This document shows positions 1 to 64,000 of a stretch of 64,000 bases of DNA, piece after piece. The notes under the pieces were generated by a model that saw only the letters and a program-made list of their open reading frames with translations, ran no database searches and was not told the DNA's origin. Where the stretch lies: contig AP017959.1 of the NCBI GenBank assembly GCA_002356215.1, positions 434,001-498,000 on the forward strand, in the 5' to 3' direction. Position 1 is the stretch's first letter. The number at the start of each line of letters is the position of its first letter. A program made the position numbers and the translations under genes. Source of the DNA: [Synechococcus] sp. NIES-970. GTDB lineage: Bacteria > Cyanobacteriota > Cyanobacteriia > Cyanobacteriales > MRBY01.

Positions 1-34
1 TATTTTCGTTTTGTCCAACAACCACTTGGGTCAT
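1..34 (-). CDS. rpsU: 30S ribosomal protein S21, N-terminal fragment (runs off the window)
   Basis: Only the first 11 codons lie in the window, translating to MTQVVVGQNEN. This matches the start of cyanobacterial S21 (MTQVV.GENE...), a small basic protein of the 30S subunit that takes part in translation initiation. The start is decided by a very strong ribosome binding site, AAAGGAGG, seven bases before the ATG. A promoter and a roughly 100-base leader lie at higher coordinates. The identification rests on 11 residues plus the ribosome binding site, so it is likely but not certain. Confidence 0.75.
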   Translation of the reverse strand, partial: MTQVVVGQNEN

Positions 35-142
35 AGGGGATCCTCCTTTGGTGATGATGAATATAGGTGAAGTTGAAATGGCTGAGGTGAATGACACAAA
101 ATCATTCAATCGAAAAACTTTTGGCAGCTTGCCAGACGTACG

Positions 143-172
143 ATCATAGGATCTTTTGGGCGGGGGATGCAA
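143..172 (-). promoter_or_regulatory. Sigma-70 type promoter of rpsU
   Basis: On the minus strand TTGCAT (172-167) is followed after 18 bases by TATGAT (148-143). Both hexamers are close to the consensus. Transcription would start near 136 and give a leader of about 100 bases. The new 5' end would begin with a small hairpin, TGGCA-AGC-TGCCA (134-122). No other promoter-like pair in this gap is as good. Confidence 0.55.
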
Positions 173-378
173 GGCTCATGGGTCTGAACCTTGACGGTGT
201 TTGCCAAAATTAGCCCTGGAATTTTCACCAAAGCATGCCTGCTTAAAGTGCTGATCGTCATTTAGTTTTTCGCGATAAATCGGCAGTTTCCGCCAATTAT
301 TTACTTGGGTCCCTCACACCACCTCCAAAGGGGGTATTCAAATGCTTGTAAATCTTGATGAAAGCGCAAGCTTTTTGC
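173..378. other. Intergenic stretch between rpsU promoter and MgtC-like gene
   Basis: No coding sequence is visible. Two small hairpins are present: ACCTCC-AAA-GGGGGT (321-335, one G-T pair) and AAAGC-GCAA-GCTTT followed by two further Ts (361-376), a weak terminator-like structure on the plus strand. The words CCCTCACACC (311-320) recall the unpaired core of the cyanobacterial small RNA Yfr1 (ACTCCTCACAC) but do not match it, so no RNA gene is called. Confidence 0.3.
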
Positions 379-1635
379 TCAGACTGCTAACAATACCAAA
401 AAACCGGCCACTAAACCACTCAACATTACGCTCCCGCACCAGTAAGCCAGCTTGAGATTGCCGATCGCCCGGGTAAAACCAACTTTGACCAAGGTATTAA
501 CGGTAATAGCCAGCCAAACGCCATACATGGCCACGGTGATCGAAAAATCATCCTGGACAGCATTGGCGAGGGACAGACTCACGGCATCCACATCGGCGAG
601 GCCGGAAAGGGCCGAAAGGAGATAAATGCCCTGTTCGCCAAATTCTTCTTTGGCCCAGCGCACAAGCAATGACAGGATCACAAGGAGAGCTGTGTATTGG
701 AGAGCAGAGCCAATTTCGACGGGGTTACTCACGGTGATGGTGGTCAGGTTTTTTGTCTGGGGATCAATTTTCCAGCGGGCGATCGCCACGGCGGCAATGA
801 TCGGAATGGCGCCCAAAATAAGGAGGGGAGCAGCGAGTTTGTACGCCAGGGTTTGACTCACAACGGCGATCACCAACAGCAGACGGGGGGCCATGATGCC
901 GTTCGCCAGCACGATGCCAGCGGCGAAGGACAGGGTTTCACTGGGCTGCTGTTTGGCCATGCGGGAAAAAGATACCGTAAGGGCCGTAGAGGAGGCAATT
1001 CCGCCAAAAAAGCCAGTCAAAAGGAGGCCCACTTTACTCCCGAGGAGACGGATCGCGAAGTAGCCAATGTAAGAAATCCCGGCAATCAGTAATACCAACC
1101 AACCGATCGCCTGGGGATTGAGAGCATTCCAGGGGCCCATGGCTTGGTTCGGCAACAGAGGTAATACCACCACTGCGATCAGCAGCAGTTGTAGGGTCGC
1201 AAGTAATTCTTGCCGTTGGAGCCAATTGAGGGTTTTGGTGAGTTCTGGTTTTGCACCGAGGATCCAGGCCACCACCACCGCCACGGCGATCGCCTCCTGG
1301 GTAAATCCACTCAGGGCCAACGCACCGAGGCAGAAAGTGGTCAGGAGGGCTAATTCGGTGGTCGTGCCGTAATCTCCAGATTTTTGCGCCGTGAGAACGT
1401 AGGCGGTGGCGGCCAGTCCCGCAAGGCCCAGGAAGATTCCGACTAAAACACCAAAACCCCAATTTTGCGCCAAGAGTGCAGAAATGCCTCCCAGAAGACC
1501 GCTGATAGCAAAATTTCGGAGGCCACTGTCCCCAAAGCCTTCGTCGTCGGCCCGGTTACGCCAGCCCCGTTCGAGACCAATGATTACCCCCAGGGCCAAG
1601 GCGATCGCCAGCTGTACGAGGACATTTAAATTCAT
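379..1635 (-). CDS. MgtC/SapB family membrane protein with DUF4010 domain
   Basis: Integral membrane protein of 418 residues. The N-terminal part has the MgtC signature: hydrophobic start MNLNVLVQLAIALALGVIIG followed by LERGWRNR. Successive hydrophobic helices then make up a C-terminal half of the DUF4010 type. MgtC-family proteins are linked to Mg2+ limitation and membrane ATP or phosphate balance in other bacteria; this two-domain version has no settled function. A further in-frame start nine codons upstream (1662) lacks a ribosome binding site, and the hydrophobic MgtC domain begins right at 1635. The gene stands alone, divergent from the J-domain gene 114 bases away. Confidence 0.8.
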   Translation of the reverse strand: MNLNVLVQLAIALALGVIIGLERGWRNRADDEGFGDSGLRNFAISGLLGGISALLAQNWGFGVLVGIFLGLAGLAATAYVLTAQKSGDYGTTTELALLTTFCLGALALSGFTQEAIAVAVVVAWILGAKPELTKTLNWLQRQELLATLQLLLIAVVVLPLLPNQAMGPWNALNPQAIGWLVLLIAGISYIGYFAIRLLGSKVGLLLTGFFGGIASSTALTVSFSRMAKQQPSETLSFAAGIVLANGIMAPRLLLVIAVVSQTLAYKLAAPLLILGAIPIIAAVAIARWKIDPQTKNLTTITVSNPVEIGSALQYTALLVILSLLVRWAKEEFGEQGIYLLSALSGLADVDAVSLSLANAVQDDFSITVAMYGVWLAITVNTLVKVGFTRAIGNLKLAYWCGSVMLSGLVAGFLVLLAV

Positions 1636-1749
1636 TGCCAAATTTTTTTCTATTTTTCTCACTATACCGGGAGCTCTGCCCAGAAAAGTAAGGTCAATTC
1701 CGTTAGCATGGCTAATGATGCCCCTTTGTTATGCGGCAGTCTTTCGGCC

Positions 1750-2424
1750 ATGGCCACCATTGATCATTACCAAACCCTCGGTATTTCATCTAGGGCGACC
1801 CAACAAGAAATCAAACAGGCCTACCGCCGTTTAGCGAAGGAATTTCACCCAGATACCTGCGATAAAGGTCAGGTAGAAAATGGCGATCGCATCGTGGCCC
1901 TCAACCACGCCTATGAAGTATTGGGAGATGTCCAACAGCGGCAACAATATGACCGCAGCCGCGATGTGGCAAATTATCGGGGGATCCGATCAGCCCAGGG
2001 AACAACGGTTAAACCTCAAAGCACCATCGAAACAGATCTAGAAGTCTGGCTCCAGAAAATCTATCAGCCCCTACACCAGGCTATTACAAGCATTATCAAT
2101 CCTCTTGAAGCCCAAATTGATGAACTGGCCGCAGATCCTTTTGATGATGAGTTGATGGCGGCCTTTCAAGGCTATTTGGAAGAATGCCAAATTGCCCTAG
2201 ATTACGCCCAAAATTTGTTCCGCTCAGTGCCTAATCCTGCTACTGTCGCTCGCTCGGCCCGGGATCTGTACTACTGTCTCAATCATTTAGGAGACGGTTT
2301 AGAGCAGTTTGAATGGTTTACCCTCAACTACAGCGAGGATTATCTCCACACAGGTCAGGAAATGTTCCGCCGCGCTGACCAGTTTTCTGGGCAGGCCCAC
2401 GAGGCGATCGCCCAACTGCGTTAG
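1750..2424 (+). CDS. J-domain (DnaJ-like) co-chaperone
   Basis: Protein of 224 residues. Residues 1-65 form a J domain with the diagnostic HPD tripeptide at 33-35 (KEFHPDTC), which stimulates Hsp70 (DnaK) ATPase. The rest (about 80-224) is helical. It lacks the Gly/Phe linker and the zinc-binding cysteine repeats of true DnaJ, so this is a class III J protein with a private C-terminal domain. The start at 1750 (MATIDHYQTLGI) puts the J domain at the N-terminus, as is usual; an upstream ATG at 1708 would add 14 unrelated residues. recJ follows 33 bases later in the same direction. Confidence 0.85.
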   Translation: MATIDHYQTLGISSRATQQEIKQAYRRLAKEFHPDTCDKGQVENGDRIVALNHAYEVLGDVQQRQQYDRSRDVANYRGIRSAQGTTVKPQSTIETDLEVWLQKIYQPLHQAITSIINPLEAQIDELAADPFDDELMAAFQGYLEECQIALDYAQNLFRSVPNPATVARSARDLYYCLNHLGDGLEQFEWFTLNYSEDYLHTGQEMFRRADQFSGQAHEAIAQLR

Positions 2425-2457
2425 ATAAACAAAACCTCTCAATCCTTAATACGCGCC

Positions 2458-4761
2458 ATGGTTGAAGTGAATTGGCAAATTGTAGCAACATCTAAAGTCC
2501 CAGAATCTTTTAGCCGACTGGTGAAAAGTCTGACCCATGGTAAAGGCGATCGCCATCTGGCCCAACTGCTCTGGCAAAGAGGGTTTCGCGACGAAGCACA
2601 ATTGCCCGGTTTCCTCGATCCAGCTGCCTATGAACCCACCTCCCCCTTTGCCTTTGGCCAAGAAATGAAATGGGCGATCCAACGGCTCATGCAAGCTCGG
2701 AACCAGGGAGAAAGGGTCGCTATTTGGGGAGATTTTGATGCCGATGGGGTGACGGCAACCAGTGTTCTCTGGGAAGGTCTAGGACAATTTTTTGAGCGCG
2801 AACAGCAGCTCTGCTACCACATTCCCAATCGCTTAACGGAATCCCATGGGTTAAACCAGGCTGGCATCGATCGCCTGAAAGATTGGGGCGCAACCCTAAT
2901 CGTGACCTGCGACACCGGTAGCTCTGATGTTGCGGAAATTGCCTATGCCAAGACTCTCGGCATCGAATTCATTGTCACCGACCACCACACCCTGCCCGAA
3001 ACAAGGCCCGATGTGGTGGCGATTATTAACCCCCGTTATTTTGCGGAAACTCACCCGCTCTATCATCTTTCTGGTGTTGCAGTCGCCTACAAGCTTGTGG
3101 AAGCGCTCTATGAAACGCTGCCAGAGATTCCCCAGCAGCCTCTACATTACCTGCTTGACCTGGTCGCTATTGGTCTCATTGCCGATTTGGTGGCCCTGAA
3201 AGGCGATTGTCGCTACCTAGCCCAGCGGGGTATCCAAGAACTCCATAAACAGAGCGACTTGGCCACCGTGGTTCACCCGGGGATTAAAGCGCTCCTTGAT
3301 GCTTGTCGCAAAACAGGCGATCGCCCTACGGATATTTCCTTTGGCATTGGCCCCCGCATCAATGCTGTGAGTCGCATTTATGGGGATGCGAGCTTTTGCG
3401 TAGAACTGCTCACCAGTCGTCATACTGGCCGGTGTGGCTATCTCGCCCAACAAACAGAACTCGCCAATGCCCGCCGCAAAGAATTACAACGCAAAGTGCA
3501 GCACCAAGCCCAAACCGAAGCTGACAAACTAGACTTGTCCACCACTGGCGTTTTGGTTTTGGCCCATCCCCAGTGGCAGGGGGGTGTTTTGGGTTTAGTT
3601 GCCAGTCACATTGCCCAGATGTTTGGCCGTCCAGCCATTCTTTTAACCTATGACCGCGACCAAGACCTCTGGAAAGGTTCGGCCCGGTCAGTCCAGGGGA
3701 TTGATTTGTATGAACTGGTCCAGGACCAAAGCCACTTGCTCCATCGCTTCGGGGGGCATCCCTTTGCGGCGGGCTTGAGTTTACGGCCCGAAAACTTAGA
3801 GCTTTTTAAAATGGCGATCAATCAACAGGCGCGACAAAAATTGGGCTCCAGGCTCACCCAACGGCAGGGCAATATTTCCGTTGATCTTGTGGTGACTGTT
3901 GAGGTGCTTGGGGAAGCCCTTTTTCAATCCCTAGATTGCCTCGAACCCTTTGGTATGGGCAATCCTAAACCCCGGCTTTTGGTTAAAAATTGTGGTTTAG
4001 AGGTGCGTAATTGCCGTAAGCTTTTTGATAAATTGAATCGCCCACTCAATGCTTGGAAAACAGAATTTATTTTGTGGGACGACACGGGGGAAATTCCAGG
4101 GCTTTTTTGGGGCCGGCCCGATGATCTTCTGCAGGGCCCAGGGCTAGATGTCGTGCTCGAATTAGAACAGCGGCTGGGATCAGAGCAATGCTATGTGGTT
4201 AATCCTGTGGCGATCGCCTCAACCACTGAAATTGCACTTGCGCAACAGTCAGAACATTTAATTGACCTCCGGCAACAATCTGATCCCCCCGCCGACAATT
4301 TAGATTATCTCTCTCAGACTGCTTGTCCGGTCACCTGGCAGGATCTTTATCAGCCCTATCAGCGGGCGATCGCCCTCCAAAAACCCTTAGCTCTCTGCTA
4401 CTCCCTGGGTGACTTCCGCCGCCCAGAAGCATTGTTTAAACATTTAATTGGCCTTGCCAAATATCACACAGAACATCATCAAAAGGTGGCATTTTCTCGC
4501 CTCCAGGAAAAATTAGCGTGCGGCGATCGTCCCCTAAAACTAGGATTAATCGCCCTTGAAACTGTCGGCTTTAGGGCGACAATTGAAGCCGGATTAGTGC
4601 ATTTTGAAGTCAGCAAAGCCACGAATTCTCCCGCTGCCTTTGAACAGTTCGTCCAGGCGATTCTTGAAGAGCAGTTTCAGCAGCAATATTTTATGACGGC
4701 GCCCCTCAGCATCATCCAAGCAACCCTCCAGAAGGCGCCAGAGCTCCCCAGCCTTTCCTAA
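2458..4761 (+). CDS. recJ: Single-stranded-DNA-specific exonuclease RecJ
   Basis: RecJ degrades single-stranded DNA 5' to 3' in recombination (RecF pathway), mismatch and base-excision repair. The DHH phosphoesterase core is clear: DFDADG at residues 92-97 and the metal-binding DHH triad at 175-177 (VTDHH). The DHHA1 nucleic-acid-binding motif FGGHPFAAG is near residue 430, followed by an OB-like region. At 767 residues it is longer than E. coli RecJ (577); the extra C-terminal 170 or so residues are typical of cyanobacterial RecJ. Probably co-transcribed with the J-domain gene upstream. Confidence 0.93.
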   Translation: MVEVNWQIVATSKVPESFSRLVKSLTHGKGDRHLAQLLWQRGFRDEAQLPGFLDPAAYEPTSPFAFGQEMKWAIQRLMQARNQGERVAIWGDFDADGVTATSVLWEGLGQFFEREQQLCYHIPNRLTESHGLNQAGIDRLKDWGATLIVTCDTGSSDVAEIAYAKTLGIEFIVTDHHTLPETRPDVVAIINPRYFAETHPLYHLSGVAVAYKLVEALYETLPEIPQQPLHYLLDLVAIGLIADLVALKGDCRYLAQRGIQELHKQSDLATVVHPGIKALLDACRKTGDRPTDISFGIGPRINAVSRIYGDASFCVELLTSRHTGRCGYLAQQTELANARRKELQRKVQHQAQTEADKLDLSTTGVLVLAHPQWQGGVLGLVASHIAQMFGRPAILLTYDRDQDLWKGSARSVQGIDLYELVQDQSHLLHRFGGHPFAAGLSLRPENLELFKMAINQQARQKLGSRLTQRQGNISVDLVVTVEVLGEALFQSLDCLEPFGMGNPKPRLLVKNCGLEVRNCRKLFDKLNRPLNAWKTEFILWDDTGEIPGLFWGRPDDLLQGPGLDVVLELEQRLGSEQCYVVNPVAIASTTEIALAQQSEHLIDLRQQSDPPADNLDYLSQTACPVTWQDLYQPYQRAIALQKPLALCYSLGDFRRPEALFKHLIGLAKYHTEHHQKVAFSRLQEKLACGDRPLKLGLIALETVGFRATIEAGLVHFEVSKATNSPAAFEQFVQAILEEQFQQQYFMTAPLSIIQATLQKAPELPSLS

Positions 4762-4861
4762 AATAAGTCCTACATTGATGGACTTTGGGCTAGCCGAATA
4801 GCTTACATTGACTTTCCTTCAGAAATTCAGGAAGCTGAAAGGGCGCTCTTTTAGATTTACC

Positions 4862-5500
4862 ATGGCAGACTCAAAGCAAAATTCACTCCGCTATCTCCCC
4901 CTTACCGTTGGTGTAATTGGGGGGACAATGTTAATGGCCAATCGCCTTTTGACCCCCATCTTGAGTGAATCCCAGGCGCGGTCTGACGTAGTAGGGGTAA
5001 TTCTCAGTGCTGTTTTGATTTTAGTAACTTTACTATGGGAACAAATTCAACCGCGAACCCCCGAGGCGGTGATACTTGAGGGCACAGAACAATTTGAACT
5101 AACAGCCGACTTGCCAGAGACGATTCGCACAGAATTAGCCTGGGCTTCCCATCTATTGCTCACCAACACCGTCACTAAATCTTTGGTGCTGTATTACAAC
5201 AACCAAATCATCCTACGGCGGGGGGTCTTTGGGGAGAAAAAAGCATTTAATCTCGGGGCGATCGCCAAACGAGTGCTCGAAACCCAAAAGGCAGTCTATT
5301 TGGTGACCTTAAAGGTATACCCAGGCCGTGTAGAATTCGATTACTTACCAGAAAATACCCAGGGCATTATTTGTCAGCCCGTTGGCAGCAAAGGTCTCCT
5401 TGTTTTAGGGACAAATATTCCCCGTAGCTACACCAAACAGGATGAGAATTGGGTGGCGGCCTTAGCTGAAAAGTTGGCGATTACGTTAGAAAATACCTGA
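4862..5500 (+). CDS. Cofactor assembly of complex C (CCB)-like protein
   Basis: Protein of 212 residues with two N-terminal membrane spans (LPLTVGVIGGTMLMANRLL and VVGVILSAVLILVTLLWEQI) and a soluble C-terminal domain. It resembles the CCB2/CCB4 family (formerly DUF2930). In chloroplasts these proteins help attach heme c(i) covalently to cytochrome b6 of the b6f complex on the stromal side. Role here is inferred from the family. An in-frame ATG at 4808 would add 18 basic residues; the 4862 start is preferred because the membrane segment then follows directly. Confidence 0.7.
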   Translation: MADSKQNSLRYLPLTVGVIGGTMLMANRLLTPILSESQARSDVVGVILSAVLILVTLLWEQIQPRTPEAVILEGTEQFELTADLPETIRTELAWASHLLLTNTVTKSLVLYYNNQIILRRGVFGEKKAFNLGAIAKRVLETQKAVYLVTLKVYPGRVEFDYLPENTQGIICQPVGSKGLLVLGTNIPRSYTKQDENWVAALAEKLAITLENT

Positions 5501-6086
5501 AAAAATCTACTTTAAGCTAACAGTAATTGAACAATCATTAGATTGGTTTTATAAAAAATCAAAGCGCAGATTAAGGGTGTACAAAACAAAACCACCCAGA
5601 ACCTAATTTCCTAAAACTTTCCATCCTCATCATTTAGACTATCCGGAGACCTTGGCTGAGTACCTTTTCTTCTGCCTGACGTGACAGACCCATTCAGCTA
5701 AGTTGCTCCCTGCTCTATAGGTGGTTGGAAGTGCGGATTTCGTGCTTGAGTGGTTTCGTTTTGTTCAACGAGACAGATATGCAAAGAAACAGCTGGTTTA
5801 CTCTCCTTAACTAACTTTACTTGACTCAGACAGTGGCTGTTTTATCTGCCAGGGAAGTTAAGTTCTACCTAACTTCAATTTCTAATTTAACAGGATTTCC
5901 TGACCTAAACAATTGACTTCAATGAAAGTTTATTTGGAAATTAGCATCAGCTTTCTTCTTTATGAAGAAAAGTAAAAATTCTCCTTTGTTACTAAGGTTG
6001 CAGAGCCATAAGCTCTGCCAAGGAATACTAAACGGCAGTGGTGGCCTGTGGTACGTTTAGGGCAGTGATTTTCCTAGATTGGCAGC
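5501..6086. other. 586-base AT-rich gap with small inverted repeats
   Basis: No ORF with coding character was found on either strand. Visible structure: GAAGTTA...TAACTTC around 5855-5880; GCAGAGC-CATAA-GCTCTGC at 6000-6018; CTAAACG (6028-6034) paired with CGTTTAG (6054-6060), ending 27 bases before the next gene. The length is unusual in this gene-dense window, so a small RNA or a long leader for the ABC ATPase gene is possible. I could not match it to 6S RNA, tmRNA, RNase P RNA or a known riboswitch. Confidence 0.35.
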
Positions 6087-6746
6087 ATGCTCTACATCCA
6101 TAATTTGGACTACCATCCCACGGCCACCCCGGAACCAATTTTGCGGCGAGTAAATCTCCAGCTTGCTCCCCAAGAAATGGGGATGATCGTCGGACCGAGC
6201 GGTTCAGGAAAAACGACTTTATTAGAGATTCTGGCAGGTCTTGCCCAACAGACTCAAGGAGAAATCCGTTGGCGAGACCAGGTTTTGAGCAATCTTCATC
6301 TGCAAGAATTAGCAGGCCTTGTGTTCCAATTTCCGGAACGTCACTTTTGCGCTTCGACGGTCATTGATGAAGTGCGTTTTGGCCACCCGGAGCTGCGCCT
6401 CGAACAAATTCGTGATGCCCTGGCGGAGGTGGGTCTGGAAAATATCGATCTCAAGGCTTCTCCCCACGCCCTCAGTGGTGGCCAGCAGCGGCGGTTGTCC
6501 TTGGCGGTGCAATTAATCCGTCAGCCGAACCTGTTGATGTTGGATGAACCGACAGCGGGCCTAGATTGGTCGATGCGATCGCAACTGGCAAAATTGCTCG
6601 CCAAGCTGAAGCAACATTGGACACTACTCATCGTCACCCATGATCCCCACGAATTGGAGGCGATCGCCGACCGCTGTTGGCGCATTGACCAAGGGCGAAT
6701 TACGGTAACGAAAGCGCCTGGGGTTGTAAATACTGGGGTGGAATAA
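6087..6746 (+). CDS. ABC transporter ATPase (ECF/CbiO-like)
   Basis: Stand-alone ABC ATPase of 219 residues. Walker A GPSGSGKTT is at 36-44, the Q-loop VFQFPERHF at about 79-87, the signature LSGGQQRR at 129-136, Walker B with D-loop LMLDEPTAGLD at 150-160, and the H-switch in TLLIVTHD. The Q-loop form FQFPE is typical of the energy-coupling-factor and cobalt transport ATPases (CbiO/EcfA) and of the related plastid ABCI11 proteins. No permease gene is adjacent, so the substrate cannot be stated. Its last 47 bases overlap the end of bioD on the other strand. Confidence 0.8.
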   Translation: MLYIHNLDYHPTATPEPILRRVNLQLAPQEMGMIVGPSGSGKTTLLEILAGLAQQTQGEIRWRDQVLSNLHLQELAGLVFQFPERHFCASTVIDEVRFGHPELRLEQIRDALAEVGLENIDLKASPHALSGGQQRRLSLAVQLIRQPNLLMLDEPTAGLDWSMRSQLAKLLAKLKQHWTLLIVTHDPHELEAIADRCWRIDQGRITVTKAPGVVNTGVE

Positions 6747-7413
6747 GCCTCTCTAGATGCCAATTGGCGGCGATTTTCGCTAGGGCTGACCCATCCAATA
6801 GATTCTCCACATGGGGCATGATTCCCACCACCGGCACTTGGGTAAATTGTTGCAGCATTGTCGGTGGTGTCAAATCAGCAATTGCATCAAAGGCATCAGG
6901 AGTACCGCAGCTTAAAATAATCCCCTGCAAATTTACCTTACGCTCCCGGGCCAAACTCACCTGGGCGATCGCCTGACCAATGGAACCCAATTTTACGGGG
7001 ACGACCAATACCGTCGGCAGTTTCCATTGCCCCACCAAGTCCGCCACCGTTAACTCATCGGTGATTGGCGATCCCAAACTACCGAGGGATTCGGCAATCA
7101 CAAAATCTTGAGCATCACTCAACTCCAGCAAAGCCCGCCAAACAACTCCCAAATCAATGGCTTTTCCTTCTAAGGCAGCGGCAATCGGAGGCGCCACCGG
7201 GGTCTCATACTCTAAGGGCACCTTTAAAACTGTTCCCTCATCACAGAATTTTTCGTACCATTGGCGATCGCCGACGCCCGTTTGCAGGAGTTTAATGACC
7301 CCCAGGCGAGAAAACGGGAGAAAATAACGCCAATAGGCAATCAGTGCTGAGCTAACCACTGTTTTTCCGACTTCTGTATCCGTTCCCGCGATTAACAAGC
7401 AATTTTGCAGCAT
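6700..7413 (-). CDS. bioD: Dethiobiotin synthetase
   Basis: BioD closes the ureido ring of dethiobiotin from 7,8-diaminopelargonate, CO2 and ATP, the next-to-last step of biotin synthesis. The 237-residue protein has the P-loop GTDTEVGKT at residues 9-17 and the family segment IAESLGSLGSPITD in the middle. It is a single gene here, without other bio genes nearby. The 3' end overlaps the convergent ABC ATPase gene by 47 bases, which would place the two transcripts in antisense contact. Confidence 0.88.
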   Translation of the reverse strand: MLQNCLLIAGTDTEVGKTVVSSALIAYWRYFLPFSRLGVIKLLQTGVGDRQWYEKFCDEGTVLKVPLEYETPVAPPIAAALEGKAIDLGVVWRALLELSDAQDFVIAESLGSLGSPITDELTVADLVGQWKLPTVLVVPVKLGSIGQAIAQVSLARERKVNLQGIILSCGTPDAFDAIADLTPPTMLQQFTQVPVVGIMPHVENLLDGSALAKIAANWHLERLIPPQYLQPQALSLP

Positions 7414-7633
7414 AGAAAAATTTCAAATTGAATTTAGAGGTTTATTGAGTACAATAGACCCTGAAGATCAGCATCTTCTTTAATAATTTTTTTATCTTCT
7501 ATTAACCCTATATCCTCTGCGGCGGCGATGATGGCCCCCTGTTCCCACAACCCCTATCCAGCTTACTTCCTGGGACATTTTAAGTAATTGTACTCTGACA
7601 ACTCCCATCATCGAAACGACCAAAAGGAGGATT

Positions 7634-7699
7634 ATGGCCCCTGCACTGATCCCTTGGATGTCCTTTATCAAACCGAAAGAGAGGTTTATTCTGCCGTGA
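7634..7699 (+). CDS. Short upstream ORF coupled to prs (21 codons)
   Basis: An ATG preceded by the strong ribosome binding site AAAGGAGG opens a 21-codon frame (peptide begins MAPALIPWMSFIKPKER). Its TGA stop (7697-7699) shares bases with the GTG (7696-7698) that best fits as the prs start, giving a GTGA stop/start overlap. The prs GTG has no ribosome binding site of its own, so translation of prs probably depends on ribosomes finishing this peptide. Peptide function, if any, is unknown; it may serve only for translational coupling. Confidence 0.5.
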   Translation: MAPALIPWMSFIKPKERFILP

Positions 7700-8688
7700 G
7701 CCACTCCGCCACCCTCGCCTTGCAATCTGTTCTCCAAACCCCCACCGATAGCAACCGCCTCCGGATTTTTTCTGGATCCGCAAATCTTCCCCTTGCCAAC
7801 GAAGTTGCCCGGTATCTTGGAATGGATTTGGGCCCCATGATCCGGAAACAATTTGCCGATGGCGAAATGTACATCCAGGTTCAGGAATCAATTCGTGGTT
7901 GCGATGTCTACTTGATCCAACCCTCCTGTCGCCCAGTCAACGATCACCTGATGGAGTTGTTGATTATGGTCGATGCCTGCCGTCGCGCCTCGGCCCGGCA
8001 AATTACCGCCGTGATCCCCTACTATGGCTACGCCCGTGCCGACCGTAAAACTGCAGGCCGTGAATCGATTACGGCAAAACTGGCAGCAAACCTAGTGACC
8101 AAAGCCGGGGCAAACCGTGTTTTGGCAATGGATCTCCATTCGGCGCAAATCCAGGGCTACTTTGACATTCCCTGCGACCATGTGTACGGCTCCCCGGTCA
8201 TTATCGATTATCTCCTGAGCAAAAACCTAGAAGATATTGTGGTCGTTTCTCCAGATGTGGGAGGTGTTGCCCGGGCTAGAGCGTTTGCGAAAAAGCTCGA
8301 CGATGCCCCCCTTGCCATCATTGACAAGCGTCGCCAGGCCCATAATGTGGCAGAGGTGATGAATGTGATCGGGGAAGTACATGGCAAAACAGCAATTCTC
8401 GTGGACGATATGATCGATACGGCGGGAACCCTCCAGGAAGGGGCAAGACTCCTGAAGAAAGAAGGGGCGAAGGCAGTTTATGCCTGTGCAACCCACCCAG
8501 TTTTCTCTGGGCCAGCGGTGGAAAGACTTTCCAGCGGCCTCTTTGAAGAAGTGATTGTCACCAATACCATCCCCGTCCCCCATGATCGCCAGTTTAAAGA
8601 GCTCACGGTTTTGACTGTGGCCAATCTTTTGGGTGAGACTATTTGGCGCATCCATGAGGAAAGCTCGGTGAGCAGTATGTTCCGCTAA
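7696..8688 (+). CDS. prs: Ribose-phosphate pyrophosphokinase (PRPP synthetase)
   Basis: Makes 5-phosphoribosyl-1-diphosphate from ribose 5-phosphate and ATP, the precursor for purines, pyrimidines, His, Trp and NAD. The 330-residue protein contains the family landmarks RIFSGSANLPLA, DLHSAQIQGYFDIP, the pyrophosphate-binding VSPDVGGVARA and the PRPP motif ILVDDMIDTAGTL. A longer in-frame reading from 7588 adds residues unlike the family; the GTG at 7696 gives the usual length. It is followed by a clear terminator, so prs is likely transcribed with little besides its short upstream ORF. Confidence 0.93.
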   Translation: MSHSATLALQSVLQTPTDSNRLRIFSGSANLPLANEVARYLGMDLGPMIRKQFADGEMYIQVQESIRGCDVYLIQPSCRPVNDHLMELLIMVDACRRASARQITAVIPYYGYARADRKTAGRESITAKLAANLVTKAGANRVLAMDLHSAQIQGYFDIPCDHVYGSPVIIDYLLSKNLEDIVVVSPDVGGVARARAFAKKLDDAPLAIIDKRRQAHNVAEVMNVIGEVHGKTAILVDDMIDTAGTLQEGARLLKKEGAKAVYACATHPVFSGPAVERLSSGLFEEVIVTNTIPVPHDRQFKELTVLTVANLLGETIWRIHEESSVSSMFR

Positions 8689-8744
8689 AGGGAATATTGC
8701 CAAAAACTAAGTTACAAAACTCAAGGACTAAATTGATCTTTTTG

Positions 8745-8773
8745 GGAGGGTGCGAGACTGCCCCTCCTTTTTT
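8745..8773 (+). terminator. Rho-independent terminator of prs
   Basis: Stem GGAGGG (8745-8750) and CCCTCC (8762-8767), an 11-base loop, then six Ts. It lies 57 bases after the prs stop codon. Confidence 0.75.
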
Positions 8774-8873
8774 CTTGTCGGTCTTGCCCAAGACCGAGGC
8801 GATCGCCCACCGGTTGCCCGGGAGAATCTTCTACAATGGGGACGGTCTTTATTCTCAAAATTCTCAGAAATTT

Positions 8874-10172
8874 ATGGTAGTTGAGCAAATCCTAGATCTC
8901 GCCAAGCAAAAAGGTATCGAAGCGGAGGTGTACTACCGCAACAGCCGCGATACTCCCATCGATTTTGAGAATAATCGCCTCAAATCCTTAGAAACAAAGG
9001 CGAGCCAAGGGGTTGCCCTACGGGTGGTAGTAGAGGGCAAGCTAGGCTTTGCCAGTGCCACAGATTTAACGCGCCTGGAGGATGTGGTAGATGCGGCGAT
9101 CGCCACGGCGGAAATCGGTGATCCCGTGGATTTTGAATTTGCCAAGGATTTCCAAGGGGTTGTGCCTGAAAGTGAATATGTACTGCCAGAAACCGCGAAA
9201 TTAGTCGAAATTGGCGAAACCCTAATCGAAAAAGTACGGGCCTATAACGATGAAATTCTCGTCAGTGCAGGCTTTCATATCCGCTCTGGGCAAACCAAAC
9301 TGGCGACCACCGGTGGCGTCTACGGCGAGCGCAACAGCAAAATAGTCAGCGCCAGCCTGGGGGGAAATCTCGTCCAGGGGGAAGATTTTCTGAATGCCTA
9401 TGGTTACGACGTGGCCAAAGATGGGGAGCCCGATTACGACCAAATTCTCGCCACCGTCATCGAAAAATATACCAACGCCGAAAAAGCGGCCCAAATTTCT
9501 AGCGGTCAATATCCCGTGCTTTTTACCCCCAGGGCGGCTCTGAGTGCCATTGGTGGCCTGTTTGATACGATCCTCTCTGGCCAAGTGGTCGTGCAAAAAG
9601 CCTCGCCCCTCGCCGGGAAAATCGGGGAACAGCTGTTTGGCGATCGCCTGACCATTTACGAAGACCCGACCATTGGGGTTTCGGCCTGTCCCTTTGACGA
9701 TGAAGGTACACCCACCCAAAAAAAAACCTTTATCCAAAACGGGATCGTCCAACAATTTTACTGGGATCGTCAGTGGGCGGCCCGGGGTAATGCCGAGGCC
9801 CAAGGCAATGGTTTTCGGGGTGGCCTTTCTCGCCCCAGTCCCGACATGGTGAATTTCTGCATGAATCCCGGCCACACCCCTTTAGCAGAACTCATTAAGA
9901 ATATGAAAGAAGGAGTGATCGTCGATCAGGTCTTAGGCGCAGGTCAATCCAACCAATTGGCCGGGGAATTTTCTGTGAACCTCGACCTGGGTTATAAAGT
10001 GGAAAATGGCGAGATTGTCGGCCGCCTGAAAAATACGATGGTGGCAGGGAGTATCTTTGAAGCCTTTGCTGATTTGATAGATTTTAGTGACACCTGTGAA
10101 TGGGTGGGCGGTAGCGCCTATCTCCCCGCAATCCTGTTTGGCAAGTTGGGCGTTGCGTCCCGGTCGGTTTAA
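8874..10172 (+). CDS. pmbA: TldD/PmbA family protein, PmbA (TldE) type
   Basis: Protein of 432 residues belonging to the TldD/TldE (PmbA) family. The two proteins form a heterodimeric protease that, in E. coli, matures microcin B17 and degrades the CcdA antitoxin. The metal-binding HExxxH of TldD is not present, and the C-terminal segment around GAGQSNQLAGEFSVN is of the PmbA/TldE kind, so this should be the partner subunit. The ATG at 8874 (MVVEQILDLAKQKG) starts just where family similarity begins; the longer reading from 8697 would cross the prs terminator. Confidence 0.82.
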   Translation: MVVEQILDLAKQKGIEAEVYYRNSRDTPIDFENNRLKSLETKASQGVALRVVVEGKLGFASATDLTRLEDVVDAAIATAEIGDPVDFEFAKDFQGVVPESEYVLPETAKLVEIGETLIEKVRAYNDEILVSAGFHIRSGQTKLATTGGVYGERNSKIVSASLGGNLVQGEDFLNAYGYDVAKDGEPDYDQILATVIEKYTNAEKAAQISSGQYPVLFTPRAALSAIGGLFDTILSGQVVVQKASPLAGKIGEQLFGDRLTIYEDPTIGVSACPFDDEGTPTQKKTFIQNGIVQQFYWDRQWAARGNAEAQGNGFRGGLSRPSPDMVNFCMNPGHTPLAELIKNMKEGVIVDQVLGAGQSNQLAGEFSVNLDLGYKVENGEIVGRLKNTMVAGSIFEAFADLIDFSDTCEWVGGSAYLPAILFGKLGVASRSV

Positions 10173-10203
10173 AATCTCCTTACTGCCCCCTGACTGCGAA
10201 GCC

Positions 10204-10941
10204 ATGATGCCTGTGAAATCTTTGATCCGCTTGCTGAGTCTCTGTTGTGTTTGTGCCCTCTGCCTGGTTGGTTGTGTGGACTATGATGTGGAGATCGCCT
10301 TCGACCACCAGCACCATGGGGAAATTCATCAGCATCTACGGTTGGGGGATGAATTTACCAACTTCAACCAACAGGAAGCCAAACACTGGCTTTGTAGTCT
10401 CGAAAAGCGAGCGAAGGATCTCCATGGGGCAACCCAACGCGTTTCTTCACAGGAACTCGATGTGCGGATTCCGTTTAACAATGGGGCGGATCTCGTCAGC
10501 AAGTTCAATGATTTTTTTAATCCAGAGGGGCAAAATCTCCAGGCTACGGATCTCGATTTAGTACAACTCAAATCGGCGATCGCCCTTGAGCAAAAAAATT
10601 GGCTTTTGTTTGAACGGAACCGGGCCACCCTAGATGTGGATTTACGTGCGCTGGGGGTGCTTTCCCAACGGGGCAGCCTGATGCTCAGCCCGGGTTCCCT
10701 CTTGGATTTGGACATCGGTTTGAAAACGCCCCTAGGGGCGAGGGTGGTCAATCGTGATGCAGCCCCATCCCCTGTCACGCGTAACGAGGGCGATCGCCTG
10801 ATTTGGACTTTACAACCGGGGCAGTTAAATCATTTAGAGGTGGCTTTTTGGGTTCCCAGTTGGGTTGGCCTCGGCACTGCAGGGATTATCGGTCTATTAT
10901 TTCTGGGCTATTACCTAAAATATCGCCGTTTGCCGGTGTAA
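10204..10941 (+). CDS. DUF3153-like membrane-anchored lipoprotein
   Basis: Protein of 245 residues with a lipoprotein signal peptide ending in the lipobox LVGC (Cys about residue 22) and a C-terminal membrane helix (GLGTAGIIGLLFLGYYLKY) followed by basic residues. The middle portion is soluble and would lie outside the cytoplasm. It looks like the cyanobacteria-restricted DUF3153 family, whose function is unknown. The two adjacent ATGs at 10204 and 10207 are equally possible starts. It sits 31 bases after pmbA and 51 before the Mla-type ATPase, so a shared transcript is possible. Confidence 0.65.
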   Translation: MMPVKSLIRLLSLCCVCALCLVGCVDYDVEIAFDHQHHGEIHQHLRLGDEFTNFNQQEAKHWLCSLEKRAKDLHGATQRVSSQELDVRIPFNNGADLVSKFNDFFNPEGQNLQATDLDLVQLKSAIALEQKNWLLFERNRATLDVDLRALGVLSQRGSLMLSPGSLLDLDIGLKTPLGARVVNRDAAPSPVTRNEGDRLIWTLQPGQLNHLEVAFWVPSWVGLGTAGIIGLLFLGYYLKYRRLPV

Positions 10942-10992
10942 TTACTGATTTGGCGCTATCGTTAAACCAGTTGTCTCTATCTCCTGTCGCCT

Positions 10993-11787
10993 ATGGTTGC
11001 CGCCCAAGCCGAACCTTTGATCGAACTCCGAGGAATCTCTAAAGCCTTTGGGTCGAATGTGATCCTCGATAACATTGACCTCAGCATCTATCGGGGGGAA
11101 GCCCTGGTGATCATTGGCCCTTCTGGTACCGGAAAATCGACAATCCTACGAATCATTGCAGGGCTCCTGGCCGCCGATGAGGGTGAAATCTATGTCAATA
11201 GCGTCCAACGCCGGGGCCTTATTGAAGATGGCAATGACCCCATTGGCATCAGCATGGTTTTCCAGCAGGCGGCCCTGTTTGATTCTTTGACAGTGGCGGA
11301 AAATGTTGGCTTTTTGCTCTATCAGCATTCCCGACTTTCCCACAAAAAAATTCGCGAACTGGTGGAAGAACGTTTGGATATGGTGGGCCTTTCTGGGGTA
11401 GGCGATCGCTATCCGGCGCAGTTGTCGGGGGGGATGCGCAAACGGGTGAGCTTTGCCCGGGCGATCATGGCCAATCCCGACAATCCCAAGGACAATCCCG
11501 AAATTATTTTGTACGATGAACCCACCGCTGGCCTTGACCCGATCGCCTCAACGGTGATCGAAGATTTGGTGCGTCACCTCCAACATATGCAGGGGGTTTG
11601 CGGCACCTATGTGATGGTCAGCCACCAGGACAGTACTATCCGTCGCACCGCTGACCGGGTCATTTTCTTATATGACGGTAAAATTCAATGGACCGGCACA
11701 GTACCAGAAATTGATCAAACCGATAATCCCCTGGTGCGCCAATTTTTTGATGCTGCGGTGGAAGGCCCGATCAAAGTCATCGGCTAA
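10993..11787 (+). CDS. ABC ATPase of Mla/TGD lipid-transport type (MlaF/TGD3-like)
   Basis: ATPase of 264 residues. Walker A is GPSGTGKST, the signature LSGGMRKRV, and Walker B with D-loop LYDEPTAGLDP. The LSGGMRKRV form and the next-door MCE gene place it in the MlaF/TGD3 group, which powers phospholipid movement between membranes (outer-membrane asymmetry in Gram-negatives, ER-to-plastid lipid import in plants). A four-residue NPDN repeat (MANPDNPKDNPE) sits before Walker B. The partner permease (MlaE/TGD1) is not in this window. Confidence 0.85.
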   Translation: MVAAQAEPLIELRGISKAFGSNVILDNIDLSIYRGEALVIIGPSGTGKSTILRIIAGLLAADEGEIYVNSVQRRGLIEDGNDPIGISMVFQQAALFDSLTVAENVGFLLYQHSRLSHKKIRELVEERLDMVGLSGVGDRYPAQLSGGMRKRVSFARAIMANPDNPKDNPEIILYDEPTAGLDPIASTVIEDLVRHLQHMQGVCGTYVMVSHQDSTIRRTADRVIFLYDGKIQWTGTVPEIDQTDNPLVRQFFDAAVEGPIKVIG

Positions 11788-11844
11788 AATTGGCCCGTCC
11801 CCATACAATAAAACGTAACTTCACCCCATCTACTGACGAATCCT

Positions 11845-13080
11845 ATGCGATCGCGTACCCTCAAAGAAGGCTCCCTTGGCTTATTCATTTTTGCTGGTCT
11901 GTCCCTGCTCGGTGTTGTTCTCATCTGGCTAACGGGGGCAACCCTCGGGCGGCGCACCTATTCTGTCACTGTCCGCTTCGAAAATGCCAACGCGATGCAA
12001 GAAGGAGCGACAGTCCGCTATCGGGGCCTAGAAGTCGGACGCATCACCGCGGTTGAACCTTCTAGCAATGGTGTGAATATCACTATCGAAATTCAAACGC
12101 CTGACTTGGTGATGCCTCGGGATGTGGTGATTGAAGCAAACCAAGGGGGCTTAATTGGCGAGACTTCCATTGAAATTATTCCCCAAAGCCAACTTACGCA
12201 AACCCAGATGGCGTTGAGTCCTTTTGCGTCAGACTGTAATGACCAGGGGGCGATTCTCTGTGATGGAACAACCCTAGATGGGGTGATTGGGGTCAGCTTT
12301 GACCAAGTATTGCGGAACACAGCCCAGTTTAGTGAACTTTATGGGGACCCAGAATTTGTTGAAATTGTGCGTACCTTGGCGACAAATTCTAGTGCGGCGG
12401 CGGAACAAATTACCCTCTTAACCGAGGAACTGACACTTCTATCTCGGGAAGTCCGGGGCGAGGTTGATAGTTTTGCGGAAAATACCCAGAAAATTACCGA
12501 TGCGACAGTCACGACCTCTGGTCAACTCAATCGCACCCTCACCGAGGTCAATGCCTTGACGGGGAATTTTAACAGCCTGGTGGTAGAAAATCGCCAAGCC
12601 CTGGTAGGAACCCTCAATAGCATCGGCCGCACCAGTGACCAGATGCAACAGACCTTAGCTGCGGTGAATACAACCCTAAATTCAGTCAACCAGGGCCTTA
12701 CGGCCACCGACACCCAAGAACTATTGGATAACTTGGCTGTACTAACAACGAATGCCGCGATCGCCTCTGAAAATCTCAAAGATGTGTCCACGGCGTTAAA
12801 CGACCCAACCAATATCCTGACGCTCCAAAAAACCTTGGATGCGGCACGTGTCACCTTTGAAAATACCCAGAAAATTACCGCCGACTTGGATGAGCTAACC
12901 GGAGACCCCCAGTTCCGGAAAAATTTAATCGATCTCATTAATGGATTGAGTCAATTGGTTTCGTCGACGGAACAACTCCAACAGCAAGTGCAGGTAGCCA
13001 GCCGTGTTGAACAAGGTCAACCGCTTGCCGATTCTCCGCGACAGATATCATTGCGCACCAATCCTCGAGATGCACTTTAA
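11845..13080 (+). CDS. MCE (MlaD/TGD2-like) domain protein
   Basis: Protein of 411 residues with one N-terminal membrane helix (LGLFIFAGLSLLGVVLIWLT) and then the MCE domain (about residues 38-120: YSVTVRFENANAMQEGATVR and following GLEVGRI). A long helical region rich in Asn, Thr and Gln, suited to forming a tube or barrel, makes up the rest. MCE proteins carry lipids across the periplasm for the ABC complex encoded by the gene just upstream. Length and layout match cyanobacterial TGD2 homologues. Likely co-transcribed with the ATPase gene 57 bases before it. Confidence 0.85.
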   Translation: MRSRTLKEGSLGLFIFAGLSLLGVVLIWLTGATLGRRTYSVTVRFENANAMQEGATVRYRGLEVGRITAVEPSSNGVNITIEIQTPDLVMPRDVVIEANQGGLIGETSIEIIPQSQLTQTQMALSPFASDCNDQGAILCDGTTLDGVIGVSFDQVLRNTAQFSELYGDPEFVEIVRTLATNSSAAAEQITLLTEELTLLSREVRGEVDSFAENTQKITDATVTTSGQLNRTLTEVNALTGNFNSLVVENRQALVGTLNSIGRTSDQMQQTLAAVNTTLNSVNQGLTATDTQELLDNLAVLTTNAAIASENLKDVSTALNDPTNILTLQKTLDAARVTFENTQKITADLDELTGDPQFRKNLIDLINGLSQLVSSTEQLQQQVQVASRVEQGQPLADSPRQISLRTNPRDAL

Positions 13081-13129
13081 GGCCCGAACCTGGGGACAAT
13101 ACGCTTGGAAATTTTTTTCCCAAAAGATC

Positions 13130-13159
13130 TTGGCGATCGCCTAATGAGTATGTTATATT
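13130..13159 (+). promoter_or_regulatory. Promoter of tRNA-Leu
   Basis: TTGGCG (13130-13135), 18 bases, then TATATT (13154-13159). The start would fall about 10 bases before the mature tRNA. The -35 element partly overlaps a HIP1 palindrome. Confidence 0.45.
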
Positions 13160-13176
13160 CGTTCAAGTCAAAACGA

Positions 13177-13258
13177 GCGGATGTGGTGGAATTGGTAGAC
13201 ACGCACGCTTGAGGGGCGTGTGGAGCGATCCTTGCGAGTTCGAGTCTCGCCATCCGCA
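13177..13258 (+). tRNA. tRNA-Leu (anticodon GAG)
   Basis: An 82-base class II tRNA. The acceptor stem GCGGATG pairs perfectly with CATCCGC, followed by discriminator A. The anticodon loop TTGAGGG sits between CACGC and GCGTG, giving anticodon GAG (reads CUC and CUU). There is a long variable arm as in Leu tRNAs, and the T loop TTCGAGT is intact. CCA is not encoded. Confidence 0.95.
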
Positions 13259-13272
13259 TAATAAGCAAAAGA

Positions 13273-13307
13273 AAAAACCTTCCCAAACCTCAGGGGGAGG
13301 TTTTTTT
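13273..13307 (+). terminator. Terminator after tRNA-Leu
   Basis: Inverted repeat with arms ACCTTCCC and GGGGAGGT (one T-G pair), extended by A/T pairs, ending in seven Ts. It starts 14 bases after the tRNA. Confidence 0.8.
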
Positions 13308-13415
13308 GTGTCAAAAATTGATTATTGCTGGAAATCAGCGCGGAGGATTTCTCAGATCCTGAAAAATATGAAAAGAAAATGATAGGATAAGGCCAGTGCT
13401 TTTCATAATTGTTTC

Positions 13416-14408
13416 ATGATTCGAGCAATGTTTCAGCGCGATCGCCTGATTCTTTTCAGCCTGTGTGGTGGGCTATGGCTTGCGACAGGCTGTACCCAAG
13501 AAGCAACGCTGACCCCTATACCAACGGCCGAATCAGGGACTGAGACCGCCCGCCAAACTCAAGAAAGAAAGCGTGTGCTGACGACTTTTAGCGTGTTGGC
13601 AGATATGGCCCAAAATGTGGCAGGCGATCGCCTGGTGGTGGAATCCATTACGCGCATTGGCGCAGAAATTCATGGTTATGAGCCAACCCCAAGTGATCTG
13701 GTGCGTGCCCAGGATGCTGATTTATTGCTCTACAACGGCATGAACTTAGAGCGCTGGTTTGAACCTTTCTTGGGCAATTTGCGTGATGTCCCAGCTGTGA
13801 CATTAACTGAGGGCATTACCCCAATTCCGATCGCCGCTGGCCCCTATGCCAATCTACCGAATCCCCATGCTTGGATGTCGCCACGGAATGCCTTGGTCTA
13901 TGTGGAAAATATCCGCCAGGCCTTTATTGAACTCGACCCAGAAAATGCCGCTGTCTACACGGCCAATGCCCAGGCCTATAGTGAAAAAATTCAGGCGATC
14001 GCCGACCAACTAGAACAAGAGCTTGCCCCCCTGCCCGAAGCCCAGCGGTACCTGGTGACCTGTGAGGGCGCCTTTTCTTATTTAGCCCGGGATTACAACC
14101 TGCAAGAAGTCTATCTATGGCCCATCAACGCCGAACAACAATCCACCCCCAGACAAATTCAACAGGTTATTGAAGCAGTGAGAAATAACAATATTCCCGC
14201 TGTATTTTGTGAAAGTACGGTCAACGATACCAGTCAACGGGAAGTGGCCCGCACCACCGGGGCTTTTTTTGGCGGTAATCTCTATGTGGATTCCCTCTCT
14301 ACCCCCGATGGGCCAGTCCCCACGTTTCTCGACCTCCTCAAATACGATGCCCAGGCGATCGCCAAGGGTTTACTAACCCAAACTAGTGCCCCAGATCCAA
14401 ACCCTTAA
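13416..14408 (+). CDS. mntC: Manganese (Zn/Mn-type) ABC transporter, substrate-binding lipoprotein
   Basis: Cluster A-I metal-binding protein of 330 residues. A lipobox (LATGC) ends the signal peptide. The four metal ligands expected for manganese binding are visible: His in AEIHGYEP, His in NPHAWMSP, Glu in FCESTVND and Asp in YVDSLSTPDG. The set His-His-Glu-Asp matches Synechocystis MntC rather than zinc-specific ZnuA, which has a third His and a His-rich loop. Gene order substrate-binding, ATPase, permease equals mntC-mntA-mntB. No good ribosome binding site precedes either the ATG at 13416 or the one at 13428. Confidence 0.85.
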   Translation: MIRAMFQRDRLILFSLCGGLWLATGCTQEATLTPIPTAESGTETARQTQERKRVLTTFSVLADMAQNVAGDRLVVESITRIGAEIHGYEPTPSDLVRAQDADLLLYNGMNLERWFEPFLGNLRDVPAVTLTEGITPIPIAAGPYANLPNPHAWMSPRNALVYVENIRQAFIELDPENAAVYTANAQAYSEKIQAIADQLEQELAPLPEAQRYLVTCEGAFSYLARDYNLQEVYLWPINAEQQSTPRQIQQVIEAVRNNNIPAVFCESTVNDTSQREVARTTGAFFGGNLYVDSLSTPDGPVPTFLDLLKYDAQAIAKGLLTQTSAPDPNP

Positions 14409-14428
14409 TCTCTCCCACTGCAAACCCC

Positions 14429-15247
14429 ATGATGACCACCACACCATCCTGCGACATCACCGTTGACAATCTCAACATCACCTACAATTCCTCCCGGTTG
14501 GCCCTTTACAACGCCAGTTGCCGGGTCGAGCCGGGGACGATCACAGCCCTTGTGGGCCCCAATGGTGGGGGGAAATCGACTCTCTTTAAAGCCATTATGG
14601 GATTTCTCACCCCCACCAGCGGCAGGATAAGGGTCGCGGGGACGGCGATCGCGAAAGCGCAAAAACGACAACTGATGGCCTACGTCCCCCAAGCCGATGA
14701 AGTGGATTGGGATTTTCCGGTAAGTGTCTTTGATGTGGTGATGATGGGTCGCTATGGTTATATGAACCTACTGCGGATCCCCCGTCCTAGGGACCGCCGC
14801 ATTGTCATGGAAAGCCTCGAACGGGTCGGTATGGTGCACCTGCGCGATCGCCAGATTGGGGAACTCTCTGGGGGCCAAAAAAAACGCGCCTTTCTCGCCC
14901 GGGCCCTGGCCCAGGAAGGGAAAATTCTCTTACTGGATGAACCCTTTACGGGGGTCGATGTCAAAACGGAAAAACAAATTATTGATCTCCTCCTACAGCT
15001 CCGGCACGAAGGCCACACAATCCTTGTTTCAACCCATGACCTCGGTTCCATTTCAACATTTTGCGATCGCACTATTTTGTTAAACCGCACAATTCTGGCA
15101 ACGGGGACCACCGCTGAAACCTTTACCGAAGAAAATTTAGTCATGACCTTTGGGGGCTTACCACTCACTGGCCTCAGGGCATACCAGGTGGAAAACTGCC
15201 CCGAATCAGCCTGCCAAAGTAGCCATAACCCAGAGGTAGAAGGATGA
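14429..15247 (+). CDS. mntA: Manganese ABC transporter, ATP-binding protein
   Basis: ABC ATPase of 272 residues with Walker A GPNGGGKST, signature LSGGQKKRA and Walker B with D-loop LLLDEPFTGVD. The PNGGGK and PFTGVD forms are those of the Mn/Zn/Fe uptake branch. It lies 20 bases after the binding-protein gene. Its stop overlaps the permease start (ATGA), so the three genes should be translated as one unit that supplies Mn2+ for the water-splitting cluster of photosystem II. Confidence 0.88.
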   Translation: MMTTTPSCDITVDNLNITYNSSRLALYNASCRVEPGTITALVGPNGGGKSTLFKAIMGFLTPTSGRIRVAGTAIAKAQKRQLMAYVPQADEVDWDFPVSVFDVVMMGRYGYMNLLRIPRPRDRRIVMESLERVGMVHLRDRQIGELSGGQKKRAFLARALAQEGKILLLDEPFTGVDVKTEKQIIDLLLQLRHEGHTILVSTHDLGSISTFCDRTILLNRTILATGTTAETFTEENLVMTFGGLPLTGLRAYQVENCPESACQSSHNPEVEG

Positions 15248-16107
15248 CGCTTTTGGGAGATTGGTTGATCGCGCCTTTGCAGTATGGCTTTTTAGTAAAA
15301 GCGATTTGGGTGAGTGCCTTTGTGGGTCTAGTCTGTGCAGTGTTGTCTTGCTATATCACTCTCAAAGGTTGGTCATTGATGGGGGATGCCGTGTCCCACG
15401 CCGTTGTACCAGGGGTGGTGGTGGCCTATGCCCTAAATATTCCCTTTGCGATTGGTGCTTTTTTGTTTGGGTTTGGGGCAACGGTGGCGATCGGCTATGT
15501 CACTGCAAAAACACGCCTTAAGGAAGATGCCGTTATTGGGGTCATTTTTACGGGTTTTTTTGCTTTTGGTTTGGTCTTGATCACAAAAATCCCCAGCAAT
15601 ATCGATCTATTTCATATTCTCTTTGGTAACGTGTTGGGCATTTCCCAGGGGGATATTATCCAAACCCTGATCGCTGGCACGTTAACCCTTGTGATTATTC
15701 TGCTGCGCCGCAAAGATCTATTGCTCTTTTGTTTTGACCCAAATCACGCTAAGGCGATCGGTTTGAATACTCAGCTCATGTACTACACACTCCTGTCGGT
15801 GCTGGCCTTGACCATTGTGACTGCCTTGCAAACGGCGGGAATTATTTTGGTGATCGCGATGTTGGTGACCCCGGGATCGATCGCCTATTTACTGACAGAC
15901 CGCTTTGATAAAATGCTCTGGATTGCCGTAGCCAGTAGTGTGCTCTCCTGTGTTTTTGGCACATATCTCAGTTATCACCTCGATATTTCTACCGGTGGGG
16001 CGATCGTTGTGCTGCTAACGGCCTTATTTGTGTTGGCAATGTTTTTGGGGCCGAAGCATGGTGTGCTTGCCCAGGGGAAACCCAATACTCTTGAGGCAAA
16101 TCATTAG
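15244..16107 (+). CDS. mntB: Manganese ABC transporter, permease
   Basis: Polytopic protein of 287 residues (about eight or nine helices) of the ZnuB/MntB (ABC-3) family. Conserved family segments include LKGWSLMGDAVSHAVVPGVV near residue 45 and TAGIILVIAMLVTPGSIAYLL near residue 200. It overlaps the ATPase gene by four bases. Assignment to manganese follows from the ligand set of the binding protein at the head of the operon. Confidence 0.88.
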   Translation: MTLLGDWLIAPLQYGFLVKAIWVSAFVGLVCAVLSCYITLKGWSLMGDAVSHAVVPGVVVAYALNIPFAIGAFLFGFGATVAIGYVTAKTRLKEDAVIGVIFTGFFAFGLVLITKIPSNIDLFHILFGNVLGISQGDIIQTLIAGTLTLVIILLRRKDLLLFCFDPNHAKAIGLNTQLMYYTLLSVLALTIVTALQTAGIILVIAMLVTPGSIAYLLTDRFDKMLWIAVASSVLSCVFGTYLSYHLDISTGGAIVVLLTALFVLAMFLGPKHGVLAQGKPNTLEANH

Positions 16108-16156
16108 GCTTACCGGAAAAAACAAGAAATACCCTCGATTTTGGCGCTGATTGCCA

Positions 16157-16214
16157 TGCATGATGTATTAAATCAATTATTTTAATGCAAAAAATACATC
16201 ATGCAATGATTGCA
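16157..16214. repeat. Nested inverted repeats upstream of the YrdC-like gene
   Basis: A perfect 13-base inverted repeat, TGCATGATGTATT (16157-16169) and AATACATCATGCA (16193-16205), encloses an AT-rich spacer of 23 bases. A second, overlapping palindrome TGCAATGATTGCA (16202-16214) follows directly. The unit TGCATCAT or its complement ATGATGCA occurs three times in 65 bases. The cluster ends 37 bases before the ATG of the YrdC-like gene, where an operator would sit. The bound protein is unknown. Confidence 0.6.
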
Positions 16215-16251
16215 TCATATACGATGGAAAAAACAGCGAGGTGTAATTATT

Positions 16252-16887
16252 ATGGCAACCATTCTGCCCAAATCGACCCAGGTGATCGCCCAAATCATCG
16301 CACAGTTAGAGCGAGGCGCAGTTGTCATTCTCCATACCGATATGGTTTATTTGTTGCTGGCCAATGCTCTCAACGCCGAAGCAACAAATCAGATTCACGA
16401 ATTAAAAGGCTGGAATCCCCGTAAACCTCTGACCTTACTGTTGACCCCGGCCCAAGTAGCGAAATATAGCGATCTGAGCAATGATGCTCAAACACTGGTC
16501 AATCAGTTTCCTTACCCGATTAGTCTGATTCTATCTCATCGCAATAACCTGCCCGATGCAGTAACAGCTGGACATCGTGAAGTATTTATTTCTTGTCCCG
16601 ACCAATTCATTTATGATCTCGCCGCCCAAGCCCCCTTTCCCATCGCAGCGGGGACTGCCAGCTTAGGCAGCGAGATGCGGGCCAACGACGCGAAGACAGC
16701 CGCGACCTTTTTTGGCAATCAAGTGTCCTTAATCGTAGATGGCGGCAAATCAAAAGAGCAAATTCGCACGACCCTCATTGATTGTCATTTACCCTTACCG
16801 ACGATCTTAAATTTTGGTCTGATTTCCTTTGATGAATTGCGAGAAATTATCCCCCACATTGAATTGCCATCTCATCTGCGTAAATAG
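16252..16887 (+). CDS. YrdC/Sua5-like protein
   Basis: Protein of 211 residues with a YrdC-type fold. The N-terminal part has the substrate-site pattern LKGWNPRKPLTLLL and later LSHRNNLPDAVTAG, plus IAAGTASLGSEM in the region where YrdC proteins carry SAN. True YrdC/TsaC makes threonylcarbamoyl-AMP for the t6A modification of tRNA. This copy departs from the usual KxR...SxN residues, so it may be a paralogue with another job. The start at 16252 (GAGGTG eight bases upstream) is preferred over 16210, which lies inside the repeat cluster. Confidence 0.65.
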   Translation: MATILPKSTQVIAQIIAQLERGAVVILHTDMVYLLLANALNAEATNQIHELKGWNPRKPLTLLLTPAQVAKYSDLSNDAQTLVNQFPYPISLILSHRNNLPDAVTAGHREVFISCPDQFIYDLAAQAPFPIAAGTASLGSEMRANDAKTAATFFGNQVSLIVDGGKSKEQIRTTLIDCHLPLPTILNFGLISFDELREIIPHIELPSHLRK

Positions 16888-16905
16888 AAGCAAACGACAG
16901 TCGCG

Positions 16906-17538
16906 CTAATCATCGTTGAGAAAATCTGAATCACCATTCCCCGTGGCAAACATTATGTTTGCCTCCTTTAATTTGCGGCGGAGATAAGCATAGGGATTAC
17001 TGTAGTTACCTTCCCAGGGGTTGACTAGAATACTTGCATTTAACAGGGGAGACATTCTAACCACTGTCCGGGTTAATTCATAGATGTTAGTAAATTTGAA
17101 ATCTGGAAAAATTTGCTTTTCACCAGAACCAAGAAAACGAATGGTATCGTATTGAGTGACTTGGAGTGTTTTAAATTTAGGAATAGCGAGGATATAAACT
17201 TTGGGCTGGGGTAAAAATTGAAACCAGGGATAACCTGGTTTTAAAAAATGAACTAAATAGGCTTCAAAATAGATCACTTGGTTGGCATCGGCATCCACTT
17301 TTAGGTAGCGGGCATAGGGCATTAAATAGAAAGGAAAAAAGAGGAAAGTATAAATAAATAAACCCGCAAGATAGACGGCATAACGATAGCCTAAAAAATT
17401 CGAGAGGGGCCATAGCACAATGGCAAGGGAGGGAATAAAAGCCAAAATAATTGCTGTTATTTTGTCGATCCCTTGCTTGAGAACGAGCTCAGAGGGACTC
17501 ACGCTCTGGATTTTATAGACTTTTTTATATATGGCCAT
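16906..17538 (-). CDS. Unknown membrane protein
   Basis: Protein of 210 residues with two adjacent membrane helices at about 27-75 (ITAIILAFIPSLAIVLWPLS and YAVYLAGLFIYTFLFFPFYL) and a soluble domain of about 130 residues. The soluble part contains YPWFQFLPQPKVYIL and ends in an acidic tail (NGDSDFLNDD). I do not recognise a family. The layout resembles small thylakoid-associated or PH-like membrane proteins. Base composition is more AT-rich than most neighbours. It converges on the YrdC-like gene with an 18-base gap. Confidence 0.6.
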   Translation of the reverse strand: MAIYKKVYKIQSVSPSELVLKQGIDKITAIILAFIPSLAIVLWPLSNFLGYRYAVYLAGLFIYTFLFFPFYLMPYARYLKVDADANQVIYFEAYLVHFLKPGYPWFQFLPQPKVYILAIPKFKTLQVTQYDTIRFLGSGEKQIFPDFKFTNIYELTRTVVRMSPLLNASILVNPWEGNYSNPYAYLRRKLKEANIMFATGNGDSDFLNDD

Positions 17539-17590
17539 AGGAGTCTAATGTCTAGGACCTTAATTGAAGATAACAATACTGTTGTAACAT

Positions 17591-18385
17591 TCAAAGAATG
17601 TCCTTAAACGGCGTGAATTTTACAGGAACAGCCTCAGTGTGCCAGTTATCTAGATCTAATTCCTCACAAATAATTTTGTATATCCTTGGGGGAAATCCGC
17701 CATCAAAATCCCATTCAGATCCATGTCCTGACATTCTGAGAATTCCTGATATATGTTGATATTTATAGCCTAGGTGTTTACGAACAATGTATTTGGATAG
17801 ATCAGCACTAAATTTAAACCCCAATGGACGCATCTCCAGTAATAAGTGTTCTAGTTCCCGAGCTTCTGGTTCTGTCAAATCAAAATACTTATGGTATATC
17901 CTTTGTACTTCAGACTCCCTGAACCGTAATATTTCTTGCTTGCGTTGTTCTTTTTCTTTTTTGGATTGCTCAATTAAATCATTACGTTCATTATTTAATC
18001 GATCTCTTACACTAGTTCCAAGTAATTCTTTGGTAAAGTCATTGAGCCAAAAGGGTAGTGGAGAATTGATATTCTTCCACATTTCTTCAGTTTTCTTAAT
18101 TAAAGCTGCAAGCTCATTTTCATAATCTTTAGGAATGCTTTGGCTATCCAGCCAGAGATTTTTGACTTGCTTTCCTTTTCGAGTTGTTTCAATTTCATAC
18201 CAGAAGCTGATATCTTCAAGAACTTCTTTTTTATTACCAAGTTTTTGAGCTAAATCAGGATATTTTTCCTCAATTTTTGTAATGTGAAAAAAGATTGTTC
18301 TGTAGGGTATAGAGAATCTACAACTAACAAAACCAAAACCTCTATTGCGCTTATAGCTTTGAATATTTCCAAAATCTATTGGCAT
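17591..18385 (-). CDS. Unknown protein with an N-terminal cold-shock-like domain
   Basis: Protein of 264 residues. Residues 1-75 look like a cold-shock (OB-fold, RNA-binding) domain: GNIQSYKRNRGFGFVSC carries the RNP1-like KxxxGFGF pattern and TIFFHITKIE the RNP2-like FFH pattern. A charged helical middle (QSKKEKEQRKQEILRFRESE) probably forms a coiled coil. The C-terminal 100 residues (YIVRKHLGYKYQHISGIL and following) are unfamiliar. The gene is clearly AT-rich against its surroundings and has its own 164-base upstream gap, so it may have come by transfer. Function unknown; RNA binding is an inference from the first domain. Confidence 0.6.
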   Translation of the reverse strand: MPIDFGNIQSYKRNRGFGFVSCRFSIPYRTIFFHITKIEEKYPDLAQKLGNKKEVLEDISFWYEIETTRKGKQVKNLWLDSQSIPKDYENELAALIKKTEEMWKNINSPLPFWLNDFTKELLGTSVRDRLNNERNDLIEQSKKEKEQRKQEILRFRESEVQRIYHKYFDLTEPEARELEHLLLEMRPLGFKFSADLSKYIVRKHLGYKYQHISGILRMSGHGSEWDFDGGFPPRIYKIICEELDLDNWHTEAVPVKFTPFKDIL

Positions 18386-18548
18386 AAAACTATCTTAAGA
18401 TTCTTTTTTGTTGGATTGTACTATACGAATGCTATATCTACCACTGTATCTAATAATAACTTAATCCAATGGTCTCTGGATAAGCGCTAAAAATAAAAAA
18501 GTAGCATTACTTGAAAATTCAATGCTTGAATAGTGAATCTATATCCAA

Positions 18549-19409
18549 TTAAAAGAGGTGATCTAAAAGTGCTTGGCGCATGATCCCGACGGGAACCGCT
18601 TGGCCGAGCCATTTTTCTAGGGCGATCGCCCCCTGTTGCACCAACATTTCGCTACCGTCGATAATTTGTGCGCCCTGGGCCTGGGCCTGTTGGAGAAAGC
18701 GAGTCGGGGAGGGGGTATAGATCAAATCGTAGGCGATCGCCCCGCTGGGTAAAGTCGCCATCAGCTCCTCTGTAACCGGGGAGGCATCTACCCGAGGTGC
18801 CATGCCGATGGGGGTGGAATTGATCAAGAGTTGGGCCTGGGGAATCAGCCGTTGGCGATCGCCCCAAAGATGGGTTTGTACCTTGCCGGCGAGGGGTGTA
18901 TTTTGCCAACTGGCGCTAAATTGGGCCAATTTTTCAGGATCGCGGCCTAACACATGGATTTGTGGGCAACCCAGTTGATGGCAGCCGACCACCACCGCCC
19001 GGGCTGCACCGCCATTGCCGAGGATCACCGGGGTGACATTCGACCAGTCCCGGTCCATGGCTTTCAAGGGCGCGACAAAGCCGGCCACATCGGTATTGGT
19101 TCCCTGCCAACCGGTGTCTGTGCGCCAAACAGTATTCACGGCCCCCACCAATTGCGCTTCCGGGGCGATCGCCTCCAGGTGGGCCATGATCGCCTGTTTG
19201 TGGGGAATCGTAATGCTAAAGCCCTGTAAATCAATCGCCCAAAAGCCGTCTAGGGCGGTTTTTAGATCTGCCGCCACCACCGGAAAGGCGAGATAAACAT
19301 AGTCCACCCCCAGTTGGGCGATCGCCGCGTTGTGCATCAGGGGCGAAAAAGAATGTTTCACAGGATCGCCAATTACGCCGAGGAGTTTAGTGGTGCCAAG
19401 AATTTTCAT
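18549..19409 (-). CDS. aroE: Shikimate dehydrogenase
   Basis: Reduces 3-dehydroshikimate to shikimate with NADPH, the fourth step to chorismate and aromatic amino acids. The 286-residue protein has the substrate-binding motif PVKHSFSPLMHN near residue 20, the catalytic Lys in ITIPHK near residue 70, and the NADP-binding GNGGAARAV near residue 130. The ATG at 19409 (MKILGTTKLLGVIGDP) is chosen over ATGs four and one codons earlier because it fits the family start. It ends a minus-strand run with ychF and a secreted protein. Confidence 0.92.
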   Translation of the reverse strand: MKILGTTKLLGVIGDPVKHSFSPLMHNAAIAQLGVDYVYLAFPVVAADLKTALDGFWAIDLQGFSITIPHKQAIMAHLEAIAPEAQLVGAVNTVWRTDTGWQGTNTDVAGFVAPLKAMDRDWSNVTPVILGNGGAARAVVVGCHQLGCPQIHVLGRDPEKLAQFSASWQNTPLAGKVQTHLWGDRQRLIPQAQLLINSTPIGMAPRVDASPVTEELMATLPSGAIAYDLIYTPSPTRFLQQAQAQGAQIIDGSEMLVQQGAIALEKWLGQAVPVGIMRQALLDHLF

Positions 19410-19457
19410 CATATACTTCAAGTGTGTAGGCTTCGATGGGGGTCTAAAAAATATTTC

Positions 19458-20252
19458 TCAACCCTGCATGGATTCAGCAAGTTTAACCAGATCCAAAGAG
19501 TAGTGATAGAGCGCAACCGGTTTATTTTGGGCCTTGAAAAAATCTGGATCATTGGGAGACAGATAGATCGCAGTTACTTGATTGGCGGTAATTTTGTCAG
19601 GGGCAATGCGCTGATAATCTGTCGTCGTTTCCACCCGATTGAGATAAACTTGGTCGGCGTTTTGAAACTGCTGTTGGGTTAACTCGCTGCTGAGAAATTG
19701 ATCGGGTTTTGGTGCAGCTTGGGCACGGCCAGTGACGGTGGAAATCAAGCGGCGATCGCCCTTTAAAATCGTTAACTGGCGGTTGGGATTTTGGGAATCT
19801 ACTTCTACCCGTTGGACAATTGCTGTCCCTAGATAAGCCTGGGCAATTTCGCGGCCATTAAAAGCCCGGTCTGCAACGATGGGTAACTGGGGGGCGATCG
19901 CCTGGGGCAAAGTTAGGGGCTGCACCAGAAAATTAGCCTGGGGCTGGAATTTCACCCGAAAGGAAAAGGGCTGGCCGATCAGTTTTTCATTGGCCGCAAA
20001 CCCAGGGGTAAACACCTCCGGGGCGAGGGGAGCCACCTGGTCTAGTAAAATGCTCGTCGCCTGCCAAGTGCCCGTAAACCACTCTGGATAAATCAGGTCT
20101 GTTCCCGGCTGCACCGCGTTTAAAACAGGTAAATCTTGCCATTGGGGATAGCGGCCTAGGCGATCGCCTAAAGATTCCGCCCAGCTAGGAGCCAAGCCCC
20201 AAAGCCAGAACAATAATCCTAAAACCAGAATTTTTCCCCAGGCGATCGCCAT
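19458..20252 (-). CDS. Secreted/lumenal protein of unknown function (cyanobacteria-plastid type)
   Basis: Protein of 264 residues with a signal peptide (ILVLGLLFWLWGLAPSWA, cleavage after SWA) and a soluble domain with no membrane spans. It begins mature sequence near ESLGDRLGRYPQWQDLPVLN and includes YPEWFTGTW. The pattern resembles a family found in cyanobacteria and, with transit peptides, in plant thylakoid lumen (possibly DUF6816); that link is from memory and uncertain. It starts four bases after ychF ends and is followed by aroE 48 bases later, indicating one operon. Confidence 0.6.
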   Translation of the reverse strand: MAIAWGKILVLGLLFWLWGLAPSWAESLGDRLGRYPQWQDLPVLNAVQPGTDLIYPEWFTGTWQATSILLDQVAPLAPEVFTPGFAANEKLIGQPFSFRVKFQPQANFLVQPLTLPQAIAPQLPIVADRAFNGREIAQAYLGTAIVQRVEVDSQNPNRQLTILKGDRRLISTVTGRAQAAPKPDQFLSSELTQQQFQNADQVYLNRVETTTDYQRIAPDKITANQVTAIYLSPNDPDFFKAQNKPVALYHYSLDLVKLAESMQG

Positions 20253-20256
20253 TGCC

Positions 20257-21351
20257 CTACACGTTAAAGCGGAACAACATCACATCCCCTTCCTGGACGA
20301 CATATTCTTTCCCCTCTGAACGGACCAAGCCTTTTTCCTTGGCGGCACCCATGGAGCCACAGTCCACCAAATCCTGGTAGGCCACCGTTTCAGCACGGAT
20401 AAAACCCCGTTCAAAGTCCGTATGGATCACCCCGGCAGCCTGGGGCGCTTTCATGCCCACTTGGATCGTCCAGGCGCGGGTTTCTTCGGGGCCAGTGGTC
20501 AGGTAGGTGCGGAGGCCCAACAGTTCATAGGTGGCCCGAATCAGAGATTGCAAGCCCCCTTCCTCCACACCGAGGGATTCGAGGAAATCTTTCTTTTCCG
20601 CCGCATCAAGTTCGACTAATTCTGCCTCCACCTGGGCGGAAACAACGACGACTTGGGCTTTTTCTGGGGCCGCAACAGCCCGCACTTGCTCGACCCATTC
20701 ATTCCCTGTGGCCAAGTCTTCTTCAGAAACATTGGTGGCATAGATCACCGGCTTACGGGTCAAGAGGCCCAGGGCTTTGATCGCCAATTCTTCTTCTTCA
20801 TCTAGGTCCACTTCCCGGGCGGGGCGGGCATCTTCGAGCACTGGAAGGATTTTTTCTAAGGCAGCGACCTCTAAAAGCGCTTCTTTGGCACGGCTTTTGG
20901 CTTGTTTACGGGCACGGTCGAGGCGTTTTTCTACCTGGGCTAGATCGGCGAGGATCAGCTCTAGGTTAATCACCTCAATGTCGCGGGTGGGATCGACGGA
21001 GCCGGACACATGGATAATGTCATCGTCATCGAAGCAGCGCACCACATGGACGATCGCATCGACTTCGCGGATATTAGCGAGGAACTGGTTTCCTAATCCT
21101 TCCCCTTGGCTGGCCCCTTTGACGAGACCAGCGATGTCGACAAATTCCATGCGGGTGGGCACAACTTTGACGGATTTAGAAATGCCAGCGAGGACTTCCA
21201 GACGGGGATCAGGAACGGCCACTACCCCCACATTGGGCTCGATGGTACAGAAGGGGAAGTTGGCGGCATCTGCTTTGGCGTTTTCGCAGAGGGCGTTAAA
21301 AAGGGTGGATTTACCAACGTTGGGCAGTCCGACGATTCCGGCTCGTAGCAT
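20257..21351 (-). CDS. ychF: YchF/Obg-family translation-associated ATPase
   Basis: P-loop protein of 364 residues that binds the ribosome and prefers ATP over GTP. G1 is GLPNVGKSTLF at residues 8-18 and G3 is DIAG near 72. The usual NKxD is replaced by NVSEED, the change that gives YchF its ATP preference. The C-terminal TGS domain includes TRAWTIQVGMKAPQAAGVIH, and the protein ends with the family tail EGDVMLFRFNV. Full length for the family. A gene just downstream overlaps its transcription unit with only four bases between stop and start. Confidence 0.95.
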   Translation of the reverse strand: MLRAGIVGLPNVGKSTLFNALCENAKADAANFPFCTIEPNVGVVAVPDPRLEVLAGISKSVKVVPTRMEFVDIAGLVKGASQGEGLGNQFLANIREVDAIVHVVRCFDDDDIIHVSGSVDPTRDIEVINLELILADLAQVEKRLDRARKQAKSRAKEALLEVAALEKILPVLEDARPAREVDLDEEEELAIKALGLLTRKPVIYATNVSEEDLATGNEWVEQVRAVAAPEKAQVVVVSAQVEAELVELDAAEKKDFLESLGVEEGGLQSLIRATYELLGLRTYLTTGPEETRAWTIQVGMKAPQAAGVIHTDFERGFIRAETVAYQDLVDCGSMGAAKEKGLVRSEGKEYVVQEGDVMLFRFNV

Positions 21352-21387
21352 GGGGCTTTTTTAGAAATTCTTATTTTCGCTAGGTGG

Positions 21388-23235
21388 TCATTGTATCCCG
21401 AATCGCCAGAGTTTAATGGTTTTGTCGGCGGCGGCGGTGGCGATGATCTGGCTGTTTGGGCTGATGGCGATCGCCTGAATTTCGCTGTCGTTGTGGGCGG
21501 GAAGTTGCACCATGGGTTGTTCTTGGCCGAGTTGCCAGATAGCTAAGGTTCCCTGGCGATCGCCCCCGACAAAGAAACGCAAATTTGGGGCGATCGCGAC
21601 TTTGGTGATCGGGATGAGTAAACGGAGGGTTTTGGGTTGTTTGTCAGGGGCGAGGGGCCAAATTTTTAGGGTTTGGTCAGCGCTACTACTGAGCAAAAAT
21701 TGCCCGTTGGGACTGATCTGGAAATCGAGAATTTGTCCCTGGTGGCCGGCGAAAGTTTGGAGGCGATCGCCTGCCCCATAACAGCTTAGTTTATTGCCCT
21801 GGGCCGCCCATAATTGCCCTGGAATTTGGGCGGCGCGAATAATCTGGGTATTTTGAAGGGCAAAGGTTTGCACAACTTTTTCCTGGGCCAAGTCCCAGTA
21901 GGTCAGATTTTGATCCGCACCAAGGGCTGCCAATTGCTTGGTTTTTTCCCAGAAGGCTAGCCCTTGGATCCAGGTGGATTTTCCCTCTAAGTAAGTGAGC
22001 TGCTCCCCCTGCTGCCAATCCCAGAGGCGAATGGTGTAGTCCCAACTGCCAGAAATGAGGCGATCGCCCCAAAAAATTAGACTAGAAACAATGCCCCGAT
22101 GACCCCGTAAACAGCTCGCTTCCTGACGATGGTCCAGATCCCAGAGGCGAATCGTTTGGTCGGCGGCGGCACTGGCGAGATGGTAACTATCGGGCGCAAA
22201 CTGGAGATCGCTAATGTAGGCGTGATGGCCCCTCAAGGTGCGAAAGCAATGCCACTGGGGTTCTGGATCTGGGGCCACTGGGGAAATCGTCTTGGGTTTG
22301 GGCGGTTTAGCTTTGGGAGGAGTAGCAATTTTTGCCTGTTTAGGCATTGTATGTGGGAATAAAGCCGCCAAAATCGCTTGGGCGGATTTGGGGCGATCGC
22401 CTGGAATTTCAGCAACCATTTGTTCGAGTAAATTCCCCAAGGAAGAACTAATGGGTGTCGTTAAATAGTCCCGCCATACCCAGCGATTTTCTCGCACGCT
22501 GTAGAGATCAAAGGGATGAATCGAGGTGAGCAGTTCTAAGCAAATCACCCCGAGACTATAAAGATCGCTGGCGGGATAACTCTGGCCCCGCAGTTGTTCT
22601 GGCGCGGTGTAAATGCCCGACCCAATTAAAGTTCCCGGTTCCGCGCTGGCCATTTTTGAAGTGACCTTCGCCGCTGTAAAATCGACGATCGCCCAATGGT
22701 GTTCTGGCGTGAGTAATACATTTTCAGGATGTAGATCCCGGTGGATCAGGCCATGGTCATGGATGAGCTGCACGAGGGGCAAAATTTCCCGCAAAAACTG
22801 GCGCAGTCGGTCTTCAGAAAATGGCCCTGCCGCCGTTAGCTGTTGCCGTAGACTGTCCCCCACAATTTTTTCAAAAACCAGGGTCGGCGGAATAGTGATC
22901 TGATGTAAATATTTCGGCAAAAAAATGTCCAACACCGTCGGAAATTCTGGGCGATCGCCCAAAGTTTTTAAGCGGTCTGCATTGTCTTGAAAGGTGCTGA
23001 TGAACTGCTGGGCGTTGACACTCTGGGTAATAAAAGACTGCTTGATGATGCAATAGCTCTCCGGAAAAGTGCCCCGATCAATGCCTAAAAAAGTGCGCCC
23101 CTTACTACCTTGATTGAGTACCTGCCGCGCCCCATAGCGATCGCCCAACAGCAGCGGTTGACCGCAGGTACTGCAAAATTTTCCCTGGTCAGGATTGCGG
23201 GGCTGTCCGCAGGCCGGATTGAAACAATAGATCAT
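21388..23235 (-). CDS. Zinc-ribbon / serine-threonine kinase / WD40 fusion protein
   Basis: Protein of 615 residues. A four-Cys zinc ribbon lies at 4-24 (C4, C9, C21, C24). A protein-kinase domain covers about 32-300, with ATP Lys in CIIKQ near 65 and catalytic loop HRDLHPEN at 165-172. A Pro/Lys linker precedes WD40 repeats from about 325 to the end (units such as DQTIRLWDL and DKTIKLWRF). The metal-binding DFG is DFT (185-187) and the glycine-rich loop is weak (LNQGSKGRTF), so activity may be altered, though the catalytic Asp is kept. The organisation is common for cyanobacterial Ser/Thr kinases; the target is unknown. Confidence 0.88.
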   Translation of the reverse strand: MIYCFNPACGQPRNPDQGKFCSTCGQPLLLGDRYGARQVLNQGSKGRTFLGIDRGTFPESYCIIKQSFITQSVNAQQFISTFQDNADRLKTLGDRPEFPTVLDIFLPKYLHQITIPPTLVFEKIVGDSLRQQLTAAGPFSEDRLRQFLREILPLVQLIHDHGLIHRDLHPENVLLTPEHHWAIVDFTAAKVTSKMASAEPGTLIGSGIYTAPEQLRGQSYPASDLYSLGVICLELLTSIHPFDLYSVRENRWVWRDYLTTPISSSLGNLLEQMVAEIPGDRPKSAQAILAALFPHTMPKQAKIATPPKAKPPKPKTISPVAPDPEPQWHCFRTLRGHHAYISDLQFAPDSYHLASAAADQTIRLWDLDHRQEASCLRGHRGIVSSLIFWGDRLISGSWDYTIRLWDWQQGEQLTYLEGKSTWIQGLAFWEKTKQLAALGADQNLTYWDLAQEKVVQTFALQNTQIIRAAQIPGQLWAAQGNKLSCYGAGDRLQTFAGHQGQILDFQISPNGQFLLSSSADQTLKIWPLAPDKQPKTLRLLIPITKVAIAPNLRFFVGGDRQGTLAIWQLGQEQPMVQLPAHNDSEIQAIAISPNSQIIATAAADKTIKLWRFGIQ

Positions 23236-23286
23236 CGGTGGCGATCGCACAGAAACCTTTCCATTGTGGCAAGAAAAGGATTTTCC

Positions 23287-24135
23287 TTAGGGTAAAGCAT
23301 CAAGAAATTGGGCGATCGCCTGATTAAACGCTTCTGGCTTCACCATGTGGGCCCAATGGTTGCCGGGGACCTGCTGCCATTGGAGGTTTGTTAAATATTG
23401 GCGGTAGGGCTTGAGCTGAAATTCGAGGCGATTTAAGCCCCCCGCCGGCTGCACAAACAGGCTGGGCATTGTCAAAGGTTTCGTGAGGCCATTGACCCGA
23501 AGAATATCGAGGAGAATTTCATCACAGGCGCGCTTCACGAATTTACTCGTCCAAGTGCCATCGGCATTTTCGACAAAGCTTTCCCGGAAAATAGCCTGTT
23601 GCCAGTCGCTCCAGCCGCGATATTGTTTGAGATTTTTAGCGATCGCCTCGGCCTGTTCGTAGGTTTCAAACTGGCCTAAGAGCTTGAGGAAAGGCAAAAC
23701 GCGGTAGCCGATCGGGAAGGTGTAGCGCCACCAGAGAGGCAGTTTTCCCATAAAAAATGGATCGGCGAGGATCAAGCTTTTTACTTTGTCCGGATTTTCG
23801 GTCGCCCAAACAGTTGCAATCTTGGCGCCCCAGCTATGGCCGAGAAGGTTAACTTTTGACCAGCTGAAATGTTGGCAAATTCCCTCTAGGTCAGTGCTGT
23901 AGTCGGTAAAGGTATAACCCGTTTCCGGTTTGCCACTGTCCCCATGGCCCCGGAGATCCAGAGCAATTACGTGATATTTTTCCCCAAGACTTTCCCCCAG
24001 ACTCGCCCACACCAAACCGTGATCGGCGAGGCCATGGAGCAGCAAAACCGGCTCGCCGCCCGGATGCCATTCGTAATAGCTCAAGGGCAAGCCCTTAATT
24101 TCAGCGGTGTGTTGGGTCGGGGGAATAAACGTCAT
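23287..24135 (-). CDS. Alpha/beta hydrolase
   Basis: Cytoplasmic hydrolase of 282 residues. The nucleophile elbow GHSWGA is near residues 97-102, the oxyanion-hole HGLADHG near 34-40, and the catalytic His in GNHWAHMV near the C-terminus. The acid residue is not obvious by eye. The strand order and the YTFTDYSTDLEG segment fit the epoxide-hydrolase/haloperoxidase-like branch. Substrate unknown. It is followed downstream by the kinase gene in the same direction and preceded 12 bases upstream by a small membrane protein gene. Confidence 0.85.
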   Translation of the reverse strand: MTFIPPTQHTAEIKGLPLSYYEWHPGGEPVLLLHGLADHGLVWASLGESLGEKYHVIALDLRGHGDSGKPETGYTFTDYSTDLEGICQHFSWSKVNLLGHSWGAKIATVWATENPDKVKSLILADPFFMGKLPLWWRYTFPIGYRVLPFLKLLGQFETYEQAEAIAKNLKQYRGWSDWQQAIFRESFVENADGTWTSKFVKRACDEILLDILRVNGLTKPLTMPSLFVQPAGGLNRLEFQLKPYRQYLTNLQWQQVPGNHWAHMVKPEAFNQAIAQFLDALP

Positions 24136-24147
24136 CGGTTAAAAAAT

Positions 24148-24387
24148 CTAGGATTCTGCTTTGTCGTCGCCGTTGTTGCGGGGAAAACCACCAATCAAGC
24201 CACTTTCGATCATCAACCCTAGGCCCGCATTGACAACGATCAGGCTCACCGTGCCCCACCAGAACCAAGGTTCACCGTTGATGCGCCTGGTGATCGATTC
24301 TCCCAGGAGACAGAGGCCAAAGGGAAACATCAAAACGCCTATCTGGGCGGTAATGTACCAGGTGAGTTTGTTTTTTCTAAGATTCAT
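24148..24387 (-). CDS. Small membrane protein (79 residues)
   Basis: Two hydrophobic helices (WYITAQIGVLMFPFGLCLLG and WGTVSLIVVNAGLGLMIESG) are joined by a short loop with RRINGEPW; the C-terminal tail is polar (PRNNGDDKAES). No known family by eye. It lies 12 bases before the alpha/beta hydrolase gene. A perfect 16-base palindrome sits 14 bases upstream of its ATG. No clear ribosome binding site is present, since a HIP1 palindrome occupies that place. Confidence 0.6.
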   Translation of the reverse strand: MNLRKNKLTWYITAQIGVLMFPFGLCLLGESITRRINGEPWFWWGTVSLIVVNAGLGLMIESGLIGGFPRNNGDDKAES

Positions 24388-24400
24388 GGGCGATCGCCTT

Positions 24401-24416
24401 TTTGAAACGTTTCAAA
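24401..24416. promoter_or_regulatory. Perfect palindrome resembling a LacI-family operator
   Basis: TTTGAAACGTTTCAAA reads the same on both strands. Its core TGAAACGTTTCA matches the general LacI/PurR/CcpA operator pattern with a central CG. It lies between the divergent small-membrane-protein gene (24387) and miaE (24548), closer to the former. No regulator gene is in this window. Confidence 0.4.
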
Positions 24417-24547
24417 TAAAAATTTGTTTTCAAGATTATAGGCAGTTAACGTCCTCGACGCAGGGAAATTTTGCGGGATCTTATGGGCGCTGCACTGGGC
24501 TTTGGGAAACTATATACTGTTGGTTTGTTTGCCATCTCCCCAAATCT

Positions 24548-25147
24548 ATGACCCCTGCGACTCTACCCCGGATCAAGTTTCTCCAGGAGCCGACCCGCCC
24601 GGAATGGATCGAGCTGGCCCTCGCTAATCTGGACACCATTTTGCTGGATCACTCCCACTGTGAACGGAAGGCGGCAGGAGTGGCCCTAAATATGATGTTT
24701 CGCTACCCCTCGGCGGTGGCACTGGTCAAAGCCCTGACGGCGATCGCCAAGGAAGAATTAGAGCATTTCGAGCTGGTGAACCAGTGGCTAGAACGAAAAA
24801 ATATTCCCCTTGCCCCCTTGAACGCGCCCCCCTATGGCGGCCAGTTGCGCAAATTGATCCGGCCCCAGGAACCCGATCGCCTGTTGGATTCTCTGTTAAT
24901 TTCAGCCCTGATCGAAGCCCGTTCCCACGAACGGCTGGGATTGCTGGGGGAACATTGCCCGGAGCCGGATTTGGCGAAATTTTATCGGGGGCTCATGGCC
25001 TCGGAAGCACGGCATTACGGGGCTTATTGGGTGCTGGCGACCACCTATTACAACCAAGATTTGGTAAATCAGCGCCTGGAAGAATTGGCGATCGCCGAAA
25101 GCGAGATTCTTGCGACTCTCCACCCAGAACCCCGCATCCATAGTTAG
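24548..25147 (+). CDS. miaE: tRNA-(ms2io6A)-hydroxylase
   Basis: Di-iron monooxygenase of 199 residues that hydroxylates the isopentenyl group of ms2i6A at tRNA position 37. The iron ligands typical of the ferritin-like fold are present: Glu near the HCERKAAG segment, EELEH near residue 74, and the second pair in IEARSHERL and SEARHYGA. The ATG at 24548 gives the family length and the first recognisable residues (LPRIKFLQEPTRPEW); the reading frame stays open a long way upstream without family similarity. Confidence 0.85.
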   Translation: MTPATLPRIKFLQEPTRPEWIELALANLDTILLDHSHCERKAAGVALNMMFRYPSAVALVKALTAIAKEELEHFELVNQWLERKNIPLAPLNAPPYGGQLRKLIRPQEPDRLLDSLLISALIEARSHERLGLLGEHCPEPDLAKFYRGLMASEARHYGAYWVLATTYYNQDLVNQRLEELAIAESEILATLHPEPRIHS

Positions 25148-25188
25148 AATCAACGGCAACACCTTTTAACAAAAAGAATTAGCCCGTC

Positions 25189-25395
25189 ATGGATCAGGAT
25201 ACAAAATTTATTTTCCTCGTTTTGGGGCTACCCGTTGCGGGGCTGTTGTATTGCGGTTTGATCATTGCGCTCATGGTGAGCCAGCCTTTTGTGCGGGCCA
25301 ATTCCCTCTGGTTTGGCTTTTTATTTTTCCTGATCCCCTTTACCATTGCTGCTGTAACCTGGCTCCGCGCCTCGGCGAAGGCCTACCGTAACTAA
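25189..25395 (+). CDS. Small membrane protein (68 residues)
   Basis: Two predicted helices (IFLVLGLPVAGLLYCGLIIALMV and LWFGFLFFLIPFTIAAVTWL) and a short basic tail (RASAKAYRN). It lies between miaE and the mannose-1-phosphate guanylyltransferase gene, 41 and 14 bases away, all in one direction. I do not recognise a family; similar tiny two-helix proteins are frequent in cyanobacteria. Confidence 0.55.
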   Translation: MDQDTKFIFLVLGLPVAGLLYCGLIIALMVSQPFVRANSLWFGFLFFLIPFTIAAVTWLRASAKAYRN

Positions 25396-25409
25396 ACCCC
25401 TGAATATTT

Positions 25410-26438
25410 ATGACTTTTATCCCTGTGATTTTGGCTGGTGGTAAAGGCGAACGCTTTTGGCCCCTCAGCCGTCAAGACCGCCCGAAACAGTTCCTCAGTC
25501 TGGATGGTTCCGGGGTGAGTTTACTCCAGGCCACAGCCCACCGCTTGATCCCCCAAGGCAATTGGGAAGATTTGTGGATTATTACGGCGGCTCAAATTGC
25601 GGATCTGGTGCGAGAACAACTCCCCCAACTGCCCCAGCGCAATATTTTGATGGAACCAGAGCGACGGGATACGGCAGCGGCGATCGCCTGGACTTGTCTA
25701 GAGCTAGCGAAATATTACCCAGCGGATACGGTGGTGGCTTTTTTCCCGGCAGATCATTGGATTGGCGAACCGGAACAATTCCGCATGACCCTCAACCGGG
25801 CGGCCAATTTTGTGAAAGACAAATTGGCGATCGCGACCATCGGCATTAAACCGGACTACCCCGCCACGGGCTATGGCTATATCGAGCAGGGAGAAACGGC
25901 CGCAGCGGGCATTTTTAAAGTGAGTCAGTTCTACGAAAAACCCGGCACGGCGGTGGCAAAATCTTTTTTGGAAACGGGTAACTTTAGCTGGAACAGCGGT
26001 ATTTTTCTTTTTTCGATCCGCACAGTGCTGCATGAACTGGCCAGTTACGCCCCCGAAATCCTGGAACCACTAAAAGATCAAGGAATCGAGGCCTACGATA
26101 CCCTACCAAAAATCAGCATTGACTACGCTCTGATGGAAAAAACGGAACACGCCTATGTGCTACCTGCCGAATTTGGCTGGGATGATCTGGGGGATTGGCG
26201 ATCGCTCGAAAGATTACTCCCCCCCGATGCGGTGACGAATGTTTGTGTGGGCACGCACCATGCCTTTGAGACAGAACGGGCGATCGTCTACAGTGACAAT
26301 CCTGATGAAACGGTAGTAACTTTGGGCGTCTCTGATGTGGTGGTGGTACGCCAAGGGGATGTGACCTTGATTGTCGATAAGCACCGCACCCAGGACATTA
26401 AAAAAATCCTCGGCTACCTACCCAAAAATCTCCTGTAA
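25410..26438 (+). CDS. manC: Mannose-1-phosphate guanylyltransferase
   Basis: Makes GDP-mannose from mannose 1-phosphate and GTP, for polysaccharide, fucose and glycan synthesis. The 342-residue protein opens with the nucleotidyltransferase signature ILAGGKGERFWPLSR, followed by RPKQFL. Later come FFPADHWI and the sugar-site FYEKPGTAVAK. It lacks the C-terminal phosphomannose-isomerase domain of bifunctional ManC/AlgA. Its stop overlaps the next start (TAATG). Confidence 0.9.
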   Translation: MTFIPVILAGGKGERFWPLSRQDRPKQFLSLDGSGVSLLQATAHRLIPQGNWEDLWIITAAQIADLVREQLPQLPQRNILMEPERRDTAAAIAWTCLELAKYYPADTVVAFFPADHWIGEPEQFRMTLNRAANFVKDKLAIATIGIKPDYPATGYGYIEQGETAAAGIFKVSQFYEKPGTAVAKSFLETGNFSWNSGIFLFSIRTVLHELASYAPEILEPLKDQGIEAYDTLPKISIDYALMEKTEHAYVLPAEFGWDDLGDWRSLERLLPPDAVTNVCVGTHHAFETERAIVYSDNPDETVVTLGVSDVVVVRQGDVTLIVDKHRTQDIKKILGYLPKNLL

Positions 26439-27130
26439 TGGCTGAGGTTTGGCACTATATTCCGCCCATGGCTGCCCCTGGGGAAACCCAAATGGCGATC
26501 GACCGTTGGCTCTTAGATCAGCATCTCCAGGGCACCATTCCCTCGGTACTGCGGTTTTATACCTGGCAGCCAGCGGCGATTTCCCTCGGCTACCACCAGC
26601 GCAACTATCCTGAGTTTTGGGAAAATCTCACCTATCAGGGCGAAAAAATCGATCTGGTACGGCGGCCCAGTGGTGGGCGGGCGGTGCTCCACCAGGGCGA
26701 TCTCACCTATGCCATTGTCACTTCTGGATTAACGGGCGATCGCCAAAAAAACTATGAAACCCTCTGCCAATTCCTAATCGCAGGGTTTGAAAAACTGGGG
26801 ATTTCCTTAAATTATGGCCAACAGCAGCGTAATTACGAGCATTTTGACAGTTGTTTTCGCACCCATACCAAGGCGGATCTAGTGACGGAATCGGGCTATA
26901 AGCTCATTGGTTCAGCGCAGTTACGGCGTCAGGGGGCAATTTTGCAGCATGGTTCGATTCGTCTCAACCCTGATCCTGCCCTTTATGAATTAGTTTTTGG
27001 TGAAAAATTAACGCTCTCATCTCCCCCAGCTCCATTGTCAACGACAGAATTAATCGCCGTTTTGCGGGAGAACTTGCAGACCTGTTTTGGGGTGACACTG
27101 CAAGAGTCTCTTTTGCCACTTGAATGCTAA
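26438..27130 (+). CDS. Lipoate-protein ligase A family protein
   Basis: Protein of 230 residues in the BPL/LplA/LipB superfamily. The lipoate-binding motif RRPSGGRAVLHQGDLTYA is near residues 74-91. The Lys that contacts the acyl-adenylate is in SGYKLIGSAQLRRQGAILQHGSI near residue 150. The small size without the accessory C-terminal domain of LplA points to a transferase of the LipM/LipL kind or a minimal ligase. Either would lipoylate 2-oxoacid dehydrogenases or GcvH. Start overlaps the manC stop by one base, so translation is coupled. Confidence 0.78.
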   Translation: MAEVWHYIPPMAAPGETQMAIDRWLLDQHLQGTIPSVLRFYTWQPAAISLGYHQRNYPEFWENLTYQGEKIDLVRRPSGGRAVLHQGDLTYAIVTSGLTGDRQKNYETLCQFLIAGFEKLGISLNYGQQQRNYEHFDSCFRTHTKADLVTESGYKLIGSAQLRRQGAILQHGSIRLNPDPALYELVFGEKLTLSSPPAPLSTTELIAVLRENLQTCFGVTLQESLLPLEC

Positions 27131-27580
27131 TCATGACTGTTTTGGACTCGTTTTAATACTGGGTTTAGCCGATAGAGCGTTGGGCTAGTAGATGTCACAC
27201 AGAACCCCATTCCCTGCGTGAAACCCTAGTTTGGGCTCTTGTTAACGGCTTTTGTGATGGGTTATCTCCCGCCAAATCTACCCTTTTAACGGGGGCGATC
27301 GCCTATTTTTAGGTGATTTTTTAAATATCATCGAGATTATTCAAGAAAACTTCTAGAGCCCAAAAAAGAACCCCGTATTTTCCCTCTGATTTTTAATAAA
27401 ATCACCCTTAATGTTGACGATTCTGGGTAAAAAAATGACGATAAAAAATTGGCGATTATCGATTTTTATTGGAGTTTGATTAGAATTTTCTTAGAGTTGC
27501 TGGATAAAGATTCAAAGGGATTTACACTGAGTTGCAATGACATCTAATTTGTGACTGTCTCCAGTAGCAGTACAAAAAAC
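27131..27580. other. 450-base gap before the glycosyltransferase gene
   Basis: Contains the terminator at 27298-27322. A 10-base inverted repeat, TTTGGGCTCT (27230-27239) and AGAGCCCAAA (27355-27364), encloses it. The second half is strongly AT-rich, with a small repeat GATTTT-TAAT-AAAATC near 27387-27402. A TTGACG at about 27415 may be the -35 element of the glycosyltransferase cluster, but no convincing -10 is spaced correctly. No ORF seen. Confidence 0.4.
27298..27322 (+). terminator. Terminator after the lipoate-ligase-like gene
   Basis: Stem ATCGCCTA (27298-27305) and TAGGTGAT (27310-27317, one G-T pair), loop TTTT, then five more Ts. Part of the left arm comes from a HIP1 site. Confidence 0.65.
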
Positions 27581-28771
27581 ATGCGAGTCGCCTACATTCT
27601 CAAACGCTACCCTCGTTTTTCAGAAACTTTTGTTGTTTCTGAAATTCTTGCCCACGAAGCAGCGGGGTTAGATGTCGTGATTTATGCCCTGCGGCCCCCG
27701 CTCGATAGCCACTTTCAAGACATCATCGCGCGGGTTAGGGCCCCGGTAACTTATCTCACAACAGAAGATTTAAGGGGTAGCCAATTCTGGGAACTGTTGC
27801 AAGAAGCCGCCGCCGTATTACCGGATTTTTGGGCCAAATTACCCCTGGCCCAAGGAGAAGAGGTGAAAGATGTTCACCAGGCGATCGCCCTAGGGATGGC
27901 CGCCGTAACCCAGAATATTACTCACTTTCACGCCCACTTCGGCACATCTGCCACCTCAGTGGCGCGGCTAGCCAGTCTGTTTACTGGCATTCCCTACACT
28001 TTTACCGCCCATGCTAAAGATATTTACCATGAGACTGTGCGCCCAGAAGACATGGCCCGTAAGCTCGCCGATGCCAAAAGCGTCATTACTGTCAGCGACT
28101 ACAATCTCCAGTTTCTCAAGGAACAATATGGCCCCGCAGCGGCGGCGGTACAGCGTGTTTACAATGGTCTCGACCTCAGTCAGTTTCCTTACCAATCCCC
28201 CCAAAATCGACCTGCCAAAATCGTCGCAGTAGGCCGGCTGGTAGAAAAAAAAGGTTTTCCTGACCTGATTTCCGCCTGTGGCTTACTGGCCAAAAAAAAC
28301 ATAGATTTTCACTGCCAAATTATTGGCCATGGGGAACTTGCAGAGTCTCTGCAACAACAAATTAATGGGGCAGGCTTGCAGCCCTGGGTAGAGCTACTTG
28401 GGCCACGGCCCCAGGCAGAACTACGGGCGATCGTTCAGGGGGCAGCGGTGTTGGCGGCTCCCTGCGTGGTAGGCGGTGATGGTAATCAAGATGGCCTACC
28501 GACTGTACTCCTCGAAGCAATGGCCCTGGGGACTCCCTGCGTTTCTACTGACGTGACGGGTATTCCTGAAGTGCTGCACCATCAAAAAACAGGTCTACAG
28601 GTTCCCCAACATCACCCAACTGCTTTGGCAACGGCCCTAGATTGCCTATTGCAAGACAGCAATCTGCGGGTCCACCTAGCGGCTGCGGCCCGCCAGTTGA
28701 TCGAAGTTAATTTCGACATTCATCACAATGCTGCCCGGATACGCCAGTTGTTTGAGCTCCAACTTCCGTAG
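27581..28771 (+). CDS. Glycosyltransferase, GT4 family (GT-B fold)
   Basis: Protein of 396 residues. The N-terminal half begins MRVAYILKRYPRFSETFV, the form seen in bacterial exopolysaccharide GT4 enzymes. The C-terminal nucleotide-sugar domain has VGRLVEKKGFPDLI near residue 205 and the E-x7-E type motif in PTVLLEAMALGTPCVSTDVTGIPE near residue 310. It should transfer a sugar from an NDP-sugar to a lipid or glycan at the membrane. An alternative GTG start at 27551 adds ten polar residues; neither start has a clear ribosome binding site. First gene of a three-gene cluster. Confidence 0.85.
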   Translation: MRVAYILKRYPRFSETFVVSEILAHEAAGLDVVIYALRPPLDSHFQDIIARVRAPVTYLTTEDLRGSQFWELLQEAAAVLPDFWAKLPLAQGEEVKDVHQAIALGMAAVTQNITHFHAHFGTSATSVARLASLFTGIPYTFTAHAKDIYHETVRPEDMARKLADAKSVITVSDYNLQFLKEQYGPAAAAVQRVYNGLDLSQFPYQSPQNRPAKIVAVGRLVEKKGFPDLISACGLLAKKNIDFHCQIIGHGELAESLQQQINGAGLQPWVELLGPRPQAELRAIVQGAAVLAAPCVVGGDGNQDGLPTVLLEAMALGTPCVSTDVTGIPEVLHHQKTGLQVPQHHPTALATALDCLLQDSNLRVHLAAAARQLIEVNFDIHHNAARIRQLFELQLP

Positions 28772-28825
28772 CCTTGATGCTTTTAACCATCTATTTGCTC
28801 TTATTTCTTTCTCTCCACTACTCCC

Positions 28826-30700
28826 ATGGCACGACGACCCCAAAAACTAACCGAAATCGCCCCTGGCCTCTGGCAAATTGTGCAACGGTTTCAGCCCTAT
28901 ATTCGCCAGCAGTGGACCCTGGTTTTGGGTGGGTTGGCGGCGCTGCTGGCCCAGGTTGGGTTAAGGCTCCTAGAGCCCTGGCCACTGAAGTTTGTTTTTG
29001 ATGAAGTGATTACTTCGACCTCTGAACGCAGCTCATCGGGAATGTCTTGGTGGGATAACCTATCCCCAACAACGTTGCTGTGGGGGAGTGCGATCGCCCT
29101 AGTGGTTTTTACGGGCCTACGCGCCCTAGCCGACTATGGCAGCACCATGGGCTTTGCGTTGGTGGGGAACCGAGTCCTGACCCAGGTACGAAATGATCTT
29201 TATCAGCACCTACAAAACTTGTCCCTGAGCTTCCATAACCAAGCCCGCAGCGGCGAACTCACCATTCGAGTGATCAGTGATGTGGGCCTGTTGAAAGAAG
29301 TAGTGGTGACTGCTCTTTTACCCATGACAGGCAATACGCTAGTTTTAGTCGGCATGGTAGGACTGATGCTATGGCTGCACCTAGAACTTACCCTCCTGGC
29401 CCTGGTCACGGTGCCATTGCTGTCCTTGATTACGGTACGCCTCAACCGCCGCATCAAGGAAGTTTCACGGAAACAACGAAAGCAAGAAGGGGCGATGGCT
29501 TCTACCGCTGCTGAGGCGATGGGAGCGATCAAAGTTGTGAAAACCTTATCCCTAGAAAAGACCTTCGCCCAGACTTTTTCTGGCCAGAGCAAAAAAACCC
29601 TCAAAGACAGCGTCAAGGGCAAACGACTAGCAGCGCAATTGGAACGCTCAGTAGATTTGATTATTGCCCTAGCAACTGCCCTGGTGCTGGGGCGTGGGGG
29701 TCACTTAGTCGCCAATGGGAGCTTGACGCCAGGCGATCTGTTGGTGTTTATGGCTTATCTCAAAAACGCGTTTAAACCTGTCCGTGATTTTGCTAAATAT
29801 ACAGGCCGATTGGCCAAGGCAACGGCCGCCGGGGAACGCATCCTTGACCTGCTCGACCAAGTGCCGGATATTGTCGATCGCCCCGATGCTTGTCCTGCCC
29901 CTCGATTTGCTGGTCAGGTGACATTTCAGCAGGTGCAGTTTGCCTACGAGCCGGGTCACCCAATTTTGAAAAATATTAGTTTTGATGCGACTCTGGGTCA
30001 GTCCTTGGCAATTGTTGGGCCATCGGGCAGCGGTAAATCTACCTTAGCCAGTTTGTTATTGCGCCTCTACGAACCCAGTCAAGGCCAAATTTTGATCGAT
30101 GGGGTAGATATCCAGGCATACCAAGCAGAGTCTCTGCGATCGCAGATTAGCGTCGTGCTACAAGACAGCCTTTTGTTTGCCGCCAGCGTGCGGGACAACA
30201 TTGCCTATGGTAATCCCCATGCCAGTGAGGAGGACATTCTCGCCGCCGCCCAGCTCGCGAATGCCCATGATTTTATTCTGCGGCTCCCTGAGGGCTATGA
30301 CACAGTCTTGGGAGAACGGGGGGTTACCCTTTCGGGGGGGCAACGCCAACGCATCGCCATTGCCCGTGCGGCCATACGTCAATCACCGATCTTAGTTTTA
30401 GATGAGCCAACAACGGGCCTTGATCAAGAAAATGAGCGCACAGTTATTGATGCCCTACAGCGGGTCGCACAGCAACGCACCACCTTGATCATTACCCATG
30501 ATCTCACCCTCGCTGCCACCGCCGATCGCCTCATTTACATGGAGTATGGTGAGATTTTAGAGAGTGGCACCCATGCTGAATTGTTGACTAATGGCGGCCC
30601 CTACGCAGCCCTCTATCAGTTGCAGATGGCTCGTCGCCAACTGGCTGAACAGGAGTCACCGCGATCGCCCCAGGGAGGTTCCTATGCTACACGCCCCTGA
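28826..30700 (+). CDS. ABC exporter (fused permease and ATPase)
   Basis: Half-transporter of 624 residues. Six membrane helices occupy about 25-320, with the intracellular-loop segment LYQHLQNLSLSFHNQARSGE typical of type IV exporters. The C-terminal ATPase has Walker A GPSGSGKST, signature LSGGQRQRIAIARA and Walker B with D-loop VLDEPTTGLDQ. It should work as a homodimer exporting a lipid, glycolipid or peptide. Position between a glycosyltransferase and an APH-like kinase suggests a lipid-linked or glycosylated substrate, which is inference. The last 17 bases overlap the kinase gene. Confidence 0.88.
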   Translation: MARRPQKLTEIAPGLWQIVQRFQPYIRQQWTLVLGGLAALLAQVGLRLLEPWPLKFVFDEVITSTSERSSSGMSWWDNLSPTTLLWGSAIALVVFTGLRALADYGSTMGFALVGNRVLTQVRNDLYQHLQNLSLSFHNQARSGELTIRVISDVGLLKEVVVTALLPMTGNTLVLVGMVGLMLWLHLELTLLALVTVPLLSLITVRLNRRIKEVSRKQRKQEGAMASTAAEAMGAIKVVKTLSLEKTFAQTFSGQSKKTLKDSVKGKRLAAQLERSVDLIIALATALVLGRGGHLVANGSLTPGDLLVFMAYLKNAFKPVRDFAKYTGRLAKATAAGERILDLLDQVPDIVDRPDACPAPRFAGQVTFQQVQFAYEPGHPILKNISFDATLGQSLAIVGPSGSGKSTLASLLLRLYEPSQGQILIDGVDIQAYQAESLRSQISVVLQDSLLFAASVRDNIAYGNPHASEEDILAAAQLANAHDFILRLPEGYDTVLGERGVTLSGGQRQRIAIARAAIRQSPILVLDEPTTGLDQENERTVIDALQRVAQQRTTLIITHDLTLAATADRLIYMEYGEILESGTHAELLTNGGPYAALYQLQMARRQLAEQESPRSPQGGSYATRP

Positions 30701-32006
30701 TTTGGCTTTGGTCGAACGCGATCGCCGACTATCTAGTTTGACGACTCTGCTCGATGACCAGGCGATGCTGGCCCTCTTGCAAAAACAAGGCTATCCTGTG
30801 CAGCGGGTGACTAGTACCTATCTCCGCTATAAGCCCCACACTAACTGCCTAGTGGCCTACACCCTACAATCTCAAGCATCAGAGCAAGCCTCCTATTGTT
30901 ATGCCAAGGCGCATCTGCCAGGCAGCAAAAAGTTAACCAAATATCGACACCTGGGCCAACGTTACGCGAACAGTGAATTGTTACCAGTCGTTTTAGAGGA
31001 GTTGGGGTTGGCGATCGCCCCCCTGCCGTTTGATCGCCAACTAAAATCACTGACTCGATTATTCAATCCTGCAACCCAACTCCAGCTCTGCTGCCAGCTC
31101 CTGGCCCTGGATGAGAGGACGCTGGAAGGAGCGGCGATCGCCTTGACAACCCTCAATTACAAGCCCGAACGTCGCTATGTCTGCCGGGTGCAGCTTGGTG
31201 ATCAAAATTGGGTGTTTAAAGTATACGCCGGAGACCACTACGACACCGCCCAGCGCAATAGCAGGCACCTGCAGTCCGGGACTGTGTTGCAGATGTCACC
31301 ACAGGTAGGCTGCAGTGACCGTGATCAAATCTTGGCCTTTCCTTGGGTAGATGATCAGCCATTAGAACCGATGCTTCAAGCAGAACCTTGCACCGTTCAG
31401 CACACCCTCCGACAGGTTGGGGTCGCTCTGGCTGAGCTCCATCGGCAGCACCTCCAACATTGGCAATCTGTGAGCTGTGTTATGGAGGCCTCAGCAATAA
31501 AAGCGCTAATGAGTGACCTAGCCTATTTGCAACCGAGTCTCACCGATAATATCGAGATCCTTGGTCAGGCCATTGTCGATGGCTTGATGCAGTTGCCTCA
31601 GCAGTGGCGCTCCACCCATGGAGACTTTAAGCCAGATCAAGTACTTTTTAAAGGTGATCGCCTTACTTTGCTAGATTTTGACCGTGCTGCCCAAGGTCAC
31701 CCCGCCCGAGACTTGGGTTCATTTTTGGCTCAACTCGACTACCAGCATCTCCGGGGGAGTCTCGACGATCACCGCCGTCATGCCGCTGCCACTGGTTTCC
31801 TTGAAGGTTATGTTGCCCATGGTGAGGTCGTAGACCCTAAGGCATTGCGCGTTTACAGAGCCCTATCGTTGTTCAAACTCTTACCAGAACCTTTTCGTTA
31901 CCGCGCCCCTGATTGGCCGAAAAAAATGCAAAAGTTACTAGACCAAATTGATGCCATTTTACAGCGGAGCGATTCAGATGATGGGCTTGATTTAAGAGAG
32001 GCTTGA
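30684..32006 (+). CDS. APH-like phosphotransferase (aminoglycoside/choline kinase fold)
   Basis: Protein of 440 residues. The C-terminal kinase-like half holds the catalytic loop HGDFKPDQVL near residue 313 and the metal-binding LLDFDRAAQGHPARDLG near residue 330. The loop has Gln where most APH enzymes have Asn (HxDxxxxN). The N-terminal 150 residues are a less familiar lobe (LRYKPHTNCLVAYTL). A strong GGGAGG precedes the ATG, which lies inside the ABC exporter gene, so the two are coupled. It is more likely a small-molecule or glycan kinase than an antibiotic-resistance enzyme. Confidence 0.75.
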   Translation: MLHAPDLALVERDRRLSSLTTLLDDQAMLALLQKQGYPVQRVTSTYLRYKPHTNCLVAYTLQSQASEQASYCYAKAHLPGSKKLTKYRHLGQRYANSELLPVVLEELGLAIAPLPFDRQLKSLTRLFNPATQLQLCCQLLALDERTLEGAAIALTTLNYKPERRYVCRVQLGDQNWVFKVYAGDHYDTAQRNSRHLQSGTVLQMSPQVGCSDRDQILAFPWVDDQPLEPMLQAEPCTVQHTLRQVGVALAELHRQHLQHWQSVSCVMEASAIKALMSDLAYLQPSLTDNIEILGQAIVDGLMQLPQQWRSTHGDFKPDQVLFKGDRLTLLDFDRAAQGHPARDLGSFLAQLDYQHLRGSLDDHRRHAAATGFLEGYVAHGEVVDPKALRVYRALSLFKLLPEPFRYRAPDWPKKMQKLLDQIDAILQRSDSDDGLDLREA

Positions 32007-32100
32007 TTTTCCTCAAAAGTACATTTCTTGATTCGGCAACTTAACCCCAAGGACTGACCGATACAATAGAGATTATTTCTACTGCGGCCAACCCTTGTCT

Positions 32101-32805
32101 ATGTTCTCCCAGTTGCCTACTGACAATCGTGAATTGAATTGGTTTACTCTCACGGAGGCGATCGCCCAACGGTTTGATGCAGAGTACCAAAACAAAAGGC
32201 CCGATTTACCTGACGAAGTGCAAGCCCTACCGATTTTTTTGGATTGGCAATCTGGAAAATTGCAGAACCGCGTCACGTCTAAATTTTGGGAACTGGCCCA
32301 ACCGAAAAAAAACCAGCATTGCCTCGATCTCGGCTGTGGCCTGAGTTTTTTGATTTACCCTTGGCGCGACTGGAACGCCTATTTTTACGGTCAAGACATT
32401 AGCCAAACGGCAACGGAAATTCTCCAATCCCGCGCCCCCCAGCTCAATTCCAAGCTGTTTAAGAGCATTGTGCAGAAACCCGCCCACCACCTGGAAAGCT
32501 ATCAAACAGGGTTTTTTGATTTGGCGATCGCCACTGGCTTTAGCTGTTACTACCCCCTCCCCTACTGGGAAAGCGTCCTCGAACAGGTGCAGCGCGTGCT
32601 CAAGCCAGGCGGCTTTTTCGTCTTCGATGTGGTAGACCCGACCCAGGACATTGCCGAAGATTGGTCAATTCTCGAAACCTACCAGGGGGCCGAAGTTTTT
32701 CTCGAAGGCCTCGATGATTGGCAAGCTCTGATCAAAAAGTCCGGCGCAAAAATTGTCAAAGAACAACCAGGGGAACTGTTTCACCTATACAAAATCCGCT
32801 GGTAA
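32101..32805 (+). CDS. Class I SAM-dependent methyltransferase
   Basis: Protein of 234 residues. Motif I CLDLGCGLSFLIYPW near residue 78 binds S-adenosylmethionine, followed by the acidic end of strand 2 in YGQDIS. Motif post-I LAIATGFSCYYP and LKPGGFFVFDVVDPTQDIAEDW are the usual later elements. The substrate is not evident. The ATG at 32101 is preferred over a TTG two codons earlier. It stands 94 bases after the kinase gene and may be a separate unit. Confidence 0.82.
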   Translation: MFSQLPTDNRELNWFTLTEAIAQRFDAEYQNKRPDLPDEVQALPIFLDWQSGKLQNRVTSKFWELAQPKKNQHCLDLGCGLSFLIYPWRDWNAYFYGQDISQTATEILQSRAPQLNSKLFKSIVQKPAHHLESYQTGFFDLAIATGFSCYYPLPYWESVLEQVQRVLKPGGFFVFDVVDPTQDIAEDWSILETYQGAEVFLEGLDDWQALIKKSGAKIVKEQPGELFHLYKIRW

Positions 32806-32884
32806 CCCAGTATCCTGTTGAATGTTGGCGCTTTGCCAGTGCAGTGAGAAGATTAAAAACGTGGCTTATCAAGGATTATGGGAA

Positions 32885-34282
32885 ATGTTTAAGCGGATTA
32901 TCCTCTTGGTTGTTTTAGCGTTCGGCCTCTGGAGTTGTGGCGATCGCCTCGATGCCCGTCTCGTCAGTGACCTCAACCCCGAATCCCAGCCCGTCGTTAC
33001 CCAGGCCTTAACCGAGGTGGCGACCCCCAGCTTGATCAACGAACTGCGCAAAGAACTCGATCAATACCAACCCCAGGTCAAAATCCTCAGCCCCCGTCCC
33101 GACGAAACCTTCAACAGCAGCACTGTTAACATCCAGCTTCAGGTCAACGACCTCCCCATTTTTAAAGATGCAGAATTAGGGATGGGGCCCCATGTTCACC
33201 TGTTTGTTGATGACCAGCCCTACGTCGCCGTTTACGACACCAGCCAACCAGTAACCCTCGAAAACCTGGCCCCTGGGAGCCATATTGTGCGCGCCTTTGC
33301 TTCCCGTCCCTGGCATGAAAGCTTTAAAAATGAGGGGGCCTACGCTGAAACCACTTTTAATGTTTTTACCAAGAGCAACAATAATATCCCTGACTTCACC
33401 CAGCCGCTCCTCACCTATAGTCGCCCCCAGGGAACCTATGGTGCTGAGCCGATTATGCTGGATTTCTATCTGACCAATGCGCCGCTCCATTTCGTGGCCC
33501 AAGCTGATGATACAGACAATATCAACGACTGGCGGATCCGCGTCACCATTAACGGCGAAAGTTTCATTCTCGATAACTGGCAACCGATTTATCTTTCTGG
33601 GTTTAAAAAAGGGGAAAACTGGCTCAAGCTCGAATTTATCGATGACCAAGGAGAATTGCTCGAAAACGTCTACAACAGTCCTGTCCGTGTGATCAATTAC
33701 GATCCGAAACTCAACGATACCCTCGCCAAACTGGTTCAAAATAAGCTGCCCCTCAGAATGGCGAAAAAACTGGTGACTTTGAAAGAGTTGCCGCCAGAGC
33801 CGACCCCAGAAATCATTGCGCCCCTTGAAGAAACTACACCAGAAGTCCCAGCAGAACCGGAAGCTACCATTCCCGAACCGGCAGTGAGCCCCGATTTAAA
33901 CAATGAGGAACCGGCCCTAGAAACGGAAGAGATTCCGACGTTGACAACAGAAGAGACGATTGCGCCTGAAGATAACGGCGATGTTCTAGAAAAACCAACG
34001 GACACCCCAGAACTCCCCGAAAAAACAGTCCCAGTGGTGACACCAGAAGCGGAACAAACTGAGCCGCTAGCAACGGAAGAAGCAGAGTCAGAAGTAGAAA
34101 CACCAGTCACGCCGACCGAAGTTGAGGGATTACCCACTGAAGAACCTGCGGCGATCGCCCCCGAAAGCCCTAAAACGCCAGAGGTTACCCAAGAAGAGCC
34201 AGCAGCTTCAACTGAAGCCCAAACCCCAGAGCCAGCAACCCCAGAGACGCCTGCTTCAGAATCAGAAACCTTAGAAGAGTAG
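32885..34282 (+). CDS. Lipoprotein with beta-sandwich region and long acidic Pro/Glu/Thr tail
   Basis: Protein of 465 residues. A lipoprotein signal ends in LWSC (Cys near residue 18). Residues 50-290 look like two all-beta modules (VKILSPRPDETFNSSTVNIQ; APGSHIVRAFASRPWHESF). From about residue 305 to the end the sequence is low-complexity and rich in Pro, Glu, Thr and Ala, with repeated PE and EE units. That tail would be extended and strongly negative, perhaps spanning the periplasm or peptidoglycan. Family not recognised; similar proteins seem limited to cyanobacteria. The ATG at 32885 is the only start giving a proper signal peptide. Confidence 0.7.
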   Translation: MFKRIILLVVLAFGLWSCGDRLDARLVSDLNPESQPVVTQALTEVATPSLINELRKELDQYQPQVKILSPRPDETFNSSTVNIQLQVNDLPIFKDAELGMGPHVHLFVDDQPYVAVYDTSQPVTLENLAPGSHIVRAFASRPWHESFKNEGAYAETTFNVFTKSNNNIPDFTQPLLTYSRPQGTYGAEPIMLDFYLTNAPLHFVAQADDTDNINDWRIRVTINGESFILDNWQPIYLSGFKKGENWLKLEFIDDQGELLENVYNSPVRVINYDPKLNDTLAKLVQNKLPLRMAKKLVTLKELPPEPTPEIIAPLEETTPEVPAEPEATIPEPAVSPDLNNEEPALETEEIPTLTTEETIAPEDNGDVLEKPTDTPELPEKTVPVVTPEAEQTEPLATEEAESEVETPVTPTEVEGLPTEEPAAIAPESPKTPEVTQEEPAASTEAQTPEPATPETPASESETLEE

Positions 34283-34309
34283 CGGCATTTTAAGACCGTT
34301 TGAAAAACT

Positions 34310-35206
34310 ATGCCAAAAACCATTGCTTTTCTCGGGATAGGGGTAATGGGGGCGCCTATGGCCCTCAATCTTCAGCAAAATGGCTATCCGGTTATTGTTT
34401 GGAATCGTTCCGCTGCTAGCTCTTACTTAGCAAAGGTGGCAGCGGCTGGTGTCCCCATTGCAGCGACGATCGCCGAAGCGGTTCAAGGGGCTGATTATAT
34501 TTTTTCCTGTGTGAGTGATGTGCCTGACGTGAAAGCGGTTTTACTGGGCGACACAGGAGTAGTTCACTTTGCGAAACCCCATGCTTTAGTGATTGATTTC
34601 AGCACCATTGGCCCTACAGCCGCGCAGGACGTTGCTAAAACTTTGGAAACTAAGCAATTGCGTTTTCTCGATGCCCCCGTCAGTGGCGGTGACATTGGCG
34701 CAAAAAATGGCACACTGACAATTATGGTCGGGGGCGATCGCTCAGATTTTGACGAAGCAAAACCCTACCTCGAAGCGATGGGCAAAAATATTTACCATTG
34801 TGGCCCCGTGGGGAGCGGCCAGGCCGTGAAACTGTGTAACCAAGTCCTCTGCGCGATCCATATGGTGGCCCTCTGTGAGGCGATCGCCCTTGCCCATGCC
34901 CAGGGGATTGACCCGAATTTGATGATTGATGTGTGTCAAACAGGGGCCGCTGGCTCCTGGGCGATCGCCAACCTAGGTCGCAAAATTACCGCCGCTGATT
35001 TTCGCCCAGGCTTTATGGTCAAACATATTCTCAAAGATTTGCGTTTGGTAAATGAAAATCTTGCCGATCTCCCCTTACCTGGTTTGGCGATCGCCCAACA
35101 AAAATTTCAAGACACCGCCCAACTTGCTGATGCCCTCGAACAAGGGACCCAAGCAATGTTTCGCACCTATGACTCTTTGATAAAGATAGACTCTCAAAGC
35201 ACATAA
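34310..35206 (+). CDS. Beta-hydroxyacid dehydrogenase family oxidoreductase
   Basis: Protein of 298 residues in the 3-hydroxyisobutyrate / tartronate-semialdehyde / glyoxylate-succinic semialdehyde reductase family. The NAD(P) site is FLGIGVMGAPMALNL at 6-20; the substrate site is DAPVSGGDIGAKNGTLTIMVGG near residue 120; the catalytic Lys is in GSGQAVKLCNQ near residue 170. The closest roles would be glyoxylate or succinic-semialdehyde reduction, but sequence alone does not decide. It follows the acidic lipoprotein gene by 27 bases. Confidence 0.85.
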   Translation: MPKTIAFLGIGVMGAPMALNLQQNGYPVIVWNRSAASSYLAKVAAAGVPIAATIAEAVQGADYIFSCVSDVPDVKAVLLGDTGVVHFAKPHALVIDFSTIGPTAAQDVAKTLETKQLRFLDAPVSGGDIGAKNGTLTIMVGGDRSDFDEAKPYLEAMGKNIYHCGPVGSGQAVKLCNQVLCAIHMVALCEAIALAHAQGIDPNLMIDVCQTGAAGSWAIANLGRKITAADFRPGFMVKHILKDLRLVNENLADLPLPGLAIAQQKFQDTAQLADALEQGTQAMFRTYDSLIKIDSQST

Positions 35207-35235
35207 ATCCTTTAAAACTGATGGTCAAAATAGCC

Positions 35236-36156
35236 TTAAAGTACGCCAGAAAAGTCTTCCAAATCACTCCCCGAAACTTCAGAGAATTTGGCCAATCTGT
35301 GGTGATAGAGCTCATCAATCTCTTGTTGTAAGTTATTACACATGCGATCCAGGGGGAGATCGTTAGGATCCTGGCCAAAAGGATTTTCAATTTCTTGACC
35401 AATGGCTTCAATGCCAATCAGGGTAAAGCTAATCACCCCCGCTGCCACCGGTGTCCACCAATTAAGCGTTGCCACCAATTGAAAAGGAACCACCAGGCAA
35501 TACAGTAAGAGCAAATGATTTAGATGGGTCGAATAAGCCTTTGGAATGGGCGTATGCCGTATTCTTTCGCAACCGGCCATTTTTTCGACTAGCTGATCGA
35601 GAATAATATTATAGGTAGTCAAAATATGACTATCGATATATTTCAAATGATACCAACGCACCACATAAGCGTTAATCCATTGAATAATTTTTAGCGGCAT
35701 TTTGTTCGTCTGACTGAGCTCTAAAGCTTGTTCTGGGGTGACTAATGCAGTGAGCTGCGCATCAATCGGCTCTTGTCTGAGATGTAACTTTGTCGCGACA
35801 AAAAAAGCAATAATTAAACGGTTGACCGTCATTTTTTCTTCATAGTCTTGGCGCGTCTTTTCTGGAATCGTGACAGAAAATTGCCGTGAAAGTTGGCGCG
35901 CACCAATAATAATTCCCCCGACAAGTTTTCTGCCTTCCCAAAATCTTTCGTAGGCCGTATTTGTTCTAAAAACCAATAGAAGACCAAGCACAACCCCTGG
36001 AATTAAACTAGCCAGGATCGGCTGATTGAGGGTCTGAGCCCCGCGCATATAGAGCGCCGTCACAGCAAGCGAAAACAGCATCATGAAGAGAACAATTTTC
36101 CAAATGCTTGGAATAATTGAACCATGAAGCTGCCGAGCCACTTTTTGCAGTACCAT
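35236..36156 (-). CDS. Bestrophin-like (UPF0187) channel protein
   Basis: Membrane protein of 306 residues with four main helices and the family pattern PGVVLGLLLVFRTNTAYERFWEGR near residue 55. Later segments include GIEAIGQEIENPFGQDPNDLP near residue 250. Bacterial bestrophins form pentameric ion channels; in chloroplasts the VCCN1 relatives carry chloride across the thylakoid membrane and tune proton motive force. The ATG at 36156 is preferred over a TTG seven codons upstream. It is convergent with the dehydrogenase gene, separated by 29 bases. Confidence 0.88.
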   Translation of the reverse strand: MVLQKVARQLHGSIIPSIWKIVLFMMLFSLAVTALYMRGAQTLNQPILASLIPGVVLGLLLVFRTNTAYERFWEGRKLVGGIIIGARQLSRQFSVTIPEKTRQDYEEKMTVNRLIIAFFVATKLHLRQEPIDAQLTALVTPEQALELSQTNKMPLKIIQWINAYVVRWYHLKYIDSHILTTYNIILDQLVEKMAGCERIRHTPIPKAYSTHLNHLLLLYCLVVPFQLVATLNWWTPVAAGVISFTLIGIEAIGQEIENPFGQDPNDLPLDRMCNNLQQEIDELYHHRLAKFSEVSGSDLEDFSGVL

Positions 36157-36203
36157 ACAAACTCCAAATACGTCCAATTTAAGAACGCTAAGATTTTTTG
36201 ATC

Positions 36204-36231
36204 AAAAAAACTCCTGTCTTTATGACAGGAG
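36204..36231 (-). terminator. Terminator of the psbD-psbC operon
   Basis: Perfect stem CTCCTGTC (36211-36218) and GACAGGAG (36224-36231) with a five-base loop. On the minus strand it is followed by seven Ts. It lies about 58 bases beyond the psbC stop. The A-rich flank on the other side could let it act weakly for plus-strand transcripts too. Confidence 0.88.
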
Positions 36232-36288
36232 CTAAAAAATATAATTCTAGGTTACTGACTACTCAGGACAGTTTAAATTCCCTTGTAA

Positions 36289-37671
36289 TTAGTCCAGATC
36301 ACCCATGTTCAGTACGGGCTCAGTTTCACGGTCAATCCCTTTCTCGAAACCAGCTTCAGCTGCACGAGCACGACCAGCATGCCACAGGTGACCGATGAGG
36401 AAGAAGAAGGAAAGAATGAAGTGAGAACCAGCCAACCACTGACGGAGGTTCACAAAGTTAAAGGAGTTGGGCTCGGTAATAATCCCACCAACGGAGTTAA
36501 TGGAAGCATTAGGAGCGTGGGTCATGTATTCAGCGGCACGACGGAGCTGCCAAGGCTGAATGTCATTCCGGATTTTGTCGAGGTCAAGACCGTTGGGGCC
36601 ACGGAGGGGCTCCAGCCAAGGACCACGGAAATCCCAGAAACGCATGGTTTCACCACCAAGGATGATTTCACCAGTAGGCGATCGCATCAGATATTTACCC
36701 AGACCAGTAGGACCTTGGGCAGAACCAACGTTTGCACCCATAGATTGGTCACGGGCCAAGAAGATCAGAGCCTGGGACTGGGACGCCTCAGCGTTAGTCG
36801 GGCCGTAGAATTCACTGGGGTAAGCAGTGTTGTTGAACCAAACAAAACAAGTTGCGATGAACGCCATCAAAGACAGCGCACCAAGGCTGTAAGAAAGGTA
36901 AGCTTCACCAGACCACACGAGCGCCCGACGGGCCCAACCGAAAGGTTTGGTGAGGATGTGCCAAATACCACCGAAGATACAGATCAGACCCACATAGATG
37001 TGGCCACCGATGATGTCTTCCATGTTGTTGACACCAATAATCCAGCCTTCGCCACCGAAGGGAGCTTTGAACAGATAGCCAAAGATCACCGCCGGATTTA
37101 GGGTTGGGTTGCTGATGATGCGGACATCACCGCCACCCGGCGCCCAAGTGTCATAGACACCGCCAAAGAACATTGCTTTGAAGACAAGTAGCAACGCACC
37201 ACAACCGAGAAGAATCAAGTGATAACCAATGATATTGGTCATTTGGTTCTTGTCTTTCCAGTCATAGCCGAAAAAGCTGGAGTATTCTTCGAGAGTTTCG
37301 GGGCCACGGACAGCATGGTAAATACCACCAAGGCCGAGAACCGCAGAAGAAATTAAGTGAAGTACACCCACAACAAAGTAGGGGAAGGTGTCGATTACTT
37401 CACCACCAGGGCCTACACCCCAACCGAGGGTTGCCAGGTGAGGCATCAGGATAAAACCTTGTTCGTGCATCGGTTTCTCTGCCACGAAGTGAGCCACTTC
37501 GAACAGAGTCATTGCACCAGTCCAGAAAACGATAAGACCTGCGTGGGCAACGTGCGCACCCAGGAGCTTACCAGAAAGATTGATTAGGCGAGCGTTACCA
37601 GACCACCAGGCAAAGCCAGTGGACTCGATATCGCGACCGCCAGACATGGGCGCATTAGAGAGCGTTACCAC
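36289..37671 (-). CDS. psbC: Photosystem II CP43 chlorophyll-binding protein
   Basis: CP43 is the inner antenna of photosystem II; its large lumenal loop also supplies ligands to the Mn4CaO5 cluster. The 460-residue product has six membrane helices and the recognisable start [14 protein letters not shown] (GTG codon). Near residue 340 it has the lumenal-loop segment APWLEP-like [14 protein letters not shown] with the conserved Glu and Arg. The start is the GTG at 37671, with GAGGAGG nine bases upstream. This overlaps psbD by 17 bases, the arrangement known from cyanobacteria and chloroplasts. An ATG further up lies deeper in psbD and has no ribosome binding site. Confidence 0.97.
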
Positions 37672-38713
37672 GGGGTAATACCTCCTCAGGGAATACAAAT
37701 TGTTCGTGAATTTGGTCTTGGGGGGCCATCCAAGCACGCATACCTTCGTTCAACAGAATGTTCTTCGTGTAGAACGTCTCAAACTCGGGGTCTTCCGCTG
37801 CACGGATTTCTTGGGATACGAAATCATAAGCACGCAGGTTCAACGCTAAACCGACGATACCCACAGAGCTCATCCACAGACCCGTTACAGGTACAAACAG
37901 CATGAAGAAGTGCAACCAACGCTTGTTGGAGAACGCAATCCCGAAAATCTGAGACCAGAAACGGTTCGCGGTCACCATGGAGTAGGTTTCTTCTGCTTGG
38001 GTCGGCTCGAATGCCCGGAAGGTGTTCGCTTGGTCACCATCTTCAAACAAGGTGTTCTCTACGGTCGCCCCGTGGATTGCACAGAGCAGTGCACCGCCAA
38101 GAATCCCAGCAACACCCATCATGTGGAAGGGGTTCAGGGTCCAGTTGTGGAAACCTTGTAAGAACAGAATGAAACGGAAGATACCAGCAACGCCAAAGCT
38201 AGGAGCAAAGAACCAGCTAGACTGACCCAAGGGGTACATCAGAAACACACTGACAAATACCGCGATGGGGCCAGAGAAGGCGATCGCATTGTAGGGACGA
38301 ATGCCAACCAGACGAGCGATTTCGAACTGACGGAGCATGAAGCCGATCAGACCGAAGGCACCGTGGAGGGCAACGAAACTCCAGAGACCACCGAGTTGGC
38401 ACCAACGGGCGAAGTTCCAGTTAGCTTCGGGGCCCCAGAGGAAAAGGAGGGAGTGGCCGAGGCTGTCAGCGGGGCTAGAAACAGCAACGGTCAGGAAGTT
38501 ACAACCTTCGAGGTAGGAGGAGGCAAGGCCGTGGGTGTACCAAGAAGTGACGAAGGTAGTACCAGTCAACCAGCCGCCCAGTGCCATGAAAGCACAGGGG
38601 AACAGGAGGATACCGGACCAACCGACGAAGACAAATCGATCTCGCTTGAGCCAGTCATCGAGGACATCAAACCAGCCTCGTTCCTGGGACGCGCGTCCGA
38701 CTGCAATAGTCAT
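37655..38713 (-). CDS. psbD: Photosystem II D2 reaction-centre protein
   Basis: D2 (352 residues) forms the photosystem II reaction centre with D1 and binds P680 chlorophylls, pheophytin and the QA quinone. The start is [20 protein letters not shown]. Five membrane helices are visible, with the helix-D His segment [19 protein letters not shown] and the non-heme-iron/QA region [13 protein letters not shown]. Ribosome binding site GAGG lies about nine bases before the ATG. It heads the psbD-psbC operon; cyanobacteria often hold another psbD copy elsewhere, which this window cannot show. Confidence 0.98.
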
Positions 38714-39026
38714 AGTTTTTAATTCCTCTTGTCTATATAGATGAACAAGGGTTGGATATTAAAGGGCTTACGTTAGTTTCCTTGGTATGGATTCTCCCTG
38801 TCAAATGAGCAAAAGCCAATAGGTATAAATCCTATGGTCAGGGGAGTTTCCGGGACTAAGATAAGCGCGTTAACCCTATGAAATATAGGCTATTCCAGAT
38901 GGTTAATGTTTCTTAAAATAACACATACTCCATGGGCATATAGCCACTTGAAGGATTTCATAATCTGAGTGTAAACACTTTTCTTAATATCTAGCGGGGT
39001 TTTTGTTACAAAAAGATACATTCCTT
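38714..39026. other. psbD leader and promoter region
   Basis: A gap of 313 bases with high AT content. The 5' leader of psbD must lie at its low-coordinate end. On the minus strand TTTATACC (complement of 38822-38829) and CCTATATTT (complement of 38881-38889) are possible -10 elements, but neither has a good -35. A small inverted repeat CCTAT-GAAAT-ATAGG is at 38875-38889. No ORF is present. Light control of psbD is known in the group, but no specific element is recognised here. Confidence 0.35.
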
Positions 39027-39584
39027 TCAGGTAAGGGGATCTTTCACCGGAGGCAAGGGTTGCCCGAGATGTTTGAGGTCTAGAGCATGACCGCCAACAA
39101 GAAGATATGCTTCATCAACGACTAACCCGACTTCGCGGATGAGACGCCCCAGGCGATCGCGAAACATTCTACCCATGGGATAGGCGGGAACCACTCCCCA
39201 GCCCGTTTCCTCTGCCACAAGAATCATCATTTGAGGAGTAGTCCGGAGTAAATCCAAAAATTCGCTTGTTAGATGGTGCCATTGGCTGGGCTCTGTTTCT
39301 AAGTGACTCGCCACCCAAAGCCCTAGGGAATCTAGCAAGATGCAGTGATTTTGAGGAACGCTTTGGATGGCGGAGGTTAGCTGGGTTGATTCGGCAATGA
39401 AACCCCAACTTTCGGGACGGCGATCGCGGTGGTGTTGGATGCGGGCAACCCATTCGGGATCGTTGGGATCTTCGGTGGCAGTGGCGATGTAGGTGACAGG
39501 GCGCTGGGACTGAAAAGCAAGGTATTCGGCCCATTCACTTTTGCCTGAGCGGACAGCACCGGTCACAAGAATAGTTCGACCCAT
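39027..39584 (-). CDS. cobU: Adenosylcobinamide kinase / adenosylcobinamide-phosphate guanylyltransferase
   Basis: Bifunctional enzyme (CobU/CobP) that phosphorylates adenosylcobinamide and adds GMP in the nucleotide-loop assembly of cobalamin; cyanobacteria make the pseudo-B12 form. The 185-residue protein has the P-loop VTGAVRSGKSEWAE at residues 7-20, the catalytic-His region IQHHRDRRPESWG near 47-59, and LLDSLGLWV near 85. The ATG at 39584 gives standard length; the reading frame continues upstream into lgt without similarity. No cobalamin riboswitch is visible. Confidence 0.9.
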   Translation of the reverse strand: MGRTILVTGAVRSGKSEWAEYLAFQSQRPVTYIATATEDPNDPEWVARIQHHRDRRPESWGFIAESTQLTSAIQSVPQNHCILLDSLGLWVASHLETEPSQWHHLTSEFLDLLRTTPQMMILVAEETGWGVVPAYPMGRMFRDRLGRLIREVGLVVDEAYLLVGGHALDLKHLGQPLPPVKDPLT

Positions 39585-39618
39585 GGGTTTAGTAACAACA
39601 GAGATGTTAGGTTCGCGA

Positions 39619-40494
39619 TCAAATTTCAGAATTTTCGGACTGGGCTTCGGCCTCTCGTAGTTCCCGAGGCGATCGCACATCAGGTAACCGCCGTTTTAAG
39701 ACATATAACCAGACCAACCCTAAGATCCCCAAAGCCATTCCTGTCAAGCTCACCAACTGGGCGACGCGAATGCCCCCCAGCATCAAGCTGTCAGTGCGCA
39801 AGCCTTCGATCCAGACTCGACCGGCACTGTAGGTAATCCAATAAGTAAAGAAAATCGTGCCTGTTTTCAGGCGATCGCCATGGCGCAGACCCCAAAAAAA
39901 CAGATAGAGCAACAGAGCAAAAACACCGAGATTCCAAAGGGATTCATACAGGAAAGTCGGGTGAAAATACTCATACTCAATCAAGCTTAAGGGACGATTG
40001 GCAGGGGGAATATAGAGCTTCCAGGGTAAATCGGTGGGGGCACCAAAAGCTTCGGAGTTAAAAAAGTTTCCCCAACGGCCGATCGCCTGGCCCAAGATTA
40101 GGGAAGGGGCAATCAAATCAGCCAACTGCCAAAAAGAAAGGCGGTTTAAGCGACAAAAAATCAGTGCAGCGATCGCCCCCCCAAGGATTGCCCCATGGAT
40201 GGCAATCCCCCCCTGCCAAATCGCCAAAATATCCTGGGGTCGATCTGCATAGTTACCCCATTGAAACAACACATAATAGAGCCGGGCGCAAGGAATCGCG
40301 CCAATAATGCCCCAAATGACATAATCGGCTAACAGCTCCGGCTTAACCCCACGCCGTTGGGCGAGAAATTGCGACAGACTAACGCCGATCAAAACCGCCG
40401 AAGCAATCAAAAGGCCATACCAACGGAGTGCGAAATTACCCACTTCAAACAAAATGGGACCAGGGGATTGAAATTGCCAAGCGAGAATCATCAT
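39619..40494 (-). CDS. lgt: Prolipoprotein diacylglyceryl transferase
   Basis: Integral membrane enzyme of 291 residues that moves diacylglycerol from phosphatidylglycerol to the lipobox Cys of prolipoproteins, the first step of lipoprotein maturation. The Lgt signature [13 protein letters not shown] is near residue 140 and the upstream catalytic region [15 protein letters not shown] near 92. Seven helices are predicted. Its substrates include several lipoproteins encoded in this window. Start overlaps the queF stop by four bases (ATGA), so the two are coupled. Confidence 0.95.
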
Positions 40495-40892
40495 GCTTGT
40501 TCTTTTTTGTGGGTGACTTCAACGACAGTATGCACATTACCACGGGGTTGATAATCCCCTTTAATCGTCATTTCGAGGGGATCGCAAGCAGCCACCAAAT
40601 CATCGAGGATTTGATTGACCCCTTCTTCATGGGAAATATAGCGATCGCGGTAGCTATTGATATAGAGCTTAATTGCTTTTAATTCCACAACTTTTTGATC
40701 CGGTATATAGGAAACATAGATAGTCGCAAAGTCAGGGTAGCCAGAAAAAGGACATTTGCAGGTGTATTCCGGCAGGGTGATATTAATGGTGTAATGCCTT
40801 CCAGGGCGGGGATTCGGGAAGGTAATTAGCTCACCATTTTCGATTTCCCGCTCACCGTACTTCATTGCTTGTGCTTCTGTGGTCTGGCCCAT
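40491..40892 (-). CDS. queF: NADPH-dependent 7-cyano-7-deazaguanine (preQ0) reductase
   Basis: Reduces the nitrile of preQ0 to preQ1 in queuosine synthesis. The protein of 133 residues is the short, single-domain type I QueF. The catalytic Cys is in [12 protein letters not shown] near residue 47, followed by the NADPH-binding [20 protein letters not shown] (E, YRD and HE residues conserved). Translationally coupled with lgt downstream. Confidence 0.95.
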
Positions 40893-41041
40893 GGTTAAAA
40901 CCTTAATATTTTTTAAAGAAACCGTATTGTATTGTACAAATTTTCGGAAAGTCCTGGAGAGTTATGAGATCCATCCCATAGGAGCACAAAAAAATCCCCT
41001 TGCGAGGATTCATAACAGCAAATTCAATTGAATAATTCTGC

Positions 41042-41335
41042 TCACTCACTTTCGCCAAGAATCTTTGGCACTCGAAAATAGTCATCTTCGCGGTCAGGGG
41101 CGTTATCAAGTAAAAGTTGGCGATCGCCATAGGTCTTTTGCGTGTCGGGCCGGGTGATATTACTCACATCGATCGCCCGGGTAGTTGGCAGCACATCATC
41201 CGTGTTAAGTTCGCTCAACTGCTCTACATAGTCCAGGATCGCGCTGAGCTGTTCTGGTAATTTTGCTTCATCTTCCGGGGTCAGTTCTAAGCGAGCTAAG
41301 TGGGCAACTTTACGGACTTGTTCCAAATCAATCAT
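41042..41335 (-). CDS. gatC: Asp-tRNA(Asn)/Glu-tRNA(Gln) amidotransferase subunit C
   Basis: Small subunit (97 residues) that holds GatA and GatB together in the complex converting mischarged Glu-tRNA(Gln) to Gln-tRNA(Gln). Family landmarks are VRKVAHLARLELTPEDEAK near the N-terminus, LSAILDYVEQLSELNTDDV in the middle, and REDDYFRVPKILGE at the end. Full length. GatA and GatB are not in this window. Confidence 0.93.
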   Translation of the reverse strand: MIDLEQVRKVAHLARLELTPEDEAKLPEQLSAILDYVEQLSELNTDDVLPTTRAIDVSNITRPDTQKTYGDRQLLLDNAPDREDDYFRVPKILGESE

Positions 41336-41429
41336 TTCAGTTATCGGTTAAATAGTTATCGAAACATGGGGTGGATGAAACTAAAGTAAAACTCTCTGGA
41401 TTCATCCTGGAATTATGATCAAATGGTTT

Positions 41430-41951
41430 TTAAAAGAACACATCCATTTCTGAGCGGCCAGTAGTTTTCAGCCAGTTTTGGGCTTCGATGTAGTTGTTTG
41501 GAGCGATGCGGATCGCCTGCTTCCAATATTCTGCTGCTTTATCAAAGAGATCTTCTGACGTGTCTTCATCCCCTGCCTGTTTTGCTTTTTCCCCTTGGTA
41601 GTGGTACACCACCGCAATGTTATTTAAAGCTTGGGGCATCCGGGGATTGAGCTCGATCGCCTCGTGGTATAGCTCTAGGGCCCTGCTGTGATCGCCGTTA
41701 CTAGCGTAGATTAGACCCATGTTGTAGAGGATATAGCTGCGGTCATTGGGATCATCTTCGAGTTTGAGGGCTTCTTCGTAATTCTCTAGGGCTTCGGAAT
41801 ATTCCCCATCGGCTTGGGCCGACATCCCATCGCGGTAGTAGGCAAAGGCTTCTTTAGAGCGGTTATTGGTGGGCAGGATCTTGAGGATGATATCTGCCAT
41901 CACCGTAAAGCTCTTATCGATGAAGTTATCGTTACGCTGTGTTCTGGGCAT
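41430..41951 (-). CDS. ycf3: Photosystem I assembly protein Ycf3
   Basis: Thylakoid-associated chaperone for photosystem I assembly, encoded in plastid genomes of algae and plants. The 173-residue protein starts [20 protein letters not shown] and carries three tetratricopeptide repeats at about 35-150 ([38 protein letters not shown] and [10 protein letters not shown]). Full family length. It is divergent from holA with 68 bases between the starts. Confidence 0.96.
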
Positions 41952-42019
41952 AATGGTTAAGTCGGGAGGGATGCTCTATTCACTTTACCTCGATTTGTTC
42001 GTGATTTTAATGGGTGGCC

Positions 42020-43000
42020 ATGGCGGTGTATTTTTTCTGGGGTGAGGATGATTTTGCGATCGCCCAAGCAATCGATCAACTCAAGCAATCTATTCTCGAC
42101 CCGGCTTGGCTCTCGTTTAATTTTCAAACCTACGATGGCAGCAAAGAGGAGAGTATTATCGCCGCCCTCAACGAAGTGATGACGCCACCTTTTGGCATGG
42201 GGGGCCGGCTGGTCTGGCTCAATGAAGCAAGCCTATGTCAGTCCTGTTCCGAAAGTCTTTTGCAAGAATTACAGCGCACTTTACCTGTTATTGCCGACAA
42301 TGCTCACCTGTTGATTACCAGTCGCAAAAAACCCGATAAGCGCTTGAAATCGACAAAACTGATCCATGAACAGGCCAAGGTGCGGGAATTTTCGCCGATT
42401 CCCCCTTGGCAGACAGAAGCCCTCGCCGACCGAGTCAAGGCAACTGCGCGGGAATTGGGGGTAAACCTCGATCGCCAAGCGACGGAATTGTTGGGAGAAG
42501 CGGTGGGTAACGATACGCGGCGGCTCTGGAATGAATTGGAAAAACTAAAAATCTACCAAGGCGATCGCCCTCAACCCTTAACCCAGTCAGAAATTCAAAC
42601 CCTGGTGGTGGCCACCAATCAAAATAGCCTGCAACTTTGTGAAGCGATTCGGAAAGGTCAAGGGGGGGTTGCTCTGCAATTAGTTGGGGAATTGCTCGCC
42701 CAAAATGAACCGGCCCTCAAGATTACGGCCACGCTCATCGGTCAATTTCGCCTCTGGACGGTCATTAAAGTCATGGAGGAAGCGGGAGAACGCGATGAAG
42801 GGGCGATCGCCAAACTCGCAGATCTCAAAAACCCGAAGCGTTTATTTTTTTTGAGAAAAGAAATTGCACGACTACCGAGTCAAAAATTACTGAAAGCCTT
42901 GCCAATTTTACTGGAGCTCGAAGCGGGTTTAAAGCAGGGGGCGATCGCCGCTGAATTTCTCCCCACAAAAATTCTCCAACTCTGTGAACAATTTCATTAA
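42020..43000 (+). CDS. holA: DNA polymerase III, delta subunit
   Basis: The delta subunit opens the beta sliding clamp as part of the clamp loader. Protein of 326 residues with the family start VYFFWGEDDFAIAQAIDQLK, then LLITSRKKPDKRLKSTKLI near residue 100 and the C-terminal collar domain ending LLELEAGLKQGAIAAEFL. A GTG two codons earlier (42014) is an equally possible start. Confidence 0.85.
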   Translation: MAVYFFWGEDDFAIAQAIDQLKQSILDPAWLSFNFQTYDGSKEESIIAALNEVMTPPFGMGGRLVWLNEASLCQSCSESLLQELQRTLPVIADNAHLLITSRKKPDKRLKSTKLIHEQAKVREFSPIPPWQTEALADRVKATARELGVNLDRQATELLGEAVGNDTRRLWNELEKLKIYQGDRPQPLTQSEIQTLVVATNQNSLQLCEAIRKGQGGVALQLVGELLAQNEPALKITATLIGQFRLWTVIKVMEEAGERDEGAIAKLADLKNPKRLFFLRKEIARLPSQKLLKALPILLELEAGLKQGAIAAEFLPTKILQLCEQFH

Positions 43001-43118
43001 ATCTACAAATAAAAGACAAGAAAATTTCTTTTTTGGAACTTCCCCCCCTGAAATCAATTCTCTAATATTAAGTACATTCAAAAATTACTACCGCCGCTTT
43101 TATACCCTATCGGTCACT

Positions 43119-43601
43119 ATGTTTTCACGCCGCCGTGTCCAAGATTATCTCCTCAGTAGCTGCTTTGCCTTTGGTTCCCTTGGGTTAGGATTAGTGCCTG
43201 AAGTTACCCTGAAACCTAGCCTCGTGAGTTGGGAGAATCAGGCGATCGCCCAATCGCAGCCTAGTGCCGCAGATATTAACCGTTATGCCGAAGCCTACCT
43301 TGCCATTTACGGTAATAACAACATGGATAATCTGTTACTTGAAGTCGAAAGAATGATTGGCCGCAAGCCAGACTGGGAAATTCGCTGCGATCAGCCCCAA
43401 AGTATCAATCGCCTGAACCACCGGGCGGCCATTGGCAAAGTGCGTCGATATTGCAATGAAGTTTTGCCAAACCTTGTCGATGACATCATGCCCCGCCGGA
43501 CTTTCAACAGCATTACAAACCAACTGTCAAATAATCCTGCCCTCCAAGAACGAGTGGAAGATGCAATGCTAAATATCCTTAGACAAAGACAGAGACGGTA
43601 A
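43119..43601 (+). CDS. Exported protein of unknown function
   Basis: Protein of 160 residues with an N-terminal signal (basic MFSRRRVQDY, hydrophobic stretch, likely cleavage after AIAQS near residue 45). The mature part is short, helical and positively charged (RMIGRKPDWEIRCDQPQSIN; ends ILRQRQRR) and contains two Cys that could pair outside the cytoplasm. It bears a loose likeness to DUF4168-type periplasmic proteins, not firm. The ATG at 43119 is the first that places the signal peptide properly. Confidence 0.6.
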   Translation: MFSRRRVQDYLLSSCFAFGSLGLGLVPEVTLKPSLVSWENQAIAQSQPSAADINRYAEAYLAIYGNNNMDNLLLEVERMIGRKPDWEIRCDQPQSINRLNHRAAIGKVRRYCNEVLPNLVDDIMPRRTFNSITNQLSNNPALQERVEDAMLNILRQRQRR

Positions 43602-43734
43602 ACTTTCCCGACGCCCATGGCCGAGGCACAGAGAGTAGGCTGCCGGCTCCCAAGGAAATGGCCATCAACAGACGGGTATCTTACCAGTGTCTTACGTTCT
43701 CGATCTAAACGATTCCTAACAGCCATACTTGTAC

Positions 43735-43869
43735 TCAGTGAGGATAGTCAAAGTGTCCACAGGCCTCTGATTTTTTTATAAAATTGATTGCTGCATTGAT
43801 GTCCCTGGTGTGGTGGGTATTGCACCTTTGACAAATCCACAGCCACTTCATTCTTTCAATTAGTCCCAT
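43735..43869 (-). pseudogene. tnpB: C-terminal fragment of an IS200/IS605 TnpB (OrfB) protein
   Basis: The minus strand encodes 44 residues ending in a stop at 43735. They read MGLIERMKWLW, then ICQRCNTHHTRDINAAINFI, then KKSEACGHFDYPH. The CxxC zinc-ribbon half followed by HxRDxNAAxN is the hallmark of the C-terminal end of TnpB, including the last RuvC Asp. Everything upstream (residues for the first RuvC parts and helix-turn-helix) is missing, so this is a fossil of an insertion. Known TnpB proteins are RNA-guided nucleases; this fragment cannot be active. Confidence 0.8.
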
Positions 43870-44032
43870 TAAGAGAAAATAATCAACGCACGGATTCCTC
43901 AGTTATTCTCATGGGTGCCAGTGCCAGGCAGAATTTACCGCACCCACCGTTAGTTAATTGTCTTTAAAAAATATCGGTGGCTTTTCCTGAGTTATCCCAG
44001 AGCTTTTTGATTGGCAGTTAGATATTCCCAAT

Positions 44033-44058
44033 AAAAAAGGGGCGATCGCCCCTTTTTT
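44033..44058. terminator. Bidirectional terminator built on a HIP1 palindrome
   Basis: Twenty-six bases form a perfect palindrome: six As, GGGG, CGATCG, CCCC, six Ts. Both strands therefore carry a G/C stem followed by a T run. It sits between a plus-strand gene ending at 43601 and the minus-strand M48 peptidase gene ending at 44112, so it could stop transcription from both sides. The centre is the genome-wide HIP1 octamer. Confidence 0.75.
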
Positions 44059-44111
44059 ATTTTCTTTAAATTTTGAACAATTACATTCAATTAATAGGAT
44101 TAATAGATGCC

Positions 44112-44978
44112 CTAGAGGGGCGTGACTCGACTCCGATAGCGCTGTTGATTTAATCCCTCTGTATAGAGAGTTCCCTGGGCATTACCTTGGTAGCCATTAA
44201 CCCTGGTCTGCAAGCGAGCGATCCGGTCACTGGTAGCAGGGTGGGTACTCAAGAAACCCGGTGGACGTCTTCCACCACTGGCATCCATAAGCTTGCGCAT
44301 AAATGAAACCATTGCCTCTGGGGCATATCCGGCCCGGGTCAACATATTAAAGCCGAGGTCATCTGCTTCCATCTCATCGCTACGACTGTTGGGATAATCG
44401 ACAGCGATCGCCATTCCCAGTTGCACAATTTGACTACTGTCTAAACCTGCTGCAGTCAGGAGACCCTGGTTCCGCGCCTGGACTCTCATCTGGGCCAGAG
44501 AGTGTTTGGCGGCAATATGAGCAATTTCATGGCCAATCACACTAGCTAACTCTGCTTCGTTAGTTGCTGTTTTGATCAGACCTGTGTTGATGTAGTTATA
44601 GCCGCCCATGGTGGCAAAGGCATTAATGCTGTCATCTTCCACCACAAAAAAGCGATAGTTTAAGCTGGGTCGAGTGCTTTCGCGCGCGAGACGCTGGCCA
44701 ATTTCATTAACATAACTGACGACCCGTTGGTTGTTGTAGAGTTTCACCCGGCCGGAGCGTATTAAATTATTGTGAATTTCTTGACCAAAACCTTGCTCCT
44801 GGGCGTCAGAGAGGTTCGAAAGTTGATAGCTTTGCACTCCCCAATTGATCACACCACGCAATAGATTTTCCAAAAATCCGGCGTGACTGACGGTTGGCGT
44901 CGCGAGATTGACGCTGATTGCAAGAATGCAGGCCATCAGGCCGTACACCCAGCGTTTTTTCTGACGAGACAACATCAT
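44112..44978 (-). CDS. M48 family zinc metalloprotease
   Basis: Protein of 288 residues with a signal peptide (WVYGLMACILAISVNLATPTVSHA). The zinc site HEIAHIAAKHS (HExxH plus downstream His) is near residue 155; the third ligand lies in the ADDLGFNML region near 205. This is the secreted BepA/LoiP-like branch, which trims or checks outer-membrane proteins, not the membrane-embedded HtpX type. Double ATG at 44978/44975 with AGGA seven bases upstream decides the start; the reading frame upstream to 45029 lacks a ribosome binding site. Confidence 0.88.
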   Translation of the reverse strand: MMLSRQKKRWVYGLMACILAISVNLATPTVSHAGFLENLLRGVINWGVQSYQLSNLSDAQEQGFGQEIHNNLIRSGRVKLYNNQRVVSYVNEIGQRLARESTRPSLNYRFFVVEDDSINAFATMGGYNYINTGLIKTATNEAELASVIGHEIAHIAAKHSLAQMRVQARNQGLLTAAGLDSSQIVQLGMAIAVDYPNSRSDEMEADDLGFNMLTRAGYAPEAMVSFMRKLMDASGGRRPPGFLSTHPATSDRIARLQTRVNGYQGNAQGTLYTEGLNQQRYRSRVTPL

Positions 44979-45112
44979 GTTTGTATTCCTGTGGCTGTGG
45001 TTGACAAGGGAGGAGAGATTGGCTCGCAAACCCCAAGTTTACTGCTTGCGCACATCACCAATCTTATTTTTCCGTTGTTGCCTAAGACGACCATCCCCAG
45101 GACTTTTGTTCC

Positions 45113-45394
45113 TTAATGGGTGTTCTGATAATAGTAAAAATTAAAGGTTTCAAAAATTCCCCCCACAAAACCACAGGTGATCGCGATCACTAAGATTCCT
45201 TCCCAAATACGGCCATTGCCAAAGACTTTCAGGATATTGGCCAGACTTTCGGTAAGTAGTTCAATGGCAACACCAGAACAGAGGCTCACTGCCGTAGACA
45301 AGGTCAAAAGCAGTCCTAAAATAGCCATTGGTGCTAAGAAACTTAGGGCAATCGTAATCAGCAGTGAAGGGAAAAATCGAGGTGTTATTTTCAT
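45113..45394 (-). CDS. Small membrane protein (93 residues)
   Basis: Two long hydrophobic stretches (SLLITIALSFLAPMAILGLLL and IWEGILVIAITCGFVGGIFE) flank an amphipathic segment. The N-terminus MKITPRFFP is basic and the C-terminus is FNFYYYQNTH. No known family by eye. An ATG four codons earlier (45406) is too close to the AGGA signal; that signal suits the 45394 start only loosely. It is preceded by a 220-base gap without genes. Confidence 0.55.
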   Translation of the reverse strand: MKITPRFFPSLLITIALSFLAPMAILGLLLTLSTAVSLCSGVAIELLTESLANILKVFGNGRIWEGILVIAITCGFVGGIFETFNFYYYQNTH

Positions 45395-45615
45395 AAAAAT
45401 TGTCATATCCTGGGTCGCAAGTGCTGGTTGTCCTGAGGATATAACCCATGGAACTGACTCTAGAGTAGCCAATTAAACTGAATGCAGAAAATAAAGGACA
45501 TGATTCTTAAATCTTTATAAAATTTTGAGATGTGTGCTACTTTTCCCCGTGATTCTCAGGCCAGAAGGCGTTAAGCATAGTGGCTAATGTTGTCTTATGG
45601 CCATTGGTGGCATAT

Positions 45616-46662
45616 CTAAATATCCCGCTGTCGCCACAGTTGCCAGCCCCACAAACCGACAACCACTGAAATAATCGCGGCATAGAGTGTCCCACTGGGT
45701 AGTCCAGAAATAGCGATCGCCAAGCTTCCCGCCCAGAGGGTAAGCCCATAAATAAATAAAACTGTTGCCCGGTGTGAAAATCCTGCTGCTAACAGACGAT
45801 GGTGGAGATGGCGTTTATCGGGTTTAAAGGGCGAAGCACCACTACTAATGCGAGAAAAAACCACTGTCGTCATATCAATCAGGGGTACTGCCAAAATCAC
45901 ATAGGGTAAGAGTACGGCGGCAGCCGCCGTTGTTTTTACCAAACCAACAACCCCCATCGCTGCCAGGGTAAAGCCCATAAAATAGGAGCCGCCATCTCCC
46001 ATGAAAATTTGGGCAGGGTTGAAGTTGTAGCGCAAAAAGCCCAGGGCTGACCCGGCCAAAGCTGCCGCAATAAAAGCCACCATTGGTTTATCGAGGTGGA
46101 GGGTCGTCACCAGCAAGACGGCCGAGGCAATGCCGGATACCCCCGCAGCTAAGCCATCAAGACCGTCAATCCAGTTGATGGCGTTGGCCATTCCGACTAG
46201 CCAAATAAGCGTAAAAGGTAGACTGAGCCAGCCGACGGAAAAGACTTCGCCAGTGAAGGGAATGGTGAGGAAGTCGATACGGACCCCCATCTGCCACACA
46301 AGCCCCGCTGCGGTAAATTGCATCAACAGCCGTGACAGAGCGCTAAGTTCGAATAAATCATCCCCAAAACCAATTGCAAAAAAGGCGATCGCCCCGACAA
46401 TCACCCCTAAAATCGGTCCTTGCTCCCCTGGGTTAAAGGCTGGAAACCAGCCCATTTGCCAAGCTGTCCCCAGGGAGATCATCGTACCAGTGAAAATGGC
46501 CACTCCTCCCAATCGCACCATCGGTCGGTCATGGACTTTCCGTTCGTTGGGCTGGTCTACCCGGCCACTGCGTAGACCAATTGCTTTCACAATGGGGGTG
46601 CTAATCAGCACTACAGTGAGAGCGATTAGACTCGTAACTAGATACAGTAATTCTTTCGGCAT
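45616..46662 (-). CDS. MraY/WecA-family undecaprenyl-phosphate sugar-1-phosphate transferase
   Basis: Polytopic protein of 348 residues (about ten helices). It has the family motifs NWIDGLDGLAAG near residue 170, YNFNPAQIFMGDGGSYFMGF near 220 and the His-rich loop KRHLHHRLL near 285. These belong to WecA/TagO/RgpG enzymes, which start wall-polymer and O-antigen chains by loading GlcNAc-1-phosphate on undecaprenyl phosphate; MraY has a different C-terminal loop. Substrate choice is inference. Stands upstream of a terminator shared with glyA's side. Confidence 0.88.
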   Translation of the reverse strand: MPKELLYLVTSLIALTVVLISTPIVKAIGLRSGRVDQPNERKVHDRPMVRLGGVAIFTGTMISLGTAWQMGWFPAFNPGEQGPILGVIVGAIAFFAIGFGDDLFELSALSRLLMQFTAAGLVWQMGVRIDFLTIPFTGEVFSVGWLSLPFTLIWLVGMANAINWIDGLDGLAAGVSGIASAVLLVTTLHLDKPMVAFIAAALAGSALGFLRYNFNPAQIFMGDGGSYFMGFTLAAMGVVGLVKTTAAAAVLLPYVILAVPLIDMTTVVFSRISSGASPFKPDKRHLHHRLLAAGFSHRATVLFIYGLTLWAGSLAIAISGLPSGTLYAAIISVVVGLWGWQLWRQRDI

Positions 46663-46707
46663 ATGGGAGTTGGCGACAGGCCGTCAAGATTGAAACAAAA
46701 CCAGAAT

Positions 46708-46743
46708 AAAAAAACTCAGGTTACCGTTTCCATTAAACCTGAG
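46708..46743 (-). terminator. Terminator of glyA
   Basis: Stem CTCAGGTT (46715-46722) and AACCTGAG (46736-46743) with a 13-base loop; on the minus strand it is followed by seven Ts. It lies 32 bases beyond the glyA stop. Confidence 0.88.
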
Positions 46744-46774
46744 CTTTCTATACTTTTAACCAATCTTAGAAAAT

Positions 46775-48058
46775 TTAGGCGATCGCCGCTACTGGAATAC
46801 CTAAATGGGAATACAACGGGAACTGCTCGCACAGATCAGCTACACGACCGAGACAATCTTGCTTCACCGCTTCATCATCAGGGTTGAGCAGGCGATCTGC
46901 AATGATATTGGCGATTTCTGTAAAGTCTACTTCTTTAAGGCCACGGGTAGTCATCGCTGGGGAGCCGAGACGTATACCACTACCAATCCAAGGTTTTTCA
47001 GGGTCAAAAGGCACCGTATTTTTGTTCGCAGTGATGTTGATGCCGCTGATCAACTCATCTGCCCGCTTCCCGTTCATGCCGATGGAACGCATATCCACCA
47101 ACATCAAGTGATTATCGGTGCCGTTAGAAACTAACTTAAAACCACGACTGACCAAAGTATTTGCCATCGCTTGGGCATTGGCAATCACCTGGGCAGAATA
47201 AGCCTTAAATTCCGGCTTAAGCGCTTCCCCAAAGGCGACGGCTTTCCCGGCAATCACATGTTCGAGGGGCCCGCCTTGGCTACCAGGAAAAACAGACTTG
47301 TCAAATTTTTTGCCCAGCTCTGCGTCCCGGGTCATGATCAGACCACCCCGGGGGCCCCGGAGAGTCTTGTGGGTGGTGGTGGTGACTACGTCGCAGTAGG
47401 GGATTGGGTTGGGATGATGGCCAGTGGCTACCAAACCTGCAATGTGGGCAATGTCTGCCATCAGATAAGCACCCACTTCATCGGCGATCGCCCGGAACTT
47501 GTCAAATTCGATAATCCGTGGGTAAGCGGAGTAACCACAGATGATGAGTTTCGGTTTCTCCCGCAGGGCAATTTCCCGGATTTCGTCGTAATCAAGGCGC
47601 TCTGTTTCTTTATTGACGCCATACTGAACCACCTCAAACCATTTTCCCGAGACATTTACCGGTGAACCATGGGTCAGATGCCCCCCATGGGACAGATCCA
47701 TACCCATGATTTTGTCTCCCGGCTCTAAAAGGGTAAGGAAAACAGCGAAGTTTGCTTGGGCGCCAGAGTGGGGTTGAACGTTAGCATGGGCAGCCCCAAA
47801 TAATTCTTTTACCCGGTCGATGGCCAATTGTTCAACTTGGTCAACAAATTCACAGCCACCGTAATAACGTTTGCTCGGAAGACCCTCTGCATATTTGTTC
47901 GTGAGCACAGAACCCTGGGCAGCCATTACTGCTGGAGACGTAAAATTCTCACTGGCAATTAGTTCGAGGTGTACCCGCTGGCGATTGAGCTCACTGGCAA
48001 TCATGCCAGCGACAATACTATCGGTTTGGACTAAAAAATCAAGGTTAGTTTGGGTCAC
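46775..48058 (-). CDS. glyA: Serine hydroxymethyltransferase
   Basis: PLP enzyme that interconverts serine and glycine and charges tetrahydrofolate with one-carbon units; it also serves photorespiration. The 427-residue protein has [11 protein letters not shown] near residue 85, [13 protein letters not shown] near 120 and the PLP Lys in [15 protein letters not shown] near 228. The start is a GTG at 48058 with AAGGAAG about ten bases upstream. A longer reading from a TTG at 48085 lacks support. Confidence 0.96.
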
Positions 48059-48295
48059 GGTGAGGTCTTCCTTTCGCAATCGCAAATAGTGGTAGATAAA
48101 AACTGAAAAATATCTCGCGCGAATGGGGCATTATACCATCGGCGCCGCTAAAATTTTAGCAAATATTCCATCAGGGACTGGGGCCAGCCTTCTCTGAGGG
48201 TTAAGCAGTGTAGCAGGTTTGACGAATTTAGGAGGCGATCGCCCTACAATATAAAGTTAAGCGGATGTGGGAAAACGCACTGGAGGAAAGATCAA

Positions 48296-48496
48296 ATGTT
48301 GATGATCCTTACGGATGGACAAATTCTACCCACTGATCAGATTTGTCAAGGTTGTCTGATGGCCGATCAAAGGGGCACTCCCCGTGTGCGCCAGGGTAAG
48401 TTGTGTTGTGCTCACCTCATCCAAGGCAGCCCAGTGAAGGCGGCGACCACCTATGAGTGTCAAATGGGTTTTCGCCTTGCGGATATTGGCAACTAG
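48296..48496 (+). CDS. Cys-rich small protein (66 residues)
   Basis: Begins MLMILTDGQILPTDQICQGCLMADQ and has five Cys: a CxxC pair at 17-20, a CC pair near 37-38 and a single Cys near 54, a layout that could bind zinc or an iron-sulfur cluster. GGAGGA stands eight bases before the ATG, so the frame is well supported despite its size. A TTGACG (48219) and TACAAT (48245) upstream are spaced 20 bases apart, too far for a standard promoter. Function unknown; homologues appear to be cyanobacterial. Confidence 0.7.
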   Translation: MLMILTDGQILPTDQICQGCLMADQRGTPRVRQGKLCCAHLIQGSPVKAATTYECQMGFRLADIGN

Positions 48497-48534
48497 ACAA
48501 TTGCGCTTGTTCTTTAGGCGCAACATCAGATCTT

Positions 48535-49656
48535 TTATTTCGCTGTTTGATAAACCAAACCCATGGCGATCGCCATTACGATGAGATTTGGCAACCAGGC
48601 CGCCAAAATTGGGTGAAGATAGCCCGCTACCCCCACAGAACTAATCATAAAAGCCATAAAGTAATAACCAAAGACCAAGCCAACACAAAGACCAAACCCT
48701 GTTGCTTTACTGGCGCTCTGGGGTCGCAAGCCAATGGCTGCACCGATCAAACCGATCGCCAAGCAGATAAACGGAAAGGAAATCTTCTCCTGAAAGCGCA
48801 CTTTGAGTTTACGGAAGTTAGTTTCATCACGGTCAGGCTGCGCCGCCAATGTCGCGATGTAGCGTTGCAGTTCAGCAAGGCTCATATCTTCGTGCTTGGG
48901 TTCTTCCTGATTTAGATCTAATTCATTACTCAGTTGAATTTGATGTTGATCGAAACGCAGGACATTGCGAGAAGAACCATCAGCATTGATGAGATAGATA
49001 ATGCCATTTTGAAAATTCCACTGATTACGGGCCAGATCCCAGCCCGCTGCCTCAGCAGTGACAATCTGGTTTAGGCTGCCATTAGAGCGATCAATGATGG
49101 TGAGATCTCTCATTTGTTTGCCATCAAATTCGGCCGCATAGAATAGACGTTTTAAGACCTCATCTTCACCGTATTCGGGGTAAATAATTTTCTCGTCTCG
49201 AAATTCTCCCTGTTGTTGTTGGAGGGCTTGGTCGAGGATGAGGGTAGCTTGGGCATTGGCTCGGGGAATGACTTGATCTTTAAAAATAAAAGTCAGCGTC
49301 GTCACCAGAATACTAAAAAGGAGGGCTGGCAGAATCAGGCGATAAACGCTGATGCCCAGGCTGCGCAGGGCAACAATTTCACTGTCCCCCGACAGGCGAC
49401 TATAGACAATTAAAGTGGCCAATAATACTGCCATCGGCAGGGCAAAACCGATAAATTCAGGCATTTTTAGGGCCATGACCTTAAGGGCCACATCGAACAA
49501 AAGTCGTGATTCTCGGACTTGGGCTAGGAGATCAAATAGGCTGCCAACGGCGACTCCCAAGGCCGAAAAAAGACCCAAACCGAAGATGAAAGCGAGGTTG
49601 AGTTCACCGACAATGTAGCGGTCTAGGATCGAAAATTTATTCAAAGACAATTTCAT
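48535..49656 (-). CDS. LptF/LptG family permease
   Basis: Protein of 373 residues with the LptF/G (YjgP/YjgQ) layout. Three N-terminal helices start at KFSILDRYIVGELNLAFIFGLG, a large periplasmic domain spans about 120-280, and three C-terminal helices end at LPNLIVMAIAMGLVYQ. In Gram-negatives these subunits, with the LptB ATPase, pull lipopolysaccharide from the inner membrane to the LptA/C bridge. Cyanobacteria often have one such gene rather than two. ATGA overlap with the upstream TPR gene suggests a joint transcript. Confidence 0.88.
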   Translation of the reverse strand: MKLSLNKFSILDRYIVGELNLAFIFGLGLFSALGVAVGSLFDLLAQVRESRLLFDVALKVMALKMPEFIGFALPMAVLLATLIVYSRLSGDSEIVALRSLGISVYRLILPALLFSILVTTLTFIFKDQVIPRANAQATLILDQALQQQQGEFRDEKIIYPEYGEDEVLKRLFYAAEFDGKQMRDLTIIDRSNGSLNQIVTAEAAGWDLARNQWNFQNGIIYLINADGSSRNVLRFDQHQIQLSNELDLNQEEPKHEDMSLAELQRYIATLAAQPDRDETNFRKLKVRFQEKISFPFICLAIGLIGAAIGLRPQSASKATGFGLCVGLVFGYYFMAFMISSVGVAGYLHPILAAWLPNLIVMAIAMGLVYQTAK

Positions 49657-50783
49657 TGCAGCGATAGGGTGTCGATGGCTTCGGTAAAGTCGTTAATATT
49701 GTGGTTCAATTCTTCGGCGATCGCCAAACCATTTTGGAGAGCGATGAGGGCATCGGAGTTGCGGTCGGTCTGTTGGTAGAGGTCTGCGAGGGTACGGTAG
49801 GTTTCCATCATCCCAAAGCGGTTATAACTTGCATTTTGGACCGTCAGGAGTTGTTCATAGACTTGAGTTCCAGCGGTGTCTCTTCCCTGGGCTAAATATA
49901 GGTCTGCCAATTGTTTGAGGGTATTTTCGGCGGCTTCAAAATAGCGCATTTCCCAGGCGAGGGTAAAGGCATTTCGGCTAAAACTAATCGCTTGGGAATA
50001 GTCCTGGCGTGCTTGGTAATTGTGAGCCAACCGCTGCGAGGTACGAATCAACGGTAAAAAAGCTTGATCTTGGAGGTAAAAAGCGGCTAACTCCTGTTGG
50101 TGGGCGATCGCCTTTTCAAGTTGATCGCTCTGTTCGTACAGTGTGGCTAATTGTTCTTGGTCGGCGATCGTCAGGGCGTTAAGCGCGGCAATATCTTCTA
50201 ATGCGGCGAGGGCATCGTCCGTTCTAAACCAATCCGTAGCCAGTTGGGCAATCAGTCGTAAAATTTCTGGTTTATAGGGATCCTCTAGGGTATCTAGGTG
50301 TTGACGGTAGAGGGCGATCGCCGGCTGGATTTCACGAATTTGCTCATAGGCAGTAGCGAGGGGAAGAAGGAGACGATAGTTTCCCGGAAAGTCCTGCCGT
50401 TCAATGGTGACAAGGCGCTCGGTAATACTTTTGACCACGGTGGTTTCGTTGTCTTCCCAGGCGATCGCCCCAACCTTACCTAAGCTTTCGATCTCTGCCC
50501 GTCGATCGGGTAGAACCTGGCGCAGTCGCAGTTGACGAACTAAAAGGGCGATCGCCCGTTCTTTTTCCCCGGCGGCCCATAACGCAAAACCCTGTTCTTC
50601 TAAGGCGATCACTGCCTGTTCAAGTTGGGCGATTTGAGTTTCATTGAGAGGGCGATCGCCCTGCTGAATCGGGAGGAGTGGATCCCAAATTGGCCCCATC
50701 AAAGATGCCGCCGAAACCTTTCCCATGCCCAGCATTAAGCCGAGACTAAGAAAAAGCAAAAGTTTGCGATAACGATTAGTCAT
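49653..50783 (-). CDS. Exported tetratricopeptide-repeat protein
   Basis: Protein of 376 residues with a signal peptide (KLLLFLSLGLMLGMGKVSA) and then helical TPR-like repeats through the whole length (EKAIAHQQELAAFYLQ; QRLAHNYQARQDYSQAISFS; RTLADLYQQTDRNSDALIAL). It probably acts as a periplasmic or lumenal protein scaffold. Its stop overlaps the start of the LptF/G permease gene by four bases, so a link to outer-membrane assembly is possible, though only by context. Confidence 0.75.
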   Translation of the reverse strand: MTNRYRKLLLFLSLGLMLGMGKVSAASLMGPIWDPLLPIQQGDRPLNETQIAQLEQAVIALEEQGFALWAAGEKERAIALLVRQLRLRQVLPDRRAEIESLGKVGAIAWEDNETTVVKSITERLVTIERQDFPGNYRLLLPLATAYEQIREIQPAIALYRQHLDTLEDPYKPEILRLIAQLATDWFRTDDALAALEDIAALNALTIADQEQLATLYEQSDQLEKAIAHQQELAAFYLQDQAFLPLIRTSQRLAHNYQARQDYSQAISFSRNAFTLAWEMRYFEAAENTLKQLADLYLAQGRDTAGTQVYEQLLTVQNASYNRFGMMETYRTLADLYQQTDRNSDALIALQNGLAIAEELNHNINDFTEAIDTLSLQ

Positions 50784-50852
50784 GGGGTTTACTCTTTTAC
50801 AATGACAAGGAAAGCGCCCTGTCACTGTTTCGATTTTTTGCATAAAAAGTAT

Positions 50853-53006
50853 ATGTCCTCAGCGAAAACCGCTAGCAAGCTCAAAACCGACCTCGACAAT
50901 CCACAATACTATTTTAATCGGGAACTCAGTTGGCTTGAGTTTAACCGTCGGGTTTTGAGCGAAGGCCTAGACGAACGCAACTTATTGCTGGAGCGTCTCA
51001 AATTTCTCGCTATTTTTAGTAGTAATCTCGACGAATTTTTTATGGTGCGGGTTGCGGGTCTGAAGCAGCAGGTTGAAGCCGGGGTCAGTAAATTATCCTT
51101 CGATGGGTGCAATCCGGCCGAACAACTCCAAGCTATTTATGAAGGCCTGAAACCTCTCGTACAGTTGCAGGACCAGCATTTTCAACACCAACTCAAGCCC
51201 CTCCTTGCCCAGGAAGGTATTTACATCGTTGATTATCTCGATCTCAACCGCGAACAACGCAACTATCTCCATGACTTTTACCAAGAGCATATTTTTCCTG
51301 TTTTAACGCCCTTGGCAGTTGATCCGAGTCACCCATTTCCCCACATTTCCAATCTCAGCCTCAACCTCGCCGTCGTGATTAAAGAACCTGAAGATGACCG
51401 GCAGGAGCGGTTTGCCCGGGTCAAAGTCCCCGGAAATTTTGCTCGTTTTGTGACATTGCCCGAGGAGCTTTGTTATTACCCAGATCAAGAAAAAGCAGTG
51501 TGGGTGGGTGTTCCCATTGAGCAGGTGATCGCCCACAATCTCGATACCCTTTTCCCGCAGATGAATATCCAGGAGTGCTATGCCTTCCGGGTGACGCGTA
51601 ATGCTTCTTTGTCAGTGGAAGAAGATGAAGCGGATGATCTGATGTTGGCCATTGAAGAGCAGCTCCACAAACGGCGTTTTAGCGGTTCTGTGGTGCGTTT
51701 GGAAATTCATCACTCCATGCCAGCAGATGTGCGACAAATGCTCATCAAAGAACTAGAACTCCAAGAAATTGATGTGTACGAAGTAGAGGGGTTGATGGGT
51801 CTTGATTCGCTCTTCACCTTTCTGGGCCTGCCCCTCAAGCATCTCAAGGATAAACCCTGGTCACCGACCGTACCCGCTTGGCTCGATGGGACAAAAAGTA
51901 ACCGCTCGACCGAAGACTTTGAGCCGGATTTTTTTGAGCTTATCCGCCAAGGCGATCGCCTCCTGCACCACCCTTACCATTCCTTTGCTTCAACGGTGCA
52001 GGCATTCATCACCCAAGCGGCCCACGATCCCGACGTGTTAGCGATCAAAATGACCCTCTATCGCACCTCCGGGGATTCCCCGATCATCCAAGCCCTAATC
52101 GCCGCTGCCCAAAATGGCAAGCAGGTGGCCGTGCTGGTAGAACTTAAGGCTCGCTTTGACGAAGAAAACAACATTAATTGGGCCCGTACCCTCGAGCAAA
52201 AAGGTGTCCATGTGGTCTATGGTTTAGCCGGCCTCAAAACCCACACCAAAATTGTCTTGGTAGTGCGCCAAGAGCAGAAGAAAATTCGTCGCTATATCCA
52301 TGTTGGTACGGGTAATTACAATCCCAAAACAGCCAGGCTCTACACAGATCTTGGCCTGTTGAGCTGTCGTGAAGATTTAGCCGCTGACTTGACAGAACTG
52401 TTTAACTTTTTGACGGGATATTCCAGGCAAAATACCTATCGGAAGTTACTGGTTGCCCCGGTTACGCTCCGGCCCCGGATGGTGGCGATGATTGAGCGGG
52501 AAATTGCCCATGTAAAAAAAGGCGGCAGTGGCCGGATTGTCGCTAAGATGAATTCCCTAGTAGACCTTGAGATGATCCAAACGCTCTATCGAGCGTCCCA
52601 GGCCGGGGTAGAAATAGATCTCATTATTCGCGGAATTTGCTGTCTTCGTCCTGGCGTTGAGGGTCTCAGCGAGAATATTCGTGTCACTAGCATCATTGGC
52701 CGCTTCCTAGAGCATTCTCGCATCTATTATTTCCAAAATGGAGGGAGCGAAGAAATGTACATTGGTAGTGCTGACTGGATGACCCGTAACCTCAGTCGCC
52801 GGGTAGAAGCGGTAACCCCCGTTGAAGACCCAAAGCTTATTGGGGATCTCAATGAAATTTTGGGAATTATGCTGTCGGACAACCGTCTTGCTTGGCAACT
52901 ACAGCCCGATGGTCGTTATCTCCAAAAGGAAAGTCATGCCGATGGACACAGTGATAACACCCATGACATTTTAATGCAGATGGCACTCCAGGAAAGTCTG
53001 GATTAG
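50853..53006 (+). CDS. ppk: Polyphosphate kinase 1
   Basis: Builds inorganic polyphosphate from ATP. The 717-residue protein starts with YFNRELSWLEFNRRVLSE (N domain). The two catalytic His regions are GLKTHTKIVLVVR near residue 460 (autophosphorylated His) and GRFLEHSRIYYFQNGG near 620. The phospholipase-D-like C domains are complete, ending NDNRLAW and QLQPDGRYL. The ATG at 50853 gives family length; the reading frame continues upstream with a Cys-rich stretch that does not fit. Confidence 0.96.
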   Translation: MSSAKTASKLKTDLDNPQYYFNRELSWLEFNRRVLSEGLDERNLLLERLKFLAIFSSNLDEFFMVRVAGLKQQVEAGVSKLSFDGCNPAEQLQAIYEGLKPLVQLQDQHFQHQLKPLLAQEGIYIVDYLDLNREQRNYLHDFYQEHIFPVLTPLAVDPSHPFPHISNLSLNLAVVIKEPEDDRQERFARVKVPGNFARFVTLPEELCYYPDQEKAVWVGVPIEQVIAHNLDTLFPQMNIQECYAFRVTRNASLSVEEDEADDLMLAIEEQLHKRRFSGSVVRLEIHHSMPADVRQMLIKELELQEIDVYEVEGLMGLDSLFTFLGLPLKHLKDKPWSPTVPAWLDGTKSNRSTEDFEPDFFELIRQGDRLLHHPYHSFASTVQAFITQAAHDPDVLAIKMTLYRTSGDSPIIQALIAAAQNGKQVAVLVELKARFDEENNINWARTLEQKGVHVVYGLAGLKTHTKIVLVVRQEQKKIRRYIHVGTGNYNPKTARLYTDLGLLSCREDLAADLTELFNFLTGYSRQNTYRKLLVAPVTLRPRMVAMIEREIAHVKKGGSGRIVAKMNSLVDLEMIQTLYRASQAGVEIDLIIRGICCLRPGVEGLSENIRVTSIIGRFLEHSRIYYFQNGGSEEMYIGSADWMTRNLSRRVEAVTPVEDPKLIGDLNEILGIMLSDNRLAWQLQPDGRYLQKESHADGHSDNTHDILMQMALQESLD

Positions 53007-53105
53007 GTCTGGCGTTATGTCTTGACCGATGGAGGCGAAAATCAAAGCGATCGCCTTACTGAGCTAATGCTGGGGAACCGCAACCTTTTGAGACGGATTC
53101 CCCTA

Positions 53106-53134
53106 CTGTCAAATAATGCAGACAAAAATACAAT
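53106..53134 (+). promoter_or_regulatory. Probable promoter of clpB
   Basis: CTGTCA (53106-53111), 17 bases, TACAAT (53129-53134), giving a start near 53141 and a leader of about 65 bases. No CIRCE element (TTAGCACTC-N9-GAGTGCTAA) is present, so HrcA control is not indicated. Confidence 0.45.
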
Positions 53135-53205
53135 ACGAAGTAAGTTCTAGGGTTTCTTTTTGGAGAAGCAATGGGGCTTTATTTTAATGATTATTGTTTT
53201 GTCCT

Positions 53206-55800
53206 ATGCAACCCACTAACCCGAATCAATTTACCGAAAAGGCTTGGCAGGCGATCGCCCAAACCCCCGATGTCGCCAAGCAGAATCAACAGCAGCAAAT
53301 CGAGTCTGAACACCTGATGCAGGCGCTATTAGAACAGGATGGTTTAGCAAAAAGTATTTTTACAAAAGCAGAAATTCCCCTAGGGAAACTCCGAGAAAAT
53401 ACGCTTGCTTTTATCACCCAGCAACCGAAGATCGCTCAACCCAGTGAATCAGTCTATCTCGGGCGTAGCTTAGATACCCTTTTAGACCGGGCTGAACAGC
53501 ATCGAAAATCCTTTGGAGATGACTTTATTTCTGTTGAACATTTAATTCTTAGCTATGCCAAAGATGACCGTTTTGGCAAAAATCTCTACAAAGAATTTGA
53601 CCTAACAGAAAATAAGCTCAAAACGATCATTACGCAAATTCGAGGCAACCAAAAGGTGAACGATCAAAATCCGGAAGGAAAATATGAATCCTTAGAAAAA
53701 TATGGCCGCGATTTAACAGATTTAGCCCGCCATGGGAAACTTGATCCGGTAATTGGCCGGGATGATGAAATTCGCCGCACCATTCAAATTCTCTCCCGCC
53801 GGACAAAAAATAATCCAGTCTTGATCGGGGAACCAGGGGTCGGCAAAACCGCGATCGCCGAAGGATTGGCCCAAAGAATTATTAATCGGGATGTGCCCGA
53901 ATCCCTAAAGGACCGGACCCTAATTGCCTTAGACATGGGGGCTTTGATTGCCGGGGCAAAATACCGGGGCGAATTTGAAGAACGTCTGAAAGCAGTACTC
54001 AAGGAAGTCACCGATTCTGAAGGGCAAATCATTCTCTTTATCGATGAAATCCACACCGTTGTTGGCGCTGGGGCAACCCAGGGGGCGATGGATGCCGGGA
54101 ACTTACTCAAGCCAATGTTGGCCCGGGGCGAGCTGCGTTGTATTGGGGCGACCACCCTCGATGAATACCGTAAGTATATTGAAAAAGATGCGGCCCTCGA
54201 ACGGCGTTTCCAGTCGGTGCTGGTGAATGAACCCAATGTGGTTGATACCATTTCAATCCTGCGTGGCCTCAAGGAACGCTATGAACTACACCACGGCGTG
54301 AAAATTGCCGATACAGCCCTGGTTGCCGCCGCAATGCTCTCAAACCGCTACATCACCGACCGTTTTTTGCCCGATAAGGCGATCGACCTGGTCGATGAAG
54401 CCGCCGCTAAGCTGAAGATGGAGATCACTTCCAAGCCGGAAGAACTCGATGAAATTGACCGAAAAATTCTCCAATTGGAAATGGAAAAACTCTCCATTCA
54501 AAAAGAAAAAGATGAAGCCTCTTTGGAACGGCTTGCCAAACTAGAAAAAGAATTAGCTAACCTCAAAGAAGAACAATCTCAGCTCAATGCCCAATGGCAG
54601 TCTGAAAAAGAATTCATCGATAAAATTCGCTTCATCAAAGAGGAAATTGAGAAAACAAACCTAGAAATTCAGCAAGCAGAACGGGATTATGATCTCAATA
54701 AAGCAGCTGAATTACGTTACGGCAGACTAACAGAGCTCCAACAAAAAATCAAAGAAATTGAAGCTAACTTGGCGACCCAACAAATCACAGGAGAATCACT
54801 CCTACGGGAAGAAGTGATTGAATCAGATATCGCTGAAATTATCTCTAAATGGACGGGAATTCCGATCAGTAAGCTGATCGAGTCAGAAAAAGAAAAACTT
54901 CTTCACCTGGAAGCTGAACTCCACCGCCGGGTCGTTGGCCAAGATGAAGCCGTTACCGCTGTCGCCGAAGCAGTCCAGCGATCGCGCGCCGGACTGGCTG
55001 ATCCCAACCGTCCCACCGCCAGTTTTATTTTCTTGGGGCCGACGGGGGTCGGAAAAACAGAACTTGCTAAAGCCCTGGCCCAATTTCTCTTTGATACCGA
55101 GGAAGCAATCGTTCGCATTGACATGTCAGAATACATGGAAAAACATGCAGTATCTCGGCTTTTAGGCGCACCGCCTGGATATGTGGGCTACGAAGAGGGA
55201 GGCCAGCTGACGGAAGCGATTCGTCGTCGCCCCTACTCAGTGATTCTTTTTGATGAGATCGAAAAAGCCCATGGCGACGTTTTTAATGTGATGCTGCAAA
55301 TCTTGGATGATGGTCGCCTCACGGATTCCCAGGGACGAACGGTGGACTTTAAAAATACGGTAATCATCATGACCAGTAACATCGGTTCCCAATTTATCCT
55401 CGATCTTGCTGGGGACGACAGCCGCTATGAGGAAATGCGGGGTCGGGTGATGGAGGCGATGAATGTCAATTTCCGGCCAGAATTCCTAAACCGCATCGAT
55501 GAACTCATTATTTTCCACGGCCTGCAAAAAGAGCAGCTGCGCTCTATTGTCCAACTCCAGATTAGACGCTTGGCAGAACGGCTTGCAGAACAAAAAATTA
55601 ACATCCAATTCACCCCAGAAGCCTATGATTTCATTGCAGAGGTGGGTTACAACCCTGTTTATGGGGCTAGACCGCTAAAGCGGGCTGTTCAAAAATATGT
55701 GGAAACGGCGATCGCCAAAGGTATTCTGAAAGGCGAATTCAAAGGAGGGGAAACAATCAATGTCCAAGTTAAAGATGAACGACTGACATTTACCAAGTAA
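53206..55800 (+). CDS. clpB: ATP-dependent disaggregating chaperone ClpB
   Basis: Hsp104-type AAA+ chaperone that, with DnaK, rescues aggregated proteins. The 864-residue protein has a Clp N domain (1-145), first AAA module with Walker [14 protein letters not shown] near 205 and Walker [15 protein letters not shown] near 277, a coiled-coil middle domain (about 405-525), and second AAA module with [14 protein letters not shown] near 605 and [11 protein letters not shown] near 675. It ends [19 protein letters not shown]. The long middle domain excludes ClpC and ClpA. The ATG at 53206 is preferred over 53194. Confidence 0.96.
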
Positions 55801-55853
55801 AGCCCTCCCCACCGAGCCATGAGAGAACGCGGCTTTTTACCCCTGAATTAAAC

Positions 55854-55905
55854 GCCCAGAACCCTGTGTTAGTCACTCAGCAGTGATTAGCACAGGGTTC
55901 TGGGC
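55854..55905. repeat. Long hairpin after clpB (24-base-pair stem)
   Basis: Arms 55854-55877 and 55882-55905 pair along their full length with only two G-T pairs and a CAGC loop. The arm begins GCCCAGAACCCTGTG. It lies between convergent clpB and the beta-propeller gene. There is no T run on either strand, so it is not a classical terminator; it might protect 3' ends or be a miniature mobile repeat. Confidence 0.7.
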
Positions 55906-55922
55906 ATCGCTAGGTCATAAAC

Positions 55923-57398
55923 TTAAGGGGCCATCACGTTGAGATTAATCAAACTCATGGCATTGCCTTCAGGATTAGACACAACAACTTGATTAGTCAT
56001 CGGGATAAATTCAATCCCTTCTGGCTCGAATCCCGCTTCTTGATCTGCCCGAATTACTGTAGGATTAAGGATTACTGTGTCAAGTAGTTGAATATTGGCC
56101 GGGTCAGAAATGTCATGGATGGTCATGGCATCGGAACGCTCGATCGCCACAAATGCGAGGGTACGACCATCTACGACCCCAAGAGAAACAACCTCCGGCT
56201 CTGGCCCTTTGCTGTTGCAGCGCTGTGGCAATCCTAAGGCCGTGATGCTTTCTTCGATGGAGTCACCACTGTCTCCTAAAAATTCTCCTGTGACCGCATC
56301 AAAAACACTAATACTCCGAGCGCCGTGGGGGCTAATGGGGATGCCTTCGTAGGACTGATTGTTGACATGGGTCAAATTGTCTTCGTCAGCGGTAACAAAG
56401 TAACGTCCGTCCATCGTCAAAGCCAAGCCATCAGGCTCACGGGCAGAGGTGAATTCTTGTCTGAGGGACAGATCATAGCTGCCAGAACGACAGCTTCCTT
56501 CCCCAGCTTTATCCTTGACCAGACCGAAACCTGTGCGGATGCCAACATCAAAGTTTTTCACTGAAAATGCATCGGCGGTTAGGCGACTGGGCAAGGGAGA
56601 AGGAATCTCAAGACGTGCGACGGCATTGTTTTCTTGCAGTGTGGCAAGAACAAAAGTGCTGTCTGCTGCAATACGAACCGTTTCGGGTTGTGGGTCGTGG
56701 GGAAAAAAGGGAAGATTGTCAGGGGGAATGGGCACTTCGACTTGGGTCATGCGAGTCGGCCCATTCCGTAAGTCAATGATCGAAATAGTACCGGGACGAT
56801 TATCAAGGTTGGTCAAATCTTCTTCGTTTTCTTCGTCTTCATTGGCGACTGCTGCAAATTGACCATTGGGGGCGATCGCCACCGAGTCTGGCCCACGGCC
56901 TACGGTCACTTGGCCAATTGGTTCAAGGCTCGGGAGGGCAATGGCGACGACCTTGCCGGGAACCTCGTCAAATGTAGCGACATTGGCCTCATCTGAATCT
57001 TTAACGCCTAAAAGTGCAAAAGTACCATCTGGGCTGATTGCTACCCCAGTCAATTCGGCCTCTGTTGAACCTGCGGGAAAAAACTCATCGGTCAAAGTCC
57101 AGGTTCCTTGGACGCTTAGGGTATCGTCCTCAATGGCGACTAGAGTGGCCGTATCACTACCAACTACGAGGGCATGGCGACCGTCTTTAGCAACAGCCAA
57201 CATTTCTGCTCCGGCCAGATCTGTGAGTGTGAAGACGACTTCTCCTTTGATAGTCGCATTTTGGGCGATCGCCTGGGGCACTACTGCGCTAAACGGCAGA
57301 TAGGCAAGGGCAGATAACAAGGCCAGCTTAAGGCCAGCTTGGAGCTTGGGCTTCACCATTGATGCCGATGCGCTTTTTACACCACGATTCAGATTCAT
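55923..57398 (-). CDS. Secreted beta-propeller protein (choice-of-anchor I type)
   Basis: Protein of 491 residues. A signal peptide ends near AIAQNATI (about residue 46). The rest is a series of beta-propeller blades with recurring GVAISPDGTFALLGV, SVAIAPNGQFAAVANEDEE and LALTMDGRYFVTADEDN units. The aspartate/glutamate-rich loops (DEENEEDLTNLDNRPGT) suit calcium binding. It resembles the choice-of-anchor I family, some members of which are annotated as phosphatase-related surface proteins; I cannot confirm activity. An internal ATG at codon 14 is an alternative start. Confidence 0.7.
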   Translation of the reverse strand: MNLNRGVKSASASMVKPKLQAGLKLALLSALAYLPFSAVVPQAIAQNATIKGEVVFTLTDLAGAEMLAVAKDGRHALVVGSDTATLVAIEDDTLSVQGTWTLTDEFFPAGSTEAELTGVAISPDGTFALLGVKDSDEANVATFDEVPGKVVAIALPSLEPIGQVTVGRGPDSVAIAPNGQFAAVANEDEENEEDLTNLDNRPGTISIIDLRNGPTRMTQVEVPIPPDNLPFFPHDPQPETVRIAADSTFVLATLQENNAVARLEIPSPLPSRLTADAFSVKNFDVGIRTGFGLVKDKAGEGSCRSGSYDLSLRQEFTSAREPDGLALTMDGRYFVTADEDNLTHVNNQSYEGIPISPHGARSISVFDAVTGEFLGDSGDSIEESITALGLPQRCNSKGPEPEVVSLGVVDGRTLAFVAIERSDAMTIHDISDPANIQLLDTVILNPTVIRADQEAGFEPEGIEFIPMTNQVVVSNPEGNAMSLINLNVMAP

Positions 57399-57655
57399 TA
57401 CTTAATATCTATTTGAGCTAAAACCACAGCCCCAACCATACAATGTAGCTAGAGTTTCTCGAGTTAAAAAAAGGCTAAGCAAAGTTTAATTTCAGATTTT
57501 TTAAGGGTTATTTTTTGATGATTTCATCACTACTTTGCAGCGAAATCAATTTTTCCCTGGAATAAAACCAAAGCAATTGACACAATAAAATTAAAGCGAT
57601 GTCATGTGATGGATACTCTATCTAACGGCAACTTTATTGAAAGATTGGCGATGTA
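57399..57655. other. AT-rich promoter region of the beta-propeller gene
   Basis: No ORF is visible. On the minus strand ATTAAACT and CTTAGCCT start 11 bases apart (within 57470-57495), which loosely recalls the PhoB-type PHO box repeats of cyanobacteria; a third unit is not clear. The stretch ends where the 231-base duplicated segment begins. Confidence 0.3.
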
Positions 57656-57886
57656 GTTGCTTTCTCTTTTCTTTCTCCGGCACAATAGGAAACCGTGTAG
57701 TTTCGTCAGGATAGAGAAACAATGGCCAGCCAGTGGGAAAATTTTCTGAAAAATCTAGGGAACTGGCGTGGTTCCTTTGCGGGGGTGACCCTAGAGGGGG
57801 AGATCATGACCGAAGTCCCCTCTATCTTGACCCTCTCGTTGGTCAATGGCGATCGCGATAAAGTGCTGTTTACCCTGCGACGCTTT
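57656..57886 (+). repeat. 231-base direct repeat, copy 1
   Basis: Matches 60675-60905 with about five differences (near 98 percent identity) at a constant offset of 3019 bases. It carries the leader plus the first 55 codons of the DUF3598-like gene. Similarity stops sharply at 57886. Confidence 0.9.
57722..57886 (+). pseudogene. Truncated copy of the DUF3598-like gene
   Basis: The first 55 codons (from MASQWENFLKNLGNWRGSF) are almost identical to the full-length gene at 60741, with one replaced residue (Ile for Ser in EGEIMTEV). After FTLRRF the sequence switches to unrelated DNA; the frame stays open to 58036 but no longer resembles the family. The leader and start region are intact, so a short chimeric peptide could still be made. 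Confidence 0.85.
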
Positions 57887-57906
57887 GGTGGGCATTACCG
57901 TAGGAC

Positions 57907-58065
57907 ATGGCTTTCATCATTACTTCCTGTAGAAAAAGTTGTACAACTAAAATCATCGGTCAAATGGAATGGGCGATCGCCAAAGGCATCCTCAAGGGTG
58001 AGTTTAAGTCAGGTAGGTCAATTACCGTTGATGTGAAGGATGAAAGACTCGTTTTCCACATCTAA
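57907..58065 (+). pseudogene. Fragment encoding the C-terminus of a ClpB paralogue
   Basis: In this frame the last 30 residues read [11 protein letters not shown], then KSGRSITVDVKDERLVFHI and a stop. The clpB gene at 53206 ends [11 protein letters not shown], then [19 protein letters not shown]. The protein match is obvious, but the DNA differs at roughly a third of positions, so this piece came from another ClpB gene and is not a fresh copy of the neighbour. Similarity covers only 57973-58065; the upstream 22 codons of the 52-residue frame are unrelated. Confidence 0.75.
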
Positions 58066-58213
58066 GGACAGGCTAATCATCACAGAATCTCTAGGGGGGT
58101 TCCGTAGAGCACCTCCTTCGGGCTTAGCTAGCGAAATAGCCAGATTTGGTTTTTGCAAGGAAGATTCATTATGATTTTCGTTGTGTGAGCTCTGTAGAAA
58201 TGTAAGAAATTTT

Positions 58214-58930
58214 ATGTATGTTTTAATTGGTGGTGCAGGAATGATCGGATTAGGGCTTGCCCAACGGCTTTTAGAGCTCGGGCATACCATTGCGATTATT
58301 GATGTTGACCCATTGGCCTGCCGCTTTGCCCGGGAAAAGATCGGTGTGATGGCTTTTGAAGGAAGCACCGTTAACACAAACGTATTGCTTGAAGCAGGAA
58401 TTCGACAGGCTGATGCCGTTGTCGCAGCGCTCAGAGATGATGCTTTGAATTTGGCCCTGATCACCCTGTCTCGAAGCTACGGCATTTCCCACATCTTAGT
58501 GCGTATGCGCGATCGCGAATTCCTTGAAGCCTATCGCCTCGCCGGAGCTAGTCACATTATTAGTACAATTGACTTGTCTGTTGCCACAATGGCTAATGCG
58601 ATCGAGTATCCCGAAGTGGAATCAATGATGAACTTCGAACAAGGCCAAGTTGAAGTTTTGAAGCTCCCTATTTCCAGCGACTGTTATGCCACTGGTCGCA
58701 CCGTTGCTCAAATTGCCCAGGATCAACACTTTCCCACTGGTTCACTGATTATTGGTTACCAAAGCCATGCTCATGCTAGCCTCGAAATTCCCAATGGCAA
58801 TACAGTCCTAGAGTCAGGCTCAACAATCCTTGTAGTTACTCGTCCAGAATTTGTTAAATCCATGATTGATTATCTTGGTATTCAGGTTAATCATCGTCCA
58901 ACGATAGCAGTCTCTCATCCAAATCTTTGA
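58214..58930 (+). CDS. TrkA-N / RCK domain protein
   Basis: Protein of 238 residues. The N-terminal Rossmann domain has GGAGMIGLGLAQRL at 5-18 and the ribose-binding Asp at the end of strand 2 in AIIDVDPLACRFA. A C-terminal RCK_C domain lies at about 140-220. Such proteins gate K+ channels and Ktr/Trk transporters, or other cation carriers, in response to NAD(H) or ATP. It has no K+ pore gene nearby but is paired, tail to tail with a 44-base overlap, with a Na+/H+ antiporter gene, suggesting control of monovalent cations. It lies inside the interval flanked by the direct repeats. Confidence 0.85.
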   Translation: MYVLIGGAGMIGLGLAQRLLELGHTIAIIDVDPLACRFAREKIGVMAFEGSTVNTNVLLEAGIRQADAVVAALRDDALNLALITLSRSYGISHILVRMRDREFLEAYRLAGASHIISTIDLSVATMANAIEYPEVESMMNFEQGQVEVLKLPISSDCYATGRTVAQIAQDQHFPTGSLIIGYQSHAHASLEIPNGNTVLESGSTILVVTRPEFVKSMIDYLGIQVNHRPTIAVSHPNL

Positions 58931-60503
58931 CATATAGTTGCACTAAATCTTCCGGGACAATGCGTCTACGCAGAGCATCATTCACCGCACCTTTTTCTGC
59001 AAGAAATAGTTGTCGTCGAATCGTATCGAGTTGACTATGATTTCGGGCTGATTTATCTAACCGATTTTGGTTATATGTATCTCGTAAAACACGTTCTGAA
59101 ACGGCAATTTTTGCTTGATAGGAAGCCCAAAGTTCCTCATAAGCTGCTTTAGACAATATCCCTGATTTAAATAAATTTTTGAGTTCATCTTGGGCTGCTT
59201 TCGATGCAATCAGTTGAATTTGTAGTTTTCCGATCTCCTGAGTGACAGCAGAGCCATGACTAATTTTAAGTTTTTTGATTAACCAAGGTAAGGCTAGACC
59301 TTGGATCACTAAAGAAAATAAAACAGCACCAAATACAACTTCGATGATGAACTCTCGACCTGTTAATGTCAAAGGAATAGCAACAGCCAGGGCCATTGAT
59401 AGAGACCCCTTAACATTGCCTAATACCAAGACATGTTGCCATGGTAAGCGGATTGGGCGATCGATCCAGCGGAGCGTGCCTAGTAATGCATAAACCGAAA
59501 TAATTCGGGCTAACTGATAAGCGATAATCACTAAAACGATAGAAGGCAATGTTTGCCAAAGGGTTAGAGGATTGATTTCAATACCAATGAGCAGAAAAAT
59601 AAAAGTATTAACAATAAAACCCGCATATTGCCAAAAACTCATCAGGGTAATGCGATCCGATGCAGAATCACTTTGGGGAATACCAACGTTGCCAAACACC
59701 AGCCCCGCAATAACCACAGCTACTGCCCCGGAAACACCTAAAAGCTGGCCAATTTGAAATGTCCCTAATGCAAGAGCCACTGTCAGTAATAGACTACTGA
59801 GAGGATCTTGTAAGCGAATAAAAATAGGTAAACATAAATAACCTAAAACGCCTCCCAACAAGCCGCCACCCAGGGCAACAATCAGAATCTCTTGAATACC
59901 TTGGGCGACGGTAATGGTTCCTGTAGCATAGATAGCCAGCAATAAATTAAATGAAACTAGAGCAGCTGCATCATTGAATAATGTCTCCCCTTCAACAATA
60001 GTTGACAATCGAGAAGGGACTCGAATTTCTTTGAAAACAGCAATGATAGAAACAGTATCTGTATTTGCAAGGATAACCCCCACTAATAAAGCTGGAATCC
60101 AAGGAAGATTTAGAGTGAATTTTACGATGAATGCAATGATTCCTGAAGATAGAATGGCGCCTGGTCCTGCCAATAAAGCGATGGGTTTGATAGTGCTCCT
60201 TAGCCGACTGATATCTGTATTGATTGCTGCTTCAAAAATGAGAATAGGTAGAAAAAGATTGAGAACTAAGGATGGATCCAAACCAATGCGACGAGACAAG
60301 AAATCTGTAATTGGTAATCCTGCTAATACTAAACCTGTGACGTAGGAAATACGTAGTTTTTGAGTTACTAGAGCAACTGTTGTTGCAATCAATAATAGAA
60401 CGATGAGAATGATTACTAGCCCAGTAATATCTGCGCTTGCTTGATTACTAATCGTTGCAGGATTTTCTAGGAATGTTTGTTGTGCGAAAAACCAGATTAC
60501 CAA
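58887..60503 (-). CDS. Na+/H+ antiporter, CPA1 family (NhaP/NHE type)
   Basis: Protein of 538 residues with about twelve helices (1-400) and a hydrophilic C-terminal tail (400-538) with long helices. The ion site has the CPA1 ND pair in EGETLFNDAAALVSFNLLLA near residue 170 and the upstream LANTDTVSIIAVF near 145. It exports Na+ in exchange for H+, useful in saline or alkaline settings. The start is a TTG at 60503: GGAGG stands seven bases before it, and no ATG or GTG follows before the first helix. Confidence 0.9.
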   Translation of the reverse strand: MVIWFFAQQTFLENPATISNQASADITGLVIILIVLLLIATTVALVTQKLRISYVTGLVLAGLPITDFLSRRIGLDPSLVLNLFLPILIFEAAINTDISRLRSTIKPIALLAGPGAILSSGIIAFIVKFTLNLPWIPALLVGVILANTDTVSIIAVFKEIRVPSRLSTIVEGETLFNDAAALVSFNLLLAIYATGTITVAQGIQEILIVALGGGLLGGVLGYLCLPIFIRLQDPLSSLLLTVALALGTFQIGQLLGVSGAVAVVIAGLVFGNVGIPQSDSASDRITLMSFWQYAGFIVNTFIFLLIGIEINPLTLWQTLPSIVLVIIAYQLARIISVYALLGTLRWIDRPIRLPWQHVLVLGNVKGSLSMALAVAIPLTLTGREFIIEVVFGAVLFSLVIQGLALPWLIKKLKISHGSAVTQEIGKLQIQLIASKAAQDELKNLFKSGILSKAAYEELWASYQAKIAVSERVLRDTYNQNRLDKSARNHSQLDTIRRQLFLAEKGAVNDALRRRIVPEDLVQLYVKDLDERLLSLDDD

Positions 60504-60674
60504 GAATTACCTCCGCTGTAAAATAAAAATTTGAAAGCGAAATTTTGTTTGCTAGCACTTTACTTGTGAAATTCACAAGAGATTATAAGATATTTTTATA
60601 GCAAAGAATCCGCCTTACGATAATGTCTCCAGTCCAAAGGCGATTATGAAGCGCCTACGGAAAACTCCGTGGAG

Positions 60675-60905
60675 GTTGCTTTCCCTTTTCTTTCTCCGGC
60701 ACAATAGGAGACCGTGTAGTTTCGTCAGGATAGAGAAACAATGGCCAGCCAGTGGGAAAATTTTCTGAAAAATCTAGGGAACTGGCGCGGTTCCTTTGCG
60801 GGGGTGACCCTAGAGGGGGAGAGCATGACCGAAGTCCCCTCTATCTTGACCCTCTCGTTGGTCAATGGCGATCGCGATAAAGTGCTGTTTACCCTGCGAC
60901 GTTTT
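60675..60905 (+). repeat. 231-base direct repeat, copy 2
   Basis: Partner of 57656-57886. This copy leads into the complete DUF3598-like gene and so is likely the parent. A small hairpin-prone sequence (CCTACGGAAAACTCCGTGG, near 60655-60673) sits at its left boundary. Confidence 0.9.
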
Positions 60906-61574
60906 GAAAACGGCGGCTACGATAGTGAGCCGACCAGCAATATGTCCCAAGAATTTACGGGACTGGGACGGCACACAATGTTTTTTGATACGGGCTCTTT
61001 TTCCAAGGGCTCCATGTGCCTCTCGTCCATTTCGTCGTTTATTGCGGAATATGGATTCATCAAAGGCGATCGCCGCATGCGCATGGTGCAAATGTACGGT
61101 GATGCTTTTACTTTTAATAAATTGGTCTTTATTCGCGAATTTCGTGAAGGGAGCAATGCCCAAGAGCGTCCTTCATTAACGGTTGAGCAACTTTTGGGCA
61201 CTTGGGAGGCAGAATATTACGTTTACACCCCCGACCTCGATCCCCCCAAGGTTCACCAGAGCCGCCTGACCTTGAGCAAAGAGGGAGATTATCTCCAGCA
61301 AACCCTAGAACTAGAACATCAAACCATTACCTCTAAAGGACAGATCCAAGGCAAGACGATTCACTTTACAGAAGGCAGTGCGCCCCGTAATTTGGTACTC
61401 CTACCCGATGGTGCTTCGATCAATGTGCCGCCCCAACTGGCCCAACGACAGGCTTTTTTTGTGGAAGCGGGCTGGTTGGTGAACGACAATGAACGGCAAC
61501 GAATCATGCGCAATTACAACGACCGGGGCGAGTGGATTAGTTCGACATTGATTTTTGAGCGGCGAGTGGCATAG
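60741..61574 (+). CDS. DUF3598-like protein
   Basis: Protein of 277 residues without signal or membrane segments. It begins SQWENFLKNLGNWRGSFAGV, with a second beta-rich half (LLGTWEAEYYVYTPDLDPPK near 150; LPDGASINVPPQLAQ near 230; ending STLIFERRVA). The two halves look like lipocalin-type barrels, as in the DUF3598 family of cyanobacteria and plants, which is distantly related to the CpcS/CpeS phycobilin lyase fold. No enzymatic role is established. The stop overlaps the convergent CHAD gene by 38 bases. A truncated twin lies 3 kb upstream. Confidence 0.7.
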   Translation: MASQWENFLKNLGNWRGSFAGVTLEGESMTEVPSILTLSLVNGDRDKVLFTLRRFENGGYDSEPTSNMSQEFTGLGRHTMFFDTGSFSKGSMCLSSISSFIAEYGFIKGDRRMRMVQMYGDAFTFNKLVFIREFREGSNAQERPSLTVEQLLGTWEAEYYVYTPDLDPPKVHQSRLTLSKEGDYLQQTLELEHQTITSKGQIQGKTIHFTEGSAPRNLVLLPDGASINVPPQLAQRQAFFVEAGWLVNDNERQRIMRNYNDRGEWISSTLIFERRVA

Positions 61575-62514
61575 ATTTCGGTTGACAAAGGGTCTGGTGG
61601 AGCTGGTAGCGATATTGAGGCTGTAAAAATTGGTGCTGGAGTTTTGTCCAATGATGCCAAGTTTCGTGGCGATTATCATGGAAAATTTGACAGAGGGTCG
61701 GCAGTTCCTGGTGGAACATTTTTCCGAGGGCTTTTTCGAGGAATGCTTGGAGTACGGCATCGTCTTGGAGCAGGCCGATTAGAGTCTGGGCTTTTTTGAT
61801 TTTTTGGAGTGCCTCGCCATACTCAGAACCATAAAAAGGGGTAAAAATTTCCATGGTGTAGCGCGATCGCTTGGCTGCTTTACGGAGATCATGGATAACC
61901 GGGCTCTGGGTTGCAAACAGTTCATCTAGGTGCTTTCTGGGGAGTTTTTTGGGGCTGTAGCCGATCCACCAGCCGGGATGGAGCAGTAGTGCACTCAGTT
62001 GGGGCAAAAGTAAGTCTGGCAAAATAAGGTGAATCTCAACCGAGGCGATCGCCTGATATTGAGGTTGCTCAAGCCAGTGACGACAGGTATTTTTAAATTG
62101 GCCATAGATTTCAGACGCAAGGAATTGTCGGACTTTTTCGAGTTGCTTTTCCCGTTGCTTCGTCAATTTTTTCAGGGCTAGCCCTAGGTAATCCACTTCA
62201 ATAGCCGGTAGTTGGGGTAAATATCGCGCCGCCAGGGTCATCCCCATCACGTCTAAATCCCGCAATTGCCCTAAAATGCGGCCATAGCGACCGACCTGTT
62301 GCGGGGCGATCGCCCTGGGTACCATGAGAGCTGGCGCTAACCCCAACAACACACTGCGTAACCGCCGCATTCCCACCCGCATTTGGTGTAGTTCTTCCGG
62401 GTCACGGTCTGCCAAAACGCCCGCTTCATGGCTGAGGATCACCTGATAATGTTTGGCGATCGCCTGGTGTGCCCAATCGCCAAATGTGTGTACCTGGGGC
62501 AGAGGAACAACCAT
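61537..62514 (-). CDS. CHAD domain protein
   Basis: Protein of 325 residues made of helices with conserved His and basic residues: DPEELHQMRVGMRRLRSVL near residue 40, LRDLDVMGMTLAARY near 90, and IHDLRKAAKRSRYTMEIF near 205. CHAD domains bind inorganic polyphosphate through these residues and are often linked to CYTH triphosphatases; here it stands alone. ppk lies about 9 kb away, too far to claim an operon. Its 3' end overlaps the convergent DUF3598-like gene. Confidence 0.88.
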   Translation of the reverse strand: MVVPLPQVHTFGDWAHQAIAKHYQVILSHEAGVLADRDPEELHQMRVGMRRLRSVLLGLAPALMVPRAIAPQQVGRYGRILGQLRDLDVMGMTLAARYLPQLPAIEVDYLGLALKKLTKQREKQLEKVRQFLASEIYGQFKNTCRHWLEQPQYQAIASVEIHLILPDLLLPQLSALLLHPGWWIGYSPKKLPRKHLDELFATQSPVIHDLRKAAKRSRYTMEIFTPFYGSEYGEALQKIKKAQTLIGLLQDDAVLQAFLEKALGKMFHQELPTLCQIFHDNRHETWHHWTKLQHQFLQPQYRYQLHQTLCQPKSMPLAAQKSMSN

Positions 62515-62619
62515 AATTTATCGACTCATCAACATCACTCTTTCGATCTTAAAAGCCACTATTTTAAATACTGATTAAGGACACACAGAGCTTAACGATT
62601 GTTTGTGATTCAAAATCCG

Positions 62620-63024
62620 TTAAAGAAACTGACGTGCCTCAGCCACCCACTGCTTGACCAAGCCCAAAGAAGGCGCCAAGTCCTTCTGCTGTAAATGGGC
62701 CACCTGTAACTTCACAATATTGCGGTGGAGCCGCGAAAAAGGCGTTTGTGCGAGTTGATTTACAGAAGCCACGCCGCTGTGCAAGACTAAGCCACAATAG
62801 TCAGTCCCCACGCTGGGCAATCGCGCCAAATCTGCCAGGGCAACCCATTTTTTGAGATAATTGGGGTGCAACTTGAGACGGCTTTCAAGGTTATATCTGT
62901 CTTGGGGCGATCGCGTCGCGAGCAGCAGTTGGTGGGTAGTTTGAATCCCTTGATCCTTTAATAGAGCCTGTTGTTCTGCACTAATGCCAGGCAAGGCTGC
63001 AATCTGCCAATTACAGGAAGCCAT
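62620..63024 (-). CDS. DUF4332 (helix-hairpin-helix) protein
   Basis: Protein of 134 residues, all helical, with two helix-hairpin-helix-like units: AALPGISAEQQALLKDQGIQ near the start and LARLPSVGTDYCGLVLHSGV in the middle. These are typical of the DUF4332 family and suggest non-specific DNA binding, which is inference. The ATG at 63024 is chosen because the longer reading frame to 63081 overlaps the divergent def promoter and adds no family residues. Confidence 0.7.
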   Translation of the reverse strand: MASCNWQIAALPGISAEQQALLKDQGIQTTHQLLLATRSPQDRYNLESRLKLHPNYLKKWVALADLARLPSVGTDYCGLVLHSGVASVNQLAQTPFSRLHRNIVKLQVAHLQQKDLAPSLGLVKQWVAEARQFL

Positions 63025-63096
63025 AGGAATCCTTGATACAATGGATGCACATGGTATCAAGAAAAATTGTCGTTCTTCCAAAACGTTAAAAAATTT

Positions 63097-63660
63097 ATGA
63101 CTGCTGGCCTATCTGTCCCAAAAGAAAAACTCGATAATCCCCCCCTCGATCTCCACTACCTCGGGGATAAAGTCCTCCGTCAAAAAGCCAAACGTATCAC
63201 TAGGGTAGATGACGAGACCCGCGCCCTGGCCAAAGAAATGCTACAAACCATGTACAGCGCCCATGGTATTGGTCTCGCTGCCCCCCAGGTGGGCGTCAAT
63301 AAACGTTTGATCGTCGTGGATACAGATCCTGATAACCCTGAAAATGAACCGATTGTTTTGGTTAACCCTGAAATCAGAAAATTCGGGAAACAGTTCTGTG
63401 CTTTTGAAGAAGGTTGTCTAAGTATTCCTGGTGTCCACTTAGACGTTATGCGTCCTGACGAAATTGAAGTTCACTATCGTGATGAACAGGGTAAACCCAA
63501 GCGAATGAAAGCTTCGGGTCTGTTGTCTCGGGTAATCCAACATGAGATTGACCACCTCGACGGGGTGATGTTTGTTGACCGGGTAGAAAACGAAATTGCC
63601 CTCAGTAGCCAGCTCAAAGAGCAAGGTTTTGCACTAAAGTCAGTGCAACGCATCGCCTAG
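63097..63660 (+). CDS. def: Peptide deformylase
   Basis: Removes the formyl group from new proteins' N-termini. The 187-residue protein has the three family motifs: GIGLAAPQVG near residue 60, EGCLSIPG with the metal Cys near 107, and QHEIDHLDG with the two metal His near 149. The ATG at 63097 is preferred over a TTG ten codons earlier. It ends before a clear terminator. Confidence 0.95.
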   Translation: MTAGLSVPKEKLDNPPLDLHYLGDKVLRQKAKRITRVDDETRALAKEMLQTMYSAHGIGLAAPQVGVNKRLIVVDTDPDNPENEPIVLVNPEIRKFGKQFCAFEEGCLSIPGVHLDVMRPDEIEVHYRDEQGKPKRMKASGLLSRVIQHEIDHLDGVMFVDRVENEIALSSQLKEQGFALKSVQRIA

Positions 63661-63731
63661 GTCTTTTTGCGCTGGTAGGTTTTTGGGAAATGATCGCCCC
63701 AGTCGACCCACAATTTTTAAATTTCCCCCAT

Positions 63732-63765
63732 AGACGATCCCTCAACGTGGTGATCGTCTTTTTTT
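63732..63765 (+). terminator. Terminator of def
   Basis: Stem AGACGATC (63732-63739) and GATCGTCT (63752-63759), 12-base loop, followed by six further Ts. It lies 71 bases after the def stop. Confidence 0.85.
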
Positions 63766-64000
63766 GTTCTGGGGCTAGAAGTATTGCATTTTGTATCGTT
63801 TGCCAAAAAATTTACGTTTCGTTAGCAAATCTTCGGTTGACTCCTCAAATAGGGTTCGGGCCCGGCTTGGTCAGAAGGTTTTTGGCTGATGTGGAGGAGA
63901 TCGCTTTTCGTCTTTAGGCCGTTCCAGCAGAACCTTTAGGGGAATTGCACCATTGAAAGTAAGGCGATCGCCTTTTGATTTATTAGGCCGTATTTATACT
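63766..64000. other. End of window, no gene seen
   Basis: After the def terminator no ORF with coding character or RNA gene is visible on either strand. One HIP1 palindrome is present near 63964. Confidence 0.4.

Follow-up and report, generated by a model that had tools for sequence, protein, structure and literature searches.

Islands that use the 3' end of a gene as their entry site and bring a replacement end leave the target gene whole and the displaced tail downstream. The locus described here is similar, with a whole clpB and what appears to be a displaced tail downstream, but differs in that no integrase came to light in either gene of the insert. In homology-facilitated illegitimate recombination, as presented in the excerpts of PMC3240628 and PMC5361080 used here, incoming DNA pairs at one homologous end and is joined at the other through a few shared bases; our locus shares these traits but differs from that process in that the same gene end was struck repeatedly and that the short word was HIP1. 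According to the portion of PMC3240628 used, incoming DNA with one homologous end mostly left the anchor duplicated in part in Escherichia coli (PCR, 56 of 60 clones), and the duplications measured 109-950 bp in the 14 sequenced clones. The likeness to such single-crossover integration is that an anchor a few hundred bases long is duplicated next to foreign DNA, whereas the present case is natural, has several layers and comes with no donor order found. Displaced genes left behind, as at our locus, are also part of what has been proposed for Vibrio immunity genes in the excerpt of PMC5361080. As for HIP1, its function is unsettled in the part of PMC4390886 used, and the part of PMC9239245 used places it near an inversion and brings it forward as support for plasmid fusion. 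The recombination associated with HIP1 in these excerpts (including Akiyama 1998, cited there) resembles ours in having GGCGATCGCC at the joint, but it concerns plasmids and one inversion, in contrast with a chromosomal clpB locus in several species here.

The window, that is, the whole stretch of 64,000 nucleotides analysed and the reference for all coordinates unless another locus is named, corresponds to positions 434,001-498,000 (forward strand) of contig AP017959.1 in assembly GCA_002356215.1 of [Synechococcus] sp. NIES-970, a marine cyanobacterium whose genus we take to be that of Synechococcus PCC 7002. The genus sample consisted of six genomes, G000 to G005, G000 being the genome of the window and G002 that of Picosynechococcus sp. 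PCC 7117. Features of the locus are collected in Table 1.

Table 1. Position of the features around the duplicated BFA1 start, in window coordinates.
Feature	Position	Strand	Remarks
clpB, intact	53194..55800	+	868-aa ORF; Pfam ClpB_D2-small, AAA_2, Clp_N
Present clpB tail, begins at HIP1 decamer	55707..55800	+	Identity comparison over 87 nt; discordant
Choice-of-anchor I domain protein	55923..57398	-	PF22494; syntenic in PCC 7117
Repeat copy 1, truncated BFA1 stump (leader and first ~55 codons)	57656..57887	+	DUF3598_N on residues 1-55
Joint TTTG, common to BFA1 and yefM	57884..57887		G001 yefM used as stand-in
YefM-like antitoxin gene, 5' end and its upstream	57888..57971	-	Start at 57917, MKAMSYGNAHQ
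Joint, HIP1 decamer GGCGATCGCC	57972..57981		In G001 present upstream of yefM and in clpB tail
Orphan clpB tail, 30 codons and stop	57972..58065	+	G001-like, 87% over 87 nt
TrkA-N/TrkA-C protein	58181..58930	+	PF02254, PF02080; likely start 58214
Na+/H+ antiporter (Na_H_Exchanger)	58887..60503	-	PF00999, E=1.5e-64; 44-bp overlap with TrkA gene
Repeat copy 2, leader and start of intact BFA1-like gene	60675..60906	+	Repeat alignment
Intact BFA1-like gene, 277 aa	60741..61574	+	PF12204 and PF21053; 94% in G002, 92% in G001

The direct repeat extended over 232 bp with 98% identity and 5 mismatches, practically as in the initial annotation (231 bases, about five mismatches), and a search of the own assembly with positions 57600-58230 returned only the two repeat sites. 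The DUF3598-like gene displayed the Pfam domains PF12204 (DUF3598_N) and PF21053 (BFA1_C), on which the family name BFA1-like, a sequence-based label, is founded; a putative role in ATP synthase assembly in cyanobacteria would follow from this name. Relatives of the gene occurred in 54 of 60 genomes, its own included. Copy 1 is a stump inside a 104-aa chimeric ORF whereas copy 2 opens the intact gene, and the DUF3598_N match of the stump agrees with the earlier description of the repeat as the leader and first 55 codons or so. The abrupt end of copy 1, followed within 90 bases by a ClpB-type tail, was likewise found as described (BFA1 homology ends after 57887 and the clpB piece begins 85 bases further), and Pfam confirmed the TrkA-N protein and the Na+/H+ antiporter between the copies. 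Three of the repeat differences look derived in copy 1 and two in copy 2, a split that makes the ongoing gene conversion suggested at that stage unnecessary. The leader of the stump may transcribe toward TrkA; the BFA1 leader did not appear in the list of the promoter scan, and its -35/-10 pair is our own reading. A terminator-like hairpin (55854-55905, 24 bp, 92% complementary) sits between the convergent clpB and choice-of-anchor genes.

The gene order in PCC 7117 was clpB, the choice-of-anchor gene, one BFA1 and a CHAD gene, with no transport genes there. When the locus was collapsed in silico (55001-57655 joined to 60675-62600), it aligned with PCC 7117 unbroken through the seam, over 3637 columns and with 77% identity. 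This relative, having a single intact DUF3598-like gene and no transport pair, is of the kind that the initial annotation had proposed to look for; the claim of a rearrangement in this lineage is likewise supported. The stretch separating clpB from BFA1 held YoeB, YefM and a type IIG restriction-methylase in G001, and the choice-of-anchor gene had no match in the 16-kb locus of this genome; in G003 it held a DUF5615 gene, an orphan clpB tail and a Uma2 gene, part of this stretch reading N. clpB was thus near BFA1 in four of the six genus genomes (G000-G003), with four different contents, while in G004 and G005 the two genes lay apart, elsewhere on the chromosome or on different contigs. A 112-aa frame (L034, 9262-9600) adjoining the restriction-methylase of G001 may be its split-off start. 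Upstream of clpB, in the region 53006-53194, synteny with G001 and G002 ends at 53071.

The unbroken alignment with PCC 7117 would fit a scenario in which the transport pair was inserted into a locus like that of PCC 7117: a fragment or circle carrying the yefM piece, the clpB tail, the transport module and a BFA1 start would have entered by one crossover in BFA1, thereby duplicating this anchor. The size of the duplication fits the values in the portion of PMC3240628 used, and close relatives of the antiporter were absent from the other five genus genomes, in which the best match (58%) was a shared older paralogue. However, such an insertion leaves unexplained both the discordant tail of the intact clpB and the recurrent order of toxin-antitoxin genes and orphan tails in relatives (see below), and we regard it as possible but rather doubtful.

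The convergent TrkA and antiporter genes overlap at their ends by 44 bp (58887-58930). The TrkA start is likely at 58214, since DNA similarity begins at 58212-58214 in seven of eight loci; for the remaining one (L085) the similarity falls into three pieces, of which one begins at 58214. Among the matches listed, the nearest sampled relatives of the cargo came from family f8, with identities of 82% (antiporter) and 87% (TrkA), and the antiporter was 82% identical to its G012 homologue. An antiporter match of near-full length and at least 70% was present in 28 other genomes (among the matches listed, the partial one of G301 left out); of these, 24 had TrkA adjacent and convergent and 23 showed overlapping ends; only the best 7 candidates were scored in each of the four exceptions (G058, G068, G168, and G196), which were without adjacent convergent TrkA. 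In G109 (L085, 1744-2981), the shared 3' overlap of both genes is present three times in tandem. The G+C content of the cargo was 42% vs. 49% for the window. Plasmid records gave no DNA match to 57600-61100, and their antiporter matches (298 records) were all below 60% identity. For 58060-58213 and 60504-60680, no source was found in the own genome beyond two short weak matches.

Clean direct repeats could also arise through insertion by a transposon or an integrase, or through an assembly artefact. Nevertheless, in both genes of the insert Pfam named only TrkA-type (NAD-binding) and antiporter domains, with no transposase or integrase, and no terminal inverted repeats were found at the insert edges; these results do not support a transposon as the cause of the target duplication that had been put forward. 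Five differences between the copies, and outer contexts that both match PCC 7117, argue against an artefact. Both explanations are considered highly improbable.

The 84 bases following the stump (57888-57971) were 74% identical over 62 bp to yefM of G001, a gene assigned to PhdYeFM_antitox, and the predicted starts were alike (MKAMSYGNAHQ in the window vs. MKAISYTNARQ in G001). The piece scored 48, compared with at most 33 in 1000 dinucleotide shuffles (target, the 4.1-kb cargo of G001). As the same bases scored 53 at an unrelated place of G122 among 388 genomes, naming the piece YefM leans also on start codon, frame and context. With E<=0.01, matches to the piece were obtained in 21 of the 388 genomes, own included; of the 20 other matches, five including that of G001 were checked, and no recognisable yefM gene was present at L095, which ranked above G001 in score, nor at L097-L099. 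G001 presented the order clpB-YoeB-YefM-HIP1 and holds HIP1 twice, once upstream of yefM and once within the clpB tail, while TTTG is common to the BFA1 stump and yefM at the left joint, taking G001 yefM as stand-in parent. Judged from sequence, the stretch between the repeat copies is a mosaic of a yefM start, an orphan clpB tail and the TrkA/antiporter module. The initial annotation had overlooked the yefM piece and the HIP1 word at its joint, as well as the recurrence of orphan clpB tails in relatives.

A short piece placed between two microhomologies is also what replication-based template switching at TTTG and HIP1 would leave, building the mosaic in one step. However, only a distant yefM (28%) exists elsewhere in the own genome, and the orphan tails of relatives would go unexplained, so that this mechanism seems unlikely.

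The orphan tail of the window, compared over 87 nt, was closest to the clpB tail of G001 (87%), followed by G002 (75%) and G003-G005 (63-69%), with 64% identity to the present tail of its own clpB. Conversely, the present tail was closest to G004 (82%), followed by G003 and G005 (77-78%), G002 (74%), and G001 (66%). This tail was the most discordant of 601 overlapping windows along clpB; the tails of G001 and G002, taken as controls, ranked 275 and 140, respectively. The discordance is weakened by the shortness (87 nt) and fast variation of the clpB tail, in which change is fastest after base 30, a part in which G001 and G002 are less alike as well (74%). On these comparisons, the orphan may well be the older tail of the lineage and the present clpB tail the one brought in. 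The initial annotation had proposed to search for the matching clpB and had considered a tandem duplication: an intact clpB does lie in the window, but the tail piece, at 64% identity, is not a copy of it. A tandem duplication within this genome followed by deletions, for which the direct repeat and the nearby clpB would speak, fits poorly with an orphan that resembles G001 far more than its own tail and with the absence of a close source for the module or yefM elsewhere in the genome; we give it very little credit.

Searches with clpB (tblastn) revealed five orphan clpB tails in four of the six genus genomes (one each in G000, G003 and G005, and two in G004), each downstream of clpB and behind different cargo, and none in the loci of G001 or G002. 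The cargo between clpB and the orphan was a FitA-like antitoxin with a PIN toxin in G005 and the DUF5615 gene in G003; in G004, an aromatic amino acid lyase preceded the first orphan and a small ORF the second. Similar small ORFs without Pfam match adjoin orphan tails in G004 (L107, 10547-10744) and G005 (L108, 8062-8337); they end in QSGEVLLLSAQ and KSGEILLLSAQ, respectively, the former directly at HIP1. A search with a 35-aa peptide gave matches in 5 of 60 genomes (G000, G003, G004, G005, and G050) at E<=1e-5 in frames of <60 codons, those in longer frames (179 and 223 codons; G034 and G053) being left out.

In all five genus orphans the start lies no more than 8 bases from the HIP1 codon of clpB (GGCGATCGCC), the left edges being at -8 (G000, with two mismatches within the first seven bases), +3 (G003), -5 and -1 (G004), and -1 (G005) with respect to its GCG. 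The HIP1 octamer was intact at the edge in four of them; the G003 orphan begins inside it, with the first bases lost. A longer orphan tail would have been detected, because the last 60 bases of intact clpB upstream of the cut are well conserved between genomes (78-95%). The left flanks of the orphans were unrelated beyond chance (1 of 50 comparisons at <=2 of 500 shuffles). The 3' flanks of the second G004 orphan and the G005 orphan, T-rich in sequence, were both similar to the one that follows intact clpB in G003 (in each case 0 of 500 shuffles, among 50 comparisons), which fits displaced clpB ends. The orphans of G003-G005 may be partly of common ancestry. A degraded orphan was sought after the yefM HIP1 of G001 and none was convincing: the shuffle count, out of 1000, was 4 with the tail of G001 itself and ranged from 27 to 287 with four others. 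Outside the genus, in G050 (L110, 6149-6772), the clpB tail and its 3' flank were duplicated over ~350 bp around a 135-aa ORF, the orphan lying ~0.7 kb past the clpB stop; its homology sets in ~48 bases ahead of the HIP1 codon and continues to 305 bases past it. Since this edge is not at HIP1, the word is not needed for such clpB-tail events. The full order of the locus, whose conservation in distant cyanobacteria would by the initial annotation have spoken against a recent rearrangement, was not found there among the genomes searched; the clpB fragment alone recurs more widely, which speaks against a one-off.

The explanation that we prefer, with a probability of roughly one half, is that two alternative versions of the stretch downstream of clpB were fused in this locus, through DNA of relatives anchored in clpB and joined at short words. 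The left half (clpB, choice-of-anchor gene, BFA1 start) has the order of PCC 7117, whereas the right half (yefM start, HIP1, clpB tail, cargo, BFA1) resembles G003 and G005 in having a toxin-antitoxin type gene followed by an orphan clpB tail. In a first step, clpB-locus DNA from another cell would pair with the resident clpB by homology, and the far end of the donor, within cargo, would join resident clpB at the shared HIP1 decamer, 30 codons before the stop; clpB would stay whole with the donor tail, the old one being displaced as an orphan. Later, a similar piece reaching from clpB to about codon 55 of BFA1 would enter by homology at one end and by a TTTG joint inside yefM at the other, leaving two BFA1 starts and a yefM scrap, with BFA1 kept intact. 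We infer that the version with the choice-of-anchor gene and BFA1 was joined at TTTG to the version with the toxin-antitoxin and transporter genes. Both ingredients of homology-facilitated illegitimate recombination, a homologous anchor (clpB or BFA1) and short shared bases (TTTG, HIP1), were present. With PCC 7117 for comparison no recipient DNA is missing; a G001-like recipient would have given up yoeB and the greater part of yefM. Neither postulated donor order appeared in any of the genomes searched, which counts against this reading. A Competence-family protein (PF03772) was found in all six genus genomes, which gives slight backing to natural uptake, the family also matching E. coli among the controls.

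A broader and more tentative proposal, to which we assign less weight than to the fusion itself, is that the HIP1 decamer near the end of clpB acts as a recurrent exchange point of the genus, cargo entering by clpB homology and a HIP1-to-HIP1 joint that gives clpB a new tail and orphans the old one, and that HIP1 may serve genome-wide as a joining word for gene uptake. This idea is weakened by the edge of the G050 orphan and by the break at 53071, where HIP1 lies 24 bp away here and is absent in G001 and G002. The window contained 82 HIP1 decamers, one per 780 bp (~1.3% of bases), and HIP1 may be used simply as the commonest shared word; a preference for it at joints is suggestive. The locus shows how a cell can gain cargo beside clpB and BFA1, losing neither gene, and the five orphan ends, cut at HIP1 and with unrelated left flanks, constitute suggestive natural evidence for a role of HIP1 in DNA joining.
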